Shown piece by piece: positions 1-64,000 of a DNA stretch of 64,000 nucleotides (position 1 is the first letter of the stretch; each line of letters opens with the position of its first letter). The stretch is taken from contig NZ_JIAC01000001.1 in NCBI RefSeq assembly GCF_000687995.1, forward strand, positions 1,054,001-1,118,000. The letters run 5' to 3'. The position numbers and the translations under genes were made by a program. Below the pieces are notes generated by a model, which was given only the letters and a program-made list of their open reading frames with translations, was not told the DNA's origin and searched no databases. This DNA is from Selenomonas ruminantium AC2024. Lineage in GTDB: Bacteria; Bacillota; Negativicutes; Selenomonadales; Selenomonadaceae.

Positions 1-116
1 AGCACAATCCCCAGACGGTCACGTACTTTTACTCCGGCCGTCAGGTCACGGATGTCGTGGAATTGGAACGGCTGGAAAACTGCCTTTCCCGGCTGGAGAA
101 GATGTATCGGATTTAA
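1..116 (+). CDS. C-terminal end of an unidentified protein (partial)
   Basis: An open frame enters from the left edge (first complete codon at base 3) and ends with TAA at 114-116, giving 37 residues. The tail is hydrophilic and looks helical (ELERLENCLSRLEKM). Too little remains to assign a family. It is followed by a promoter, so it probably ends a separate transcription unit. Confidence 0.55.
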   Translation, partial: HNPQTVTYFYSGRQVTDVVELERLENCLSRLEKMYRI

Positions 117-133
117 GGCATTCATAACTTGAC

Positions 134-162
134 TTTACGGTGTTTTTGTTCTAGTCTATACA
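134..162 (+). promoter_or_regulatory. Probable sigma-A promoter of the thioesterase operon
   Basis: TTTACG (134-139), a 17-bp spacer, then TATACA (157-162) lies about 30 bases before the GTG start at 193. A TTGACT at 129-134 overlaps this -35 element but would leave a 22-bp spacer. Confidence 0.5.
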
Positions 163-192
163 TTGTGCGTAAAGTGTTAAGGAGGAATTCTT

Positions 193-636
193 GTGCCAGT
201 AAATATCGAACATCATGTAAACTTCTACGACACGGACGCCATGGCGGTGGTTCATCACGCCAACTACATCCGTTGGTTTGAAATCGGCCGGGTGGCGTAC
301 CTGCGCGAGATTGGCATTACGTTGACGGAAATGATGGATGACGGCTATGTGTTCCCCATTACGGACATCAGCGCCAAATACGTTTCTCCGGGTAAGTTTG
401 ATGATAACCTCATCATTGAAACCACGGCTACGGCTCTTACCAAGGTCAAGATGTGTTTCAAATACCGCATCTTGCGGAAGGAGACCGGGGAAGTGCTGGT
501 GACGGGCAAATCCCAGAACGTCTACACCAGCAAGGAGACGGGCCATATCACCCGTCTGCCGGAAAAGTATCTTACGCGTCTGCAGGCTGCTATGGAAAAA
601 GAAAAGGCAGTGGCAGAGGCGCAAAATAAAGAATAA
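193..636 (+). CDS. YbgC/FadM-type acyl-CoA thioesterase
   Basis: A 147-residue hotdog-fold thioesterase that should hydrolyse acyl-CoA thioesters in the cytoplasm; the natural substrate cannot be read from sequence. The family signature is near the N-terminus: FYDTDAMAVVHHANYIRWFE at residues 11-30, with the catalytic aspartate expected at D15. The start is GTG, preceded by a strong GGAGGA ribosome site at 181-186. Length is typical for the family. It is the first gene after a promoter, with two small genes following at short spacing, so co-transcription is likely. I am confident of the family, not the substrate. Confidence 0.85.
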   Translation: MPVNIEHHVNFYDTDAMAVVHHANYIRWFEIGRVAYLREIGITLTEMMDDGYVFPITDISAKYVSPGKFDDNLIIETTATALTKVKMCFKYRILRKETGEVLVTGKSQNVYTSKETGHITRLPEKYLTRLQAAMEKEKAVAEAQNKE

Positions 637-662
637 GCAGGGAATTCTAGGGAGGAATTATC

Positions 663-1214
663 GTGAGTTTTTTGACCATAGTGTTACTCGTCATCCTGAT
701 TGTTATCTGCGTGACGAAACTCGTTTTGGCCTATCTGGGCTGGGAGGACATCCGCGTGGATACGAGCAGCCCGGTAGAACTTTTGAGCAAGGACGAAAAC
801 AGTCTTGTTCTGTCCAAGAAGCTGCACTTCTATAATGAAGGCAAGCAGTGCGCAACCATCATGGATGCTATCTGCCGCAGCCAGTTGCCCTACGAGCAGT
901 ATGACGGCATTGAAGTGCGTGCCAAGGCGGAGCGCGAGGGCGAAGTTCGTGAGGACGATTACTTCGAGGCCGTTATCATCCAGAAGAAGGGCGACAAGGC
1001 TGGCGAAGACAGCCTGAACGTCTTTGCCAAAATCAAGCTGACCCCGCGCAAGGGCATGAGCCTTGATGAAGCACTGTCTCATATGGTTGACCTGCCTGTG
1101 GACTTCATCTGGCAGGAAACGGGCCGCGCTGTTCAGCATTACAACAAGCTGCGCATCGAAATCACGGCGGAAGAAATTGCAAAACTGGCTGGCGTACAGC
1201 TGGTGAAGGACTAA
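663..1214 (+). CDS. Single-pass membrane-anchored protein of unknown function
   Basis: 183 residues, GTG start with GGAGGA upstream. One hydrophobic segment (about residues 2-24) is followed by a soluble, charged domain of about 155 residues. I recognise no family. It lies 26 bases after the thioesterase gene and 12 bases before a CofE-like gene with its own GGAGG site, so the three probably form one operon. The topology suggests a soluble domain tethered to the inner membrane; which side it faces is not certain. Confidence 0.7.
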   Translation: MSFLTIVLLVILIVICVTKLVLAYLGWEDIRVDTSSPVELLSKDENSLVLSKKLHFYNEGKQCATIMDAICRSQLPYEQYDGIEVRAKAEREGEVREDDYFEAVIIQKKGDKAGEDSLNVFAKIKLTPRKGMSLDEALSHMVDLPVDFIWQETGRAVQHYNKLRIEITAEEIAKLAGVQLVKD

Positions 1215-1226
1215 GGAGGCACTGAA

Positions 1227-1886
1227 ATGGCTGACGAAATGAAACTTATCCCGGTGCCTACGCGCATCCTGACGGAAAAAGATGATATTGTGGATGCCAT
1301 CGAGCATTACACGAAAGATAAAATCGGTGAAAATGACCTGCTCTGCTGCGCTGAATCTGTAGTAGCCATCACCCAGGGCCGCTTCGTGCGTCCTGAGGAC
1401 CTCAAAATCTCCGGTCTGGCTAAATTCTGCTGCCGCTTCATTCCGGACTACGGTTCTCTTGCTTCGCCGCATGGCATGCAGTCCCTGATGGATGTAGAAG
1501 GCAAATGGCGGGTAGCCTTTGCTCTGTTCGCTGGCTTTGTGGCCAAAATCTTTGGCAAGAGCGGTATGTTCTACGTTTGGGGCGGCAAGGAAACGGCCAT
1601 GATTGACGATGTTACGGGCACCATGCCTCCGTTTGATAAGTGCATCGTTTACGGGCCGGGCGAACCGTATGAAGTCGTAAAGCGCATCAAGGAACGCCTG
1701 GGCTGCTTTGGTGCTATGATTGCTGACGTTAATGACCTCAAGCGCAGCCGCGTGGTGGGCATTACCGAAGGTACGGACGGCGAGATTGCCCGCAATCTGC
1801 TCATTGATAATCCGTTCGGCAACGCTTCCCAGAAGACGCCAATCTGCATTATTAAGAATTACAAGCAGTATCAGGAAAGCAAATAA
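1227..1886 (+). CDS. CofE-like (F420-0:gamma-glutamyl ligase family) protein
   Basis: 219 residues resembling the coenzyme F420-0:L-glutamate ligase family: an N-terminal [12 protein letters not shown] segment, an [11 protein letters not shown] stretch near residue 43, and a C-terminal region with [21 protein letters not shown]. The true CofE adds glutamate to F420-0 using GTP. Fermentative Negativicutes are not known F420 users and nothing else here belongs to F420 synthesis, so a different amide-forming substrate is possible. It follows the membrane-anchored gene by 12 bases. An intrinsic terminator sits 15 bases after its stop. Confidence 0.65.
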
Positions 1887-1900
1887 AGTGATTGTAAGGA

Positions 1901-1928
1901 GAGCTGTGCTAGTTCACGGCTCTTTTTT
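1901..1928 (+). terminator. Intrinsic terminator after the CofE-like gene
   Basis: An 8-bp stem (GAGCTGTG with CACGGCTC, one G-U pair), a 6-nt loop and six T residues. It abuts the ribosome site of rph, so read-through could still supply rph. Confidence 0.75.
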
Positions 1929-1940
1929 AGGAGTGATGAT

Positions 1941-2687
1941 ATGGAGCGTTTTAGGCACCGTGCCGCAGACGAACTGCGCCCCTGTAAAATTCACCGCAAA
2001 TTTCAAAAGTATCCCGCAGGTTCCGTGCTTATCGAGATGGGCAACACCAAGGTAATCTGTGCGGCAACCGTGGAGGAGAGAGTGCCCTTCTTTCTGAAAG
2101 GCACTGGCGAAGGCTGGATTACGGCGGAGTATTCCCTGCTGCCCAGCGCCACAGGAACCCGCACGCAGAGGGAAGCGGTGAAGGGCAAACAGTCCGGCCG
2201 CACCCAGGAAATCGAGCGGCTTATCGGCCGTTCTCTGCGCTCTGTGGTGGATACCAAGGCTTTGGGCGAGCGTACCATCATGATTGACTGTGATGTGATT
2301 CAGGCCGATGGCGGTACGCGCACGGCTTCCATCACTGGTGCTTTTGTGGCTTTGGTGGAGGCCTGTGCGACCTTCTATCAGAAGGGGGGAATCTTTCCCG
2401 TCAAGGACTTTCTCGCAGCTATCAGTGTGGGCATAAGCGCCGACAATGAGCCTCTGCTGGACTTGTGCTATGAGGAAGATTCCACGGCTATGGTGGATAT
2501 GAATGTCGTGATGACGGGCTTTGGCAAGTTCGTGGAGGTACAGGGGACAGGAGAGGGCCGTCCCTTTGACCATCAGGAACTTAATAGCCTGCTTTCTCTG
2601 GGGGAGAAAGGCTGCCGTGAGCTGATTTCCTACGAGAAAGATATATTGGGGAGCCAACTGGTCTGGCTGGTTGGCCGAGAAGGATAA
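1941..2687 (+). CDS. rph: Ribonuclease PH
   Basis: 248 residues, the usual RNase PH length. The enzyme trims tRNA 3' ends phosphorolytically. Family landmarks are visible: [16 protein letters not shown] at the N-terminus, a [10 protein letters not shown]-like segment near residues 62-71 (here [11 protein letters not shown]), [14 protein letters not shown] at 87-100 and [12 protein letters not shown] at 123-134, which form the phosphate and RNA binding sites. ATG start with AGGAG upstream. It is followed after 17 bases by rdgB, the common Firmicute pairing of tRNA trimming with nucleotide-pool cleaning. Confidence 0.95.
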
Positions 2688-2704
2688 TTTTAGGGGAGTT
2701 TTAC

Positions 2705-3304
2705 ATGAAGAAGATTGTCATTGCCACGAAAAATGCAGGCAAAGTTCGGGAAATGAAGGATGCTTTTGCACATCTGCCTGTGGAAGTGGTGGCTTTGTCG
2801 GAATTTGGGCAGCTGCCCAATGCCATTGAAGACGGGGAAACCTTTGCAGAAAATGCGGCCATCAAGGCGAAGTTTTATATGGAAAAAACAGGCTGTGCCT
2901 GCCTCGCGGATGATTCCGGGCTGGAAGTAGCTGTATTGGGCGGCCGTCCTGGCGTGTATTCCTCCCGCTATGCCGGTTATAATGCCGAGGATTGGGCCAA
3001 CAATCAGAAGATGCTGGAAGAACTCTGCATTGCCGATGTGGAAGAATCTCCGGCGAACTATCGCTGCAGTCTTTGCTTTGCGGATACGGATGGTACGCTT
3101 CTGACGGCAGATGGCCGCTGCGATGGCGTCGTAAGGAAAATTCCCCATGGCAAGAATGGGTTTGGCTATGACCCGTATTTCTACACCAATGAATATGCTG
3201 GCCGTACCATGGCAGAACTGACCATGGAGGAAAAGAACCGCATCAGCCATCGGGGACGGGCTCTGCGCAAGCTGACGCAGAAATTAGAGGAGCATCTGGC
3301 ATGA
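2705..3304 (+). CDS. rdgB: XTP/dITP diphosphatase (RdgB/HAM1 family)
   Basis: 199 residues. It hydrolyses non-canonical purine nucleotides such as XTP and dITP to monophosphates, keeping them out of DNA and RNA. Visible signatures are TKNAGKVREM at residues 8-17, ADDSGLEV at 68-75 (the general-base aspartate lies here), GGRPGVYSSRYAG at 79-91, and a C-terminal ISHRGRALRKL. The next gene overlaps its stop by 4 bases (ATGA), indicating translational coupling in an rph-rdgB-phosphodiesterase operon. Confidence 0.95.
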   Translation: MKKIVIATKNAGKVREMKDAFAHLPVEVVALSEFGQLPNAIEDGETFAENAAIKAKFYMEKTGCACLADDSGLEVAVLGGRPGVYSSRYAGYNAEDWANNQKMLEELCIADVEESPANYRCSLCFADTDGTLLTADGRCDGVVRKIPHGKNGFGYDPYFYTNEYAGRTMAELTMEEKNRISHRGRALRKLTQKLEEHLA

Positions 3305-3786
3305 AGATAGGCATTGTCAGCGACAGCCACGGCGGCTACCAGTATCTTGATACGATGCTGGCCTGTAAAGAAGCCAGGAATGTGAAACTGTGGCTCTTTG
3401 CCGGGGATATTGCCATGGACGCGGACTATCTGGCTATGGTGACGGATAAGGAAGTCATCCGTGTAGCAGGCAATAACGACTGGCCCGGAGGCCGTCTGCC
3501 TGACTATGAAACCGTCGATATTGCAGGCCATACCATCCTTTTGACACATGGCCATTTGTTCGGCGTGAATTTTGGCCTGAACAATTTGCAGCAGGCAGCC
3601 TTGGATGTCGGCGCGGATATTGCAGTCTACGGTCATACGCATGTGGCAGTAGAGGAGATGAAAGGTGATGTGCTGATATTAAATCCTGGCAGCATATCAC
3701 GTCCACGGGATGCAAGCAATGGTTCTTTCATGGTGATGGATTTGCAGCCCGATAAATCTCCTTGTGTAAAACTGATAAGAATATAA
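3301..3786 (+). CDS. YfcE/MJ0936-type metallophosphoesterase
   Basis: 161 residues with the dinuclear-metal phosphoesterase motifs in order: DSHGG at 8-12, GD at 35-36, GNND at 57-60, THGH at 82-85 and GHTH at 111-114. Family members hydrolyse phosphodiesters in vitro; the physiological substrate is usually unknown. The ATG overlaps the rdgB stop by 4 bases. A terminator follows, closing the operon. Confidence 0.9.
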   Translation: MKIGIVSDSHGGYQYLDTMLACKEARNVKLWLFAGDIAMDADYLAMVTDKEVIRVAGNNDWPGGRLPDYETVDIAGHTILLTHGHLFGVNFGLNNLQQAALDVGADIAVYGHTHVAVEEMKGDVLILNPGSISRPRDASNGSFMVMDLQPDKSPCVKLIRI

Positions 3787-3840
3787 ATTTTATTAATCGT
3801 ATAATCGTTATCAAATAGAAAAATTTTATATTTTTTTATA

Positions 3841-3872
3841 AAAAAGTCCTGCTTTTAGCAGGATTTTTTTTG
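3841..3872 (+). terminator. Intrinsic terminator of the rph-rdgB operon
   Basis: TCCTGC (3847-3852) and GCAGGA (3858-3863) pair around a 5-nt loop, with eight T residues after and an A-tract before, so it could work in both directions. Confidence 0.85.
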
Positions 3873-3895
3873 CGAATATCTAATATTAATATTGA

Positions 3896-3911
3896 TGTGA
3901 TAATAGTCACG
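3896..3911 (+). promoter_or_regulatory. CRP-like palindrome upstream of the fumarase promoter
   Basis: TGTGA-N6-TCACG matches the CRP-type half-site pattern TGTGA-N6-TCACA in nine of ten bases. Its centre is about 117 bases before the predicted transcription start. Confidence 0.45.
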
Positions 3912-3936
3912 CTAAGAGGTAACAAAGAATACAAAA

Positions 3937-3953
3937 AGTGAACGCGATTCACT
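3937..3953 (+). promoter_or_regulatory. 17-bp palindrome upstream of the fumarase promoter
   Basis: AGTGAA-cgcga-TTCACT is a perfect palindrome with 6-bp arms, centred near -76 from the predicted start. It could be read by a CRP/FNR-family or a LacI/CcpA-family regulator; the sequence does not decide. Confidence 0.5.
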
Positions 3954-3985
3954 ATTTATGCGGTTAGATGGCATTTTCAGAATGC

Positions 3986-4014
3986 TTGAAAACTAATAGA
4001 AAATGTGTTATTAT
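3986..4014 (+). promoter_or_regulatory. Sigma-A promoter of the fumarase/fumarate reductase operon
   Basis: TTGAAA (3986-3991), exactly 17 bp, then TATTAT (4009-4014). It is 46 bases before the chosen TTG start of the fumarase alpha gene. Confidence 0.75.
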
Positions 4015-4059
4015 GTGCCTGCTGATGTGTGATAAAGTGTATTTATGGGAGGGATTACT

Positions 4060-4902
4060 TTGCGAGAAATTGACGCAAAACAAATCACGGAAACCGTGGC
4101 ACAGATGTGCAAAGAAGCGGCCTATTACCTTCCGGATGACGTGTATAACGCCATGAAGAAGGCAAGAGAAACGGAGACTTCTCCGGTTGGCCAGAATGTT
4201 CTCGACCAGATTATCCGCAATGCGGAAATCGCCAAGGCAGAAGACCGTCCTTACTGCCAGGATACGGGCATGACCATCGTATTCCTGGAAGTTGGTCAGG
4301 ATCTGCACATTACGGGCGGCCTGCTGGAAGATGCCGTAAATGCCGGTATTTCCAAAGGCTACACCGAAGGTTATCTGCGTAAATCCGTGGTCGGCGAACC
4401 GCTCTTCAACCGTGTAAACACCAAGGACAACACGCCGGGTGTTATCTACACGAAGATTGTAGCCGGTGACAAGCTCAAAATCACCGTAGCTCCGAAGGGC
4501 TTTGGTTCCGAGAACAAGTCCGGCGTTAAGATGCTGGTGCCCGCTGATGGCGTGGAAGGCGTTAAGAAAGCCGTTATGGACATCATCCTCCATGCCAGCA
4601 TGAATCCGTGCCCGCCGATGGTTGTCGGCGTTGGTATCGGTGGTACCATGGACAGAGCAGCCCTCCTTTCCAAACTGGCTCTGACGCGTTCTGTTGACGA
4701 ACGCAACCCGATGCCGGAATACGCCAAACTGGAAGGCGAACTCCTTGAACTCATCAATCAGACGGGTATTGGCCCCCAGCTGGGCGGCAACACCTCGGCA
4801 CTGGCTGTAAACGTAGAGTGGGGCCCCACGCATATTGCAGGCCTGCCGGTAGCTGTAACGATTTGCTGCCACGCTATGCGTCATAAACAGCGTGTACTTT
4901 GA
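4060..4902 (+). CDS. Fumarate hydratase class I, alpha subunit
   Basis: 280 residues of the N-terminal half of an iron-sulfur (class I) fumarase, split into two subunits as usual in anaerobes. It interconverts malate and fumarate, feeding the fumarate reductase encoded downstream. Cluster-ligand cysteines appear in RPYCQDTGM (C66), MNPCPPMVVGVGIGG and the C-terminal TICCHAMRHKQ. An ATG at 4045 lies in frame, but GGGAGGG at 4047-4053 is ideally placed 6 bases before the TTG at 4060, and the family normally starts MREI, so TTG is preferred. The beta subunit follows after 22 bases. Confidence 0.93.
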   Translation: MREIDAKQITETVAQMCKEAAYYLPDDVYNAMKKARETETSPVGQNVLDQIIRNAEIAKAEDRPYCQDTGMTIVFLEVGQDLHITGGLLEDAVNAGISKGYTEGYLRKSVVGEPLFNRVNTKDNTPGVIYTKIVAGDKLKITVAPKGFGSENKSGVKMLVPADGVEGVKKAVMDIILHASMNPCPPMVVGVGIGGTMDRAALLSKLALTRSVDERNPMPEYAKLEGELLELINQTGIGPQLGGNTSALAVNVEWGPTHIAGLPVAVTICCHAMRHKQRVL

Positions 4903-4924
4903 TGGAAGACGGGAGGAAATATAA

Positions 4925-5491
4925 ATGGCTGAACAGATTCGGATTCAGACTCCGTTTACGGAAGAAATGAGCCGCAAGCTTAAAGCAGGCGATGCGGTAC
5001 TGATCTCGGGCGAAATCATCGCTGCCCGTGACGCTGCCCACAAGGCAATGACGGAAGCGCTTGCCCGTGGCGAAAAACTGCCGGTTGACTGGCAGAATCA
5101 GATGGTTTATTATCTTGGCCCGACGCCGGCAAAACCGGGTGACCCCATCGGTTCCTGCGGCCCGACGACCTCCGGCCGTATGGATGCCTACACCCCGACA
5201 ATGCTCGAACAGGGCATCAAGGGCATGATTGGCAAAGGCTCCCGTTCCAAGGAAGTCGTTGAGTCCATGAAGAAAAACGGCGTGACTTACTTTGCTGCCG
5301 TGGGTGGTGCTGCTGCCCTGATTGCTAAGTCCGTCAAGAAGTATGAAGTTCTCGCTTATCCTGAGCTTGGCCCTGAAGCTGTGGCCCGCCTCACCGTTGA
5401 GGACTTCCCCGCTATCGTCGTAATCGACTGTGAAGGCAACAACCTTTACGAGACGAATCAGGCTAAGTATCGTACGCTGAAAGGCTACTGA
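4925..5491 (+). CDS. Fumarate hydratase class I, beta subunit
   Basis: 188 residues of the C-terminal half of class I fumarase, partner of the gene just upstream. Typical features are the SGEIIAARDAAHK segment (about 28-40), GSCGPTTSGRMDAYTP (about 79-94) and YFAAVGGAAAL (about 121-131). ATG start with a GGGAGG site. About 75 bases separate it from frdC, with no T-tract terminator, so transcription probably continues into the fumarate reductase genes. Confidence 0.93.
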   Translation: MAEQIRIQTPFTEEMSRKLKAGDAVLISGEIIAARDAAHKAMTEALARGEKLPVDWQNQMVYYLGPTPAKPGDPIGSCGPTTSGRMDAYTPTMLEQGIKGMIGKGSRSKEVVESMKKNGVTYFAAVGGAAALIAKSVKKYEVLAYPELGPEAVARLTVEDFPAIVVIDCEGNNLYETNQAKYRTLKGY

Positions 5492-5566
5492 TAAAGGTAA
5501 AAGAGTGGAACAAGGCGGGCACGAGATTTTGCCCACTATTCCAGGAATTATTTTAGGAGGTATAGA

Positions 5567-6193
5567 ATGTTTCACACAACTTTTTACGTGCGTCGTCTGC
5601 ATTCACTAGTGGGCCTCTTGGCGCTGGGCATGGTGCTCTTTGAGCATATCTTCACCAACTCCATGGCTCTTGGCGGCGCTCCTGCACTTAACGGAGCCCT
5701 GGCAATGATGGAGCTCATTCCGCATCCGATTTTCCTCGGACTGGAAATTGGTGCAATCGCAGCACCGCTGCTCTTCCATGCCATCTATGGCATCTACATC
5801 TGCCTGCAGGCTAAGAACAATCCGGAACGCTATGGCTATGTCCGCAACTGGCAGTTCGCTCTCCAGCGCTGGACGGCTTGGTTCCTGGTAGTGTTCCTCG
5901 TATGGCACATCTTCTACCTGCGTATCTTCACCAAAGGTATCGCTGGCGTGCCCATTTCCTATGAACTTCTGCAGAACTACTTCGTAGCAAATCCTGTTTA
6001 TGCCGTTCTCTACATCCTCGGTATGTTTGCTGCCATCTTCCATTTCTGCAATGGTATCACCACCTTCTGCATGACCTGGGGTATTGCGAAAGGTCCCCGC
6101 GTCCAGAATGTGATTAGTGCACTGAGCATGGGCCTCTGCGCTGTGCTGTGCCTTGTGACCCTGGCATTTATGGGCAGCTACTTTGTGATGTAA
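5567..6193 (+). CDS. frdC: Fumarate reductase/succinate dehydrogenase cytochrome b subunit
   Basis: 208 residues, about five membrane helices, of the single-subunit b558 anchor type found in Bacillus and epsilonproteobacterial enzymes. It carries the hemes and exchanges electrons with menaquinone. Histidines in helical positions (RRLHSLVG near 9-16, FEHIF near 25-29, LLFHAIYG near 68-75, WHIFYL near 113-118, FHFCNG near 154-159) are the candidate heme ligands. ATG start with AGGAGG upstream. The order C-A-B with the flavoprotein 36 bases downstream is standard for this enzyme class. Confidence 0.93.
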   Translation: MFHTTFYVRRLHSLVGLLALGMVLFEHIFTNSMALGGAPALNGALAMMELIPHPIFLGLEIGAIAAPLLFHAIYGIYICLQAKNNPERYGYVRNWQFALQRWTAWFLVVFLVWHIFYLRIFTKGIAGVPISYELLQNYFVANPVYAVLYILGMFAAIFHFCNGITTFCMTWGIAKGPRVQNVISALSMGLCAVLCLVTLAFMGSYFVM

Positions 6194-6229
6194 TTGCCTT
6201 TGTGTATGGCAAAGTAAAGGAGAATTTCA

Positions 6230-8137
6230 ATGGCTAATAAACCTGAAAAAAAGATTATTGTCGTAGGCGGCGGCCTCTCCGGCCTCATGGCTACGCTGAA
6301 AATCTGCGAAGACGGCGGTAAGGTTGACCTCTTCTCTTATTGCCCGGTAAAACGCTCCCACTCTCTGTGCGCACAGGGCGGTATGAACGCCTGCATGGAT
6401 ACCAAGGGCGAGCATGACTCCATCTATGAGCACTTCGATGATACGGTATACGGCGGTGACTTCCTGGCTGACCAGCTGGCTGTTAAAGGCATGGTTGAAG
6501 CAGCTCCGAAGCTCGTGCACATGTTTGACCGCATGGGCGTGCCTTTCACCCGTACGCCGGAAGGTGTTCTTGACCTCCGTAACTTCGGTGGCCAGAAGAA
6601 CAAACGTACCGTATTTGCCGGTTCTACGACGGGCCAGCAGCTCCTCTATGCTCTCGACGAGCAGGTTCGCCGTTGGGAAGTTAAGGGCGGCGTAAAGAAA
6701 TATGAATTCTGGGAATTCATCAAGATCATCAAGAACAAAGACGGTGTTTGCCGTGGTATCGTTGCTCAGAACATGAACTCCAACGAAATCCAGGCTTTCC
6801 CCGCTGATGTGGTAATCCTTGCTACTGGTGGCCCTGGCCAGGTATATGGCCGCTGCACGGCTTCCACCATCTGCAATGGTTCCGCCGTATCTGCTGTTTA
6901 CCAGCAGGGCGCAGAAATCGGCAACCCCGAATTCCTGCAGATTCATCCGACGGCTATTCCGGGTTCTGATAAGAACCGTCTGATGTCCGAAGCCTGCCGT
7001 GGTGAAGGCGGCCGCGTTTGGGTATATCGCAAGAACCCCCAGACGGGCGAAAAAGAACGCTGGTACTTCCTCGAAGATATGTATCCGGCATACGGCAACC
7101 TCGTACCGCGTGACGTTGCTTCCCGTGCAATCTACAAGGTCGTTGTTCACATGGGCCTCGGCATGACCAACCCGAACCGCGTATACCTCGACCTCTCCCA
7201 TATCCCGGCTGATTACCTCGAACGCAAGCTCGGCGGTATCCTCGAAATGTACGATGATTTCGTAGGTCAGGATCCGCGTAAGGTGCCGATGGAAATCTTC
7301 CCGTCCATCCATTACTCCATGGGTGGTATCTGGGTAGACAGAGAACACCACACCAACATCCCGGGCCTCATGGCTTCCGGCGAATGCGACTACCAGTACC
7401 ATGGTGCAAACCGTCTGGGTGCAAACTCCCTGCTGTCTGCTACCTATTCCGGCACGATTTCCGGTCCGGAAGCTCTGCGCCTCGCTCGCAGCGGCAAGCT
7501 CGGTGACGCTCTCACCGCAGAAGAACTCGAAGCAGCCCGTCAGGAATGCGTTGCTGAATTCGATAAGATTCGCAACATGAACGGTGCTGAAAATGCACAT
7601 CAGATGCACCATGAACTCGGTGACATCATGTACAAGTACGTGTCCATCGAACGCGATAACAACGGCCTCAAACAGTGCATGAAAGAACTCCATGCCCTGC
7701 TCAAACGTTGGGACAACATCGGTGTTACGGACCATGGCAACTGGGCAAACCAGGAAGCTATGTTCGTTCGTCAGCTCCGCAACATGATCATCTATGCTAT
7801 GGCCATCACCAAGTCCGCTCTGCAGCGTGACGAAAGCCGTGGCGCTCATGCCAAGATTGTGCTCAAATCCGACTACGATTCCTGGGATGCAGCTAAGAAG
7901 CAGGCCTTCGATGAAAAGAATGGCAAATACCATTTCGATGCTGAGACTGGCCGTGCCATGACTGACGATGGCAATGATGATTTGCTGTTCTTTGGCCGTG
8001 ATGATGAGAAATTCATGCGTACCACGGTGGTATCTTTTGACGCTGCCAACAGTGAACCGGAAGTTTCCTATCGTGAATTTGAACACTCTCTCATTAAGCC
8101 GCGTCTGCGTAACTACGCTGTAGCTAAGAAAGAGTAA
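6230..8137 (+). CDS. frdA: Fumarate reductase/succinate dehydrogenase flavoprotein subunit
   Basis: 635 residues. The catalytic subunit, most likely running as fumarate reductase in this fermentative setting, facing the cytoplasm. The dinucleotide fold VVGGGLSGLMAT is at 11-22, the covalent-FAD histidine is expected at H44 in RSHSLCAQGG, and the substrate region HPTAIPGS lies near residue 240. The C-terminus carries the helical and capping segments of the family. Codon use is strongly biased, consistent with high expression. The iron-sulfur gene begins 18 bases later. Confidence 0.95.
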   Translation: MANKPEKKIIVVGGGLSGLMATLKICEDGGKVDLFSYCPVKRSHSLCAQGGMNACMDTKGEHDSIYEHFDDTVYGGDFLADQLAVKGMVEAAPKLVHMFDRMGVPFTRTPEGVLDLRNFGGQKNKRTVFAGSTTGQQLLYALDEQVRRWEVKGGVKKYEFWEFIKIIKNKDGVCRGIVAQNMNSNEIQAFPADVVILATGGPGQVYGRCTASTICNGSAVSAVYQQGAEIGNPEFLQIHPTAIPGSDKNRLMSEACRGEGGRVWVYRKNPQTGEKERWYFLEDMYPAYGNLVPRDVASRAIYKVVVHMGLGMTNPNRVYLDLSHIPADYLERKLGGILEMYDDFVGQDPRKVPMEIFPSIHYSMGGIWVDREHHTNIPGLMASGECDYQYHGANRLGANSLLSATYSGTISGPEALRLARSGKLGDALTAEELEAARQECVAEFDKIRNMNGAENAHQMHHELGDIMYKYVSIERDNNGLKQCMKELHALLKRWDNIGVTDHGNWANQEAMFVRQLRNMIIYAMAITKSALQRDESRGAHAKIVLKSDYDSWDAAKKQAFDEKNGKYHFDAETGRAMTDDGNDDLLFFGRDDEKFMRTTVVSFDAANSEPEVSYREFEHSLIKPRLRNYAVAKKE

Positions 8138-8154
8138 GAGGGAGGACAATAACA

Positions 8155-8907
8155 ATGGCAGAACAGAAAAAAGTCAGATTCGTAATCGAGCGTCAGGATG
8201 GCCCGGATTCGGCCCCCTATACGCAAGAATTCGATGTAGATTACCGTCCGGGCCTCAACGTTGTTGCCGCCCTGATGGAAATTCAGAAGAACCCGGTCAC
8301 CGTTGACGGCAAGAAAGTTGCTCCTGTTGTTTGGGAATGCAACTGCCTGGAAAAAGTTTGCGGTGCCTGCATGATGGTTATCAACGGCAAAGCTCGTCAG
8401 GCTTGCTGCTCCCTGATTGACAATCTGGAACAGCCCATCCGCCTGCAGCCGGCTCGTACGTTCCCGGTTATCCGTGACCTCTTAATCGACCGCTCTGTTA
8501 TGTTTGAAAGCCTCAAACGCATTCAGGGCTGGGTTGAAGTTGACGGCACCTGGGAAGTTAAGGATGCTCCGATTCAGAACCCGTACACCGCACAGACGGC
8601 TTACGAGATTTCTCACTGCATGACCTGCGGCTGCTGCATGGAAGCATGCCCGAACGTAGGTCCGCAGTCCGACTTCATCGGCCCGTCCCCGACGGTTCAG
8701 GCATATCTCTTCAACCTGCATCCGCTGGGAAAATTCGACGCTCCGAAGCGCCTGAATGCCCTGATGGAAAAAGGCGGCATCACCAGCTGCGGCAACAGCC
8801 AGAACTGCGTACAGGCCTGCCCGAAGAACATCAAGCTCACGACTTATCTCGCACAGCTTAACCGCGATGTGAATAAGCAGGCTCTGAAGAATATCTTCAA
8901 CCACTAA
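8155..8907 (+). CDS. frdB: Fumarate reductase/succinate dehydrogenase iron-sulfur subunit
   Basis: 250 residues carrying the electron wire between FAD and heme. The [2Fe-2S] cysteines are C62, C64 (either could serve as the first ligand), C69, C72 and C84; the second domain has CMTCGCCMEACP (C155, C158, C161, C165) and CGNSQNCVQACP (C212, C218, C222), the usual set for the [4Fe-4S] and [3Fe-4S] clusters. ATG start with GGGAGGA. A strong terminator follows, ending the five-gene fumarase/fumarate reductase unit. Confidence 0.95.
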   Translation: MAEQKKVRFVIERQDGPDSAPYTQEFDVDYRPGLNVVAALMEIQKNPVTVDGKKVAPVVWECNCLEKVCGACMMVINGKARQACCSLIDNLEQPIRLQPARTFPVIRDLLIDRSVMFESLKRIQGWVEVDGTWEVKDAPIQNPYTAQTAYEISHCMTCGCCMEACPNVGPQSDFIGPSPTVQAYLFNLHPLGKFDAPKRLNALMEKGGITSCGNSQNCVQACPKNIKLTTYLAQLNRDVNKQALKNIFNH

Positions 8908-8929
8908 TTGCATAAGCAATAGCAATAAT

Positions 8930-8956
8930 GCCCCCGCCGTTGGCGGGGGCATTTTG
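8930..8956 (+). terminator. Terminator of the fumarate reductase operon
   Basis: A perfect 9-bp GC stem (GCCCCCGCC / GGCGGGGGC) with a 3-nt loop, followed by ATTTTGT. It lies between frdB and the converging Fic gene. Confidence 0.85.
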
Positions 8957-10168
8957 TCACTCTTGAGAGTGTGTATAGCGGAGCTTGTATAAATAATTTT
9001 TCGTCCTGCTGTCAACTAGCAATAGTTCAGCAGGAATTTTTTTTAGGTGGGCATAGATAGTGTTTTCGCTTTTGTCCAGATATTTTTGTAAGTCCTTCAT
9101 ACTAAGACCATGGGGAGAGAAGATTGTGCCTTGCAGGAGCAGGTCGCAGAGGTGATTGGTGGTTTTATTGGGGAGGTCGAGTTTTGTCAGCTTAGGCAGG
9201 CAGCTTTCATAGTTGGCAAGTTTTTCCTGTAAAGCATAACTGGTGTTTTGCAGGGCTTCTACGGAAAATTCCAGCATGCCGGTGATAAAGGGGGTCAGGT
9301 CGCCGCGATTGCAGTCGGCATCGGTGATGGTAAAGAGCTTATAATATTTGCTGCGTTGGTTCTTAATTAGCACAGATAGGCCCAAAGCAACAGCTGGATG
9401 GAGTCTCTGTGTCAGATAATAGGCGGTAATAAAGCGGGACAGGCGGCCGTTACCATCATAGAAGGGATGGATATAGCCGAAGAGGTAATGGAAAATCGCC
9501 ACGCGGATGAAGATAGGGAGGGTGTCATCATTGAGGATGGCAAGAGCGTTATCCATATATGCGATGATTTTGGCTTCGGGGTAGAGTCCGCGATGGACGG
9601 TTTTCTGGGAGGCGGACACGATATCTACACTGTCACGGCGGAAAATTTTGCCATCGGGCAAATTATGTGGTTCTTCGCGCTTTATCTCGTCATAGATAAA
9701 ATCGTCAAATAAGCGACGGATATCCTGGCTGCTATTGAGGTTAAGTTTTGCACCGTCTATAATTTTTTCGTATTGGCTGACAAGGTTCCCTAGCCGTAGG
9801 GAGGAACGTTCCTGTACAGGACGGTTAAGGGCATCTATAATTTCCTTGCGGGTACTGCGTACCCCTTCGATATCATTACTGGACTTAATTTCGTCAATCA
9901 GGCAGGTGTGAAGGTAGAGGGGCATTGCCATAGGCGGCAGTCTGCCTGCAGTTTGTGTGAATTGATGAAATCCATTCATGATTTTGTCCTGCAGCAATGC
10001 AATCTCTTCCGTGTAGCAAAAAAAAGCAGGATGCTCCTGTTGGCGGCCATATTGGCTGATACTGACAGGCAAATGACGTGCTGCTGCGCTGTGGAAGCGT
10101 TGGCTGTATTCCTTTTCCCAGTCAGCTGGGCTTTTATAGTAGATATGATAAAGAGATTCGTAAAGCAT
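8957..10168 (-). CDS. Fic-domain protein with N-terminal self-inhibitory motif
   Basis: 403 residues from the ATG at 10168, which has GAGGT at the right distance; the frame is open further upstream but lacks a ribosome site there and would cross the promoter. Fic proteins usually transfer AMP from ATP to target hydroxyls. The active-site loop HPFYDGNGRLSR is intact at 234-245. The inhibitory helix motif (S/T)xxxE(G/N) appears as SNDIEG at 97-102, so this is a class II Fic protein silenced in cis. The C-terminal ~90 residues look like a winged-helix segment. No antitoxin gene is adjacent, as expected for a self-inhibited member. Target unknown. Confidence 0.9.
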   Translation of the reverse strand: MLYESLYHIYYKSPADWEKEYSQRFHSAAARHLPVSISQYGRQQEHPAFFCYTEEIALLQDKIMNGFHQFTQTAGRLPPMAMPLYLHTCLIDEIKSSNDIEGVRSTRKEIIDALNRPVQERSSLRLGNLVSQYEKIIDGAKLNLNSSQDIRRLFDDFIYDEIKREEPHNLPDGKIFRRDSVDIVSASQKTVHRGLYPEAKIIAYMDNALAILNDDTLPIFIRVAIFHYLFGYIHPFYDGNGRLSRFITAYYLTQRLHPAVALGLSVLIKNQRSKYYKLFTITDADCNRGDLTPFITGMLEFSVEALQNTSYALQEKLANYESCLPKLTKLDLPNKTTNHLCDLLLQGTIFSPHGLSMKDLQKYLDKSENTIYAHLKKIPAELLLVDSRTKNYLYKLRYTHSQE

Positions 10169-10201
10169 AGTAATAACCTCATGATAAAAATTGCGGTGAT
10201 T

Positions 10202-10247
10202 TACATACAAGACCTCAAAAATGATAGATTTTGAGGTCTTGTATGTA
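10202..10247 (-). promoter_or_regulatory. 19-bp perfect inverted repeat at the fic promoter
   Basis: Arms 10202-10220 and 10229-10247 are perfectly complementary around an 8-base spacer (atgataga). It starts at the last base of the fic -10 element and covers the expected transcription start, which fits an operator, though a 5'-end RNA hairpin is also possible. Confidence 0.6.
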
Positions 10248-10252
10248 TTATA
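10247..10252 (-). promoter_or_regulatory. -10 element of the fic promoter
   Basis: On the minus strand this reads TATAAT, about 80 bases before the fic start. No good -35 hexamer is present at 16-18 bp, so the promoter may be weak or need an activator. Confidence 0.5.
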
Positions 10253-10440
10253 GCTCAAAAAAGGGAATTTATCCATAGAAAAGAGTTGGCGGATATTGTT
10301 AAACTACAAAGGAGAATTTGTAGTTTCGAGTATTGTTATTTTCTTGTTTTCACTTGCTTATAACCCCTGTTTAGGTATATCATATAGATAAGTGGGTATG
10401 TTGCCCAAATAATGATAATCGGCAATGTAGGATGATAATT

Positions 10441-12144
10441 ATGAGAAAGAATAATCGTATTCCCCTAAGCCCTTGTTTGCGCCGTTTCCGCTTCTATTTT
10501 GATTTGCTGGGTAAGACGGCCAAAGACTATCTGTTTTTTACGGATTTACAGGAAAATTTGGTAATGGTGTCGCCGAATCTGGCCAATGAGTTTGACCTGC
10601 CCGGCGAAATCATGTATGACTTTGACCAGTATTGGATGCCACTAGTTCATCCCGAGGAGCGGGGGAGCTATCAGGCCTCAATCGCCAAGGTCATGGCTTC
10701 TAAGGTGCCTTGTGAACATAATATGGAGTACCGGGTTAAGACCCGCAAAGGCGAGTATGTCTGGATAAGCTGCCGTGGCCGGGTCGGACTTGACCGTGAC
10801 GGTAATCCCTATATGTTTGTGGGAACCATGTCCCGCATGGCTCAGCGTAATCAAGCGGATGAGGTGACTGGTCTCCTGAACAAGTATCAGTTTGAGCATG
10901 CGGTCAAGATGGCGCTGGCGCAGTACCGGACAACTGGTGAAGGCGGGGCCATTATGGTGATGGGCCTGGATAATTTCAAGATTGTCAACGAAACGTATAA
11001 TCGCATGACCGGGGATTTGGTTCTGAAGCGGGTGTCGGATATCATTGGCAATGTTATCCCTTCAGAACTCACGCTGTTCAAGCTGGATGGGGATGAGTTC
11101 GCCCTGATTTATCCCGGTGCCAAGGAGCAGGAAGTGGCGGAAATCTTTGCCAGCGTGCAGAGTGCCCTGTCACGCCCTCAGGACATTGAAGGTCACCAGT
11201 ATTTTTGCACGGCTTCCTGTGGCACTGTATTCTATCCCGAGGCTGGGAAGGATTATCTGGTGCTGCATAAGCATGCAGAAGCGGCTATGGATATTGCCAA
11301 GCGGGAAGGCAAAAACCGCAATACGATTTTCAGCAAAGAGCAGTACAACCGCTGGGTGCGCTCGATTTCCATGCGGGACAGCATTTGGGAGAGCGTGGAA
11401 AATGGCTGCGTAGGGTTCAGTCTGTTCTTCCAGCCTCAGGTCAGCGCCGGTGACCAGAAACTTATCGGTGCGGAAGCTCTGCTGCGCTGGAAAAATCCCA
11501 AGGGCCGCATGGTGGCACCGATGGAATTTATTCCCATTTTGGAGGAAACCAAGCTCATCATACCCGTGGGCAAATGGGTGGCAGAGCAGGCCATCAAGAC
11601 CTGTAAGAAGTGGCGGCGTTATGTGCCGAATTTCCGGGTCAGCGTCAATATGAGCTACGAGCAAATAAAGGATTTATCCTTTAAGAAATTCGTAGAGGAG
11701 TGTCTGGAGCGTTATGACATGCCGTCGGATTCCATTGTGCTGGAACTTACGGAGAGTAAGATTGTAGCGGACTGGACGTTTATCAACAAGCAGTTTGATT
11801 CCTTCCGTCAGATGGGGATTGCCGTGGCTATGGATGACTTTGGCACGGGCTATTCTTCGTTGGCCTCTTTGAAGAATCTTTCCTGCGATATCGTCAAGAT
11901 TGACCGGGAATTCGTGAAGAAGATTCTGGAAAATGAGTTTGACCGCCGTCTGGTGCAGTATGTGGTAGACCTTTGCCACAGCATTGGCATTTACTGCTGC
12001 ATTGAAGGGGTGGAAGAAGAAGCTGAATATGAGCTTTTGACCAAGGAATGCAAGGCAGATGCCATTCAGGGATATTTGTTCGGCCATCCGGAAAGCGTGG
12101 CCGACTTTGAAGAGAAATTTCTTAAGTTGGAGAAAGAGGCATAA
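10441..12144 (+). CDS. PAS-GGDEF-EAL protein, probable c-di-GMP phosphodiesterase
   Basis: 567 residues from the ATG at 10441, chosen because TAGGA lies 8 bases before it (an in-frame ATG at 10432 has no good site). A PAS-like sensor (about 25-135) precedes a GGDEF domain (about 138-300) and an EAL domain (about 310-560). The GGDEF domain looks inactive: its signature is DGDEF (216-220) and the metal-binding aspartate of LDxDxFK is glycine (GLDNFK, 175-180). The EAL residues are intact: EALLRW 345-350, NMS 403-405, [14 protein letters not shown] 465-473, KID, EGVE, QGYLF. It likely degrades c-di-GMP. No signal peptide. Stop and the queF start overlap (TAATG). Confidence 0.9.
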
Positions 12145-12635
12145 TGCGAAACAAGGAACAAGAAGATATCACATTATTGGGCAAGAAGAAAGTCAAGTAT
12201 CACTATGACTATTGTCCGGAGATTCTGGAGACTTTCCAGAACCGTCATCCGGAAAATGATTACTGGGTGAAGTTTAACTGCCCGGAATTTACAGCGCTGT
12301 GCCCCATTACGGGACAGCCGGATTACGCGACAATCTACATCAGTTATGTGCCCAAAGAGAAGATGGTGGAGAGTAAATCCCTGAAACTGTATTTAGTGAG
12401 TTTCCGCAATCATGGGGATTTCCATGAGGATGTTGTCAATGTCATCATGAAGGACCTCGTGAAGTTAATGGAGCCCAAGTATATCGAAGTTTGGGGCAAA
12501 TTCCTGCCGCGTGGGGGTATTTCCATTGACCCCTATGCCAATTATGGACAGCCCGGTACCAAGTTCGAGGAACTGGCCTGGCGCCGTTTTGCCGAGCACG
12601 ATATGGTGGCCATGGATAAGGTGGACAACCGCTAA
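12144..12635 (+). CDS. queF: NADPH-dependent 7-cyano-7-deazaguanine reductase QueF
   Basis: 163 residues, matching the short Bacillus YkvM-type enzyme. It reduces preQ0 to preQ1 in queuosine biosynthesis. The catalytic cysteine is C53 and the acid D60, in [13 protein letters not shown] (48-60). The [19 protein letters not shown] segment binds substrate and NADPH. The start overlaps the stop of the EAL gene, so it is translationally coupled to it. Other queuosine genes are not in the window. Confidence 0.95.
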
Positions 12636-12660
12636 CCACTAGATTCTGGGAGGAGATTCC

Positions 12661-13488
12661 TTGCGAAGACGTCAAAAACGCATTGCCCTGATAAACGATA
12701 TAACCGGTTTTGGCCGCTGTTCCGTGGCGGTGGAGCTGCCCCTGATTTCCGCGATGAAGATTCAGGCCTGCCCGCTGCCCACAGCCATCCTGTCGGTGCA
12801 CACAGGCTTTGAGCACCACTATTTGGACGACTATACAGCGAGGATGAAGCCCTATATGGACAGCTGGGAGAAAAACCAGCTGTCCTTTGATGGTATTTGC
12901 ACAGGCTTTTTGGGCTCGGTGAAGCAGATTGCCATTGTGGAGGAGTTTATCCGCCGCTTCAAGCAGCCCTATACCCGGGTGATGGTTGACCCCGTGATGG
13001 GGGATAATGGCAAGCTCTACAGCTCCTACAATATGGAGATGTGTGCGGAGATGCGCCGCCTGCTGGCCTATGCGGATTTGGTGACGCCAAACCTTACGGA
13101 AGCCTGCATCCTGCTGGATATTTCTTATCCTAAGAATGGTCATGTGACCAACGAGGAATTGGAGTATATGGCCAGTGAACTGGCTTCGCAGGGGCCGTCT
13201 CAGGTGATTATTACAGGACTGCATGGTGAGGATTCCCTGCGGAACTTTATCTACGAAGCTGGCCGGGGCAAGGTGCTCACGGTGGAAAAAGTCGGGGGGG
13301 ACCGCTCCGGTACTGGAGATGCCTTTGCTGCCATCGTGGCCGGCAGTCTTATCAACGGGGAATCCTTAGAGGAAGCCGCTGTCAAGGCTGCGGAGTTTAT
13401 CAAGAAATGTTTGGGCTATGCGGTGAAACTGGATTTGCCCTGGAATTATGGTTTGCCATTTGAAGAATATCTTAGGGAGCTGAAGTAA
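12661..13488 (+). CDS. Pyridoxamine/pyridoxal kinase (PdxY/PdxK type)
   Basis: 275 residues of the ribokinase-like vitamin B6 kinase group: N-terminal INDITGFGRCSVAVELP (about 11-27), DPVMGDNG (about 101-108), and the C-terminal anion-hole and base motif DRSGTGDAFAAI (about 219-230). It would phosphorylate B6 vitamers for salvage. The start is TTG with GGGAGGAG upstream. It sits between queF and a radical SAM gene at short spacing, probably one operon; the groupings look like housekeeping rather than a pathway. Confidence 0.88.
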   Translation: MRRRQKRIALINDITGFGRCSVAVELPLISAMKIQACPLPTAILSVHTGFEHHYLDDYTARMKPYMDSWEKNQLSFDGICTGFLGSVKQIAIVEEFIRRFKQPYTRVMVDPVMGDNGKLYSSYNMEMCAEMRRLLAYADLVTPNLTEACILLDISYPKNGHVTNEELEYMASELASQGPSQVIITGLHGEDSLRNFIYEAGRGKVLTVEKVGGDRSGTGDAFAAIVAGSLINGESLEEAAVKAAEFIKKCLGYAVKLDLPWNYGLPFEEYLRELK

Positions 13489-13489
13489 A

Positions 13490-14149
13490 TTGTTAGTCTA
13501 TGCAACCCACAAGGGGGGCAGGTACTTGCCTCTGGAGGAAAGCCTGAAAGAACAGCCGGAAGGCAAGCGGAATCTCTATGTCAACATTACCAATGAATGC
13601 AACTGCGCCTGCACTTTCTGCCTGCGCAATATGAAAAAGATGGCGGAAGAATCCAGCCTGTGGCTGAAAAAGCGGCCCACAGTCGATGAGCTAAAAGCAG
13701 CCTTGGATGATGTCCCCTGGGAATATATCCGGGAAGTGGTGTTCTGTGGTTTCGGTGAGCCGACCATGCAGCTGGCAACACTTACGGAACTTCTGCACTA
13801 TGTGAAGGAGCAGCATCCGGAGCTGCCTACCCGCCTCAATACCAATGGGCTCGGGGAACTGGAATATAGCAGGGAAATCGCCGCAGATTTTCAGGGTGTT
13901 CTCGATACCATTTCCATCAGTCTCAATGCTTCCAATGCGGAACGCTATTACGAGCTGACCAGAGCCAAGTATGGCCTGAAGTCCTATGAGGCCATGCTGG
14001 ACTTTGCAGAGCACTGCAAGAAGTATGTGCCGAACGTGGTGCTGACCATCGTGGACAAGGTGGAAGGTCCGGAAGAAATCGCCAAATGCCAGGCCATCTG
14101 TGATGCGCGGGGGCTGACCCTGCGGGTGCGTCCTTACGAGGACAGCTGA
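13490..14149 (+). CDS. Radical SAM protein of the TatD-associated type
   Basis: 219 residues, TTG start one base after the kinase stop, so coupled to it. The radical SAM cluster motif CxxxCxxC is at C37, C41, C44 (CNCACTFC), followed by VFCGFGEPT near residues 83-91, the GGE-like SAM-binding motif. Size and motif arrangement fit the small radical SAM family often found beside tatD nuclease genes; no tatD is in this window. Reaction unknown. Confidence 0.8.
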   Translation: MLVYATHKGGRYLPLEESLKEQPEGKRNLYVNITNECNCACTFCLRNMKKMAEESSLWLKKRPTVDELKAALDDVPWEYIREVVFCGFGEPTMQLATLTELLHYVKEQHPELPTRLNTNGLGELEYSREIAADFQGVLDTISISLNASNAERYYELTRAKYGLKSYEAMLDFAEHCKKYVPNVVLTIVDKVEGPEEIAKCQAICDARGLTLRVRPYEDS

Positions 14150-14163
14150 TTTTAGACAAAAAT

Positions 14164-14205
14164 AAAAGCTTGTGGACAGATTTTTATCATCCACAAGCTT
14201 TTTTA
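14164..14205. terminator. Bidirectional terminator between converging genes
   Basis: A perfect 13-bp stem (14164-14176 with 14190-14202) with a 13-nt loop, A-tract on the left and T-tract on the right. It serves the radical SAM operon and the converging BI-1/YccA gene. Confidence 0.88.
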
Positions 14206-14214
14206 TTGCGTGAT

Positions 14215-14937
14215 TTAGTCATCACCCATATTGCTGATGGTCAGCAGGAGGTCAATGCAGCGCACATAGAGCCAGACCAGCGTAATCAGCAGGGAGAACG
14301 CACAGTACCATTCGTAGTCCTTGGGCAGGCCCTGGGCTACTGCTTCCTGAATCTGCTGGTAATCAATGAACAGGCAGGCGGTGGCAATGGCGATAATCAA
14401 AAGGCTGATGCCAACGCCAATCAGACCGCCTTCCATGAAGCCAAAATCCACAGCAAAGAAATGGGCCAGGACAAAGCGCAGCAGATAGCTGAGCAACAGG
14501 CCGATTAAAGCAATGGTAACGCCCTTGATGAACTTGCCATCTACTGTAATCCATCCCTGGCTGAATACCAAAGCAGCGGCGATGGCGATGGTGAAGGTAA
14601 GCATTACTGCCTGGATGATTACACCGGGCAAGAAGGCTTCTGCAACCATGGACAGCATAGCAATGGAAGCACCTTCAAAGATAGCGAACAGCGGGGAGAT
14701 AAAACCTGCCGTCCCCGGCTTGAAGCTCACGATAAAGGTCATAATCAGGCAGCCCACACAGGCGACTACCGTTGTAACCATGGTGGCATAGCCGCTGATC
14801 ATGGTGGCAAAAGCCGAAGCTGCTACGAGCAGCACCATGAGGATTTCCTTCATGGCAATACCGGAATAGCTGGCTGCTTCGGTCATGAAAGCCCCACGGC
14901 TAAGGTCTTGTACTTTACCGAGCATAGGATTTTCCAT
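14215..14937 (-). CDS. Bax inhibitor-1/YccA family membrane protein
   Basis: 240 residues, seven predicted membrane helices, beginning MENPMLGK. Members are inner-membrane proteins; the Bacillus homologue YetJ is a pH-sensitive calcium leak channel, and YccA modulates FtsH. Acidic residues near the C-terminal helices (DYQQIQEAV, RCIDLL) agree with the BI-1 channel core. The ATG at 14937 is used, with GGAG nine bases before it; the frame extends to a TTG at 14952 that lacks a site. It is monocistronic, converging on the radical SAM operon. Confidence 0.85.
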   Translation of the reverse strand: MENPMLGKVQDLSRGAFMTEAASYSGIAMKEILMVLLVAASAFATMISGYATMVTTVVACVGCLIMTFIVSFKPGTAGFISPLFAIFEGASIAMLSMVAEAFLPGVIIQAVMLTFTIAIAAALVFSQGWITVDGKFIKGVTIALIGLLLSYLLRFVLAHFFAVDFGFMEGGLIGVGISLLIIAIATACLFIDYQQIQEAVAQGLPKDYEWYCAFSLLITLVWLYVRCIDLLLTISNMGDD

Positions 14938-15020
14938 AAGTAACATCTCCAATCTTATAATAGATTATTACGCTTTTATTTTATCATATAATGCCGAAAG
15001 ATAACAGGTAAAACAAGTGC

Positions 15021-15062
15021 AAATAAGGCAAGCCGGCACGCATCGCGTACCGGCTTTATTTA
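15021..15062. terminator. Terminator-like hairpin
   Basis: AGCCGG (15031-15036) pairs with CCGGCT (15050-15055), with an inner ACGC/GCGT stem and one C-A mismatch; AAATAA precedes and TTTATT follows. It lies 84 bases upstream of the BI-1/YccA start, so it probably ends transcription of something in the gap to its right, or a vanished gene. Confidence 0.5.
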
Positions 15063-15740
15063 TGGATATTCATAGATATTAACGTATCCTTCTCATATTC
15101 ATTTGTCGGCAAAGATTTCCTCTCGAGCAGAAACCTTGCGCAGTGTTCCATAATATATGGATGTTCAGCTGAAACATTTTTGAATACACAGATTCACTTG
15201 TTGCGCGCGCGTCATCTCTCATTCGATAACAATAGGGTTACTACAGTTTCGATGCTCATAGATGAACGTAAAGACTTACCCGGGGTAGCAGTATGTGCTT
15301 CCTCAATCCTAGCGTTGTGCTCCAAACTTCCAACTGCTTTTGAGTACGTCTGGCGGCATAGCCATCATCACGTCTCTTTTTCGACTGTTGGATATTCTTG
15401 TACTTCACCAATGCACTTGCTAGCTAGGTTTCAAAAGAGCTCCTGCCAAGTGATTTCTTCAATAAACACTCACATCCTTTCGTAAAACAAGTATGTAAGG
15501 TTTTGAAGAGAGCCTGTTTCGGCTAGATACCCACCTGCTAAAATTTCAAACGACAGAATTACTTTTCTAGTGGTTTGCGTATCCATCTCCTCTTTACGAT
15601 TCCATAATAACATACTTATCTGATAATTGCAATACTTATGAATAATAAAATTAACGTTTTGAGAGAAATTATCGTAAACCATGGAGGAAAATATATAGTA
15701 TAATAGTAAAGATAACATTTGTAACGGAGAAGGAGCAGAG
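15063..15740. other. Gene-poor gap, possibly a decayed gene
   Basis: About 680 bases with no supported gene. Base composition is more AT-rich and codon-like structure is weaker than in neighbours. On the minus strand short open segments (for instance one starting MDTQTTRKVILSFE at about 15582) are broken by stops. No recognisable family, hairpin array or insertion-sequence end was found. It could be the remnant of a mobile or accessory gene. Confidence 0.35.
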
Positions 15741-15743
15741 GCA

Positions 15744-16586
15744 ATGAAACATTTGGTTGTTGTGCGTGGCGGTGGCGAATTGGCCAGCGGGACGATTCAT
15801 GCTTTATACCGGGCGGGGTTCCGGGTGCTGGTACTGGAGAAAAAAGAACCATCGGCCACCAGACGGCGTGTGGCTTTTTCGGAGGCCATGTACCGCGGTC
15901 AGGCCAAAGTGGAGCGCATAACCTGTTATAAGGCCAAGAATCTCATCGAGGCCAAGGACCGCTTGAAGAAGGGTGAGCTCGTGATGCTCGAAGATCCGAC
16001 TGCCCGCAGCGTGAAGGAATTGAAGCCACAGGTGCTGGTGGATGCCATCCTTTCCCATAGCACCAATGGCACGACCAAGGATATGGCAGAGCATACCATT
16101 GCCTTAGGCCCCGGCTTCTGCGCCGGCCGTGATGTCGATGTGGTGGTGGAAACCATGCGCGGCCACAATCTAGGCCGTTTGATTTACGAGGGATTTTCTG
16201 CCCGCAGTCAGGATATTCAGAGCAGCACGGTGGGAGAAAGCGCCAACATGGAGCATTTGATTTTCGCCCCCGAAGCCGGCACGGTGGATGTGCTGAGCAC
16301 CATTTCCCTGATGGTCAAAAAAGGAGAACCTTTGGCGGTGCTCCATACGGAAGATGGCCGTGACATTGAGATAAAGGCCACGATTGACGGCGTTCTGCGC
16401 GGTGCCCTGCATCGGGGCAGCAAGGTGAAGAAGGAGCAGAAGATTGCCGATATCCATCCGACCATGGGGCAGGAAGAATGCTTCACGATTTCCGACAAGG
16501 CCCGCTGTGTGGCCGGTTCCGTATTGGAGGCCGTGATGGTTTGGGAAAACAAGCGGCCGAAACGGAGGTTCTTTGGCCGTGGTTAA
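15744..16586 (+). CDS. yqeB: EF2563/YqeB-family selenium-dependent molybdenum hydroxylase accessory protein
   Basis: 280 residues. The N-terminus VVVRGGGELASGTIHAL (5-21) is a Rossmann-type nucleotide loop, followed by the family's DAILSHSTNGTT and ALGPGFCAGRDVDVVVET segments. The family is linked with maturation of selenium-dependent molybdenum hydroxylases, but the exact reaction is not established, and no hydroxylase, selD or xdhC is in the window. ATG start with GGAGAAGGAG. The C-terminus overlaps the next gene by 14 bases. Confidence 0.8.
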   Translation: MKHLVVVRGGGELASGTIHALYRAGFRVLVLEKKEPSATRRRVAFSEAMYRGQAKVERITCYKAKNLIEAKDRLKKGELVMLEDPTARSVKELKPQVLVDAILSHSTNGTTKDMAEHTIALGPGFCAGRDVDVVVETMRGHNLGRLIYEGFSARSQDIQSSTVGESANMEHLIFAPEAGTVDVLSTISLMVKKGEPLAVLHTEDGRDIEIKATIDGVLRGALHRGSKVKKEQKIADIHPTMGQEECFTISDKARCVAGSVLEAVMVWENKRPKRRFFGRG

Positions 16587-17247
16587 TTTATGGGAGATGC
16601 TGCTGGATTTTTTATTTCCGCCTCATTGTCCGCTGTGCCATGCTTATGTGGAGAAAAAGGGCGGCTGGTGCCCTGCGTGCCTCACCCAGGCTTTGCAGCC
16701 TCATCGCTTGCCTCTTTCCGTGCCTATGCGTGCTTTTTTAGCCGACGCATGGGCACTTGGTTTATATAAGGACAGTTTGCGGGATTTAATCCGTCATCTG
16801 AAATACCAAAAGCAGCGCAGCAATCTGCCTTATATCGCAAGCTTTCTGCAGGCGGCAGCGGGAGAAGCGCAGGTGAAAGAACTGCTGAGCGGAATGGATA
16901 TGGCCATAGCGGTGCCCCTGTATCCGGCCAAGGAAAAACAGCGGGGCTTTAATCAGGCGGAGCTGATATTCGGTGAATTTTTGACAAGTCAGCACATCCC
17001 CATGAGGCGCCTGCTGAAACGCACACGAGCCACCCGCCCCATGTATGAGCTCAGCGAGCAAGAGCGGACAGAGAACCTCAAAAACGCCTTTGCCGTAACA
17101 GAGGCAAAGGCGCTGGAAGGTAAAAATATTTTGCTCGTGGACGATATTCTGACCACCGGTGCTACCATGGCGGAATGTGCCAGAGTGTTAAAGGCGGCCG
17201 GAGCCAAATCCGTTTGCGCCCTGGTATTGGCCAGTGACCACCGTTAG
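16573..17247 (+). CDS. comFC: ComF-family phosphoribosyltransferase-like protein
   Basis: 224 residues. Four cysteines C19, C22, C33, C36 (CPLC and CPAC) form an N-terminal zinc finger, and ILLVDDILTTGATM near the C-terminus is the PRPP-binding loop. ComFC-type proteins take part in DNA uptake and natural transformation or related DNA work. GGAGG (16564-16568) is 4 bases before the TTG at 16573 and 10 before the GTG at 16579, so the start is uncertain by two codons. Overlaps yqeB by 14 bases. A family-F long hairpin follows the stop. Confidence 0.88.
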   Translation: MAVVNLWEMLLDFLFPPHCPLCHAYVEKKGGWCPACLTQALQPHRLPLSVPMRAFLADAWALGLYKDSLRDLIRHLKYQKQRSNLPYIASFLQAAAGEAQVKELLSGMDMAIAVPLYPAKEKQRGFNQAELIFGEFLTSQHIPMRRLLKRTRATRPMYELSEQERTENLKNAFAVTEAKALEGKNILLVDDILTTGATMAECARVLKAAGAKSVCALVLASDHR

Positions 17248-17278
17248 AAATATTATGAGATTTTTATAACGGTATGCA

Positions 17279-17351
17279 AAAGCCCGGAATAACTGTTTTC
17301 GTAGCGTTTGACAAGCTTGTCTAAGCGGAGAAAATAGTTATTCCGGGCTTT
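17279..17351 (+). repeat. Long-hairpin repeat, copy F
   Basis: Arms GCCCGGAATAACT (from 17282) and AGTTATTCCGGGC (to 17348) pair perfectly, the stem continuing with GTTTTC/GAAAAT. The apex contains TTTGACAAGCTTGTCTAAGC, shared with the copies at 24.6-25.1 and 30.8 kb. It separates comFC from the converging lactate permease gene and has A- and T-flanks, so it may also terminate transcription. Confidence 0.85.
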
Positions 17352-17389
17352 GATTATATAGCGATGTTATACGAATCGGTGGTGGAAAT

Positions 17390-18925
17390 TTAACCGACTA
17401 AGCTCTGGCCGAAGTAAACGATAAGGCCCATCACAATGATGAAGGGAACGTAAACCTTGGCAGCAAATGCCAGCAGCTTGCCATCAGCACCAGCGGTTTT
17501 GATGGCGGCAACGGCAATGGCGATGCTCTGGATGGAAATCATCTTGCCGGCGCAGGCGCCCGTAGCGTTAGCAGCAGCAATCCATGCCTGTGCGGCAGGC
17601 GTAGCGCCGATAGCCTGGGCAGCTTCGGTCTGGAGTTTACCGAACAGCACGCAGCTCGACGTTGCCGAACCGGTGATAAAGGTACCAATGGAACCGATAA
17701 AGGCGGCAATGCAGGGGTAAGCTGTACCCGTAGCAGCCACAGCAGCCTCAGCGATTTCGTGGGTCATGCCGGCATAGCCCATGACTTTAGCCGTAGCGAT
17801 AACGGAGATAATCGTCAGAATGGTGAAGCGCAGGCCATATACCGTGTTTTTGAGAACGCCCAGCATTTCGCCGAAACCAGCGCCCTGTTTGGAACCGCCA
17901 ATGAAGGCAGCCAGGAAAATCAGCACGCCCGGAGTAGCAACCCAAGTAAAGGTATAGGGAGCGCCGCCCTCGCCATCATAAATCAGTACGGAGGACTTGA
18001 TGAGATTGAGCGGGTCATGAATAGCCGGAATCAGCTTGGAGGTAGCCAGCAGGAAGACGAAAATCAGAATGAACGGGAGCCAGGCCGTGATGGCTTTGCC
18101 AACCGTCAGCTTTTCTTCGTCATCTTCATGGGCAGGCATAGCATAAGCCGGGTCGTTGACCGGGAACATCTTGGCGCAGGCAATAATCGCACCCATAGCA
18201 CCGATGGAACCAGCGACAACGGCAAGTTCCGGGCCCATAGTAAGAGCTACGGCCAGTTCCGGAATCAAAAAGCCCAGTGCTGCACCCAGGCAGATGATGG
18301 TCATGCCTTTGAGGGCTTTCAGGGAGCCGCCGGCAACGAGCGTCATGATGAAGGGGCAGAGAATGGTCAGCGGAGCCAGCTGCAGGCAGGTGTAAGTAGC
18401 CAGCGTCGTGGCATCTGTGCCCGTGACATTGCCCAGCGTTACCAGAGGAATACCAATGGAACCATAAGCCGTGGGGACGGAGTTAGCAACCAGGCAGACG
18501 CTGGCAGCTAAGATTGGGTTCACACCGATACCAACCAGCATGCTGGCGGGGATGGCGATAGCCGTACCAAAACCGGCCATGCCTTCCATGAAGCCGCCGA
18601 AGCCCCAGCCAATCAGAAGAATCAGCACGCGGCGGTCGTTGCTGACGGAAGTCAGCATCTTTTTGATGCCTTCCATGCCCTTGGTGTGTTCTGACAGGTT
18701 GTAAGTGAAGATAGCGGCAATGATGACCAGCAAAATCGGCCAGCAGGCAAGAGCTACACCTTCCAGGAAAGCCTGGAACGCATGAATAGTGGTCATGTCA
18801 TAGAGACCAATACCCACTACAGCAGAGATGAGCAGAGCCAAGAGGCAGGCTTTGTGCGGCTGCATGTGCAGTACGCACAGCGCTATAGCCAGCCAAAGGA
18901 TTGGTGAAAGCGCTAATAAAAACAA
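17390..18925 (-). CDS. lctP: L-lactate permease (LctP/GlcA family)
   Basis: About 511 residues, more than ten membrane helices, matching the LctP family, which imports lactate with protons. Conserved stretches are GWGFGGFMEGMAGFGTAIAIP near residues 95-115, ATPGVLIFLAA and ITGSATSSCVLF near the C-terminus. The open frame extends to 19096, but that part would cross a terminator. AAAGGA lies 9 bases before a TTG at 18925, giving a normal N-terminus (FLLALSPILWLAI), so TTG is chosen. Lactate is a main substrate for many Selenomonadaceae, consistent with the propionate pathway genes here. Confidence 0.92.
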   Translation of the reverse strand: MFLLALSPILWLAIALCVLHMQPHKACLLALLISAVVGIGLYDMTTIHAFQAFLEGVALACWPILLVIIAAIFTYNLSEHTKGMEGIKKMLTSVSNDRRVLILLIGWGFGGFMEGMAGFGTAIAIPASMLVGIGVNPILAASVCLVANSVPTAYGSIGIPLVTLGNVTGTDATTLATYTCLQLAPLTILCPFIMTLVAGGSLKALKGMTIICLGAALGFLIPELAVALTMGPELAVVAGSIGAMGAIIACAKMFPVNDPAYAMPAHEDDEEKLTVGKAITAWLPFILIFVFLLATSKLIPAIHDPLNLIKSSVLIYDGEGGAPYTFTWVATPGVLIFLAAFIGGSKQGAGFGEMLGVLKNTVYGLRFTILTIISVIATAKVMGYAGMTHEIAEAAVAATGTAYPCIAAFIGSIGTFITGSATSSCVLFGKLQTEAAQAIGATPAAQAWIAAANATGACAGKMISIQSIAIAVAAIKTAGADGKLLAFAAKVYVPFIIVMGLIVYFGQSLVG

Positions 18926-19051
18926 AAAATCAAGTCCTTTCCAATTAATTAGAGCATGAAAATAATATGAATAAGATAATTCATTATATAAGCAGGTACT
19001 AAAAAAAGTCAATGGGGAATCACAGAAAAATGCAATACTTATATATAAGAA

Positions 19052-19127
19052 AAGCCCATGAAGACTTATTTCTGGGGATTTACACGGGTGACGCATAAAT
19101 CTTATAGAAACAAGTTTTCATGGGCTT
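19052..19127 (-). terminator. Long-stem terminator of the MFS transporter gene
   Basis: Arms 19052-19073 and 19106-19127 form a 22-bp stem with one G-U and one mismatch; an inner GATTT/AAATC stem sits in the loop. On the minus strand it is followed by TTTTC. The long variable stem resembles the hairpin family seen elsewhere, but the GACAAGCTTGTC apex is absent. Confidence 0.7.
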
Positions 19128-19184
19128 GCGGATTTTTTTATGATATTCTTCTACTTTTTCATATGATGAATTTCTTGGATGCTA

Positions 19185-20531
19185 TCAGCTTTCTAAAGCA
19201 ACTTCAAGTTCTTCCAGCGTTTTCTTCTTGCTTTCCTTACCTAAGAGGATAACGACAGCAGAGATGATGACAAATACCGACGCGAACATCAGGAAAATGG
19301 TGTTCATGCCAAAGGCGTTGCCGAGCATTACCCCCACGAGCATCGGGGCGAGCATGCCACCGATACGGCCGAAGCCGGCAGCCCAGCCACTGCCCAGTGC
19401 GCGGATGGCGGTCGGGTACTGTTCCGGCGTGTAGGTGTAGATAACACCCCAGGCACCCAGGTTGAAGAAGCTCATGGCCGAACCCCAGGCGAGCAATGCG
19501 GTGGAAGTTTCGGCGTTGCCGAAGAAGAAGGAGCAGACACCGGAGAGCAACAGGAACAGAGACAGGGTGTACTTGCGGCCAATCACATCCACGAGCCAGG
19601 CGGCGGCATAATAACCGGGCAGTTGCGCCAATGTCATGATGAGCACGTATTCAAAGGTCTTGACCACGGCAAAGCCCTGCGCATAAACGATGGAGGGCAG
19701 CCACATGAAGATGCCGTAATAGCTGAAGACGATGCCGAACCAGGCCAGCCAGAGCATGGCCGTGCGGGTGCGGAAGGGAGCGCTCCAGAGAGCGGAGAAC
19801 TTGGGTTTGGTTTCCGTGCCTTGACTGGAAAGTTTTGACATGTCAACTTCTCCGGTGAAGGGCTTGCTTTCCACGCCTAATTTTCTTTCGAGCATCAGGA
19901 TGACATCCTGCGCTTCCTTAATGCGGTTTTTCGTCAGCAGGTAGCGGATGGATTCCGGCATGTGCAGGCGAATCAGGAATACATAGAGAGCGGGCAGGGT
20001 ACCGATGACGAAAGCAATCTGCCAGCCAAAGGCAGGAATCAGAAGATAGGAGATGCAGGCGGCCACCAGCCAGCCCACGCCCCAGAAACTTTCCAAGAGG
20101 ACGATGAAACGGCCGCGCAGATGTGCCGGAGCGTACTCACTCATGAGGGTGGCGGCAACCGGCAGTTCGCCGCCGAGGCCGAAGCCTACCAGAAAGCGGA
20201 ATACGAGCAGAGATTCATAGCTCCAGGACAGGGCACACATCCCCGTGGACAAACTGTAGAGGAGCACCGTCAGGGAAAATACCCGCTTGCGGCCAATGCG
20301 GTCAGCCAAAGTGCCGGCCAGCACAGCACCCAAGGCCATGCCGATAAGGCCGATGGAACCAATCCAGCCCACCTGCGCAGGCGTAAGCGCCCATTCCTTG
20401 GCCAGTACCGGCAGTACGAAGGCGATAAGGCCTGTATCCATGGAGTCAAAAAGCCAGCCCAGACCTGTCAGCAATAAGAGCTTGTAGTGGAAATTCCCCA
20501 CAGGCAGGGATTCCAGCCGCTGTAAAATCAT
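19185..20531 (-). CDS. MFS transporter of the aromatic-acid/niacin (AAHS/NiaP-like) group
   Basis: 448 residues with about 12 helices. MFS motif A is present as GTLADRIGRKR near residue 73, and RFLVGFGLGGELPVA near residue 114 resembles the sugar/organic-acid porters. The PESIRYLLTK central loop is typical of this group. The ATG at 20531 is preferred, six bases after GAGGT; the ATG at 20537 touches the site. It is divergent from a DhaR/AcoR-like regulator and has two operator-like palindromes, so that regulator or another local one may control it. Substrate unknown; an aromatic acid, nicotinate or other organic acid is likely. Confidence 0.85.
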   Translation of the reverse strand: MILQRLESLPVGNFHYKLLLLTGLGWLFDSMDTGLIAFVLPVLAKEWALTPAQVGWIGSIGLIGMALGAVLAGTLADRIGRKRVFSLTVLLYSLSTGMCALSWSYESLLVFRFLVGFGLGGELPVAATLMSEYAPAHLRGRFIVLLESFWGVGWLVAACISYLLIPAFGWQIAFVIGTLPALYVFLIRLHMPESIRYLLTKNRIKEAQDVILMLERKLGVESKPFTGEVDMSKLSSQGTETKPKFSALWSAPFRTRTAMLWLAWFGIVFSYYGIFMWLPSIVYAQGFAVVKTFEYVLIMTLAQLPGYYAAAWLVDVIGRKYTLSLFLLLSGVCSFFFGNAETSTALLAWGSAMSFFNLGAWGVIYTYTPEQYPTAIRALGSGWAAGFGRIGGMLAPMLVGVMLGNAFGMNTIFLMFASVFVIISAVVILLGKESKKKTLEELEVALES

Positions 20532-20565
20532 AATCATACCTCTTTCCTAAAAATAACACGACAAC

Positions 20566-20575
20566 TGTCATGACA
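20566..20575. promoter_or_regulatory. Operator-like palindrome TGTCATGACA
   Basis: A perfect 10-bp palindrome between the MFS promoter and its start. It shares the TGTCnnGACA pattern with the site at 20604-20613; centres are 38 bp apart, a spacing that could favour dimers on one face or looping. Confidence 0.5.
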
Positions 20576-20594
20576 ATGAAAAATAACAAGTTGC

Positions 20595-20623
20595 ATTATA
20601 CACTGTCTTGACAGCTGTTGCAA
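20595..20623 (-). promoter_or_regulatory. Promoter of the MFS transporter gene
   Basis: On the minus strand: TTGCAA (20623-20618), exactly 17 bp, TATAAT (20600-20595). The spacer holds the palindrome CTGTCTTGACAG. Confidence 0.7.
20604..20613. promoter_or_regulatory. Operator-like near-palindrome TGTCTTGACA in the MFS promoter spacer
   Basis: TGTC and GACA half-sites lie between -35 and -10, a place where bound protein would block RNA polymerase. Partner of the site at 20566-20575. Confidence 0.5.
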
Positions 20624-20817
20624 GGGTGTTTTGCGATATGTTTACGAATTTACGTGTTTTTTTTCAAAAAATGTAAACTTTTTTTCCGAAAGTTGTTGCA
20701 GTAATTTTTTAGGCTTGTTAAAATGTAAGGTACGAAACTTATTGACCGGAAGAAATTGCGGAAGGATATTCTGCTTGAAAAGGTAGATAAAATAACGGTT
20801 CTTAGGGAGGATAAATT

Positions 20818-22737
20818 ATGATTAGAGAGCATCGGAGCCGTGCCAAGCTCGAAGCTTATTATGAAAAATTTGCCCAGGAGGGTGTACTGGACCCTAACGT
20901 CCATCCTTGGGTGGCGGATTCCTGGCAGCAGAGCAAGAAGTTCGGCGTGGGTCTGGAGAAGATGGCCATTAAGCATCTGCTTACCAAAGAGGAATTTCAC
21001 GAGCTGCAGTTAAAGCATGCGGATGCCATTGAGTATTTAAGCGACCTTTCCGATGGCATCAAGGAATTTTTTCAGGAATACAACCTGAGTCTGTTGCTCA
21101 TTGACGCAGACTGCACGGTACTCAAGAGCTATTCCCTGCCCTTTTATCAGATGACCCCGGGCGAAATCGAAGGGGCAAATGTGGGTATTGACCAGGTGGG
21201 CACCTCGTCCATCAGCGTGGCTTTGGAACATAAGGCACCGTTCTGGATGTTCGGCCCTGAGATGTGGGTTAAGGAATGCCAGCTCGGGGATGCCTGCTCG
21301 GCACCGGTTATGGTCAGCGGTGAACTGAACTATATCATTACCTTGGTGTCCATGGAGCAGGTGGCCATGCCGCAGGATGCTGTAATTTCCTTGCTCTTTA
21401 CCATGCGCAAGGCTTTGGAGCGCCATTTGAACGAAGCCATCCGCATTAAGGCGGATGAAGCTATCTTAGATGCTACGCCCTTTGCGGTCTATCATGTACT
21501 GCCCGGCGGGGAAGTGGCCTATGCCAACCGGCTGGGACATACCCGTCTGGAAGGTATTGGCGCCAAACGCGACCCCGGCGCCCGCCGCAGCGCGTCCAAT
21601 CTCAATGATGTGATTATGAACTATCAGCATACGCCTATCTATAAGGGCTTCCGCGGGATACCTTCTTATAACAAAGAAGTGACCTGGATTACCCCGGCCA
21701 AGACCTACGAGGACATCACCACGGTGGTTCCGTTGGAACGTGATGAAGACCAGGCCGTGCAGAGTGTGGTCGTAGTTTCCATGCCCATTGAAGATTTGCG
21801 TACGTTGGTTGCACATGCGGCAGGGTATACGGCGAAATACAGCCTGGGGTCCATGGTCGGAGAAGGTACGACTTTTGCCAGCGTGCGCAACAAGGCGGCC
21901 CGCGTGGCGAAGAACAAACACCATGTACTGATTCAGGGCGAAGCTGGTACGGGCAAGCAGCGTATGGCCCATGGCATCCATCAGGCCAGCAATCGTGCGG
22001 TAGGCCCGCTGATTACTCTGCGCTGCGGCGATACCACCCCCGAACTTCTGGAACAGGAACTCTTCGGCGTGGTGCTGAACAGTGAGGTCAGCCATCAAGG
22101 CCGTCTGGAACTGGCTTCCGGTGGTACCCTGTTCTTAGATGAAATTGAAAAGATGCCGAAAAATATCGCCAAGGCTCTGGCAGATGCCCTGAACAAGGGC
22201 AAGGCCTGCCGTGTGGGCGAACAGGTGGAGCGCAGCATTGATGTGCGCATCATCGCCGCTTGCGACAGCGACTTGAAGCGCCTCACGGAACGCGGCCTCT
22301 TTGACCGTGACCTTTACGAAGCGCTGTCCAAGAGCATCGTGCGGGTACCGGCGCTGCGCAGCCGCCGTGAGGATATTCCCAAGCTGGCTTCCCATATCAT
22401 CAGCGAGCTTGCGGAGCAGCATCAGATGCAGCCCAAGAAAATCCTGCCGGAAACGGAGCGTGTGCTGCGGGAATATGACTGGCCGGGCAATATCAAGCAG
22501 TTGCAGAGTGTGTTGGAGTATGCCTTCTTCAACACCAGTGACACGGAAATCAACCCCAATGACATCAGTCTTATGGGAGATGTGAAGCCGGACAACAAGT
22601 GGAAGGAAGACAAGGAAGTCTTTGTGAAGGCATGGCAGGCTGCCGGCGGCAATGTGAGCCGTCTGGCTAACCTCCTGAATGTGAGCCGTGTAACCCTGTA
22701 CCGGTATTTGAAGAAGTATGGATTGGAAAAGAAGTAA
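20818..22737 (+). CDS. DhaR/AcoR-like AAA+ transcriptional regulator lacking the sigma-54 loop
   Basis: 639 residues: an N-terminal GAF-like sensor (about 25-205), a PAS-like middle (about 210-320), an AAA+ domain (about 350-575) and a C-terminal Fis-type helix-turn-helix (about 605-635). Walker A is GEAGTGKQ near 374-381 and Walker B FLDEIE near 440. Where sigma-54 activators have ELFGHEKGAFTGA, this protein has ELFGVVLNSEVSHQGRLE: the GAFTGA loop is missing, as in E. coli DhaR and TyrR, so it probably acts on sigma-70-type promoters. ATG start with GGGAGGA. Divergent from the MFS gene, its likeliest target. The ligand is unknown. Confidence 0.85.
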   Translation: MIREHRSRAKLEAYYEKFAQEGVLDPNVHPWVADSWQQSKKFGVGLEKMAIKHLLTKEEFHELQLKHADAIEYLSDLSDGIKEFFQEYNLSLLLIDADCTVLKSYSLPFYQMTPGEIEGANVGIDQVGTSSISVALEHKAPFWMFGPEMWVKECQLGDACSAPVMVSGELNYIITLVSMEQVAMPQDAVISLLFTMRKALERHLNEAIRIKADEAILDATPFAVYHVLPGGEVAYANRLGHTRLEGIGAKRDPGARRSASNLNDVIMNYQHTPIYKGFRGIPSYNKEVTWITPAKTYEDITTVVPLERDEDQAVQSVVVVSMPIEDLRTLVAHAAGYTAKYSLGSMVGEGTTFASVRNKAARVAKNKHHVLIQGEAGTGKQRMAHGIHQASNRAVGPLITLRCGDTTPELLEQELFGVVLNSEVSHQGRLELASGGTLFLDEIEKMPKNIAKALADALNKGKACRVGEQVERSIDVRIIAACDSDLKRLTERGLFDRDLYEALSKSIVRVPALRSRREDIPKLASHIISELAEQHQMQPKKILPETERVLREYDWPGNIKQLQSVLEYAFFNTSDTEINPNDISLMGDVKPDNKWKEDKEVFVKAWQAAGGNVSRLANLLNVSRVTLYRYLKKYGLEKK

Positions 22738-22748
22738 GGAGAAAGATT

Positions 22749-23399
22749 GTGCGTTTACGGAGAAAGCCTTGGGTAGATGAAGCTATCCATGAATTCGATG
22801 ACTTTGTGTTCAGCAAGGACCAGGAAATTGGCGAGGAGAAAAAGGGCCAGTGGGGAGAAATCTTCGGCCGCCAGGCACCTCTGCATGTGGAACTGGGCAC
22901 TGGCAAGGGCGATTTTATCACCCAGCTGGCAGAACGCAATCCCGACATTAACTATATCGGCATTGAAGCCCAGCAGGATGTGCTCTACTCTGCGGCCAAG
23001 AAGGTGGCAGAAAAGGGCCTGACCAATGTGCGGTTGCTGGTTTTTGATATTAACAACATTGAAAATATCTTCGCGGAAGGCGAAGTGGACCGTTTCTATG
23101 TGAACTTCTGCGACCCCTGGCCGAAGAAGCGCCATGCCAAGCGCCGCCTGACCCATGTGGGCTTTTTGGAAAAATACCGCAAGCTGCTGAAAAAGCCCGG
23201 CGAACTTCACTTTAAGACGGACAACCGTCCGCTGTTCGATTTCTCTCTGGAGCAGTTCGAGGAAGCGGGCCTCAAGGTGCAGGATGTTTCCTTTGACCTC
23301 CATGCGGAGAATCGTCCGGACAATATCATGACGGAGTATGAACGCAAGTTCAGCGGCTTTGGCGAGAAAATCAACCGTTGTGAGGTAATATTCGCATAA
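22749..23399 (+). CDS. trmB: tRNA (guanine-N7-)-methyltransferase
   Basis: 216 residues; methylates G46 of tRNA using SAM. The SAM loop VELGTGKGDF is near 47-56, and the catalytic DPWPKKRHAKRRL segment lies near 121-133, followed by ELHFKTDN. GTG start 11 bases after the upstream stop with AAGGAG. Likely co-transcribed with the regulator gene before it and the ftsW-type gene after it. Confidence 0.95.
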   Translation: MRLRRKPWVDEAIHEFDDFVFSKDQEIGEEKKGQWGEIFGRQAPLHVELGTGKGDFITQLAERNPDINYIGIEAQQDVLYSAAKKVAEKGLTNVRLLVFDINNIENIFAEGEVDRFYVNFCDPWPKKRHAKRRLTHVGFLEKYRKLLKKPGELHFKTDNRPLFDFSLEQFEEAGLKVQDVSFDLHAENRPDNIMTEYERKFSGFGEKINRCEVIFA

Positions 23400-23418
23400 G
23401 GCACAAGGAGGCTTTTTC

Positions 23419-24594
23419 GTGCGGATTCGGAAAAAGATTTGGAATAACGATGCGGAGCCCATTATTGCCATTATGGTGGTGCTGATGGTGCTGGGAACCA
23501 TCAATGTCTTTAGTTCCAGTTTTGTGCTGGGCACTACGGATTACGAAAATCCCTATCACTTTTTGCGCCGCCATGTATTGGTTATGCTGGCCGGGTTGGT
23601 ACTGTTCTTTGTCTTCCGCAAGATTAACTACCGGCGCTGGCGGCCCTTGCAGGGGCCGTTGATGCTGGCGGTCATTGGTGCGACATTCCTGTCGTTGGTC
23701 GGGGTACTGGTTATCGGTACGGAGGTTAACGGCGCCAAAAGGTGGCTCTTCGGTGCCCAGCCGGCGGAATTGGCTAAGCTGGTGTCGTTAATGCTTGCAG
23801 CCTCAACTTTGTCGGCGAGGATAAAGCGGGGCAAGGCCAACTCATTGTTCAACGTATGCAATCTGAAATACGGCATCATCGTGGTGATGGCTGTGCTTAT
23901 CGAGCTGGAGCCGGATATGGGAACCGCGGCCATTGTGCTGGGCGTGCCCGTCATCATGGCGGTGGTGGCCGGCATGTCCTTTAAGTATGTGTTGGGGCTG
24001 GGAGGATTTCTCGCCCTGCTCATTCTCATTTTGGTCAATGTTCAGCCCTATCGTATGGCCCGACTTAAGGTTTGGTTTGACCCTTGGGCGGATGCGCAGG
24101 GGATGGGCTATCAGACGGTGCAGTCTTTGTCCACCATCGGCTCCGGCGGCTTCTGGGGCATGGGCCTGGGCGAAGGCGTCAGCAAGTACGAGTACCTGCC
24201 GGAAGCCCATACGGACTTTGCCTTTGCCATCTTCAGTCAGGAGCACGGCTATATGGGAGCCTTTCTTGTATTCCTGCTCTTGGCTTTGTTGGTGCTCTTC
24301 TGCGTGCGCATTGCCAACCGGGCTCCGGATGAGTTCGGCCAGATGCTGGCTACGGGCATTATGGTGCTCATAGCCGGACAGGCCATTGCCAACATTATGA
24401 TGGTTGGCGGACTGCTGCCTGTAGTCGGTGTACCTTTGCCCTTTATCAGTTACGGCGGCTCGTCGCTGATGGTCTCCATGGTGGCCATGGGGATGCTCTT
24501 AAATATCTGCGACCATGGGGGCAAAACATCGGAAGATAGAGATGCGCCTGGGGTGAAAGAAGATAAGGGGCCGAGGCTGCGGCTGGTCAAATAA
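23419..24594 (+). CDS. ftsW: FtsW/RodA/SpoVE-family peptidoglycan glycosyltransferase
   Basis: 391 residues with about ten membrane helices of the SEDS family, which polymerises lipid II into glycan strands. Family signatures are NGAKRWL (near 100), QPAELAKL near 113, QTVQSLSTIGSGGFWG near 233 and the C-terminal GVPLPFISYGGSS. GTG start with AAGGAGG. FtsW versus RodA/SpoVE cannot be settled from this gene alone; the absence of a neighbouring division cluster leaves it open. The hairpin array begins 27 bases after the stop. Confidence 0.85.
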   Translation: MRIRKKIWNNDAEPIIAIMVVLMVLGTINVFSSSFVLGTTDYENPYHFLRRHVLVMLAGLVLFFVFRKINYRRWRPLQGPLMLAVIGATFLSLVGVLVIGTEVNGAKRWLFGAQPAELAKLVSLMLAASTLSARIKRGKANSLFNVCNLKYGIIVVMAVLIELEPDMGTAAIVLGVPVIMAVVAGMSFKYVLGLGGFLALLILILVNVQPYRMARLKVWFDPWADAQGMGYQTVQSLSTIGSGGFWGMGLGEGVSKYEYLPEAHTDFAFAIFSQEHGYMGAFLVFLLLALLVLFCVRIANRAPDEFGQMLATGIMVLIAGQAIANIMMVGGLLPVVGVPLPFISYGGSSLMVSMVAMGMLLNICDHGGKTSEDRDAPGVKEDKGPRLRLVK

Positions 24595-24621
24595 GTTTAA
24601 GTTTACATCGATAAAAAAGAC

Positions 24622-24700
24622 GCCCGGTGGCTGATAATACTTTCCCTCTGCTTATGCAGGCTTGCCTAACGCGACGGGAAAGCATCATCAGCCACCGGGC
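24622..24700 (+). repeat. Long-hairpin repeat, copy A
   Basis: A 14-bp perfect outer stem (GCCCGGTGGCTGAT / ATCAGCCACCGGGC) continues for about 11 bp with two mismatches; apex TTATGCAGGCTTGCCTAACGC. First unit of the tandem array. Confidence 0.9.
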
Positions 24701-24732
24701 TTGTTTTGTACATTACATTTATATGCTAAGAC

Positions 24733-24812
24733 GCCCGTGGGGCTGGTAATATTTTCCTTCGCCATAGACAAGCTTGCCTAAAGCTACGGAAAACATCACC
24801 AGCCCCACGGGC
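24733..24812 (+). repeat. Long-hairpin repeat, copy B
   Basis: Outer stem GCCCGTGGGGCTGGT / ACCAGCCCCACGGGC, inner AATATTTTCC opposite GGAAAACATC, apex ATAGACAAGCTTGCCTAAAGC. It begins 111 bases after copy A and has the flank TATATGCTAAGAC also found before copy E. Confidence 0.92.
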
Positions 24813-24844
24813 TTATTGCGTACATCACATTTATGTGCTAAGGC

Positions 24845-24923
24845 GCGCAGGAGCTGGGAATATTTTTTCTTCGCTGAGACAAGCTTGTCAAACGCTACGA
24901 AAAATTATTCCCAGCTCCTGCGC
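24845..24923 (+). repeat. Long-hairpin repeat, copy C
   Basis: Outer stem GCGCAGGAGCTGGGAAT / ATTCCCAGCTCCTGCGC is perfect but differs in sequence from A and B. Apex GAGACAAGCTTGTCAAACGC contains the full 12-base palindrome. Starts 112 bases after copy B; flank TATGTGCTAAGGC. Confidence 0.92.
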
Positions 24924-24978
24924 TTGGTGTGCTTGATTTTGCTGGTTATATGCTGCTTTCAATTTGTGCCAAAACTAA

Positions 24979-25061
24979 GGAGGGCGGGGGAGGTGGTTGC
25001 TTTCGGCAGCGTTAGACAAGCCTGTATAAGCAGCCGAAAGTAATTACCTCTCCCGCCCTCC
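24979..25061 (+). repeat. Long-hairpin repeat, copy D
   Basis: A 28-bp stem starting GGAGGGCGGG and ending CCCGCCCTCC; its only non-Watson-Crick positions are four G-T (G-U in RNA) pairs. Apex TTAGACAAGCCTGTATAAGC. Most diverged in arm sequence, yet best paired. Last unit of the array, 46 bases from the ygbA stop. Confidence 0.9.
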
Positions 25062-25106
25062 GGCGGATTGTATCGAACTAAAATCGAACTCTAAGCGAGT
25101 AAAATC

Positions 25107-25568
25107 TTATTTCTTTTCTTTGCGTTCCTTGGCGCGCTTCTTAGCAGCCTCTGCTTTGGCCTTGACTTTATCGTCAATCTTCTTGGCCTGCTGGAACTTG
25201 GCGTAATCCACGCCCATGCTGGCCAGTTTGTGCTTGATGGTCATCATGGGGTGGGACAGGAACATGCGCTTCTGGCTGCCGTTCATGATAGCCATGAATT
25301 CCTGAGACTGTTTGGCACCCAGGCATTCAGCAGCTCTATCGCAGCGGTCGCAGATGGGCTTGGTGATGCCGTAGGGGCAGCGGCTCATCTTGGTCAGCAC
25401 GGTGGCCAGGAGTGCCGTGCACTTGGGGCAGAGTTTATCGCCCTTGGTATCGTGGTGGCTGTGGCAGTAAACGCCGAAGGTCTTTTTGATGTTGGCCTTT
25501 TCCTTCGGAATATTGTTTTTGATTTCTACCGGCTTGCGCTTGGGCAGAAAACGCGAAAAAATGCTCAT
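25107..25568 (-). CDS. ygbA: YgbA-like (nitrous oxide-stimulated promoter family) protein
   Basis: 153 residues. The cysteine pattern matches the YgbA family: C35, C47, C50, C64, C73, C76, C82 with YCHSHH and CPYGITKPICDRC, suggesting a bound metal or cluster. In Enterobacteria the gene responds to nitric oxide through NsrR and helps recovery from nitrosative stress. The last ~25 residues are a lysine/alanine-rich helical tail not essential to the family. Monocistronic, converging on ftsW across the hairpin array. Confidence 0.85.
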   Translation of the reverse strand: MSIFSRFLPKRKPVEIKNNIPKEKANIKKTFGVYCHSHHDTKGDKLCPKCTALLATVLTKMSRCPYGITKPICDRCDRAAECLGAKQSQEFMAIMNGSQKRMFLSHPMMTIKHKLASMGVDYAKFQQAKKIDDKVKAKAEAAKKRAKERKEKK

Positions 25569-25719
25569 TCTCGTATCACCTTTCGATTATGGATATATAA
25601 TACACCCTTCTATTTTAATGGCATTTTAAGATAAAAGCAAGGGTACAGGACGAATGAACTCTTGACCTGTGGTTGTTTTTTAGTATAATTTAAGATGTAG
25701 GATTGTATATTACACAGAA

Positions 25720-25926
25720 TTGAGGGTGGAGAAAATAGGATTCATAAAAACACATGGAAAATTGATTACCAATATATTAGTGGTACTTTTAGTGGTGGCA
25801 GCAGTATATACCAAGCTGCAGGAAAACGGTATGGATTCCCTGTTCAAACTGACAGATTTGTACATTCTGGCAGGGGGCATTTTAGGCTTATTGCTGCTTC
25901 GTTTTATCGGTCAGCGTCGGAAATAA
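25720..25926 (+). CDS. Small two-helix membrane protein
   Basis: 68 residues with two hydrophobic segments (about 16-30 and 48-61) separated by a short polar loop, ending in basic residues. No family recognised. The start is uncertain: the TTG at 25720 and the GTG at 25726 lack a clear ribosome site, while GGTGGAG at 25725-25731 points to a later, non-standard start. It precedes the DegS-like kinase by 37 bases and may be co-transcribed, so a role in sensing for that kinase is possible but unproven. Confidence 0.5.
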   Translation: MRVEKIGFIKTHGKLITNILVVLLVVAAVYTKLQENGMDSLFKLTDLYILAGGILGLLLLRFIGQRRK

Positions 25927-25963
25927 CAGCCGCTAGAGGTACGGCGGTGTCAAGGAGGCCAAC

Positions 25964-27241
25964 ATGGCAGACCAGCAGAGTGGGAGCCTCCCCCCGGATA
26001 TGGGGGGGCTGCAGGCACAGTCCCTGAAGAAAATTTTAAGCAACACAATCAGTACCATTGAGGACAACAAGTCACAGATTTTTGAAATCTATGAGACTGC
26101 CCGCTCGGAAGTGGAAAGCAGCCGCAAGCTGTTGGAGGATTTGCGGGAGCAGACCCGGCAGACCATTGAGCGGGTGGACGGACTCTCCAAACAGGAACAG
26201 CAGGAAAAGCAGAAGCTGGTCAAGGTCAGCAGCAATTTCCAGGATTATTCCGAGGAAAAGGTGCGCGAATGCTATGAGTCTGTAAAGAATGTGCAGGTGT
26301 CTCTGGGCGTAGAGCGGGAGAAGGAAGCAAATCTTCGCGCTCAACGTGATAAATTGGAGCTGCGCCTGCGGAATCTGCAGACCATGCTGGCCCAGGCTGA
26401 GCATCTGGCATTGGCTGTGGGTTCGGTACTGTCCTATCTAAGCACTCAGGTAAACGGCGTTATTTGGAAAATTGAGGCGGTACAGAAGGAAAAATTTGTG
26501 GGCGCACGCATCATCAAGGCCCAGGAGGAGGAGCGTTACCGCATCTCCCGGGAAATGCATGATGGCCCGGCACAGGATTTGGCCAATATCATTTTCCAGA
26601 CCTCCATTGCCGAAAAATTGGTGGATTATGACCCGGATGAGGCCAAGCGTACCTTGCAGGAAATGCGTCAGCAGATGCGGGATTGCTTGGGCAGTGTGCG
26701 GGAAGTCATCTTTGATATGCGTCCCATGGCTTTGGATGATTTGGGGCTGGTGGCGGCACTCAATCAGCTGATTGGCCGTCTGGCTTCACGAGGAACTTTG
26801 GCCATTGATTTTTCCATGGATGGCAAGGTTTACGAACTTCCTAAGCATGTAGAAATTGCCATCTTCCGCATTGTGCAGGAGGCATTGAATAATATCTACC
26901 ACCATGCAGATGTCAAACAGGCCAAAGTGCGGCTGCTCTATTCACCGGCGGCAATTTCGGCGCTGATTGAAGACAACGGCAAGGGCTTTGACCCGGATGC
27001 CAAGGAAGAAGCACAGAATGCGGATGAGGACACGGAGGACGTGGTAGAGACCAACCACCATTTCGGCCTTATGGGCATGCGGGAGCGGGCCAAAATCATC
27101 GGGGCAGAACTTAACATTACCTCGGCGATAGGAGAAGGCACGCGGGTGCATCTGCGGGTGCCCTTGCATGAACCTGTGCAGGAAGCCAAGGATGTAAAGG
27201 TGGTCAAGACGCCAGCAAAGAAAAAAGGCAAAGGCAGATGA
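25964..27241 (+). CDS. degS: DegS-like cytoplasmic sensor histidine kinase
   Basis: 425 residues, no membrane segment. A long coiled coil (about 20-150) leads to a HisKA_3 dimerisation domain with the phospho-acceptor H199 in ISREMHDGPAQDL, and an ATPase domain with EDNGKGFD (about 337-344) and FGLMGMRERA (about 365-374). This is the architecture of Bacillus DegS. A lysine-rich tail closes the protein. ATG start with AAGGAGG. No DegU-type response regulator lies nearby, so its partner is encoded elsewhere. The next gene overlaps its stop by 4 bases. Confidence 0.9.
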   Translation: MADQQSGSLPPDMGGLQAQSLKKILSNTISTIEDNKSQIFEIYETARSEVESSRKLLEDLREQTRQTIERVDGLSKQEQQEKQKLVKVSSNFQDYSEEKVRECYESVKNVQVSLGVEREKEANLRAQRDKLELRLRNLQTMLAQAEHLALAVGSVLSYLSTQVNGVIWKIEAVQKEKFVGARIIKAQEEERYRISREMHDGPAQDLANIIFQTSIAEKLVDYDPDEAKRTLQEMRQQMRDCLGSVREVIFDMRPMALDDLGLVAALNQLIGRLASRGTLAIDFSMDGKVYELPKHVEIAIFRIVQEALNNIYHHADVKQAKVRLLYSPAAISALIEDNGKGFDPDAKEEAQNADEDTEDVVETNHHFGLMGMRERAKIIGAELNITSAIGEGTRVHLRVPLHEPVQEAKDVKVVKTPAKKKGKGR

Positions 27242-28701
27242 CAGATACGAAGAACGAATTTCGAGCGCCGGTGGCGGAGGCTATGAAGGCCTACGCGGGA
27301 GACGGCGCTCTCGCATTTCATACACCGGGGCATAAGCAGGGGCTGGGCGCACATCCGCTCCTGCAGGAACTCATTACCCCGCAGGGGCTGCGTGAAGAAG
27401 TTTCTCTGATGGAGGAACTCGATGACCTTCACGAGCCCACCATGTGCATAAAAGAAGCCCAGGAACTTGCGGCAGCGCTCTATGGAGCCGATGCCGCTTA
27501 TTTCATGATTAACGGTACCAGCGGGGCCATTCATGCCATGATTATGGGCACACTGAAGCCCGGCGACAAGGTACTGGTGCCCCGCAATGCGCACCGCTCC
27601 ATGATTGGGGGGCTGATTCTGGCAGGGGTGAGCCCTGTCTTTATCCAGCCCCGTATTGACAAAAAGCTGGGCATTCCCATGGGCCTGCAGCTGGCAGATA
27701 TCGTGGCGGCGGCAGACGAACATCCCGAGGCCAAGGCCTTGCTACTGGTCTATCCCACTTATTATGGGGTGACCATTGACTTGTCAAAAGTGGCCGATTT
27801 CGTCCATAGCCGCAGGATGCTTCTGCTGGTGGACGAGGCCCATGGTCCCCATCTGAAGTTCAGCGACAAGCTGCCTCTGCAGGCCTTGGATGCCGGAGCG
27901 GATATGGCGGCCCAGAGCACCCATAAAATTTTAGGCTCCATGACGCAGACTTCCATCCTGCTGGCCAGAAAAGACCGCATTGATTTGGAACGGGTGCGCT
28001 GTGCGGCAAGCCTGCTGCAGTCCACAAGCCCCAATCAGCTGCTGCTGGCCTCGCTGGACATTGCGCGGCTGCAGATGGCAGAGCAGGGCGAGGAACTGGT
28101 GAACCGGGCCGTAAAGCTCGCGGAAAAACTGCGGCAGGCGGTCAATGCGATTCCGGGGCTCTGGAGCTTCGGGGCAGATTATTTGCCTGCTGGCGAATCG
28201 CTCGACCTGACCAAGGTCACCGTGAGCGTCCGCGGCTTGGGCATTACCGGCGTGCAGGCAGAGTCCATCCTGCGCCATACGTATAAGATACAGTGCGAGC
28301 TTTCCGATGCCTACAACCTGCTCTTTATCATTTCCTATGCGGATACGGAAGCGCAGGTGAAGATTCTGGTGGAAGCCCTGCAGGGATTGGCAGCGCAGTT
28401 CGCAGATGCTGATGAATTGACCCTGCCGGTGGAAATCCCACCGGTGCCTGCTGTGGGCATCCGTCCCCGCGAGGCCTTTTTCGGCGGGCGGGAGACGGTG
28501 GACTTTGAAGAGGCGGCGGGGTTAATTGCCGCCGAGCAGATTATGTTCTATCCGCCGGGGATTCCTATTCTGGCACCGGGGGATGAGATTGAGCCCGAGG
28601 CCCTTTACTATATTCGCACCATGCAGCGGCTGGGGTTGAAAGTTGTGGGCCCCGCAGACAGTACACTGCAAACCATTCAAGTTGTGAGGGATAACCGATG
28701 A
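27238..28701 (+). CDS. Fold-type I PLP-dependent Orn/Lys/Arg decarboxylase (YaaO/SpeA-like)
   Basis: 487 residues of the aminotransferase-fold basic amino-acid decarboxylase family. The N-terminal HTPGHKQG is at 28-35, the PLP aspartate D199 in VDEAHG, and the Schiff-base lysine K230 in STHKILGS. Substrate choice among arginine, lysine and ornithine is not readable; Firmicute members near tmk include Bacillus YaaO, and Bacillus SpeA is an arginine decarboxylase. It is the short form without the wing domain of inducible E. coli enzymes. Overlaps degS and tmk by 4 bases each, so it is translationally coupled on both sides. Confidence 0.9.
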   Translation: MTDTKNEFRAPVAEAMKAYAGDGALAFHTPGHKQGLGAHPLLQELITPQGLREEVSLMEELDDLHEPTMCIKEAQELAAALYGADAAYFMINGTSGAIHAMIMGTLKPGDKVLVPRNAHRSMIGGLILAGVSPVFIQPRIDKKLGIPMGLQLADIVAAADEHPEAKALLLVYPTYYGVTIDLSKVADFVHSRRMLLLVDEAHGPHLKFSDKLPLQALDAGADMAAQSTHKILGSMTQTSILLARKDRIDLERVRCAASLLQSTSPNQLLLASLDIARLQMAEQGEELVNRAVKLAEKLRQAVNAIPGLWSFGADYLPAGESLDLTKVTVSVRGLGITGVQAESILRHTYKIQCELSDAYNLLFIISYADTEAQVKILVEALQGLAAQFADADELTLPVEIPPVPAVGIRPREAFFGGRETVDFEEAAGLIAAEQIMFYPPGIPILAPGDEIEPEALYYIRTMQRLGLKVVGPADSTLQTIQVVRDNR

Positions 28702-29372
28702 AAGGTAAACTGATTATTATAGAAGCAGGGGACGGCAGCGGCAAGGCCACCCAGACCAAGGCGCTCTACGACCATTTGCAGGCAGATGGGCATAGGGTGC
28801 ACCGCATTGAGTTCCCCGATTATAAAGATGATTCTTCGGCGCTCGTGCGCATGTACTTAGGTGGAGCATTTGGGGAAAAGGCGGCAGATGTAAATGCTTA
28901 TGCCGCATCCACCTTCTTTGCGGTAGACCGGTTCGCTTCCTACCAGCGCAAATGGCGGGATTACTACGAAGCCGGGGACATCATTCTGGCTGACCGCTAT
29001 ACCACGAGCAACATGGTGCATCAGGCGGTCAAACTCACGGATAAGACCGAGCGGGAAAATTTTTTGGACTGGCTTTGGGATTTTGAGTTCACCAAGATGG
29101 GCCTGCCTGTGCCGGATAAGGTAATCTTCCTCGATATGGCTCCGGAAGTGGCGGATAAACTCATTGCCGCCCGGGCAGAGGAAACGGCGACTAAGAAGGA
29201 TATTCACGAGCGGGATACGGATTATCTGCACCGCTGTCACAATGCTTATCTGGAACTGGCAGATAAGTATAAATGGGATAAGGTTATCTGCAACGAAGGA
29301 AATAATCCACGGAAAATCGAAGATATCCACAGAGATGTGTATAAACTTGTGGATAAGTTACTAAAAGAGTAA
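28698..29372 (+). CDS. tmk: Thymidylate kinase
   Basis: 224 residues; phosphorylates dTMP to dTDP. The P-loop is GDGSGKATQT at 11-20 (alanine replaces the usual first threonine), the DR(Y/F) motif appears as ADRYTTSN near 97-104, and RAEETATKK near 158-166 forms the LID. The start overlaps the decarboxylase stop by 4 bases, reproducing the yaaO-tmk order of Bacillus. Confidence 0.92.
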   Translation: MKGKLIIIEAGDGSGKATQTKALYDHLQADGHRVHRIEFPDYKDDSSALVRMYLGGAFGEKAADVNAYAASTFFAVDRFASYQRKWRDYYEAGDIILADRYTTSNMVHQAVKLTDKTERENFLDWLWDFEFTKMGLPVPDKVIFLDMAPEVADKLIAARAEETATKKDIHERDTDYLHRCHNAYLELADKYKWDKVICNEGNNPRKIEDIHRDVYKLVDKLLKE

Positions 29373-29382
29373 GGAGTTTTCA

Positions 29383-29940
29383 ATGATAAAGGAAGTTTTG
29401 GTGGTGGAAGGCAAGATGGACGTGGTGGCCATCGACAAGGCTGTGGAAGCTGACTGCATCATCACCGAAGGATTCAATCTGAAAAAACAGGCCCTCAAGA
29501 ATATTGAGCAGGCCTATAAGAAACGCGGCATCATCATTTTGACGGACCCGGATTCGGCTGGCGAGCGGATTCGCTCGTATCTGACCAAGCGGTTCCCAAA
29601 TGCCAAGCACGCCTTTGTGCCTGTGGAGGATGCCACGGATAATGACGATATCGGCATTGAACAGGCCAAGCCCGATGCCATTCGCAAGGCGTTGGAAAAA
29701 GTTCGCACCATGGACTGGGAGCCTACCAACAATTTCAGCGGTGCGGATTTGATTGTCAATGACCTGTCCGGCGCCAATGCTGCCGCCAGCCGCCGGGCAA
29801 AACTCGGAGCCAAGTTAGGTTTGGGCTTTGCCAATGCCAAGACCTTTTTGAAGCGGCTCAATCATTACGGCGTGACCCGGGAAGAATTTGACAAAGCCGT
29901 AGCGGAACTGAATGCAGAAGAAGCGGAGGAAAATAAATGA
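29383..29940 (+). CDS. rnmV: Ribonuclease M5
   Basis: 185 residues; matures 5S rRNA. The N-terminal Toprim domain shows VVEGKMDVVAID at 7-18 with the catalytic glutamate E9, and LTDPDSAGERIR near 50-61. The C-terminal domain matches DUF4093 in length. ATG start with AAGGAG. Its stop overlaps rsmA by 4 bases, the common rnmV-rsmA pairing. Confidence 0.93.
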   Translation: MIKEVLVVEGKMDVVAIDKAVEADCIITEGFNLKKQALKNIEQAYKKRGIIILTDPDSAGERIRSYLTKRFPNAKHAFVPVEDATDNDDIGIEQAKPDAIRKALEKVRTMDWEPTNNFSGADLIVNDLSGANAAASRRAKLGAKLGLGFANAKTFLKRLNHYGVTREEFDKAVAELNAEEAEENK

Positions 29941-30800
29941 GTGATAAAGCCATACAGCCGAAGATTGCCAGCCGGGAGGTAACCACCCATATCCTCAAGG
30001 CTTTCGGACTGCGCATGAGCAAGAAGCTGGGCCAGAACTTTTTGATTGATGGCAGCATCGTGCAGGGTATTGTGGATGCGGCGCAGATTGAAGAAGGCGA
30101 CCGGGTGCTGGAAATCGGCCCCGGCATTGGCACGCTGACTCAGGGGCTGGCTGAAGCTGGTGCTGATGTCACGGCAGTGGAACTCGATAAGAAGCTGCCG
30201 GCGGTTCTTGCCGAAACCCTCAAGGGTTATGACAATGTACGCATTGTGCCCGGGGATATCCTAAAGGTCAACATTCCGGAAATCATGGGCGATAAGCCTT
30301 TCAAGGTAGCGGCTAACCTGCCTTACTATATCACGACGCCGATTCTGATGGCGTTGTTGGAGCGCCATCTGCCCATCACCCATATGGTGACCATGGTGCA
30401 GAAGGAAGTGGCCTTGCGCATGGTGGCCAAACCCGGCGGCAAGGACTACGGCGCCTTGTCGGTAGCCGTGCAGTATTACACCGACCCGGAAATCGTGCTG
30501 GACGTGCCGCCCCGTTCCTTCATCCCTGCTCCGGAAGTGGACAGCGTGGTCATCGCCTGCAAGGTGCGGGAAACGCCTGCGGTACAGGTGCAGGATGAAA
30601 AGATGTTCTTCCGCGTGGTGAAGGCCGCCTTCGGCCAGCGCCGCAAGACTCTGGCCAACGCGCTCAAAGGTGGCGGACTGCCCAAAGAACAGGTGCGCGA
30701 TGCCATGGAACGCGCGGGCATTGACCCGACGCGGCGGGGAGAAACGCTTTCCCTGAATGAATTTGCACAGCTTGCAGATGCGTTTAGTGCGTTAGCTTAA
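29937..30800 (+). CDS. rsmA: 16S rRNA (adenine1518/1519-N6)-dimethyltransferase
   Basis: 287 residues. It dimethylates two adjacent adenines near the 3' end of 16S rRNA during small-subunit assembly. Motifs are KLGQNFLID (about 31-39), LEIGPGIGTLT (about 60-70) for SAM binding and the catalytic ANLPYYITTPI (about 126-136). Ends the degS-decarboxylase-tmk-rnmV-rsmA run, whose members are all overlapped or closely spaced. Hairpin copy E follows 17 bases after the stop. Confidence 0.95.
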   Translation: MSDKAIQPKIASREVTTHILKAFGLRMSKKLGQNFLIDGSIVQGIVDAAQIEEGDRVLEIGPGIGTLTQGLAEAGADVTAVELDKKLPAVLAETLKGYDNVRIVPGDILKVNIPEIMGDKPFKVAANLPYYITTPILMALLERHLPITHMVTMVQKEVALRMVAKPGGKDYGALSVAVQYYTDPEIVLDVPPRSFIPAPEVDSVVIACKVRETPAVQVQDEKMFFRVVKAAFGQRRKTLANALKGGGLPKEQVRDAMERAGIDPTRRGETLSLNEFAQLADAFSALA

Positions 30801-30817
30801 CATCTATATGCTAAGAC

Positions 30818-30899
30818 GCCCGTTGGGGCTGGTAATATTTTCCTTCGCCATAGACAGGCTTGTCAAAAGCTGCGGAAAACATCACCAGCCCCAACGGGC
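30818..30899 (+). repeat. Long-hairpin repeat, copy E
   Basis: Nearly identical to copy B, but with an extra T in the left arm (GCCCGTTGGGG) and a matching extra A in the right arm (CCCCAACGGGC), so pairing is kept. Apex ATAGACAGGCTTGTCAAAAGC. It shares copy B's left flank TATATGCTAAGAC. Confidence 0.92.
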
Positions 30900-31066
30900 T
30901 GTTTTCGGCGTTAATTTGGCATAATGGCCTTAGTATACGAGATAAACGAATAAACTTGCAAAAAATGCCTAACTGCTCTTGCTACTATGCAAAAAATGTT
31001 ATACAATTAAGTTCGTGTATTGTATTAGGAAAAAATAAGCTAATTATAGCAGAAAGCAGGTAGGTT

Positions 31067-32569
31067 ATGGCTGAATCGATTTGGTCCATCCTGCCGCCAG
31101 TTATCACCATTTTACTGGCTTTGTGGACAAAGGAAGTCTACATGTCCCTGATTATCGGTATCTTCTCGGGTGCCATGCTCTTTACGGGGGGCAACTTCTT
31201 GGAATCCACGCTGACCATGTTTAAGGTTATGGCGGACAAGGTGGGCGGCAATGTCAACATCTTGGTATTTTTGGTAATCTTAGGTATTTTAGTGGCGGCA
31301 ATTACCCGCAGCGGTGCTACCAGCGCCTATGGTGACTGGGCAGCCCGCACGATTAAGGGCAAGCGTCAGGCATCTCTCATTACGGCGCTTTTGGGGCTGG
31401 TCATTTTTATTGATGATTACTTCAACTGCCTGACTGTAGGTACGGTTATGCGCCCGGTGACGGATAAATTCAAGATTTCCCGCGCAAAGCTGGCCTACAT
31501 CATCGATGCTATGGCAGCACCTATCTGCATTATTGCGCCGGTGTCGAGCTGGGCGGCGGCTGTTGGTTCTTCTCTGCCGGAAGGCTCGGAGATTGATGGG
31601 TTCTCCCTCTTTATCCAGACGATTCCCTTCAATCTCTATGCCTGGCTGACGCTTATCTTCCTGTTCTTCATCATTTGGACGGGCAAGGACTTCGGCGCGA
31701 TGGCGCATGACGTTAAGCGCAGCAATGAAAATTTTGAGATTCCCAAGGAATATCAGGGAAATGGCGAAGTACACAAAGACCAGCAGGGTAATGGCAAGAT
31801 TATCGACCTGATTCTGCCGCTCCTGGTGCTGATTGTTGCCTGCGTTTATGGCATGCTCTACACCGGCGGAATTCACGAGGGCAAGAGCATCGCTGATGCT
31901 TTTGCAGATTGCGATTCTTCCAAGTCTTTGGTGTTGGGCTCCTTTATCGCTTTCGTCTTTACGGGCCTGCTCTACCTGCCTCGCAAGGTCATTTCCTTCA
32001 ATGCCTTCTGTGACAGTTTCGGCTGGGGCTTCAAGGCCATGACGCCGGCCATCTTTATTCTCTGCCTTGCCTGGACGCTTTCGGGTATTTGCAGTGACAA
32101 GTATCTGAACTTGGGCGGCTTTGTCGGTGGCATCGTCAGCGCGAATGCGACACTTATCATGCTGCTGCCGCCGATTTTCTTCCTTGTGGCCATTGGTCTG
32201 GCCTTTGCGACCGGCACGAGCTGGGGAACTTTCGGTATTCTGATTCCCATTGCGGTTGCTGTTGTAGGTAGTGACCCGCAGATGCTGACCATCTGTGTGG
32301 CGGCTATCCTCTCCGGTGCTGTGGGCGGCGACCATGCTTCACCGATTTCCGATACCACGATATTGGCGTCGGCCGGTGCCCAGTGTGACCATTTAGACCA
32401 TGTGAGCACTCAGCTGCCTTACGTGATGACGGTAGCCGCCTGCTCGCTTATCGGCTATGTGGTGGACGGTTTTACCGGCAATGGCTGGATGGGCTTAGGT
32501 GCGGCGCTGGCATGCCTGCTCGCAGCTATGACGGTTATTTCCAGTAAAGTAAAATCATTAGATAAATAA
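31067..32569 (+). CDS. nhaC: NhaC-family Na+/H+ antiporter
   Basis: 500 residues with 11-12 membrane helices. The family signatures are FIDDYFNCLTVGTVMRP (about 109-125) and the C-terminal GDHASPISDTTILAS (about 422-436). It exchanges sodium for protons, or a related organic ion pair in some members, at the inner membrane. ATG start with AAGCAGG. Monocistronic: hairpin E lies upstream and a strong terminator follows. Confidence 0.88.
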   Translation: MAESIWSILPPVITILLALWTKEVYMSLIIGIFSGAMLFTGGNFLESTLTMFKVMADKVGGNVNILVFLVILGILVAAITRSGATSAYGDWAARTIKGKRQASLITALLGLVIFIDDYFNCLTVGTVMRPVTDKFKISRAKLAYIIDAMAAPICIIAPVSSWAAAVGSSLPEGSEIDGFSLFIQTIPFNLYAWLTLIFLFFIIWTGKDFGAMAHDVKRSNENFEIPKEYQGNGEVHKDQQGNGKIIDLILPLLVLIVACVYGMLYTGGIHEGKSIADAFADCDSSKSLVLGSFIAFVFTGLLYLPRKVISFNAFCDSFGWGFKAMTPAIFILCLAWTLSGICSDKYLNLGGFVGGIVSANATLIMLLPPIFFLVAIGLAFATGTSWGTFGILIPIAVAVVGSDPQMLTICVAAILSGAVGGDHASPISDTTILASAGAQCDHLDHVSTQLPYVMTVAACSLIGYVVDGFTGNGWMGLGAALACLLAAMTVISSKVKSLDK

Positions 32570-32577
32570 TGTGCCAG

Positions 32578-32613
32578 ATAGCAGTGAAGCTTGTCGTTCA
32601 CTGCTATTTTTTG
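32578..32613 (+). terminator. Terminator of nhaC
   Basis: ATAGCAGTGAA (32578-32588) pairs perfectly with TTCACTGCTAT (32597-32607); an 8-nt loop, then T-tract. Confidence 0.88.
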
Positions 32614-32646
32614 TGGGCAGAAAAATGGAGTCATTGACAGAGTTTC

Positions 32647-32675
32647 TTGACAAATTTAATAATTTGTATTAATAT
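32647..32675 (+). promoter_or_regulatory. Promoter of the riboswitch-mut transcript
   Basis: A consensus TTGACA (32647-32652), 17 bp, then TAATAT (32670-32675). Transcription would begin near 32682, just before the cobalamin riboswitch. Confidence 0.85.
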
Positions 32676-32698
32676 TGGCATTAGATTTGAATATATTT

Positions 32699-32862
32699 GG
32701 GAACAGGTGTCCTACGGACTTAATAGGGAATCCGGTATAAGCCGGAGCGGTCCCGCCACTGTAAGGTGGAGTCCTGCATCATTTTGTCACTGGGGTAGAT
32801 AAGCGTACCTTGGGAAGGCGATGCAGGATGATGAAACCGAGCCAGGAGAACTGCCTGTTCTG
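32699..32862 (+). ncRNA. Cobalamin (B12) riboswitch
   Basis: The conserved blocks of the class are in order: AACAGGTG at the 5' end, TAATAGGGAATCCGGT, GCGGTCCCGCCACTGTAA, GAAGGCGATG, and the B12 box GAGCCAGGAGAACTGCCTG, closed by pairing of GAACAGG with CCTGTTC. It is the adenosylcobalamin-binding aptamer leading mutA. It is followed by a hairpin ACTCTGA-tt-TCAGAGT (32874-32889) and a terminator just before mutA, so control is probably at transcription termination. Confidence 0.93.
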
Positions 32863-32984
32863 ACATCACCGTGACTCTGATTTCAGAGTTGTGCCTGCGA
32901 GCGATGGGTAGGGGATTGAATCTAGCGTGGGGTATTCAGATACCGGCGGTTTTTTACTGTGGGTCTGTTTGGCACGATTATTAG

Positions 32985-33026
32985 ACGGCAATCTTTTTGC
33001 ATTCGCGAAAAGGTTGCCGTTTTTTG
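32985..33026 (+). terminator. Riboswitch-linked terminator before mutA
   Basis: ACGGCAATCTTTT (32985-32997) pairs with AAAAGGTTGCCGT (33008-33020), one G-U pair, followed by six T residues, 33 bases before the mutA start. It is in the leader, not after a gene, so it is the likely expression platform. Confidence 0.8.
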
Positions 33027-33058
33027 TGTGTTTACCCCGAAAAAGAGGAGGCTGTGCT

Positions 33059-35233
33059 ATGAGTAACGAAACCGGTGGCGAGCTGGACCTGCAGGCCATT
33101 TTGAAAAAGGCCGAACAGCAGACAGACTTTCCCGATGTTCCCTTGGACGAGTTTACCCCGCCCACTTATGAGGAGTGGAAGGAAGCCTGTATCGCCCTCT
33201 TGAAGGGAGCCCCCTTCGAGAAGAAAATGTACACCAAAACTTATGAGGGCATCACCTTCGACCCTATGTATTTCCGTAGGGATACCGAAGACATCCTGCC
33301 CAAAGATTCTTTCCCCGGCATGGATGATTTCCTGCGCGGGGCCCAGCCCAGCGGTTATTTGGGTAAGCCTTGGGGCATAGCGCAGGTCTGTGATGAAACC
33401 ATGCCTGCTGAGAACAATGAACTCCTGCGCCATGAACAGGAGAAAGGTTCCACCATCTATCATATCAAGCTGGACAGTGCGAGCTTGAAGGCACAGGATG
33501 TGCGCACGGCAGCAGCCCCCGGGGATGAGGGCGTGTCAGTGACCACGCTGGATGATATGCACACCCTGCTGAATGGCTTGAAGCTGGATAAATATCCTCT
33601 GTATCTCTATGCCGGTGAGTCGGCACTTCCCATGTTGTCGCTGTTTGCCGGGGCCCTCAAAGCCTCCGGCCAGGATTTGGCGAAAGTGCGGGGCATCGTT
33701 GGCGCTGACCCCTTGGGGGAATTGACGGCTGTTGGCAAAAACAGCAAGGCCGTTTCGAGTCTCTATGATGAAATGGCCAAATGTGCGCAGTGGGCCGTGA
33801 AGAATGCACCGGGTCTGAAGACTGTCTTTGTGCGCAGTGATGTGTACAGCCGGGGCGGGGCAAATGATGTGCAGGAGTCGGCCTATACGCTGGCCACGGC
33901 GGTAGCCTATCTCAGAGCGATGTTGGAACGAGGCCTGACCATTGAGGAGGCTGCGGGTCAGATTATGTTCGGCTTCTCCATGGGCGCCAACTTCTTCCTG
34001 CAGATTGCCAAACTGCGTGCTCTGCGGCCGCTTTGGGCACAGATTGTGGAAGCCTTCGGCGGTAGCAAGGAAGCGCAGCGCATGCATATCCATGCAAGAC
34101 CGGCACTGTTCTTCAAGACTGTCTATGACCCGTATGTCAATATGCTCCGCAATACCACGGAGATTTTCTCCGGTGTCGTGGGCGGTGTAGATTCCTTTGA
34201 AAGTTCGCCTTTTGATGAACCCATCCGCAAGGGGGATGAATTCTCCCGCCGTATTGCGCGGAACGTGCAGATTATTCTGCAGGAGGAATTCGGCCTGTTG
34301 CAGCCCATTGACCCCGCAGGCGGTTCCTGGGCAGTAGAAACGCTCACGAAGCAGATGAAGGAAAAAATTTGGGCAGAGTTCCAGGTTATCGAGGGCAAGG
34401 GCGGCATGCTCGCCGCTTTGCAGGAAGGTTATCCGCAGAGCGAGATTGCAGCCATCCTCGCCTCCCGCTTCAAGGCTTCGGAAACCCGCAAGGACCGCAT
34501 TGTAGGCAACAATATGTATCCGAATATGACGGAAACTTTGCTCGACCCGCGGCCTGAAGATATGGCAGAGAACAAGAAACAGCGCACGGCGCAGGTAGAG
34601 GAATACCTGGCGGATATGGATGAAGCCTTTAAGGCGGAAAAACTTGCCGCGCTGAAAACTGCTATGAGTGTTGAAACGGCTATAGAAGCGGCACAAGCCG
34701 GGGCAACCACGGCAGAAATTGCTGCTGCCTTTGCCGCAGCGGCCAGTGAGGAAGTAACGGCTATTGCACCGCATCGCTGGAGTGAACGCTTTGAAGCCCT
34801 GCGCAAGACGACGGAGGATTACAAGGCTGAGCACAATGACAATGTCAAAATCTTCCTGGCCAATATGGGGCCCATTCCGCAGCATAAGGCCAGAGCAGAT
34901 TTCACCACGGGATTCCTGCAGGTTGGCGCATTTGAAGTGCTGACCAATAACGGCTTCCCCACGGTGGATGAAGCCGCGCAGGCCGCCAAGGAATCCGGAG
35001 CGGATGCGGTGGTTATCTGCTCCACGGATGCAACCTATCCCGAAATCGTGCCGGAGCTGGCACCGAAACTTCATGAGGCACTGCCCAATGCTACGGTATT
35101 CCTGGCCGGGGCAGCACCGAAAGAATTGCTGGATACTTACAATGAAGCAGGCATTGATGAATATATTTCCGTCAAGGCCAACTGCTATAAAATCCTGCAG
35201 CTCCTGCAGCAGAAGAAAGGGATGATTGCATAA
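33059..35233 (+). CDS. mutA: Methylmalonyl-CoA mutase small (beta) subunit
   Basis: 724 residues from the ATG at 33059 with GAGGAGG upstream; the open frame reaches back to 32927 but that would overlap the leader terminator. MutA is the non-catalytic partner of MutB, needed for the heterodimer. It has the mutase barrel (about 30-560) with [20 protein letters not shown] near 305-324, and a C-terminal B12-type fold that lacks the DxHxxG cobalt-ligand motif ([10 protein letters not shown] near 605), as is normal for this subunit. It abuts mutB: its TAA ends where the mutB ATG begins. Confidence 0.95.
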
Positions 35234-37434
35234 TGGGAACTTACCAGAATCCTGATTTTACCAATATGAGTCTGCGGGAACCAACGGGAGCCGATGTGAA
35301 GGAGTGGGAAAAACTCTTTTCCGCACAGGCTGGAGCAGACTTTGATGCCTATACCCGCCGTACGATGGAACATATTCCCGTAAAGCCGCTGTACAACCAT
35401 GACGAATACGACCATATGAATCATCTGGACTTTGCCAGCGGGATTCCACCGTGCCTGCGTGGCCCGTATTCGACCATGTATGTGTTCCGTCCCTGGACGG
35501 TACGCCAGTATGCAGGTTTCTCCACGGCGGAAGAATCCAATGCGTTCTATCGCCGCAATCTGGCCGCTGGTCAGAAGGGCCTGTCCATCGCCTTTGACCT
35601 GCCGACGCACCGCGGCTATGATGCGGATAATCCCCGCGTGGTCGGTGACGTAGGTAAGGCCGGCGTGTCGGTCTGCTCCATGCTTGATATGAACATTCTG
35701 TTCTCGGGGATTCCCCTTGACCAGATGTCCGTATCCATGACCATGAACGGTGCAGTGCTGCCGATTCTCGCCTTCTTTATCCAGTCTGGTGTCGAACAGG
35801 GCGTGGATAAGAAAATCATGGCGGGCACGATTCAGAACGATATTCTGAAAGAGTTCATGGTGCGTAACACCTATATCTATCCGCCGGAAATGTCCATGCG
35901 TATCATCGGCGATATCTTCGAGTATACGACGAAGTACATGCCGAAGTTCAACAGCATTTCGATTTCCGGTTACCATATGCAGGAAGCCGGGGCACCTGCC
36001 GATATCGAATTGGGCTATACGCTGGCCGATGGTCTGGAGTATATCCGCACCGGTATCAATGCCGGCCTGCCGGTGGATGCTTTTGCCAAGCGTCTGTCCT
36101 TCTTCTGGGCAATCGGCAAGAACTACTTTATGGAAGTGGCCAAGATGCGGGCGGCTCGTGTGCTCTGGGCGAAAATCGTCAAGTCCTTTGGCGCCAAGGA
36201 ACCCAAGTCCATGGCCCTCAGAACGCATTGCCAGACTTCGGGATGGTCGCTTACGGCGCAGGACCCGTTCAACAATATTTCTCGTACGGCCATGGAAGCC
36301 ATGGGCGCGGCACTCGGTCATACCCAGTCCCTGCATACCAACGCGCTGGATGAAGCCATTGCCCTGCCGACCGACTTCTCGGCCCGCATTGCGCGCAATA
36401 CGCAGCTCTATATTCAGGATGAAACCAAGGTCTGCAAGATTATCGACCCCTGGGGCGGTTCCTACTATGTGGAAGCCCTCACCAACGAAATCATCCGCCG
36501 CGCCTGGGCGCATATTCAGGAAGTCGAGGCCTTGGGCGGCATGGCCAAGGCGATTTCTACGGGCCTGCCCAAGATGCGTATCGAGGAAGCAGCAGCCCGC
36601 CGTCAGGCACAGATCGACTCGGGCAACGAAACGATTGTGGGCCTGAACAAGTACCGCCTCGAAAAGGAAGACCCGCTGGAAATCCTCGCTATCGACAACA
36701 CCGCCGTGCGCAATGCGCAGGTGGAACGCCTCGAAAAACTGCGGCGTGAACGCAATGAGGATGATGTGCGCCGGGCGCTCGAAGCGATTACGAAGGCTGC
36801 AGACAGCCGCGACAACGGCAACCTCTTGGAATGTGCCGTGGAGGCGGCAAGAGTCCGCGCTTCTCTGGGCGAAATCTCCGACGCTGTGGAAAAGGTTTCT
36901 GGCCGCTATCAGGCGGTTATTCATACCATTTCGGGAGTTTACTCCTCCGAGTTTACCGACAAGACCGAGCTGGATAAGGCCCGGGCTATGGCTGATGAGT
37001 TCGAGGAACTCACGGGCCGCCGTCCCCGTATCTTCGTGGCGAAGATGGGACAGGATGGCCACGACCGCGGTCAGAAAGTTATTGCTTCGTCCTTCGCCGA
37101 CATGGGCTGGGACGTTGATGTGGGCCCGCTCTTCCAGACGCCGGAGGAAACGGCGCAGGATGCTGTTGATAACGATGTGCACATGGTGGGTTTCAGTTCA
37201 CTGGCAGCGGGGCATAACACCCTCCTGCCCCAGCTGGTGGACGAATTGAAGAAATTAGGCCGTGAGGATATCATGGTCTGCATCGGTGGCGTTATCCCTG
37301 TGCAGGATTATGACAACCTCTATCAGCATGGGGCCGTGGCTATCTTTGCTCCGGGCACCAATATTCCGGAAGCGGGCATTAAGCTCTTGACGCTGTTGAT
37401 TGACCGGGCTAAGGAGGAACTGGCCGAAGAATAA
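35233..37434 (+). CDS. mutB: Methylmalonyl-CoA mutase large (alpha, catalytic) subunit
   Basis: 733 residues. It interconverts succinyl-CoA and methylmalonyl-CoA using adenosylcobalamin, the carbon-skeleton step on the way to propionate. The barrel includes [18 protein letters not shown] (about 82-99) and [16 protein letters not shown] (about 119-134). The B12 domain carries DGHDRG (from about 607, cobalt-ligating histidine), [11 protein letters not shown] and the GGVIP loop. Start overlaps the mutA stop by one base. Confidence 0.97.
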
Positions 37435-37438
37435 AGAT

Positions 37439-37463
37439 AAGCCTTCTCCTATGGGGAAGGCTT
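37439..37463 (+). repeat. Short hairpin resembling the end of the MITE-like repeat
   Basis: AAGCCTTCTCC-TAT-GGGGAAGGCTT forms an 11-bp stem with one G-U pair. It matches the terminal repeat of the element at 51331-51442 (AGCCTTCCCCTCTGGGGAAGG) with few differences. It lies between mutB and meaB, just before the meaB ribosome site, and could be a relic of that element or modulate meaB translation. Confidence 0.6.
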
Positions 37464-37477
37464 ACAAGGAGGCAATG

Positions 37478-38671
37478 ATGGAACAAAAGTATACGACATC
37501 AAAGCCAAGCTGGGTGCCGGAGGAAAAAAACGATAAATTTGCCTGCTCGGTCATGGGCGGCATCGAAGGCATCAAGGACACGACCGTGGGCAATATCAAT
37601 CCCGCCCTGCAAAGCGGGACGATGAAGCCCAAGAAGCGGCTCGTCATGTCCGAAGATGACTATGTGGACGGAGTCTTAAAAGGGGATAGAATGACTTTGT
37701 CCCGGGCCATTACCTTGATTGAAAGCAACAGTCCCCGCCACTTTGCCAAGGCTCAGCGGGTGCTGCAACGGCTTTTGCCCCATACGGGGCATGCCCTGCG
37801 CATTGGCATTACCGGCGTACCGGGGGCAGGCAAAAGCACCATGATTGAGGCCTTCGGCAATATGCTCTGCGATGACGGGCATAAAGTTGCGGTGCTGACC
37901 GTTGACCCGACAAGTTCTGTAACGAAAGGCTCCATACTGGGGGATAAGACCCGGATGGGGACCTTGTCCCGGCGGCGGGAGGCCTTTATCCGGCCTTCCC
38001 CTGCGGGGGGAACGCTGGGGGGCGTTGCCCGCAAGAGTCGGGAAACCATGTTGATGTGCGAAGCGGCAGGTTATGATGTCATCATCATTGAGACCGTTGG
38101 GGTGGGCCAGTCAGAAACCACCGTGCGGTCGATGGTGGACTTCTTCCTGCTCGTGGTGCTCACCGGTGCCGGGGATGAATTACAGGGAATCAAAAAGGGA
38201 ATCATGGAACTGGCCGATGCCATTGTGGTCAACAAGGCTGATGGGGATAATCTGGTCAAGGCCAAGGTGTCGCGGGGGCAGTATGAGCGGATGCTCGAAT
38301 ACATCCGCCCGGCAACCCCCGGCTGGCCCACCCATGCTTATATGTGTTCGGCGATGGAAAAGACAGGCCTTAAGGAACTCTGGGAAGTCATCAAGGGCTT
38401 TCGGGAGAACACGCAAAAGAGCGGTGTCTGGAATAAGCGCCGGGATAGCCAGCTGCTCGACTGGATGCACAGCATGATTGACGAGCATCTGCACAATCTC
38501 TTCTTTGAAGACCCGGTGATTACAGGCCGCATGCCTGAGGTCAGGGGCGCGGTGCTGGATGGCACCATTTCGCCGACGCAGGCCGTGGCCGAACTCGTGA
38601 AGCTCTTTGATGTGGAGCGGGCGGCCCATCGGCAGGTGGATATCTTCCATCCCGAACAGGAAAAGGGGTGA
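37478..38671 (+). CDS. meaB: MeaB/ArgK-type GTPase, methylmalonyl-CoA mutase chaperone
   Basis: 397 residues. G3E-family GTPase that protects and reloads the mutase with intact cofactor. Walker A GVPGAGKST is at 113-121, VDPTSSVTKGSILGDKTRM follows, then IETVGVGQSE and the guanine motif NKADGDN. Compared with typical MeaB (about 330 residues) it has an N-terminal extension of about 60 residues. The ATG at 37478 is 5 bases after GGAGG; the adjacent ATG at 37475 is too close. Overlaps the next gene by 4 bases. Confidence 0.95.
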   Translation: MEQKYTTSKPSWVPEEKNDKFACSVMGGIEGIKDTTVGNINPALQSGTMKPKKRLVMSEDDYVDGVLKGDRMTLSRAITLIESNSPRHFAKAQRVLQRLLPHTGHALRIGITGVPGAGKSTMIEAFGNMLCDDGHKVAVLTVDPTSSVTKGSILGDKTRMGTLSRRREAFIRPSPAGGTLGGVARKSRETMLMCEAAGYDVIIIETVGVGQSETTVRSMVDFFLLVVLTGAGDELQGIKKGIMELADAIVVNKADGDNLVKAKVSRGQYERMLEYIRPATPGWPTHAYMCSAMEKTGLKELWEVIKGFRENTQKSGVWNKRRDSQLLDWMHSMIDEHLHNLFFEDPVITGRMPEVRGAVLDGTISPTQAVAELVKLFDVERAAHRQVDIFHPEQEKG

Positions 38672-39240
38672 GTGTCGTATATACGAAGAAAATCTATTTT
38701 TCCGGCGGGGACTTCCATGAACTGCAGGAAGTATTTGCTCATGTACCGGGAGTGGTGTCAACCTGCGCAGGCTATATCAATGGGGACAGGGATACAATCT
38801 ACGCAGATGTTGCTGCAGGCGAAGTCAAAGCCTATATGGGTGTGGAAGTCACCTACAATCCCAAGAAGATGGATATTTCGCAGCTGCTGGATTTGCTCTT
38901 TGGCGTGGTCAATCCCTATGTGCCCGATGGTCAGGGGAAGGCCCGTGGGGAGATGTATCGGGCGGGAGTTTTCTACGCCTCAGCCGAAGATGAACCACAG
39001 GTGCAGCTGCATCTGAACTTTATCGCAAATCGCGGTAAAGCGCCCGTTGTGGGCAATGCCGGACTGACGGTGAATGATCCCAACAGCAATCCCAAGCTGG
39101 CGCGAAAATTATGTGCCATAGCGGCACCCTTGGAAAACTTTCAGCCAGCAGAGGCTGAACATCAGGATTACCTTGCACGTCATCCTGAGGCAGAGACTTA
39201 TATTGATTTTGACAAATTGCGGGCCTATGTGAAATTCTAG
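38668..39240 (+). CDS. MsrA-fold protein lacking the catalytic cysteine
   Basis: 190 residues, GTG start overlapping meaB by 4 bases. It aligns along its length with peptide methionine sulfoxide reductase A: FSGGDFHELQEVFAHVPGV (11-29) corresponds to the GGCFWC...EEVF..LPGV region, VEVTYNPKKMDISQLLDLLF to the vqVtYDP segment, and HQDYLARHP to the C-terminal end. But the catalytic cysteine position is D15 and the following tryptophan is histidine, so normal sulfoxide reduction is not expected. Cysteines remain only at C33 and near 148. A role beside the mutase and its GTPase, perhaps acyl-CoA or cofactor related, is inference. Confidence 0.75.
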   Translation: MSVVYTKKIYFSGGDFHELQEVFAHVPGVVSTCAGYINGDRDTIYADVAAGEVKAYMGVEVTYNPKKMDISQLLDLLFGVVNPYVPDGQGKARGEMYRAGVFYASAEDEPQVQLHLNFIANRGKAPVVGNAGLTVNDPNSNPKLARKLCAIAAPLENFQPAEAEHQDYLARHPEAETYIDFDKLRAYVKF

Positions 39241-39248
39241 TTTTGGAG

Positions 39249-39292
39249 AAACAGATGGTGAAAGCAACCATAACTTCACCATCTGTTTTTTT
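39249..39292 (+). terminator. Terminator of the mut operon
   Basis: A perfect 14-bp stem (39249-39262 with 39275-39288), 12-nt loop and T-tract, directly after the MsrA-like gene. Confidence 0.88.
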
Positions 39293-39296
39293 ATTT

Positions 39297-39341
39297 CATC
39301 CCTCTAGGGGGCTTATTTTCAGAAAGATAGTATGGTATTCT
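39297..39341 (+). promoter_or_regulatory. Porin promoter with C-tract/G-tract site
   Basis: CATCCCTCTAGGGGGC (39297-39312) is followed by TTATTT (39313-39318), 17 bp and TATTCT (39336-39341). This is the most diverged of four promoters sharing the layout. An inverted repeat ATAGTATG...CATACTAT (39327-39365) overlaps the -10 region. Confidence 0.6.
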
Positions 39342-39392
39342 TAATGAGTATCTTTTTCATACTATACAACATACTAAAGGAGATGATCTTTT

Positions 39393-40631
39393 TTGAACAA
39401 AAAAATGGCAGCTATGATGGTGATGGCAGGAATTATGGGAACCTCTGCATCGGCAATGGCCGCGGCCAATCCCTTTTCTGATGTACCAGCAGATCATTGG
39501 GCTTATGATGCCGTAGTGAAACTTGCAGCAGATGGAGTTATCGAAGGTTATGGTGATGGTTCTTTTAAGGGCAATCGCAACATAACCCGTTATGAAATGG
39601 CGCAGATGGTGGCCAAAGCCATGGCTAAAAATACTGCCGGTGCTGATAAAGCAATCGTGGACAAATTAGCAGCAGAATTTGCTGAGGAGTTAAATAATCT
39701 CGGCGTGCGAGTTTCTAATTTGGAACGGAATGCCGACATGCTGAAATGGACCGGGGAATTGCGTTATATCTTCCAGCGGACGAACAATGAAAGCGCGGCA
39801 GATAGCAGCACCAATCGTGCAGAACTGCGTCTGTTCCCGACTGCTGAAGTAAATGACCATTGGCATGTTAAAGCGCGTATTACCGCCCGCAATGACATGA
39901 AGAATGATACTACTACGAATGCAACCTTGACCTATATTTATGCAGAAGGCGCATACAAAAACTTCACGGTTGCCGCAGGTAAGATGCCATTGACCAGTAC
40001 CAATGATGAAGGCTTAGTTGTGGATGACTTCTTCTCAGGGGTACAGCTGACATTTGGCAAAAAACTCAAAACAGTGTTGGAATACGGACGTTGGAATTTA
40101 GGGACTTTCCTTCCTGGTGTAAATAATGCTGCAGATTATCAGGGCATACAGTTTAACTATAATTCCGGAAAAGTTTTTGCTGGCTTAGGTTATCGCCATT
40201 TGTCTTCGGATAGTTTCAAAGGCATTACAGGCGTAAGTGCCAATGAGGATAACTTTAACATCTGGTCCGCTGGTGTCAACTATCGGTTTGACAAGAATTT
40301 CAGTCTGGCAGGAGCTTATGCACAAAACTCCAGCGCAGATAATTATGCAAAGGCTGGCAACATTTGCCTGAACTACAAGGGAATTAATCGCAAAAATCCC
40401 GGTACCTGGGGCGCTTATGCAGCTTATCGTTATATCGGGCAGAATGCCAGCCTGGCATCCACTTACAACACGATATCCTTCGGCGGCCACAACCGCAAAG
40501 GCTGGGAAATCGGAGCATCTTATGTTCCCTTTAAGAATGTGACGACGGATGTAGCTTATTTCCAAGGCAAAAATTTAAAAACTGGCAAGAACAGTAACAC
40601 GCTCTTTGCTCGTGCCCGCTTCATGTTCTGA
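39393..40631 (+). CDS. ompM: SLH-domain outer-membrane porin (OmpM type)
   Basis: 412 residues. A signal peptide (about 1-24, ending SAMAAA) leads to one SLH domain (about 26-75: FSDVPADHWAYDAVVKLA), a short coiled coil (about 85-115) and a beta-barrel ending in phenylalanine (ARFMF), the outer-membrane assembly signal. In Negativicutes such proteins tether the outer membrane to polyamine-modified peptidoglycan and form the main pore. The start is TTG, 14 bases after GGAGATGAT. Monocistronic; its promoter belongs to the four-member set. Confidence 0.93.
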   Translation: MNKKMAAMMVMAGIMGTSASAMAAANPFSDVPADHWAYDAVVKLAADGVIEGYGDGSFKGNRNITRYEMAQMVAKAMAKNTAGADKAIVDKLAAEFAEELNNLGVRVSNLERNADMLKWTGELRYIFQRTNNESAADSSTNRAELRLFPTAEVNDHWHVKARITARNDMKNDTTTNATLTYIYAEGAYKNFTVAAGKMPLTSTNDEGLVVDDFFSGVQLTFGKKLKTVLEYGRWNLGTFLPGVNNAADYQGIQFNYNSGKVFAGLGYRHLSSDSFKGITGVSANEDNFNIWSAGVNYRFDKNFSLAGAYAQNSSADNYAKAGNICLNYKGINRKNPGTWGAYAAYRYIGQNASLASTYNTISFGGHNRKGWEIGASYVPFKNVTTDVAYFQGKNLKTGKNSNTLFARARFMF

Positions 40632-40690
40632 TAACATACAGGACTGTGCTTATGCATGGTCCTGTTTTTTGTTGAAAAAATATGCAGTTT

Positions 40691-40736
40691 ATATCCCCCT
40701 GGGGAGCTTGTGAGAATATTCGATTTTTTTTAGAAT
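40691..40736 (+). promoter_or_regulatory. Hydrogenase promoter with C-tract/G-tract site
   Basis: ATATCCCCCTGGGGAGC (40691-40707) is followed by TTGTGA (40708-40713), 17 bp and TAGAAT (40731-40736). The palindrome centre lies about 42-43 bases before the expected start, a class II activator position. Confidence 0.7.
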
Positions 40737-40798
40737 AGACTAAAGGAAATGATGTGATTATGGGTTGATATTTTCAGAGACAGGGAGGTAAGGGAATT

Positions 40799-42058
40799 AT
40801 GCCAAAATCCTATCAGGAGAATGAATTATCCAGCATTATCAGGATTGATGAGTCGAAATGCAAGGGCTGTGACACCTGCAAGTCGTTTTGTCCGGCTGAT
40901 GCTATTGATGGGCCTTATGGAGCGAATCACCGTATCAACAGCGAACGCTGCCTGCAATGCGGGCAGTGTCTGGTGAATTGTCCCTTTGGTGCCATTGAGG
41001 ACACTGCGGATGTGGTCGATCAGGTGATTGAGAAACTGCAGGACGGCAAGACCACGGTGGTGGCAACGGTAGCACCAGCGGTGCGTGTGGCGTTGGGCGA
41101 AGAGTTTGGGATGGAACCGGGGAAATTGATAACCGAGCAGATGTATGGCGCGCTGAAACAGGCGGGCTTCAAAATAATGGACGTCAATTTTGCTGCGGAT
41201 AACACCATCTTGGAGGAGGGGACGGAACTCATCCACAAAATACAGAAATATGTGCTGCAGAAACCGGTAACTGAGGAATTGGGGCCGCTGCCCCAGTTTT
41301 CTTCCTGCTGTCCGGCTTGGGTGCGTTATATGGAGCTATACCATCCGGACTTGCGCCAGCATCTCTCGTCGGCTAAATCGCCGCAAGGGATGGCAGGGCC
41401 GGTGGCGAAAATCTACGGTGCCAAAGAAATCTGGAAGGTTGAGCCCGAACAAATTTTCTGTGTGGGTGTCTATCCGTGTACGGCAAAGAAATTGGAAGCT
41501 TCACGGCCTGAATTTACCGCGGCGGCTGATTATTGGAAGAAACAGGGGCATACAGCAACTTATCAGGATACAGATGTGGTGCTGACGACCAGAGATTTGG
41601 CGAGACTGCTCAAGAAGCTGGATATTGATGTCCGCAATGTACAGCCTGCCGAGGAAAAAGACAATCCCTTGGCAGAATATACCGGAGCCGGAACGATTTT
41701 TGGTGCTACGGGCGGTGTAATGGAGGCCGCGCTGCGAACGGCTTACTTTGTACTGACAGGGCAGGAACTGGCCGACCTTTCGTATAAGCCTGTGCGTGGT
41801 TTGGCTGAAGTGAAATCAGCGGAAATTCCTTTGAAGCTCAAGGACGGCGGACAAGAAATCACCTTGAAGATAGCGGTCGTTCATGGAACAAAAAATGTGG
41901 AACCCCTGCTGGCAGAAATCAAAGCTGGGAAATCACCATATCATTTCATCGAAGTCATGAACTGTCCGGGTGGCTGTGTGAATGGTGGAGGCCAGCCCAT
42001 AAATCCGATGGGAACATCATGGACGGGCAAGTTTAAGGCAATTTTGCCGTGGTCGTAG
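40799..42058 (+). CDS. hydA: [FeFe] hydrogenase large subunit (exported heterodimeric type)
   Basis: 419 residues, close to the 421-residue Desulfovibrio periplasmic enzyme. Two [4Fe-4S] sites are C21/24/27/31 and C51/54/57/61. H-cluster motifs are SSCCPAW (C170, C171), VYPCTAKKLE (C227) and EVMNCPGGCVNGGGQP (C389, C393). The L2 motif has tyrosine where most enzymes have methionine. It has no signal peptide and should be co-exported with HydB. In this setting it probably oxidises H2 for fumarate reduction, though evolution is possible. ATG start with GGGAGG. Confidence 0.95.
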   Translation: MPKSYQENELSSIIRIDESKCKGCDTCKSFCPADAIDGPYGANHRINSERCLQCGQCLVNCPFGAIEDTADVVDQVIEKLQDGKTTVVATVAPAVRVALGEEFGMEPGKLITEQMYGALKQAGFKIMDVNFAADNTILEEGTELIHKIQKYVLQKPVTEELGPLPQFSSCCPAWVRYMELYHPDLRQHLSSAKSPQGMAGPVAKIYGAKEIWKVEPEQIFCVGVYPCTAKKLEASRPEFTAAADYWKKQGHTATYQDTDVVLTTRDLARLLKKLDIDVRNVQPAEEKDNPLAEYTGAGTIFGATGGVMEAALRTAYFVLTGQELADLSYKPVRGLAEVKSAEIPLKLKDGGQEITLKIAVVHGTKNVEPLLAEIKAGKSPYHFIEVMNCPGGCVNGGGQPINPMGTSWTGKFKAILPWS

Positions 42059-42068
42059 GAGGTGCACC

Positions 42069-42377
42069 ATGAAAAAATATTCCTATGAAGAAAAAGGTGT
42101 AAAGATCAGCCGCCGGGAATTTTTAGGCTTTGTGGGGATCGTGAGCGCTTTCCTTTGGACTGGTGTTTATACGATGACCGATTTAATCGTTGACCGGACG
42201 AAATACATCAAAATGCGTACGGCGGGCCTTTATCAGGATGATGAGAAGCAGGCGAAACGTCAGAGCCATAACAATCAAAGCCTGTTGAATATGTACAAGA
42301 GCCTTAACTTCCAGCCCATGAGCCCGCTGGCCGAAGAGTTGTTCCATACCCATTATATCGATCGCAGCATCTTGTAA
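42069..42377 (+). CDS. hydB: [FeFe] hydrogenase small subunit with Tat signal
   Basis: 102 residues. The twin-arginine motif SRREFLGF (about 14-21) precedes a hydrophobic stretch, and the C-terminal part NQSLLNMYKSLNF and LFHTHYIDRS matches the Desulfovibrio small subunit (QVKALYKSYL..., LLHTHWFDKS). It wraps around HydA and carries it through the Tat pathway to the periplasmic side. Starts 10 bases after hydA with AGGAGG. Confidence 0.92.
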   Translation: MKKYSYEEKGVKISRREFLGFVGIVSAFLWTGVYTMTDLIVDRTKYIKMRTAGLYQDDEKQAKRQSHNNQSLLNMYKSLNFQPMSPLAEELFHTHYIDRSIL

Positions 42378-42393
42378 GAAAGGCGGGAGAAAG

Positions 42394-43053
42394 ATGAAAA
42401 AATTCAAAGGAAATGAGCGTATCCTGCATCATAAATTGCCGACACGATTATTTCACTGGTGTCTGGTGCTCAGCTTTTTGCCCGCAGGTTTTACCGGATT
42501 AATCCTTTTTTTCCGCCCCTTGGGGGATGCTGGCATGAATCTGGCGATGCAGGTACATATTGTCGGTGGTATGGTTTTATTTATCGCCTGTACGTTGTTC
42601 TTTTTGCTTTGCCCCGGGCGGGTGATTTCTTTTTGGCGGGAGATTACCACGTGGACGGATGATGATTATGCCTGGATGAAAATTTCCGGTGGCTATATTC
42701 ATAAGTTCCTGCTATTGGAATATGAGGTTCCTCCCATGAATAAACTCAACTCCGGGCAAAAAATGATGGGGGTCATGGTGCTGGTAGGGACGATTTTGCT
42801 GATATTGACGGGCTTGGTGCTCTATGTTGCCCTGCCATTGGTGCCAAAGGAAATTGCCTTCTATGCTGACCGTATCCATTTGGTGGTCGGTATCTTCCTG
42901 TTTATGTGCGTTGTGGGAGGGCATATTCCTTTGGGGATTTATAACTGGCCGGAGTTCTGCAGTATGTTTGGCGACGGAACCATCAATGCCCAGCATGCGC
43001 AGGAACATCATCCACTCTGGACGAAGCATGAAATCAAGGAGACAAAAAAATAA
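42394..43053 (+). CDS. Cytochrome b membrane subunit of the hydrogenase
   Basis: 219 residues with four membrane helices, of the formate dehydrogenase gamma/Ni-Fe hydrogenase cytochrome b type. Histidines at RLFHWCLV (about 18-25), MQVHIVGG (about 48-55), DRIHLVVG (about 160-167) and VGGHIPLG (about 175-182) are the candidate heme ligands. It should anchor HydAB on the periplasmic face and pass electrons to menaquinone. Begins 16 bases after hydB with GGCGGGAG; terminator after the stop. Confidence 0.9.
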   Translation: MKKFKGNERILHHKLPTRLFHWCLVLSFLPAGFTGLILFFRPLGDAGMNLAMQVHIVGGMVLFIACTLFFLLCPGRVISFWREITTWTDDDYAWMKISGGYIHKFLLLEYEVPPMNKLNSGQKMMGVMVLVGTILLILTGLVLYVALPLVPKEIAFYADRIHLVVGIFLFMCVVGGHIPLGIYNWPEFCSMFGDGTINAQHAQEHHPLWTKHEIKETKK

Positions 43054-43069
43054 ATTCAGAATGACGAAA

Positions 43070-43115
43070 ACAGGCATAGCGAAGAATTTGCTCTTCGCTA
43101 TGCCTGTCTTTTTTA
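43070..43115. terminator. Bidirectional terminator between hydrogenase operon and hydG
   Basis: ACAGGCATAGCGAAG (43070-43084) pairs perfectly with CTTCGCTATGCCTGT (43093-43107), followed by a T-tract; the left flank GAAAA serves the minus strand. Confidence 0.88.
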
Positions 43116-44528
43116 GAAACGGAAATCCCGTTCGCCCTGTTCGATTTGCTGTAAATGCTTTTGTAATGTTTTTTGGGCAGCAGGATTGCTTACCTGGGGA
43201 ATGTTTTTGGTGATGAGTTTTTCGCCGGCAGCTTTTGTTTCCGGGGATGCGTAATCTTCAAGATATTCTTTCAGCGTCATCAGTGCATTGGGCAGACAGC
43301 AGTTTTGAATCTGCTTGGCCTTGCAAAGGGTCATGAACCGGTCACCGGTGCGGCCTTCCCGATAGCAGGCTGTACAGAAGGAGGGAATGTAGTCCATATC
43401 AATCAGCCACTTCATCACCTCATCCAGCGAACGGGTATCGGATACGTCAAATTGCACGGTGTCTTCGGGGCGTGTTTCCTGCGTGTAACCGCCTACAGAG
43501 GTACGGGAGCCGCCGGAAATTTGGGAAATACCCAGATGAAGAACCCGTTCACGGGATTTTTGTGACTCGCGGGTGGAAACAATCATGCCTGTATAGGGTA
43601 CGGCAATCCGGATGCAGGCGACGATTTTGGCGAAGGTGTCATCGTCAATGGCATTGCTGAAGGTGTTTACATCAATATCTTCAGCGGGGCATATTCGCGG
43701 TACGGAAATCGTATGCGGCCCTACGCCGAATTTGGCTTCCAGATGCTCTGCGTGCATTAAGAGACCGGTGTATTCGTAGCGGTATTTATCCAAGCCAAAG
43801 AGAACGCCCAGCCCTACATCATCAATGCCGCCTTCCATGGCACGGTCCATAGCTTCCGTATGGTAGGCATAATCGTGTTTGGGGCCAGTGGGATGAAGTA
43901 CCTCATAGGAGTCCTTATGATAGGTTTCCTGAAAGAGGATATAGGTGCCAATGCCAGCTTCGTGCAGGCGGCGGTAATTTTCTACGGTGGTTGCGGCAAT
44001 GTTCACATTGACACGGCGGATGGCGCCGTTTTTATGTTTGACGGAATAAATGGTATGAATGCAGTCGAGGATGTATTCGATGGGATTGTTTACCGGATCT
44101 TCACCAGCTTCGATAGCCAGCCGTTTGTGACCCATTTCCTGTAAAGCAATGACTTCATCGCGGACCTGCTCCTGGGTAAGTTTTACCCGGGGAATATTTT
44201 TATTGATGCCATGATAGGGGCAGTAGATACAGCCGTTGATACAGTAGTTGGAGAGGTAAAGCGGGGCGAAAAGAACAATGCGGTTGCCGTAGAATTCTTT
44301 TTTTATTTCTTCCGCCAGGTGATAAATTTCCTCGTTTTTTTCGGGAATATCGCAGGCCAGAAGTACGGAGGCTTCCCGATGATTCAAGCCTTTGCATTCA
44401 CGCGCTTTGGACAGAATGGCATCGATAAGTTCCACATCATTTTTATGCTGGTCGGCATAAGCAAGTGAGGCGAGAATTTCTTCGTGATTGATGAATTCAT
44501 CTGCTTTACTGGACTTGGGATTATACAT
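43113..44528 (-). CDS. hydG: [FeFe] hydrogenase maturase HydG
   Basis: 471 residues, the standard length. HydG splits tyrosine to make the CO and cyanide ligands of the H-cluster. The radical SAM motif CINGCIYC gives C96, C100, C103, and the C-terminal auxiliary cluster motif CX2C-X22-C is present starting at CTAC. The open frame extends upstream, but the ATG at 44528 has AAGGAG at good distance. HydE and HydF are not in the window. It faces away from the ABC importer and shares the special promoter type with hydA, matching enzyme and maturase supply. Confidence 0.96.
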   Translation of the reverse strand: MYNPKSSKADEFINHEEILASLAYADQHKNDVELIDAILSKARECKGLNHREASVLLACDIPEKNEEIYHLAEEIKKEFYGNRIVLFAPLYLSNYCINGCIYCPYHGINKNIPRVKLTQEQVRDEVIALQEMGHKRLAIEAGEDPVNNPIEYILDCIHTIYSVKHKNGAIRRVNVNIAATTVENYRRLHEAGIGTYILFQETYHKDSYEVLHPTGPKHDYAYHTEAMDRAMEGGIDDVGLGVLFGLDKYRYEYTGLLMHAEHLEAKFGVGPHTISVPRICPAEDIDVNTFSNAIDDDTFAKIVACIRIAVPYTGMIVSTRESQKSRERVLHLGISQISGGSRTSVGGYTQETRPEDTVQFDVSDTRSLDEVMKWLIDMDYIPSFCTACYREGRTGDRFMTLCKAKQIQNCCLPNALMTLKEYLEDYASPETKAAGEKLITKNIPQVSNPAAQKTLQKHLQQIEQGERDFRF

Positions 44529-44694
44529 ACTATCGATCTCCTTTATACCAATATGAAATAAGACGCCGGGCATAGCAAGGAGACTGCTGCGCGACGTCTT
44601 ATTTTATTGCAGAGGACAAACGGGCTGTTGTTTTCTGCATAGGATGCTTTCCTCATTCAACCGAGCCACCGAAGGAAGAGGAAAAGCTATTTCA
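44529..44694 (-). ncRNA. Structured hydG 5' leader (candidate regulatory RNA)
   Basis: From the predicted start near 44694 to the ATG, three hairpins follow each other: 44687-44646 (GAGGAAAAGC with GCTTTCCTC on the plus strand, one bulge), 44639-44608 (12-bp stem with two G-U pairs, 8-nt loop) and 44603-44557 (AATAAGACG/CGTCTTATT). The last one ends 13 bases before the ribosome site. It matches no riboswitch class that I recognise. Confidence 0.45.
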
Positions 44695-44700
44695 TAATCT

Positions 44701-44750
44701 ATTATAAAAATTTTATGGAAGGCTCACAAGCTCCCTGGGGGGATATAATT
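44701..44750 (-). promoter_or_regulatory. hydG promoter with C-tract/G-tract site
   Basis: On the minus strand: TATATCCCCCCAGGGAGC, then TTGTGA (44729-44724), 17 bp and a perfect TATAAT (44706-44701). Confidence 0.75.
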
Positions 44751-44828
44751 TCAAAAAAATGAAAATTATATTTTCTCTGATAAAAAGAAGGGGATATGAT
44801 ATACCTGGTATTCCGATAAAATGTTCTG

Positions 44829-44875
44829 CATATCCCCCTGGGGGGCTTATGTTTCCGAGAAAAATCTTGTATCAT
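44829..44875 (+). promoter_or_regulatory. ABC importer promoter with C-tract/G-tract site
   Basis: CATATCCCCCTGGGGGGC (44829-44846), TTATGT (44847-44852), 17 bp, TATCAT (44870-44875). Divergent from the hydG promoter, about 80 bases from it. Confidence 0.7.
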
Positions 44876-44911
44876 AAAATATTATAGAGAAGAGGGAGGT
44901 CTTAGCAAGGC

Positions 44912-45853
44912 ATGAATTACGCGGTAAAACGCTTTATCCAGCTGATACCGATTTTGTTTGGCATTACGTTTTTATCGTTTTTGCTGATGTATCTGGCGGG
45001 CAGCGATGCGGTGACGGAGATGTATACTAACCGCGGCGTGGAAGTGGCGCAGGAAATCATTGACGAGAAGAAGGCGGCTTTGGGGCTGAACCTGCCATTT
45101 TTTCAGCAGTATATCAACTGGCTTTGGGGCATGCTGCATGGCAATATGGGCGTTAGCTATGTGACCGGTGAGGATGTGCTGCTGGCTTTTATGAAAAAAC
45201 TGCCGGCAACCTTATTGTTGACGGCGCTTTCCATTGCCCTGACGGTCATGATTTCCCTGCCCTGTGGAATACTGGCGGCGGTTCGTCATGATAAAATCGC
45301 GGATATTGTGCTGCGTTTCGGCAGTTTCCTGGGTAATGCTATGCCGAACTTCTTTGTGGGGATGCTCTTGATGGAGTTTTTGGGCATTCAGCTGGGCGTG
45401 CTGCCGGTCATTTCCAGCGGTACGGATTTTCGGAGCGCCATTATGCCTACCCTGACTTTAGCGATTGCCATGTCGGCCAAATATCTGCGGCAGGTGCGCA
45501 GCGCGGTGCTGGATGAACTCAATAAGGATTACGTGCTTGGGGCGAAGGCTCGGGGCATAAGCAATCAGGTGATTCTCTGGAAAAACGTGATGAAGGCTTC
45601 GATGCTTACGATTATGACCTTGCTCGCGCTGTCTATCGGCAGTCTCCTGGGGGGCACGGCGATTATCGAAAGCATCTTTATGTGGGACGGGGTAGGCAAA
45701 CTGGCCGTGGATGCCATCAACATGCGGGACTATCCCATCATTCAGGCCTATGTCATGTGGATGGCCATTATCTATGTTCTGGTGAATCTGGTGGCAGACA
45801 TTATATACCACCATCTTGACCCGCGTATCCGTCTGGGGGTGAATGCCAAATGA
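44912..45853 (+). CDS. ABC transporter permease (NikB/DppB family)
   Basis: 313 residues, six membrane helices, with the binding-protein-dependent transport signature near the C-terminus (VLGAKARGISNQVILWKN). It forms one half of the channel of a nickel/di- or oligopeptide-type importer. ATG start with GGGAGG. Overlaps the next permease by 4 bases. First gene of a five-gene operon behind one of the special promoters. Confidence 0.9.
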   Translation: MNYAVKRFIQLIPILFGITFLSFLLMYLAGSDAVTEMYTNRGVEVAQEIIDEKKAALGLNLPFFQQYINWLWGMLHGNMGVSYVTGEDVLLAFMKKLPATLLLTALSIALTVMISLPCGILAAVRHDKIADIVLRFGSFLGNAMPNFFVGMLLMEFLGIQLGVLPVISSGTDFRSAIMPTLTLAIAMSAKYLRQVRSAVLDELNKDYVLGAKARGISNQVILWKNVMKASMLTIMTLLALSIGSLLGGTAIIESIFMWDGVGKLAVDAINMRDYPIIQAYVMWMAIIYVLVNLVADIIYHHLDPRIRLGVNAK

Positions 45854-46707
45854 GTCAGGCAATAGCCCCGACCATCCGGGTACAGAATGTACGTCAAAAT
45901 CGCTTGCAGCGCAAGCTCTGGTTCTTTGGCGGGTTGGCCCTTTTGTTGATTCTTGCCTCCTTTTTCAGCGACTATCTCTGCCCTTATGACCCTTATCTGC
46001 AGGATATGTCAATGACTAAGGCAGCGCCTTCGGCAGAACACTTGCTTGGCACGGACCGTTATGGCCGGGATATGTTATCAAGGGTCATTGCCGGCAGCAA
46101 GACCAGTATCTTTTCCACCTTGCTGCTCGTGAGCTTTATTGCGGTCTTTGGCAGCATTATCGGCATTATCTGTGCCTGGGCGGGAAAATGGGTGGACACG
46201 CTGCTCATGCGCCTGTCCGATATGTTTTTGGCTTTCCCGGGGTTGGTATTTGCTTTGGCGGTGGCAGCTGTTTTAGGGGGCGGCGTTCATAATGCCATCT
46301 TTGCCCTGGCGGCCATCAGTTGGCCGAAATATGCACGCCTGGCCCGCAGCCAGACCTTGGCTTTGCAGTCATCGACCTTCATGCAGGCTGCAAAAATGGC
46401 GGGCAGCGGTACCTGCAAGATTATCCGCAAACATGTACTGCCCAATATCGCCGGGCCAATTCTGGTGACGGCCATGCTGGATATCGGTACGATGATGATG
46501 GAGCTGGCGGGACTCTCATTCCTTGGTTTGGGGGCTAAGCCGCCCATTCCGGAATGGGGCAGCATGATGAGCGATACCCGCAATCTTTTGCCCACGCAGC
46601 CTTGGGTGACGCTATCCCCGGGCTTTGCGATTTTCTTCTCGGTGATGATTTTCAATCTGCTGGGGGACACCGTGCGCGATTATCTTGATCCGAAAAATAG
46701 AAAGTAA
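45850..46707 (+). CDS. ABC transporter permease (NikC/DppC family)
   Basis: 285 residues; the second half of the channel. N-terminal helix (about 26-41), then GTDRYGRDMLSRVIAGSK (about 73-90), the family hallmark, and the EAA-like coupling loop QAAKMAGSGTCKIIRKHVLP (about 179-198). Start overlaps the upstream stop by 4 bases. Confidence 0.9.
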   Translation: MSQAIAPTIRVQNVRQNRLQRKLWFFGGLALLLILASFFSDYLCPYDPYLQDMSMTKAAPSAEHLLGTDRYGRDMLSRVIAGSKTSIFSTLLLVSFIAVFGSIIGIICAWAGKWVDTLLMRLSDMFLAFPGLVFALAVAAVLGGGVHNAIFALAAISWPKYARLARSQTLALQSSTFMQAAKMAGSGTCKIIRKHVLPNIAGPILVTAMLDIGTMMMELAGLSFLGLGAKPPIPEWGSMMSDTRNLLPTQPWVTLSPGFAIFFSVMIFNLLGDTVRDYLDPKNRK

Positions 46708-46718
46708 CAGGAGATAAT

Positions 46719-47537
46719 ATGTCAGAAATTATCCGTTATGAACATGTGGACATCAGCTACAATGGGGAACTGGCTGTCCACGATATCAGTTTTTCCCTCG
46801 GTGCAGGGGAGATTTTGGGCATCGTCGGGGAAAGTGGCAGCGGCAAGTCCACGCTGATTAAGGCTGCTTTGGGGATGCTTGGCCGGGATGGGCTGGTGAC
46901 GCGTGGCGATATTTACTACAAGGGACTCGACCTGCCGGATATCAGCGACAAGGAAATGCAGAAAATCTGCGGTACGGAAATCGGCATGATTTTTCAGATG
47001 GCAGGCAATTCTTTCTGCCCCATCCGTACCGTAGGTGCGCAGATTAAGGAAATGATGGCGGCTCATGGAAATGAGAACGCTGCGGCCGTAAAGGCAGAAG
47101 CCTGTGCGCTCTTTACGAAGTTTGGCTTTAGTGAGCCGGAGCGCATCTGGGACAGCTATCCCTTTGAATTGTCCGGGGGGATGCAGCAGCGTGTCGGCGT
47201 GGCGGCCGCCATGCTCCTAAAGCCGAAGCTTCTCTTGGCCGACGAACCCACTTCGGCACTCGATGTTACCGTGCAGAAGCAGGTCATTGAGGAAATGCTT
47301 TTGGCGCGGAAACTCTTTGGTACGGCTATTATCCTTGTGACCCATAATATCGGTGTCGTTCGGGCTATGGCAGACAAGATGCTGGTGCTTCATCAAGGGG
47401 AAATGATGGAGTATGGCAAGGCGGGGGAGATATTGGCAAATCCCCAGTCGCCCTATACGCAAAAACTTTTGGCGGCGATGCCAAGGCTAAGGAGGCGGGC
47501 AGCGGATGGATACGATACTGCAAACTGCGCATCTTAA
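46719..47537 (+). CDS. ABC transporter ATP-binding protein (NikD/DppD family)
   Basis: 272 residues. Walker A GESGSGKST (about 36-44), Q-loop in MIFQMAGNSF, signature LSGGMQQRVGV (about 153-163), Walker B LLLADEPTSALD (about 171-182). One of two ATPases of the importer. The end overlaps the start of the next ATPase by 32 bases. Confidence 0.92.
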   Translation: MSEIIRYEHVDISYNGELAVHDISFSLGAGEILGIVGESGSGKSTLIKAALGMLGRDGLVTRGDIYYKGLDLPDISDKEMQKICGTEIGMIFQMAGNSFCPIRTVGAQIKEMMAAHGNENAAAVKAEACALFTKFGFSEPERIWDSYPFELSGGMQQRVGVAAAMLLKPKLLLADEPTSALDVTVQKQVIEEMLLARKLFGTAIILVTHNIGVVRAMADKMLVLHQGEMMEYGKAGEILANPQSPYTQKLLAAMPRLRRRAADGYDTANCAS

Positions 47538-48264
47538 AAAAGTCTTTCCTCGCAAGGATGGGGAAGATATTGTGGCGGTGGATGATGTTACCTTCTCCCT
47601 GAAAAAAGGTGAGAAGCTGGCCATTATCGGGGAAAGCGGCAGCGGTAAGACCACCGTAGCCCGCATGATTGCCCATTTGCTGGAACCAACGGCAGGTCAG
47701 GTTATGCTGGCCGGAGAGGACATCACGAATGCCGGTGGCGCGAAGCTCAAAGAGGTCTATACCAGAATGCAGATGGTCTTTCAAAATCCCGTGGACAGTT
47801 TTGACCCGCGTTGCACATTAGGGGATGGCATCAGCGAGAGCCTGCTGAACCACGGCAAAAGCAAACGGCAGGCGGCAGAGATGACGAAAAATCTGCTGGC
47901 GCTCTGCGGTCTGGGAGAGGAATTTGCTCAGCGATATCCGCATGAAGTCAGCGGCGGCCAGTGCCAGCGGGCGGCTATTGCCCGGGCCTTGGCTATTGAG
48001 CCGGAACTGGTCATTCTCGACGAAGCGACCTCGGCGCTTGATGTGACGGTGCAGGCAGAGGTCTTGGATTTGCTGAACCGCCTGCAGGAAGACCGGGGCA
48101 TTGCCTATCTCTTTATCTGTCACGATATTGCGCTCGTGCAGGATTTTTGCGACCGGGTAATCGTGATGCACGAAGGCAAAATTGTGGAGGAAGGCATCCC
48201 AGACGAGATTATCAACAATCCTCAGCAAGCATATACCAAAAAGCTGATTGACAGCGTTTTGTAA
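47506..48264 (+). CDS. ABC transporter ATP-binding protein (NikE/DppF family)
   Basis: 252 residues. Walker A GESGSGKTT (about 44-52), signature VSGGQCQRAAIARAL (about 148-162), Walker B LVILDEATSALD. The ATG at 47506 follows AAGGAGG inside the end of the preceding gene, an overlap of 32 bases, so the two ATPases are translated together. Confidence 0.92.
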   Translation: MDTILQTAHLKKVFPRKDGEDIVAVDDVTFSLKKGEKLAIIGESGSGKTTVARMIAHLLEPTAGQVMLAGEDITNAGGAKLKEVYTRMQMVFQNPVDSFDPRCTLGDGISESLLNHGKSKRQAAEMTKNLLALCGLGEEFAQRYPHEVSGGQCQRAAIARALAIEPELVILDEATSALDVTVQAEVLDLLNRLQEDRGIAYLFICHDIALVQDFCDRVIVMHEGKIVEEGIPDEIINNPQQAYTKKLIDSVL

Positions 48265-48310
48265 CGGAGGCAGTAGAATTTTTTTACATAAAGGAAGGAG
48301 ATTTTGACAA

Positions 48311-49861
48311 ATGAAATGGAAAAAATTAATGGCATTGGCATTGGGGGCAGTCCTGAGTGCCGGCGTGCTTACAGGCTGCGGCACGGATACAGCCAGCAAG
48401 ACTGGTGAAAAGGCGCTGACCATTGGTGATACGACCTTTAACAGTTCCAATGAGGAGCCGGATGTAAATCCGCATAACACCTATGCGGGCTGGGCCTGCA
48501 TCCGTTATGGTATTGGTGAAACGCTGATTAAGTACAGCGATAATATGGAGATTCAGCCCTGGCTAGCGGTCAAATGGGAGAATGTGGACGAGCTTACCTG
48601 GAAGTTCACTTTGCGTGATGGTGTGAAATTCTCCAGCGGCCGTGTGCTGGATGCCGCAGCCGTCAAGCAATGCTTTGAGCATCTGATTGCCAATAATAAG
48701 CGGGCGGCACAGGATTTGAAGATTGCCTCCATGGAAGCCAATGGGCAGGAGCTTATCATCAAGACCACGGAACCGAAACCGGCGCTCCTCAACTACCTCG
48801 GCGACCCTTATGGCTGTATCATTGATGTGGATGCTGGCTTTGAAAAAGGCATTGTGGCCGGTACTGGCCCGTACATTGCCACGGATATCAAGACGGATGA
48901 CCATCTGGTACTCAAGAAGAATGAAAACTATTGGGGGGGCACGCCGAAGCTCGACAAGATTACCATCCGCACGATTACGGACGGCAATACGCTCGCCAAT
49001 GCCCTGCAGTCCGGTGAAGTGCAGGCCGCTTACGGCATGGCTTATGAAAGCTATCCGCTGTTCCGCAATGACAAGTATAATATCTCGCAGATTTCCACTT
49101 CCCGCTGCTTCTTTGGGAAGATGAACTTCGACCCGGATTCTGTGTGCTCTGACCCGGCTGTGCGTCAGGCTATATCCATGGGCATTGACAAGGAAAACTT
49201 CGTGGCCAAACTTTTGGATGGCAACGGCTTCCCGGCTAACGGTGTGTTCCCCGCAGGCCCGGCTTTCGGCGGCGATAAGGTAAAAGCCGAAAAGTTTGAC
49301 CCGGAAGGCGCCAGGAAGGTACTTGAAGCTGCGGGCTGGGTCGATACGGATGGTGATGGCATCCGCGAGAAGAACGGCAAAAAGCTCGTCCTCAAGTGGC
49401 TGACCTATCCGAGCCGTCAGGAACTGCCGCTGCTCGCTGAATCTGCCCAGGCAACCTTGAAAGACATCGGCATGCAGGTGGAAGTCAACTGCACCGCGGA
49501 CAACAATCAGGCAGTCAAGGATGTGAAGGGCTGGGATATCTACGCCATGGCCAATGTGCAGGCGCCCACCGGTGACCCCGAATACTGGTTCACGGTGTTT
49601 GCCACCGGGAATGCCACCAAGAATCAGGGCAAATACCAGAGTGCCAAACTGGATGCTTTGGAAGCACAGCTGAGCCGCGAATTTGACCCCGCTAAGCGTG
49701 CGCAGCTGGCCCTGCAGATGCAGCAGGTCGTACTCGATGACCATGCCTTTGTATTCTGCTCCTTCCTCAAGATGAGCATGATTTCCAAGGCCAATGTGAA
49801 AAACTACACCTCCCATGCCTGCGATTACTATCAGGTAACGGCAGATTTGGATGTGGAATAA
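48311..49861 (+). CDS. Substrate-binding lipoprotein of a nickel/peptide-type ABC importer
   Basis: 516 residues of the family 5 solute-binding proteins. The lipobox LTGC puts the lipidated cysteine at C23. Stretches such as TWKFTLRDGVKFSSGRVLDAAAVK (positions about 95-118) and VARTGPYIATD-like GTGPYIATD resemble both NikA and DppA/OppA; the C-terminal SFLKMSMISKANVKNYT matches the NikA ending better. The gene comes last in the operon, unlike E. coli nik. Ligand could be nickel (chelated), a metallophore or a peptide; this is not decided. Confidence 0.85.
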   Translation: MKWKKLMALALGAVLSAGVLTGCGTDTASKTGEKALTIGDTTFNSSNEEPDVNPHNTYAGWACIRYGIGETLIKYSDNMEIQPWLAVKWENVDELTWKFTLRDGVKFSSGRVLDAAAVKQCFEHLIANNKRAAQDLKIASMEANGQELIIKTTEPKPALLNYLGDPYGCIIDVDAGFEKGIVAGTGPYIATDIKTDDHLVLKKNENYWGGTPKLDKITIRTITDGNTLANALQSGEVQAAYGMAYESYPLFRNDKYNISQISTSRCFFGKMNFDPDSVCSDPAVRQAISMGIDKENFVAKLLDGNGFPANGVFPAGPAFGGDKVKAEKFDPEGARKVLEAAGWVDTDGDGIREKNGKKLVLKWLTYPSRQELPLLAESAQATLKDIGMQVEVNCTADNNQAVKDVKGWDIYAMANVQAPTGDPEYWFTVFATGNATKNQGKYQSAKLDALEAQLSREFDPAKRAQLALQMQQVVLDDHAFVFCSFLKMSMISKANVKNYTSHACDYYQVTADLDVE

Positions 49862-49883
49862 AAGATGGCACTTTGAGCAGGAA

Positions 49884-49911
49884 GCCCGCGCCTTTTGGCG
49901 CGGGCATTTTC
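49884..49911 (+). terminator. Terminator of the ABC importer operon
   Basis: A perfect 9-bp stem GCCCGCGCC/GGCGCGGGC, TTTT loop, then ATTTTCT. Confidence 0.88.
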
Positions 49912-49940
49912 TTTACATTAAAGGCCATCTTTGCTATACT
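49912..49940 (+). promoter_or_regulatory. Promoter of the LCP-family gene
   Basis: TTTACA (49912-49917), 17 bp, TATACT (49935-49940), 46 bases before the ATG. Confidence 0.75.
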
Positions 49941-49986
49941 TATGGGGTTGAATTTCGACCTATATATTAATGAGGAGCAAAGAATC

Positions 49987-51306
49987 ATGCGGCAGAAGCG
50001 CAGACGTAAGCGCAGTTATAAAAGAGTCAAGTGGATATTGGGAATTATGCTGACCGTGCTGGTGGCAGTGGCTGGCATAATGGCAGCCAATCACTCCCGC
50101 AACAATGGCGGCCTGGTGAACAGCGATGGCGAACCGGTGAAAAGCGACCAGATTACCCATGTGATGCTGTTGGGCGTTGACCGCCGTGAGGGGGATGTGG
50201 GTCGCAGCGATACCATGATGGTGGCGGCCTTTGACCAGGAAAAGGAAAAAGCGTCCCTGCTCTCCGTGCCCCGTGATACGCGGGTACAGATTGAGGGCAA
50301 TGATTACGAGAAAATCAATCATGCCTATGCCTATGGCGGTCATAAGATGAGCCAGGAGGCCGTGGAAAAACTGCTGGGCACGAAGATTGACCATTATATC
50401 ATCATTGACACCAAGGCCTTTGAACGGATTATTGATGCGCTCGACGGCGTGGACATCAACGTGGAAAAGCGCATGTACTACGAAGACCCTTGGGATGATG
50501 ACGGTGGCCTCGTGATTGACCTCTATCCTGGCGAGCAGCATATGAATGGCAAAAAGGCCATCCAGTATGTGCGCTATCGTGATGGCGAGGGTGATATCGG
50601 CCGCATTGGCCGCCAGCAGAAGTTTATGAAGGCGGTGCTGGCCAAGGTCATTTCGCCCTCGGTGCTGCCCAAGCTGCCGAAACTAGTGGAGGAAGTAAAG
50701 TCCGCCATTCAGACGGATATGAGTCTGACGGAGCTCGTGGAGTTTGCGGGCAAGCTGAAGTCTGTTCACGACAATGGCCTGTCAGCGCAGATGGTGCCGG
50801 GACAGCCTGCTTACATCAAGGATGTGAGCTATTGGATTCCCGATATTACGGATTTGCGCTCGTTGATGGCTGAGCAGCTGGGCCTCGAACTCAGCGAGGG
50901 GGAAAAGCAGAGAGCTCAGGCTGATGAAGACGCCTATATGAAGACTCTGCCCAGCGGCATGCAGCTGCTGGCTAAGTCCAAGACCTCCGGTCAGGTGGCG
51001 GAAGGAACGGCGGAGAAGACGGAAGAAAAGAGCAAGCCCATGAAGCCGGAGGAAATTTCCGTGATGGTCATTAACGACAGTGGCATTAACGGTGCCGCCG
51101 CGGAAGTGGCCCAGATTCTTCAGCGGAAAGGCTTTGTGATTTCCGGTGTGGAAACGGGTAAGACCAGTTCCCGTACCCAGACCACCATCACGACTTCCAC
51201 CCGCAACACGGATGTGTTCTACGGCATGCCCTTTGCCTGCGTGATTATGGACGGCGGCAGTTCCAATCAGGCCGTAGTGCATATTGGATTGGATTATAAG
51301 AAATAG
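49987..51306 (+). CDS. LytR-CpsA-Psr (LCP) family protein with LytR_C domain
   Basis: 439 residues from the ATG at 49987 (GAGGAG upstream); the open frame starts earlier but crosses the terminator and promoter. A basic N-terminus and one membrane helix (about 16-36) are followed by the LCP catalytic domain (about 60-215) with LLGVDRREGDVGRSDTMMV and LSVPRDTRV, and by a C-terminal LytR_C domain (about 345-437). LCP enzymes attach glycopolymers from lipid carriers to the cell wall. The polymer in a diderm Firmicute is not known. Confidence 0.9.
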   Translation: MRQKRRRKRSYKRVKWILGIMLTVLVAVAGIMAANHSRNNGGLVNSDGEPVKSDQITHVMLLGVDRREGDVGRSDTMMVAAFDQEKEKASLLSVPRDTRVQIEGNDYEKINHAYAYGGHKMSQEAVEKLLGTKIDHYIIIDTKAFERIIDALDGVDINVEKRMYYEDPWDDDGGLVIDLYPGEQHMNGKKAIQYVRYRDGEGDIGRIGRQQKFMKAVLAKVISPSVLPKLPKLVEEVKSAIQTDMSLTELVEFAGKLKSVHDNGLSAQMVPGQPAYIKDVSYWIPDITDLRSLMAEQLGLELSEGEKQRAQADEDAYMKTLPSGMQLLAKSKTSGQVAEGTAEKTEEKSKPMKPEEISVMVINDSGINGAAAEVAQILQRKGFVISGVETGKTSSRTQTTITTSTRNTDVFYGMPFACVIMDGGSSNQAVVHIGLDYKK

Positions 51307-51330
51307 AAGTCCTTGGAGGATAGGAATGAA

Positions 51331-51442
51331 AGCCTTCCCCTCTGGGGAAGGTGGCAGCCGCAGGCTGACGGATGAGGTTGCAGAGATATTGCCTTTGAAC
51401 CTCATCCGCCCATGAGGGGCACCTTCCCCAGGGGGGAAGGCT
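51331..51442. mobile_element. MITE-like element with nested inverted repeats
   Basis: 112 bp with 23-bp terminal inverted repeats (AGCCTTCCCCTCTGGGGAAG... against ...CTTCCCCAGGGGGGAAGGCT, one mismatch that is a G-U in RNA) and an inner inverted repeat GATGAGGTT/AACCTCATC. Each terminus is itself a small palindrome. It has no coding capacity and sits between the LCP gene and the ABC-F gene, ending just before the ABC-F ribosome site. Similar CCTTCCCC...GGGGAAGG elements are familiar in Firmicute genomes. Confidence 0.8.
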
Positions 51443-51462
51443 AGTATAGAGGAGAATTTATT

Positions 51463-53415
51463 TTGGGTATATTGAAAGTTAATGGCCTCAAAAAGGCCTT
51501 TGGCATAGATGAACTCTTCCATGATGTGAATTTTGAAGTGCGGGGCGGCGATAAGGTCGGCCTGGTCGGTGCCAATGGTGCCGGCAAGACCACCCTGATG
51601 AAGATTCTCATGGGACAGGAAGAAGCCGATGGCGGTTCGGTGCAGCTTGACCCGGCTGAAACCATCGGCTATGTGCAGCAGCAGGCAGACTTTGGCGAAG
51701 GCACGCTCTATGACGAGTTCCGTCGTGCCTTTGACGATATCATCGAACTCGGCGAGCGCAAGCGTTCGTTGGAAAAGCGCATTGCCGCAGGTGAAGAAGA
51801 ACTTTTGGACACCTATGGCAAGGTCGTGGAGCGTTTTGAACAGTTAAACGGCTATGAATTTGACAGCCGGATTAAAAAGGTCGCCTATGGTTTGGGCTTT
51901 ACGGATGAAGATTTCCAAAAGAATGTCGAGCATTTCTCCGGCGGTCAGAAGACGCGTATCTGTTTGGCCAAGGCTTTGCTTCGTGAGCCAGACTTCCTCT
52001 TTTTGGACGAGCCGACCAACCATCTCGACATCGGGATGATTGAGTGGCTCGAAGGTTTCCTGCGCACCTATCGCGGCGGCGTGCTCATTATATCTCATGA
52101 CCGCTATTTCCTCGACAAGGTGGCTACGCGCATGGTGGAACTAGAGGCGAATACCGTCACTAGCTACGAGGGCAATTACACCTACTTTATGCGGGTCAAG
52201 ACGGCCCGGCGCGAGGCGCTCAAATCTGCCTACGAAAAACAGCAGGAGCATATCAAAAAGACGGAGGAATACATCCGCAAGTACAAGGCAGGCATCAAGT
52301 CTAAGCAGGCCCGTGGACGGCAGAGTCAGCTCAACCGCTTGGAGCGCATTGTATTGCCGCCGGAGGCTGCCAGCTTCAACTATTTTGCCTTTCATAAGCC
52401 GCCTGAATGTGCACAGCGTGTGGCAGAACTGGAAGAAGTTACCTTCGGTTATGGCAGTGAGCCGGTGTTCAAGGACTTGTCCCTGTTGATTCGCAACGGT
52501 GACGGCGTGGCGCTCGTTGGCCCGAATGGTGCAGGCAAGACCACTCTGCTCAAAGTTCTCGTAGGCGAGCTTGAAGCTGCCAAAGGCCGGATAAAAATTG
52601 GCAGCCGGGTGAAAATCGGTTATTTCTCCCAGCAGCATGAAACTTTGCATATGGATATGACTGTGCTTGATGAAATCATCTACACCTATGGCGTGGACGA
52701 AGAACAGGCCCGCCGTTATTTAGGCGCTTTCCTGTTCCACGGAGATGAAGTCCTGCGCAAGATTGGCGACCTCTCTGGCGGCGAGCAGTCCCGCGTGGCT
52801 TTTTTGAAGCTGATGCTTACGGGTGCTAACTTCCTTATTCTGGACGAACCGACCAACCATCTCGATATTCCGGCCAGAGAAGCGGTGGAAGAAGCCTTGA
52901 TGGCTTATCCCGGCACATTCCTTGCGGTATCCCATGACCGTTACTTCCTCGACAAGGTGGCTAACTGCACCTTGGAACTTGATAAGGGCCAGCTTACGGA
53001 ATACAGCGGCAATTACAGTTATTATCTGATGAAGAAGGAAGCTGAGCGGGAGGCCGAGGAAGAAGAACGGCTGGAAGCAGAAGACGCCGCTCAAAAGGTA
53101 GCGGCTAAGAAAGCTGCCGAGAAACCTGCGGAAGCACAGAAGGCAGCTGAGGAAAAAGCTGCCGCCAAAGAGCGGGCAGAAGCCGGTAAGATTCAGAGCA
53201 TGAGCGATGCCAAGCGCACGGAGATGATTCAGCGGGCTGAGGCGGAAATCGCCATGGCCGAAGCGGAGTTAAAGGGACTGGAGTTTCAGATGAATCAGCC
53301 GGATATTCAGGCTGACCCAGCGGAAAGTCAGCGCATTGCCGAAGAATACGCCGCCAAAGAGCAGGAGATAGAAGAACGCTATGCCAAGTGGGAACGGTTA
53401 GTGGCCAGCGAATAA
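51463..53415 (+). CDS. ABC-F family ATPase (ribosome-associated type)
   Basis: 650 residues, two ABC domains without membrane segments. First: GANGAGKTT, FSGGQKTRICLAKALL, LFLDEPTNHLD. Second: GPNGAGKTT, LSGGEQSRVAF, LILDEPTNHLD. A linker of about 80 residues rich in basic residues and a long C-terminal alanine/glutamate/lysine coiled coil (about 530-650) resemble YdiF/Uup-type proteins. Such proteins act on the ribosome exit site; antibiotic protection is possible but not indicated. TTG start, GGAG 8 bases upstream, directly after the MITE-like repeat. Confidence 0.9.
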   Translation: MGILKVNGLKKAFGIDELFHDVNFEVRGGDKVGLVGANGAGKTTLMKILMGQEEADGGSVQLDPAETIGYVQQQADFGEGTLYDEFRRAFDDIIELGERKRSLEKRIAAGEEELLDTYGKVVERFEQLNGYEFDSRIKKVAYGLGFTDEDFQKNVEHFSGGQKTRICLAKALLREPDFLFLDEPTNHLDIGMIEWLEGFLRTYRGGVLIISHDRYFLDKVATRMVELEANTVTSYEGNYTYFMRVKTARREALKSAYEKQQEHIKKTEEYIRKYKAGIKSKQARGRQSQLNRLERIVLPPEAASFNYFAFHKPPECAQRVAELEEVTFGYGSEPVFKDLSLLIRNGDGVALVGPNGAGKTTLLKVLVGELEAAKGRIKIGSRVKIGYFSQQHETLHMDMTVLDEIIYTYGVDEEQARRYLGAFLFHGDEVLRKIGDLSGGEQSRVAFLKLMLTGANFLILDEPTNHLDIPAREAVEEALMAYPGTFLAVSHDRYFLDKVANCTLELDKGQLTEYSGNYSYYLMKKEAEREAEEEERLEAEDAAQKVAAKKAAEKPAEAQKAAEEKAAAKERAEAGKIQSMSDAKRTEMIQRAEAEIAMAEAELKGLEFQMNQPDIQADPAESQRIAEEYAAKEQEIEERYAKWERLVASE

Positions 53416-53444
53416 ATTGCTTTACAGCAGGAGGGAGTGAAGTT

Positions 53445-55664
53445 ATGGCTAACAACAACGAACAGATGGCGCTGGGCTTTGCCCCGGGAACTGTACAGGA
53501 AGAACTCGAAGGTCTGGTGGACAGCATTATCTTTGCCAGTGAGGATGGCAAGTTTGCGGTGTTCCGTCTGCAGCCAACCGGACAGAACAGCCGCGTCAGC
53601 GTGACTGTTAGCAGTGAACCGCCTTTGGTAGGGCAGCAGGTGCATTTGACGGGGAGTTGGGTCACCCATCCCCGCTTCGGCCAGCAGTTTAAGGCTGTAA
53701 GCATCCGTCTGGAAGCGCCTACCAGTGTGGAGGGCATTGAACGCTTCCTGGCTTCCGGTGTCATTGATGGCATTGGCCCTGCCATGGCCAAACGTCTGGT
53801 GGCTAAGTTCGGTGCGGACACTTTGGATGTGATTGAGCAGAAGCCCAAACTGCTGGAAACAGTGGAGGGCATCGGCAAAAAGACTGCAGAAAAAATCGTA
53901 GCCTCCTATACTGCGCAATCGGAGCTGCGGGAAATCATGCTCTGGCTCGAAAGTCATAATGTTTCGGGTGCTCTTGCGGCGCGAATTTTCAAGAAGTACA
54001 GTTCCTTTGCCTTGGATGTATTGGAAAATCATCCCTATAAGCTGGCGCAGGAGGTGGAGGGCATTGGCTTTGCCACCGCAGATGCCATTGCCGCCAGCCT
54101 CGGCTTGGCAGGGGATGACGAAAACCGCGTGGTGGCCGGCATTGACTACGCACTGCAGCAGATTTCCACCAATGGGCACTGCTGCATTCCCGAACAGCCC
54201 CTGATTGAACGTACTGCTAAACTCCTGCGGGTAGACCCGCTGCGCGTGGGCGAGGTACTCAAAAAACAGCTCAAGCTTCAACGCCTAGCCGTGGAATCCG
54301 TCGGCGGAACGACGCTTATCTATTCGCCCTATCTCTATCGGGCCGAGAAAAAAGTTGCCCGCAAGCTCTTATATCTGCAGCGTTATGCCGATGTGCTCAA
54401 TGTGGAAAATCCCGAGGGGCTGGTGGCGCAGTGGGAGGAAATGACGGGGCTTGATTTGGCCAAGGCACAGAAAGAAGCCATGGTTGCGGCGCTGACGCAT
54501 GGCATTCTGGTGCTCACGGGCGGCCCCGGCACAGGCAAGACCACCGTGGTGCGCGGGATGATTGATATGCTGGAAATGGCCGGTCTCGAAATCCTGTTGG
54601 GGGCGCCAACAGGACGCGCCGCTAAGCGTTTGGCTGAAGCCACAGGGCGCAAGACCATGACGGTGCACCGCATGCTTGAAGCACAGGGGGGACGGCAGGA
54701 CGATGGCTCCTCTATGTTTGCTAAAGATGCAGACGAGCAGTTAGAGGCCGATGCCATCATTCTCGATGAAGTGTCCATGATGGATATCGTGCTTATGCAG
54801 CATTTTTTGGACGCTGTACCCGATGGCTGTCATGTAATTCTCGTGGGCGACGTGGACCAGCTGCCCGCCGTAGGTCCCGGCTCGGTGCTCAAGGACATTC
54901 TGCGCTCCGAGGCCATTCCTTCGGTACGCCTGACGGAAGTTTACCGTCAGGATGAAGAGAGCACCATCGTCCTCAATGCCCATGCCATTAATGCCGGCCG
55001 TCTGCCCATCTGCAAGCCGGCGGGAGATTTTCAGTTCTGGGAAATTGCTGACCCTGCTGAGGTGGCGAAAAATATCGTGCGCCTCTGCGTGGAAGTCCTG
55101 CCAAAGCAGGGATGGAATCCCCTGACGGATGTGCAGGTGCTCTCGCCTATGCACCGGCAGGAATGCGGCGTGGAAAATCTCAACAAGCTATTGCAGGCAG
55201 CGCTTAATCCGCCTGCCGCGTATAAGGCGGAGTACAAGAACAGCATCCGTACCTTCCGCCTGCATGACAAGGTCATGCAGACCAAGAACAACTACACGAA
55301 AATGGTCTTTAACGGAGATATCGGTTTTATCACCGCTGTGGAGGCCGACCACCTCACGGTAAAATTCAGCGAGGATTTAGAGGTGGATTACGAGAAGAAT
55401 GAGCTGGTAGAACTGCAGCTGGCCTATGCCATGAGTGTGCATAAGAGTCAGGGCAGTGAGTATCCCGTCATTATCCTGCCCTTAACGGCTGGCCATTACA
55501 TCATGCTGCAGAGAAATCTGCTCTATACTGCCGTAACCCGGGCCAGCAAGCAGGTGATTCTCCTGGGCACGAAGGCGGCTCTCAATACCGCCGTGGAGAA
55601 TGACCGCACCCGCAAGCGTTATACTCTGCTTGCCGAACGGCTGGCTGGAGCGCTGAATGAATAA
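53445..55664 (+). CDS. recD2: RecD2-type DNA helicase
   Basis: 739 residues. The N-terminal OB-like region is followed by helix-hairpin-helix motifs (GIGPAMAKRLVAKFG and VEGIGKKTAEKIV, about 107-150), then superfamily 1B helicase domains with Walker A GGPGTGKTT (about 360-368), DEVSMMD (about 441-447), GDVDQLPAVGPG and the C-terminal YAMSVHKSQGSEYP motif. This is the RecBC-independent RecD of Firmicutes, a 5'-3' helicase in repair. The ATG at 53445 follows GGAGGGAG. Overlaps the next gene by 8 bases. Confidence 0.95.
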   Translation: MANNNEQMALGFAPGTVQEELEGLVDSIIFASEDGKFAVFRLQPTGQNSRVSVTVSSEPPLVGQQVHLTGSWVTHPRFGQQFKAVSIRLEAPTSVEGIERFLASGVIDGIGPAMAKRLVAKFGADTLDVIEQKPKLLETVEGIGKKTAEKIVASYTAQSELREIMLWLESHNVSGALAARIFKKYSSFALDVLENHPYKLAQEVEGIGFATADAIAASLGLAGDDENRVVAGIDYALQQISTNGHCCIPEQPLIERTAKLLRVDPLRVGEVLKKQLKLQRLAVESVGGTTLIYSPYLYRAEKKVARKLLYLQRYADVLNVENPEGLVAQWEEMTGLDLAKAQKEAMVAALTHGILVLTGGPGTGKTTVVRGMIDMLEMAGLEILLGAPTGRAAKRLAEATGRKTMTVHRMLEAQGGRQDDGSSMFAKDADEQLEADAIILDEVSMMDIVLMQHFLDAVPDGCHVILVGDVDQLPAVGPGSVLKDILRSEAIPSVRLTEVYRQDEESTIVLNAHAINAGRLPICKPAGDFQFWEIADPAEVAKNIVRLCVEVLPKQGWNPLTDVQVLSPMHRQECGVENLNKLLQAALNPPAAYKAEYKNSIRTFRLHDKVMQTKNNYTKMVFNGDIGFITAVEADHLTVKFSEDLEVDYEKNELVELQLAYAMSVHKSQGSEYPVIILPLTAGHYIMLQRNLLYTAVTRASKQVILLGTKAALNTAVENDRTRKRYTLLAERLAGALNE

Positions 55665-56598
55665 AGACAGCTCTAAGAAGAAAGCGGGAATAAGCTTGAA
55701 GGAACGGAATAAAGGACTCTTAATGGTGTGCCTGGGCGCTTCTATGTGGGGCGGCAGCGGCGTAGCCGGACAGTATCTGCTGCAGGATTGCGGCTTTTCT
55801 ACGGAATGGCTGGTGGTGTCACGGATGCTGCTGGCCGGCGTGATTTTTTTGGCGGCAGATATCTGCCTTTATAAAGAAAACATTTTCTGCGTTTGGACAG
55901 ACAGGAAAGATGCCAAGGAGATTCTGCTCTTTTCTATTTTGGGGATGCTGGCGGTGCAATATACTTATTTTGCCTGTATCAAAGAGGGAAATGCGGCGGC
56001 TGCGGCGGTGTTGCAGTACCTGATGCCCATCATCATCGTGGGATATACGGCCATTACTGTCCGCCGCTTTCCGCAGTATCTGGAAATTCTGTGCGCGGCC
56101 ATGGCTGTGGGCGGGACGATTCTGCTGGTTACCCATGGCAGTCTGGACTCCCTGGCCATCAGTCCGTTGGCTCTGTTTTGGGGGCTGGCTTCGGCTGTGG
56201 CGGCGGCCTTTTATACCATGCAGCCCAAGCGGCTGATTCGCAAATGGCGTCCCACGCTGGTGGTGGGCTGGGGGATGCTCTTGGGAGGTCTAGCACTGTC
56301 GGGTATCTGTCCTCCTTGGCAGTTTTCCGGCAGCTGGAATGATATGGCTGCGCTTATCTATGCTTATATTATTGTATTTGGCACTGTGGTGGCCTTTGGC
56401 TGTTACTTAGGCAGTATAAAATACATTCAGCCAGCGGAAGCGGGAATGCTGGGCTCTCTGGAACCGCTGGCGGCCATAATCTTTTCCATGATGTTTCTGG
56501 GGGCCAGCTTTGGCTTGATGGATGTGCTCGGGACAGCGCTTATTCTGGGCACGGTGTTCCTGCTGGCTCGCCGAAAGGATGGAGAACAACAAAAATGA
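55657..56598 (+). CDS. EamA/DMT-family transporter
   Basis: 313 residues with ten membrane helices in two EamA repeats (about 17-150 and 165-305). SMWGGSGVAGQYLL and LEPLAAIIFSMMFLGASF are typical of the drug/metabolite exporters. Substrate unknown. The start lies 8 bases inside recD2, so the two are coupled. The stop is embedded in the terminator stem that follows. Confidence 0.88.
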   Translation: MNKDSSKKKAGISLKERNKGLLMVCLGASMWGGSGVAGQYLLQDCGFSTEWLVVSRMLLAGVIFLAADICLYKENIFCVWTDRKDAKEILLFSILGMLAVQYTYFACIKEGNAAAAAVLQYLMPIIIVGYTAITVRRFPQYLEILCAAMAVGGTILLVTHGSLDSLAISPLALFWGLASAVAAAFYTMQPKRLIRKWRPTLVVGWGMLLGGLALSGICPPWQFSGSWNDMAALIYAYIIVFGTVVAFGCYLGSIKYIQPAEAGMLGSLEPLAAIIFSMMFLGASFGLMDVLGTALILGTVFLLARRKDGEQQK

Positions 56599-56628
56599 GG
56601 CCTCTTTCGAGGCCTCATTTTTGTTGTT
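56585..56628. terminator. Bidirectional terminator overlapping the EamA stop
   Basis: A perfect 20-bp stem (56585-56604 with 56609-56628) with a TTTC loop, A-tract on one side and T-tract on the other. It also ends the converging cupin gene. Confidence 0.9.
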
Positions 56629-56629
56629 A

Positions 56630-56974
56630 TTATTTCTTGATAATCAAAGCCATAAACACCAAATCCTCGGTCTTGGAGGGGTTGGCGATGCCGTGTTTTT
56701 CGCCGTCGGGGCAGAAGGTGGTGCTACCTGCGCCGATGGTTACTTCTTTGCCATTGTCGTTGTAGAGGGCCGTGCCGGAGAGAATGTGGTAAGTCTCCGT
56801 GTTGCCGTGATGTTCATGCACGCCGATGGAGCAGAGGGGCGGGATGATAACCTTGGCGTACATATCGCACTTGCCGTCGAGTTCTTCCGGCGTCAAGAGT
56901 TTTACGATGGTGATGGTGCCATTGCCATCTGCCTTGTTGGTTGCCTGAATGGGATTCGGTTCAATAAAAGCCAT
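56630..56974 (-). CDS. Small cupin-domain protein
   Basis: 114 residues, one cupin barrel. Metal-binding motif 1 is visible as GVHEHHGNTETYHILSG (about 51-67) and motif 2 as FCPDGEKHGIANP (about 87-99), so a metal-binding jelly roll is likely. Function is unknown; stand-alone cupins include isomerases and ligand-binding proteins. ATG start with AAAGGAG. A TATAAT -10 element lies at 57012-57007, so it probably has its own promoter although it follows the lipoprotein gene. Confidence 0.85.
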   Translation of the reverse strand: MAFIEPNPIQATNKADGNGTITIVKLLTPEELDGKCDMYAKVIIPPLCSIGVHEHHGNTETYHILSGTALYNDNGKEVTIGAGSTTFCPDGEKHGIANPSKTEDLVFMALIIKK

Positions 56975-57018
56975 GTTAAAGTCTCCTTTGATAGTTGTTT
57001 CTTTTCATTATACCTTTT

Positions 57019-58278
57019 TTATTTCAAACATGCCATGATAATAAACTGATTGGCCAGCACATTCATGTTGGCAGAGTTTATTTTACCGGCGGCGGCAAAG
57101 TCTTCCCAGGCTTTGTCGTATTTTTTTTGCCCGATATGGCAAAGGCCGATAAGATTCTGAGCGTCGGCAGAGCGTTCTTCGATTTTTAAGAGCTTCTGCA
57201 GGTCAGAGAGGGCGCCGTCATAGTCCTTGCTTTGGTAGCGGAGCAGGGCGCGGTTGTACCAGGCCTGATTATGGTTGGGCTGCAGGGTGAGCAGTTCATC
57301 ATAGGCCTTGCGTGCAGCCTTTTTGTCGCCGAGCTTTTCCTCGGTGATGGCCAGATTGAAGAGAGCTTCACCGGATTGGGGCTTGAACTTATGGGCAGCG
57401 GCAAAATCGGCCTGGGCGTTCTTAAAATCATCCCGGTTGTAGTAGACAATGCCACGGTAAATCAGGTTGGCAGCTTCATCCGGAGCCTTGCTGACTTTTT
57501 TCTGAGCGGCCTGTAAGGAGGCAGAGGAACCGTCAGGGACTTGGGCTTCGCGCCAGAGCATCAGGATTTCCTGACCGTAATTTTTTCCTGGCACAGCCCA
57601 GTTGCCGTTGAGTTTTGTCCAGGTCAGCACCTTGCCGTGAAGGTCGGGACGATTCTGTACCACATGCTGATAGCGAGGGTCAACCAGTGCCTGCACTGGC
57701 GGTTTGTATTTAGCATAGGCCAGCAGGTGCTGGATATGGGCACGGACGCCTAACTGGGGCGTGGCAAAGCTATGGCCGGGCTCATGGTTTCCTGTGGCGC
57801 CTAAGCCGCAGAAATTATTTTGCTGGGGGGACACATCACCACCATAGGCAAAAAAGCCGGTTTCCTTCAAAGCCTGACAAAGAGCCACATCGGGACGGAC
57901 ACCTTCGGCGCCGGCTTCCTGATAGTAGTAGTTTACGATTTCCTCCACAGAGCAGTTGAGCTTCGGCGCGGTATTGCGCTGTTTGATGAAGGCAATCATC
58001 TGCTCCTGGCTGGCTTCGGCAGCGCCCATAATGGTGATGGATTCGGGATTTTCGTCCATGGCCATCATGGGCTCATCAAAGGCTGGTGCACAGCGGAAGT
58101 GCACGGAGGAAATAGCCCGTTTATTGATTTCGCCGGGCATTTTGTCGGGGAAGGATGGACGCCCCGCGATGGTGCGCTGAGACACAGGTGTATCCTTTAC
58201 CGCTGCGGCACAGCCGGTAATCGGCAGCAGCAGGCAGCCCATGGTTAGAACAGGAACGAACGCGCGAACAAAACGCAT
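57019..58278 (-). CDS. Glucosaminidase-like lipoprotein with TPR repeats
   Basis: 419 residues. Signal peptide with lipobox ITGC (C23), so a lipoprotein of the envelope. The middle (about 105-265) resembles the GH73 mannosyl-glycoprotein endo-beta-N-acetylglucosaminidase fold, with ALCQALKETGFFAYGGDV (catalytic glutamate expected in KETG) and NNFCGLGATG. The C-terminal third (about 275-410) has tetratricopeptide repeats, for example ALFNLAITEEKLGDKKAARKA and AWYNRALLRYQSKDYDGALS. It probably cuts peptidoglycan glycan strands and binds partners through the repeats. Confidence 0.82.
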   Translation of the reverse strand: MRFVRAFVPVLTMGCLLLPITGCAAAVKDTPVSQRTIAGRPSFPDKMPGEINKRAISSVHFRCAPAFDEPMMAMDENPESITIMGAAEASQEQMIAFIKQRNTAPKLNCSVEEIVNYYYQEAGAEGVRPDVALCQALKETGFFAYGGDVSPQQNNFCGLGATGNHEPGHSFATPQLGVRAHIQHLLAYAKYKPPVQALVDPRYQHVVQNRPDLHGKVLTWTKLNGNWAVPGKNYGQEILMLWREAQVPDGSSASLQAAQKKVSKAPDEAANLIYRGIVYYNRDDFKNAQADFAAAHKFKPQSGEALFNLAITEEKLGDKKAARKAYDELLTLQPNHNQAWYNRALLRYQSKDYDGALSDLQKLLKIEERSADAQNLIGLCHIGQKKYDKAWEDFAAAGKINSANMNVLANQFIIMACLK

Positions 58279-58403
58279 GATGAAAACCTCCTCAATTCAG
58301 TTAAGTCTAGCTATAGTATACCACAGGATTTTACCGAGAGGCAGGGATAAATCTGAAAGATGGCGAAGTCATAAGGCAACGAAATGTGGAAGGGGCAAAG
58401 TTT

Positions 58404-59975
58404 GTGGATAGAGATGATTTTTTGGCCGTCTATGGGCAGGCATTGGAATGTTATAAGCGGCAGGAATATGACAGGGCCTGGCAGCTCGTGAAGGATTTTC
58501 AGGAGCAGACCGGCATGAAATTTTTGCTCGGAGGTTTGCTGCAGGCCTATATCCTTCGCGCGCAAAAAAAATATGTATCAGAGATTGCCCTGCTGACTTC
58601 GTTGGTTCATGATTTTGCGGATAGTGAGGATAGGAAGCGGCTAGCCGATGTCTGGAGTCTTTTAGGGGCGGCTCACCGCATGCTCGGAGAAAGTGAAGCG
58701 GCGATGGCGGCCTTTGTGCAGTCGGCAGAGCTTGAACCGGATACGATAAAAAAGCTGACGGAAACAAGCAATGCCATCTTTTCGGCCAATGCCATAGAGA
58801 ATTTGCCGGCGGCAAGGATGCAGGAACTTTATGGTCTTTACCGCCATTATCTGCAGGATATGCAGGGGAAAGTTTTTCCTGCACCAGACTGGCAGCATGC
58901 GAAAATCCGGGTGGGCTATCTTTCTGCTGACCTGCGTGACCATGCTGTAGGACAGTTTGTGAAGCCTTTCTTCACTGGCTTTGACCGAGCAGCCTTTGAA
59001 GTCTTTGTGTACCAATTAAATGCAGAAAGCGATTTTGTCACGGAGGATTTGCGCCATGCGCCGGTTCATTGGCGCATGATGGCGGGGCAGGATTTTGCAG
59101 CCATCGCCCAAGCGGTTCGTGCTGATGAAATCGATATTCTGGTGGAACTGGGGGGACATACGGCAGACAATGCCCTGCCGGTCTTTGCTTACCGGGCAGC
59201 GAAGGTACAAATTTGCGGCATTGGTTACTTCAACAGCACGGGAATCTCGGAGTGTGATGGTTTTCTGTCAGATGCCTACTGCGCTCCTGCGGAGCACTCG
59301 CCCTATTTTACAGAACGGCTTTTGCAGCTGCCGCATACTCATTTTTGCTATCAGCCGTATAAGAAATTTCCAGAGCTAGTGCCGCCACCATGCCGGCAAA
59401 ATAAGTATATTACCTTCGGTTCCTTCAATAATTTTGCCAAGGTCAATGACGGCATGCTCTGTTTGTGGCGGGAACTTTTGCAGCAGGTGCCGAATTCCCG
59501 GCTGCTGCTGAAACATCAGTTGCTGGGCACGGATGAAGGGCGGGATTATACACTGTCCCGTCTGCGGAAGCTGCAGCTGCCCATAGAGCGGATTGAACTG
59601 CGTTCCTATTCGGCAGATTATCTGCGCGAATATGGAGATATGGATATTGCGCTGGATACATCGCCTTATCCCGGTGGACTGACCACCTGTGAGGCTCTCT
59701 ACATGGGAGTGCCGGTGGTGACTTTGACAGGCAATCGTCACGGTGCCCGTTTCGGGAAAAGTTTTTTGTGCAATTTAGGACTCGGAGAACTGGTGGCGGA
59801 GAGTCCGGAACAATATGTAAATATCGCCCGGACTTTGGCCGGGGATGAGGAACTATTGACGGCTTTGCGGCAGACACTGCGGCAGATGATGCTGGCTTCG
59901 CCGTTGATGGACAGTCAAACTTATATGCAGGATGTGGAAAATCTGTATCGACAAATTATGTTGAAACGAGAATAA
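58404..59975 (+). CDS. GT41 (OGT/SPINDLY-like) glycosyltransferase with short TPR region
   Basis: 523 residues from the GTG at 58404, 8 bases after GGAAGGGG; a GTG at 58386 is in frame but has no site. An N-terminal helical repeat region (about 1-145) precedes the catalytic part, with RVGYLSADLRDHAVGQF (about 171-187), ILVELGGHTADN, ITFGSFNNFAKV and DTSPYPGGLTTCEALYMGVPVVT (about 436-458), characteristic of the O-GlcNAc transferase family. Bacterial members glycosylate flagellins or adhesins; the acceptor here is unknown. No flagellar gene is nearby, though the next gene is a chemoreceptor. Confidence 0.88.
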   Translation: MDRDDFLAVYGQALECYKRQEYDRAWQLVKDFQEQTGMKFLLGGLLQAYILRAQKKYVSEIALLTSLVHDFADSEDRKRLADVWSLLGAAHRMLGESEAAMAAFVQSAELEPDTIKKLTETSNAIFSANAIENLPAARMQELYGLYRHYLQDMQGKVFPAPDWQHAKIRVGYLSADLRDHAVGQFVKPFFTGFDRAAFEVFVYQLNAESDFVTEDLRHAPVHWRMMAGQDFAAIAQAVRADEIDILVELGGHTADNALPVFAYRAAKVQICGIGYFNSTGISECDGFLSDAYCAPAEHSPYFTERLLQLPHTHFCYQPYKKFPELVPPPCRQNKYITFGSFNNFAKVNDGMLCLWRELLQQVPNSRLLLKHQLLGTDEGRDYTLSRLRKLQLPIERIELRSYSADYLREYGDMDIALDTSPYPGGLTTCEALYMGVPVVTLTGNRHGARFGKSFLCNLGLGELVAESPEQYVNIARTLAGDEELLTALRQTLRQMMLASPLMDSQTYMQDVENLYRQIMLKRE

Positions 59976-60063
59976 TTTTTGCAGGAATGGATAAGAATGT
60001 GTCGAATATTCACACTAGAAATAGCGGATAAAATGATTGTGAGGAGGATTTGGAGGGATAGAA

Positions 60064-61839
60064 ATGTCACTAAAGGGACGCATGGTGATTATGGTAATTG
60101 GCATCGCAGTATTGACTACGATTTGCGTAAGTGCGGCATTTATCATGAATCTCAAAGCTGAATCGGAGCGTCAGGTTGCTTCGGTGCGGCAGACGATGAC
60201 GGCAGATGTGGAGCGGGAACTGAAAATTGAAACGGAAACCGCCATCTCCATTATCAAGCAGGTCTATGACCGTCAGCAAAAGGGTGAGCTCACCGAAGAA
60301 CAGGCTAAAAAGCAGGCCGCAGATATGGTGCGCAACCTGCGCTATGATGATGGCAAAGGCTATTTCTGGGTGGATACATTTGATGGGGTCAATGTGGTGC
60401 TTCTGGGCCGTGATACGGAAGGAAAATCACGTATCAATTTGACTGACCCGTCCGGCAAGCAGTTCATCAAGGAAATGATTGAAAATGGCCGCAAGCAAGG
60501 CGGCGGCTATACGGATTTGATGTTCGCTAAACCAAATGAGACTACGCCGCTGCCCAAGCGGAATTACACCGCAACCTTTGAGCCTTATAAATGGGTGCTG
60601 GGCACGGGTGTCTGGATTGACTATATTGACAGCCGTGTTGCTGAAGAACAGGCAGCTGCTGACGAGGCTTTCAAAGCCACTCTGATTAACACGGTCATCG
60701 TCAATATCGTTCTGCTGGCTATCTTCTCCGGTTTGGGGATGCTGGCAGCAAAATCCATTGTGGGTCCCCTGCATATTGTCACCGACCGTCTGGGCGTTAT
60801 GGCGACGGGCGACTTGCGGGAGGATAATTCACTGGAAGAGGTATTCCATCGTACCGATGAAATCGGTGAGATGAGCCGGGCCTTGCACAAGGTGCAGACG
60901 GAGGTCAGCACCATGATGCGGCAGATTATCGAGTCGAGCCAGCAGGTAGCAGCTTCCTGCCAGCAGCTCACCAATAGTTCCGAACAGTCTGCTGAAGTCA
61001 GCGGCTCTGTGGCAGACAGTATCGTCAACGTGGCTGGTGCCTGCAGCGAGCAGTTCACGGAGGTCGAAAATGCCAGCACCAATATTGAAAGCCTCTCCCA
61101 GAGCATGGAGCGGTTCAAGGTAACCATTGAACATGCCGGTCAGGTGGTTGCTGATGCCAAGGGGCAGGCCGACAGCGGGGAAAAGGCAGTAACCGGTGCA
61201 GTGAAACAGATGGAACTCATCGAGCAGTCCGTCAGCCAGTCCGCGCAGGTTATTGAAGAACTGGGCCGCGAATCCGATAAGATTGGCGCCATTGTAGATG
61301 CCATCTCGGAAATTGCTGAACAGACGAACCTCTTGGCACTGAATGCGGCGATTGAAGCTGCCCGTGCCGGTGAACATGGCCGGGGCTTCGCGGTAGTAGC
61401 CGATGAAGTAAGAAAGCTGGCCGAACAGTCCAGTTCCTCGGCAGGGGAAATCTCCAGCCTGATTGGTTCCATTCAGGATAAGGCCCGCAATGCCGTATCC
61501 GTTATGCAGGACGGCGTATCTCAGGTACAGAATGGTGTAGGTGCCGTTAATGGAGCCGGCAGCAGCTTCAAGGACATTGCCGTCATGGTTGAGCAGGTAG
61601 TGGATGAAACCAACGAAATGGAACGCACGGTGGCAAGCCTCGCCAACAATACCAGCACCATTGCGGAAGCCATCAACAAGATTAGTGAAATGAGCCGCAA
61701 CGTGGCATCCGAAGCAGAAACCGTATCGGCAGCTACTGAGGAGCAGACAGCTACCATGAATGAGATTGCCAGTGCCAGCCGTCGCCTTACGGAAATGGCG
61801 GAAGGCATGGAAACTTCTGTAGAGCGCTTCAAGATTTAA
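60064..61839 (+). CDS. Methyl-accepting chemotaxis protein with single Cache domain
   Basis: 591 residues. Membrane helix 1 (about 7-28), a periplasmic sCache_2 domain (about 35-195; [30 protein letters not shown]), helix 2 (about 208-228), a HAMP domain (about 229-285) and a long signalling helix whose tip reads [17 protein letters not shown] (about 421-437). sCache_2 receptors often sense small organic acids. ATG start with GGAGGG. It implies a motile cell, matching the genus Selenomonas. Confidence 0.92.
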
Positions 61840-61890
61840 CTGTCTTGACAGGAAAAAATTGCAATGCTAACATAATAGCAAGATAACAGT

Positions 61891-61926
61891 GATGGTTTCG
61901 GCAGAATTTATTCTGCCGAAACCATC
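61891..61926 (+). terminator. Strong hairpin after the chemoreceptor gene
   Basis: A perfect 16-bp stem (61891-61906 with 61911-61926) around TTTA. Only a weak T-run follows (TTCGTGTATT), so it may be a partial terminator. Confidence 0.65.
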
Positions 61927-61955
61927 TTCGTGTATTACGTTAGAAGGAGAACTCT

Positions 61956-62867
61956 ATGCAGGACATAATTGGTCAGGATATCAAGAGCATTACGCAGGAC
62001 ATATTAGCCGATTACGATAAAAACCGTCATATCGACAAGCTGGATGTATTCAATCAGCCGGATACCAAGGTCATCTATGAATTGATTGGGGAGCTCACGC
62101 GAGTGGCCTATCCCGGTTATGTCAAAGACCCGCATTACCGCATCTATGATATCCGCAACAATTTGTCGATGGTGATTGAGGATATCGCCTTTCGCCTCAA
62201 CAAGCAGATTGCCATTGCCCTGCGTTATGGCATGAAGCTCGACGAGGAGACACTGGACGCAACCCGGACGGAAGCACAGCGTATTACGCTGGCTTTTTTG
62301 CGGCAGATTCCCAAGATTCGCGAATTTTTGGCTACGGATGTGGAGGCGCTCTTTGATGGTGACCCGGCAGCGGAAAGTGCTGATGAAATCATCTTTGCTT
62401 ATCCCGGCCTCTATGCGGTGACGGTGTTCCGCTTTGCCCATGAGCTCTACAAACTCAACGTGCCAGTGATTCCCCGCATTATGACGGAGCTCGCGCACAG
62501 CAAGACGGGCATTGACATCAATCCGGGCGCAACCATCGGCAAATACTTTATGATTGACCATGGCACGGGCATCGTTATCGGTGAGACCACGGAAATCGGT
62601 GAGCATGTGAAAATCTATCAGGGCGTTACCTTGGGGGCCCTTTCGACCTCGGGCGGGCGGAAACTCTTCAACAAGAAGCGTCATCCGACCATTGAGGACA
62701 ATGTGACCATTTACTCCGGGGCATCTATCTTAGGCGGCGATACGGTGATTGGCAAAGGCTCGGTCATCGGCGGCAATGTGTTCCTGACCCATTCGGTTCC
62801 GCCGGAAACGAAAGTCAGCGTCAAGAATCAGGAATTGCGCTACAATATGGGAAGCTGTGATTTATAA
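61956..62867 (+). CDS. cysE: Serine O-acetyltransferase (EpsC/CysE type)
   Basis: 303 residues; makes O-acetylserine for cysteine synthesis. The N-terminal helical domain is of the longer EpsC type. The left-handed beta-helix holds hexapeptide repeats such as GIDINPGATIGKYFMIDHG (about 187-205), VIGETTEIGEHVKIYQGVTLG and SGASILGGDTVIGKGSVIGG. The catalytic histidine is expected in DHGTG. ATG start with AGAAGGAG. No cysteine synthase gene adjoins it. Confidence 0.93.
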   Translation: MQDIIGQDIKSITQDILADYDKNRHIDKLDVFNQPDTKVIYELIGELTRVAYPGYVKDPHYRIYDIRNNLSMVIEDIAFRLNKQIAIALRYGMKLDEETLDATRTEAQRITLAFLRQIPKIREFLATDVEALFDGDPAAESADEIIFAYPGLYAVTVFRFAHELYKLNVPVIPRIMTELAHSKTGIDINPGATIGKYFMIDHGTGIVIGETTEIGEHVKIYQGVTLGALSTSGGRKLFNKKRHPTIEDNVTIYSGASILGGDTVIGKGSVIGGNVFLTHSVPPETKVSVKNQELRYNMGSCDL

Positions 62868-62907
62868 CGTGTTTTTCCTTCATTCCTATATTTCTGTCAA
62901 TTCACAC

Positions 62908-62935
62908 TTGCGCTTTGAACTGTGCGTGTTATAAT
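62908..62935 (+). promoter_or_regulatory. Promoter upstream of dhaL
   Basis: TTGCGC (62908-62913), 16 bp, then a perfect TATAAT (62930-62935). Transcription would begin near 62942, before the hairpin at 62960. Confidence 0.6.
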
Positions 62936-62959
62936 GGATAGGTATGTTTTTCCCCATAG

Positions 62960-62990
62960 ACTCATTGTTTCCCCATCAATGAGTTTTTTC
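62960..62990 (+). terminator. Terminator in the dhaL leader
   Basis: ACTCATTG (62960-62967) pairs with CAATGAGT (62977-62984), then T-tract. It lies between the dhaL promoter and the dhaL start, so it may attenuate dhaL or simply end cysE transcripts. Confidence 0.7.
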
Positions 62991-63025
62991 GTTTTTTACT
63001 TTACTGCAAAGCAAGGAGTTTTGAA

Positions 63026-63649
63026 ATGTCGAGAATTAAAGACGCTTTTGATGCCGTAGCTGCGGCCATCATTGCCCAGAAGGATTATCTGTCGGATATT
63101 GATGCCAAGGCCGGTGACGGTGACCATGGCTTCAATATGGCCCGCGGTTTTCGGGCTGCTCAGGAAAAAGTGGACGAGATGGACGATACCAGCCTGCCAG
63201 GCCCGGTGCTGATTAAAATCGGCAAGGCGCTGATTCAGAACGTGGGCGGTGCTGCAGGCCCGCTTTACGGTGCAGCTTTCGTCAAGGCTGGTGAGGCATG
63301 TGATGAAGAAACCCGCATGAACATCAAGAGTTTTGAAAAACTTTTGGCAGCTGCCATTGAAGCGATTCAGTCCCGTGGCCGTGCCGAACAGGGCGACAAG
63401 ACCATCTTGGATGCTCTGATTCCCATTCATGACTGCTTCCTGCCGGAAAATGTGGAAGACAAGAATCTCTTTGAGGTTCTGCAGGAAGCCTCCAAAGCCG
63501 CTGGTGACGGCGTAAATTACACCAAGGAAATCCCCGCGAAAAAAGGCCGCGCCAGCCTCGTAGGCGAGCGCAGCATCGGCGTGGAAGACCCCGGTGCTGT
63601 CAGCACGATGCTGATGTACCGTGCCTTGTATCAGTTCTTGAAACGCTAA
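63026..63649 (+). CDS. dhaL: DhaL-type dihydroxyacetone kinase ADP-binding subunit, apparently orphan
   Basis: 207 residues of the DhaL family. The Mg-ADP binding aspartates are intact in DIDAKAGDGDHGFNM (about 25-39), and VGGAAGPLYGAAF (about 73-85) and GERSIGVEDPGA (about 183-194) are conserved. In PTS-type kinases DhaL holds ADP and phosphorylates dihydroxyacetone bound to DhaK. No dhaK or dhaM is adjacent, which is unusual. ATG start with AAGGAG. Substrate could be dihydroxyacetone or another small ketone or sugar. Confidence 0.85.
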   Translation: MSRIKDAFDAVAAAIIAQKDYLSDIDAKAGDGDHGFNMARGFRAAQEKVDEMDDTSLPGPVLIKIGKALIQNVGGAAGPLYGAAFVKAGEACDEETRMNIKSFEKLLAAAIEAIQSRGRAEQGDKTILDALIPIHDCFLPENVEDKNLFEVLQEASKAAGDGVNYTKEIPAKKGRASLVGERSIGVEDPGAVSTMLMYRALYQFLKR

Positions 63650-63684
63650 GCGTTTTTATTGTAAGTTTTTAGGAGGAAATTTCA

Positions 63685-64000
63685 TTGAGTCAGAAGGTTC
63701 GTACCCGTTTTGCTCCGAGCCCTACGGGTTATATGCATATTGGTAATCTGCGCACGGCGCTTTACGGTTATCTCTACGCCAAAGCACAGAAGGGTGATTT
63801 TATCCTGCGTATTGAGGATACCGACCGTACGCGTTATGTGGCCGATGCGGTGGATTTCATCAACCGCACGCTCGAAATGGCGCATATTGTGCCGGATGAA
63901 GGCCCCGATATCGGCGGTGACTGCGGCCCCTATGTGCAGAGTGAGCGCATGGACATCTACAAGAAGTACGCCGAAGAACTGGTAAAGACCGGTCATGCTT
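63685..64000 (+). CDS. gltX: Glutamyl-tRNA synthetase, N-terminal part (cut by window edge)
   Basis: The first 105 residues of a class I aminoacyl-tRNA synthetase that charges glutamate. The TTG start is 9 bases after [27 protein letters not shown] contains the HIGH motif as HIGN, and [12 protein letters not shown] is diagnostic of GluRS. The gene runs off the right edge. It follows dhaL by 35 bases. Confidence 0.93.

Follow-up and report, generated by a model that had tools for sequence, protein, structure and literature searches.

Why a methylmalonyl-CoA mutase operon should end in a gene for a protein with the fold of methionine sulfoxide reductase A (MsrA) that has no catalytic cysteine is the question raised by a locus of Selenomonas ruminantium AC2024, lying within the 64,000 nucleotides of contig NZ_JIAC01000001.1 (positions 1,054,001 to 1,118,000) that were analysed here and are referred to as the window. 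All elements of the operon are on the forward strand. It is preceded by a cobalamin riboswitch (RF00174, 32688..32872, 104.2 bits) and, between this and the first gene, a terminator-like hairpin found by a hairpin scan (32983..33022); there follow mutA, for the small subunit of the mutase (33059..35233, start set by eye in the open reading frame 32927-35233), mutB, for the large subunit with the B12-binding domain (35233..37434), and meaB, for the G-protein chaperone of the mutase (37478..38671, start set by eye in the frame 37400-38671), all three identified by profile matches. The last gene, here called pMsrA (38668..39240), starts with GTG and encodes 190 amino acids; directly 3' of it is a second terminator-like hairpin (39244..39293; -23.5 kcal/mol, z -7.6), absent from one scan in which the loop limit was 8. 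The meaB stop codon and the pMsrA start overlap by four bases, GTGA, as the initial annotation had reported when it placed the gene inside the mutase operon. A natural fusion of MeaB with pMsrA was also considered and none was seen; the frames of the two genes agree at some loci, with a stop codon between them.

That the protein aligns with MsrA along its length, as initially claimed, is confirmed by a Pfam PMSR match (PF01625) over residues 8-175 (E 1.4e-27 in a profile search) and by an AlphaFold model with the MsrA fold (pLDDT 83.4). The top PDB match of this model is 3bqf, the MsrA domain of Neisseria PilB (E 1.3e-15, TM 0.78/0.89), and matches outside MsrA were negligible in the fold search. 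Against TIGR00401, the NCBI equivalog for MsrA, pMsrA scores 88.5 bits, below the cut-off of 108.1. In comparison with 3bqf the window protein has the same fold, secondary-structure elements in the same order, the Gly-Gly loop ahead of helix 1 and both tyrosines (Tyr36 and Tyr97, equivalent to Tyr82 and Tyr134), whereas the catalytic cysteine, the tryptophan, the general-acid glutamate, the GND aspartate and the GYC cysteine are all missing. GGDFHEL stands at the position of the MsrA motif GGCFWG, so that the two substitutions first noticed, cysteine to Asp15 (GAC codon, 38710..38712, forward strand) and tryptophan to His17, are indeed present in 38668-39240; by alignment the equivalent of Glu94 is Met57, the aspartate of GND is Ala92, and the GYC cysteine is a threonine (GYCHI in 3bqf against ETYID). 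Trp53, the GND aspartate and the C-terminal GYC cysteine, the last as the recycling cysteine, are positions which we take to be functional in MsrA. The catalytic cysteine of MsrA is Cys51, with Glu94 as the general acid and Tyr82 or Tyr134 as proton donor, in the part of PMC6210582 that deals with these residues. Further differences from MsrA are the location in a mutase operon and an extra insert containing NDPNSNPK at about residues 124-147 (39037..39108, forward strand), which is conserved in the family and has low model confidence.

The fold assignment extends to reduced members. L053, a short relative without the segment carrying the GND aspartate and Tyr134, is still predicted to adopt the MsrA fold (pLDDT 81.5), and all 44 of its fold-search matches at E <= 0.001 were MsrA or MsrA/B chains, with 7c13 counted among them on its molecule name. 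When seven other Cys-less members were compared with PMSR, L118 and L140 fell under the Pfam cut-off and L141 gave no match. Selenocysteine at position 15 of the window protein was ruled out, the codon being GAC and not TGA; the same column holds sense codons in 176 census loci, whose frames had been delimited by stop codons, which would have hidden any TGA, and a stop inside the match was flagged in only a few places by the family search.

Loss of the cysteine is a property of a large family. Searches gave pMsrA matches in 156 of the 189 genomes of the Selenomonadaceae (f1, the organism's own family, its order comprising the identical 189 genomes), at least three of them through canonical MsrA only (G048 judged on its sequence, G049 and G112 on the score and the length of the frame). 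Among 178 loci extracted from 170 genomes, which were drawn from search matches and therefore give counts rather than frequencies, the catalytic cysteine is missing at 164 (two of them gaps) and present at 14; decay in a single strain is thus excluded. The 164 Cys-less loci carry D (82), S (37), N (34), P (3), K (3) and, once each, A, E and F at the cysteine position, and the equivalent of Glu94 is still glutamate at seven of them. A class search found full-length matches beyond the Selenomonadaceae in the Negativicutes families f27, f29 and f2. In a phylum sample of 398 genomes no full-length match beyond the own family was found at E <= 1e-28, a threshold that would miss divergent forms such as those of f2; the eight matches outside the own family at this threshold all covered positions 3-128 only. 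A divergent Cys-bearing MsrA with the motif CLW and an arginine at the Tyr82 position was also seen (L142 427-903, genome G281).

Could this be an msrA in decay that has survived by chance as the last gene of an operon? The gene does change faster than its neighbour, 14 of 15 pairs showing a larger non-synonymous difference for pMsrA than for meaB, and it has been lost from some genomes. However, its dN/dS is 0.04-0.18 (finite in 14 of 19 pairs) against 0.01-0.09 for meaB in 14 of the 15 pairs measured, several synonymous distances in these pairs being high; together with the spread through the family and a cysteine loss older than the split of three families, this makes decay scarcely credible, and unless dN/dS is grossly wrong it is already refuted. 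The repurposing of an MsrA fold proposed in the initial annotation is well supported, since the cysteine is missing across a large family that is under purifying selection. Between L004 and L035, 8% of synonymous sites differ in pMsrA and 40% in the adjacent meaB, a contrast that may reflect recombination inside the operon.

The positions that have been held constant give some indication of where such a protein might act. Twelve residues are fixed or nearly so in the Selenomonadaceae, namely E18, K66, D69, S71, D75, E107, D108, F118, R122, N136, D137 and R146, and in the divergent genus g11, which includes Quinella (L056), K66, D69, E107, D108, F118, R122 and N136-D137 are still found at 90-100%. 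Variation at the nucleophile position while other positions are fixed favours a site of action remote from the old active site over a new one at Asp15. This bears upon the idea that the old pocket has acquired a new site, catalytic or metal-binding, made up of Asp15, His17 and Glu18, an idea that the D-x-H-E pattern common in Selenomonas-like members and the near-invariance of Glu18 in the family might suggest; yet position 15 may be D, N, S, P, K or others, position 17 H, Y, R, N or others, and position 18 is glycine in f27, so that we consider a new enzyme improbable. The conserved set should itself be considered with caution. K66, D69, E107, R122 and N136 are already present in part of the Cys-bearing relatives of f29, and E18, D75 and R146 are not common to f27; residues that are present in f29 or absent from f27 may be structural or linked to the insert and not signs of a new function.

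It might equally be asked whether something of the old reaction persists, so that the protein still reduces methionine sulfoxide to some extent or binds it, for example by holding oxidised methionines without reducing them. Of the 164 Cys-less loci, 105 indeed have tyrosine at the equivalent of Tyr82 and 87 at that of Tyr134, but the nucleophile, the general acid and the GYC cysteine are all missing, and the tyrosines themselves are lost in f2 and in much of g11, a genus in which a deletion has removed the stretch containing the GND aspartate and Tyr134 and in which Tyr36 has mostly disappeared. We regard such a residual role as very improbable. The source genome (2.83 Mb, one contig) has no second PF01625 gene by profile search and no gene for MsrB (PF01641), for which the same search was positive in 10 of 14 control genomes; judged from its genome, the organism seems to be without the usual methionine sulfoxide reductases. 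As the PMSR assignment holds despite the lost chemistry, automatic annotation probably labels genes such as this one msrA.

How a catalyst became a non-catalyst can be followed unusually well in these bacteria, because Cys-bearing relatives with the insert coexist with linked Cys-less forms and relocated ones. The four MsrA proteins of f29 (L108-L111) share the family insert with pMsrA and, unlike it, retain the catalytic residues (Cys, Phe, Trp, Tyr82, Glu94, the GND aspartate and Tyr134 are all present); no mutAB or meaB was found around their genes in the 14.6-16.5 kb fetched, and two of the four genomes have a mutase operon elsewhere with no pMsrA adjoining. In a 59-row MsrA tree the Cys-less rows lie on one side of a branch (100/97), which persists at 100/98 in a 42-row tree from which the insert and motif columns had been removed, and the f29 proteins fall between the canonical and the Cys-less rows. 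A tree of MutB, MeaB and MutA, made by a short search, places the pMsrA operons together with two operons of genus g3 that have lost the gene in one group (SH-aLRT 99), with f29 next to it; the trees were rooted by the canonical rows and by operons without pMsrA. An insert in proteins that still have the cysteine, taken with both trees, indicates that the insert came first and that cysteine loss and entry into the operon map to the same region of the tree. The trees thus support a single origin, in which an insert-bearing MsrA lost its cysteine and joined the operon while Cys-bearing relatives persist unlinked in f29; on the sequences compared, the loss predates the split of the three families with pMsrA, namely the Selenomonadaceae, f27 and f2.

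Linkage with the mutase genes is found in all three of these families. There are 150 pMsrA places listed in the Selenomonadaceae, 137 of them with a MeaB place listed in the same genome, and in 93 of these 137 the gene lies directly 3' of meaB on the same strand. The 44 others are nearly all from g11 (43), the remaining one being a contig-edge piece after a meaB fragment; with g11 excluded, 89 of 90 directly follow meaB and the 90th is the one behind the fragment, on a short contig. Among genomes having MeaB of the window type, pMsrA comes after meaB in all four of f27, and in all three of f2 it stands before mutA as the first gene of the operon. The association with the mutase operon that was proposed from the window alone is therefore well supported, across three families and two gene orders, with most of g11 as the main exception. 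No Cys-bearing relative was found at the mutase locus, none of the 14 Cys-bearing loci showing mutA, mutB or meaB in the flanking DNA fetched, which spans about 4 to 8 kb and less near the end of a contig.

Presence of the two genes is also correlated. Among 99 good-quality genomes of the family, a hand count found MeaB at E <= 1e-60 in 79 of 80 with pMsrA and in six of 19 without it (Fisher p 6e-11, which ignores kinship and the joint deletion of neighbours); the sole pMsrA genome without a MeaB match, G092, has meaB fragments beside pMsrA at a contig edge. Joint loss is nevertheless weak evidence because neighbouring genes are deleted together anyway. MeaB of the window type occurs without pMsrA in f30, f20, G038, G048/G049 and four g3 genomes, and a further six genomes, from g11 and of varying completeness, match MeaB but not pMsrA; as several mutase operons do without it, pMsrA must be dispensable there. 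After its loss in g3, MeaB and MutB give no signal of relaxed constraint, and MutA shows slightly more change, at 6 of 257 fixed columns against 0-4, in a comparison whose MutA values leave out L129 and L131, where the contig ends within mutA and mutB had been matched in its place. A second MeaB-like GTPase (about 33-44% identity) was also noticed, encoded at another location in those genomes that have the mutase-linked MeaB as well.

These operons lacking pMsrA lead to the main rival explanation, that pMsrA is in the operon for B12-responsive expression only and has a non-catalytic role of its own outside the mutase. The riboswitch does accompany mutase operons whether or not pMsrA is among their genes: it precedes the operon at all 13 other operon-bearing loci scanned, among them L140, where it stands before pMsrA as the first gene, and L128, L231, L234 and L235, whose mutase operons are free of pMsrA, and it is hence a feature of the operon rather than of pMsrA. 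Scans of five relocated g11 loci and of the f29 locus L110 gave no cobalamin riboswitch above the cut-off. No novelty is claimed for a cobalamin riboswitch ahead of mutase genes; by contrast, Xylanibacter ruminicola KHP1, a rumen bacterium, has four predicted cobalamin riboswitches and none of them is close to genes of the propionate pathway (PMC11575231). At L112 two further cobalamin riboswitches (7306-7479 and 7577-7750) closely follow pMsrA on its own strand.

The same rival draws on g11, in most of whose genomes pMsrA has moved to unrelated locations and is still under purifying selection, two relocated pairs giving dN/dS of 0.12 and 0.13. The relocated genes are mostly amid unrelated genes, the downstream gene being LCP-like, as judged by eye, at 31 of the 54 loci that have one; in a single genome, that of L054, pMsrA lies just before genes resembling cobB (8560-9942) and cobU (10559-11107), again by eye. 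However, the mutase genes of this genus have not stayed together either. Four g11 genomes retain pMsrA after meaB, and of seven with a relocated copy six have no mutA or mutB around meaB (8.9-13 kb), the seventh, L242, having mutB next but one to it. With meaB mostly separate from mutAB in g11 (L136, L137, L138, L242, L243, L244, L246), the move of pMsrA appears to be part of a dispersal of the whole operon. This, and a linkage that holds in three families and two gene orders, pMsrA being the first operon gene in f2, leads us to regard a role outside the mutase as rather unlikely.

What is supported, then, is the fold, the residue losses, membership of the operon, a single origin, purifying selection and an old active site that is free to vary. 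The initial annotation, with its suggestion of a repurposed fold that serves the mutase, MeaB or the cofactor, is thereby borne out in part. The explanation that we prefer, with confidence evenly balanced, is that pMsrA is a non-catalytic accessory of the mutase/MeaB system acting by protein binding, both the partner and the effect being deduced from context. An MsrA would have acquired an insert some 20 residues long, lost the catalytic cysteine once within the Negativicutes and become fixed, Cys-less, in a mutA-mutB-meaB operon under cobalamin-riboswitch control, where it would work without chemistry by binding some component of the system, MeaB, MutA and MutB being alike candidates, and might thereby assist assembly, the loading of adenosylcobalamin or the removal of damaged cofactor. 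The more specific proposal, that in propionate-forming Negativicutes it is a binding subunit and thus a component so far overlooked in the metallochaperone machinery of adenosylcobalamin mutase and MeaB, is put forward tentatively. Confidence in both readings is the lower because several of the seemingly newly conserved residues already occur in the Cys-bearing proteins of f29.

In being encoded with a chaperone and its client, pMsrA resembles the accessories of G-protein metallochaperones such as MeaB/MMAA with the adenosyltransferase, and no MsrA-fold member of these systems and no assay of pMsrA was found in the open-licence PMC literature. A general analogy is offered by pseudoenzymes such as the iRhoms (PMC3149277). 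These differ in fold and setting and have likewise kept a fold and lost catalysis in favour of regulation or binding. Should the accessory role prove true, the propionate-forming mutase of common rumen bacteria would have an extra part that has been overlooked. One further candidate role, that of a replacement methylmalonyl-CoA epimerase in an operon without mce, was rejected, as the source genome encodes an epimerase (TIGR03081) at G000:C1:2150806-2151195, far from the mutase operon.
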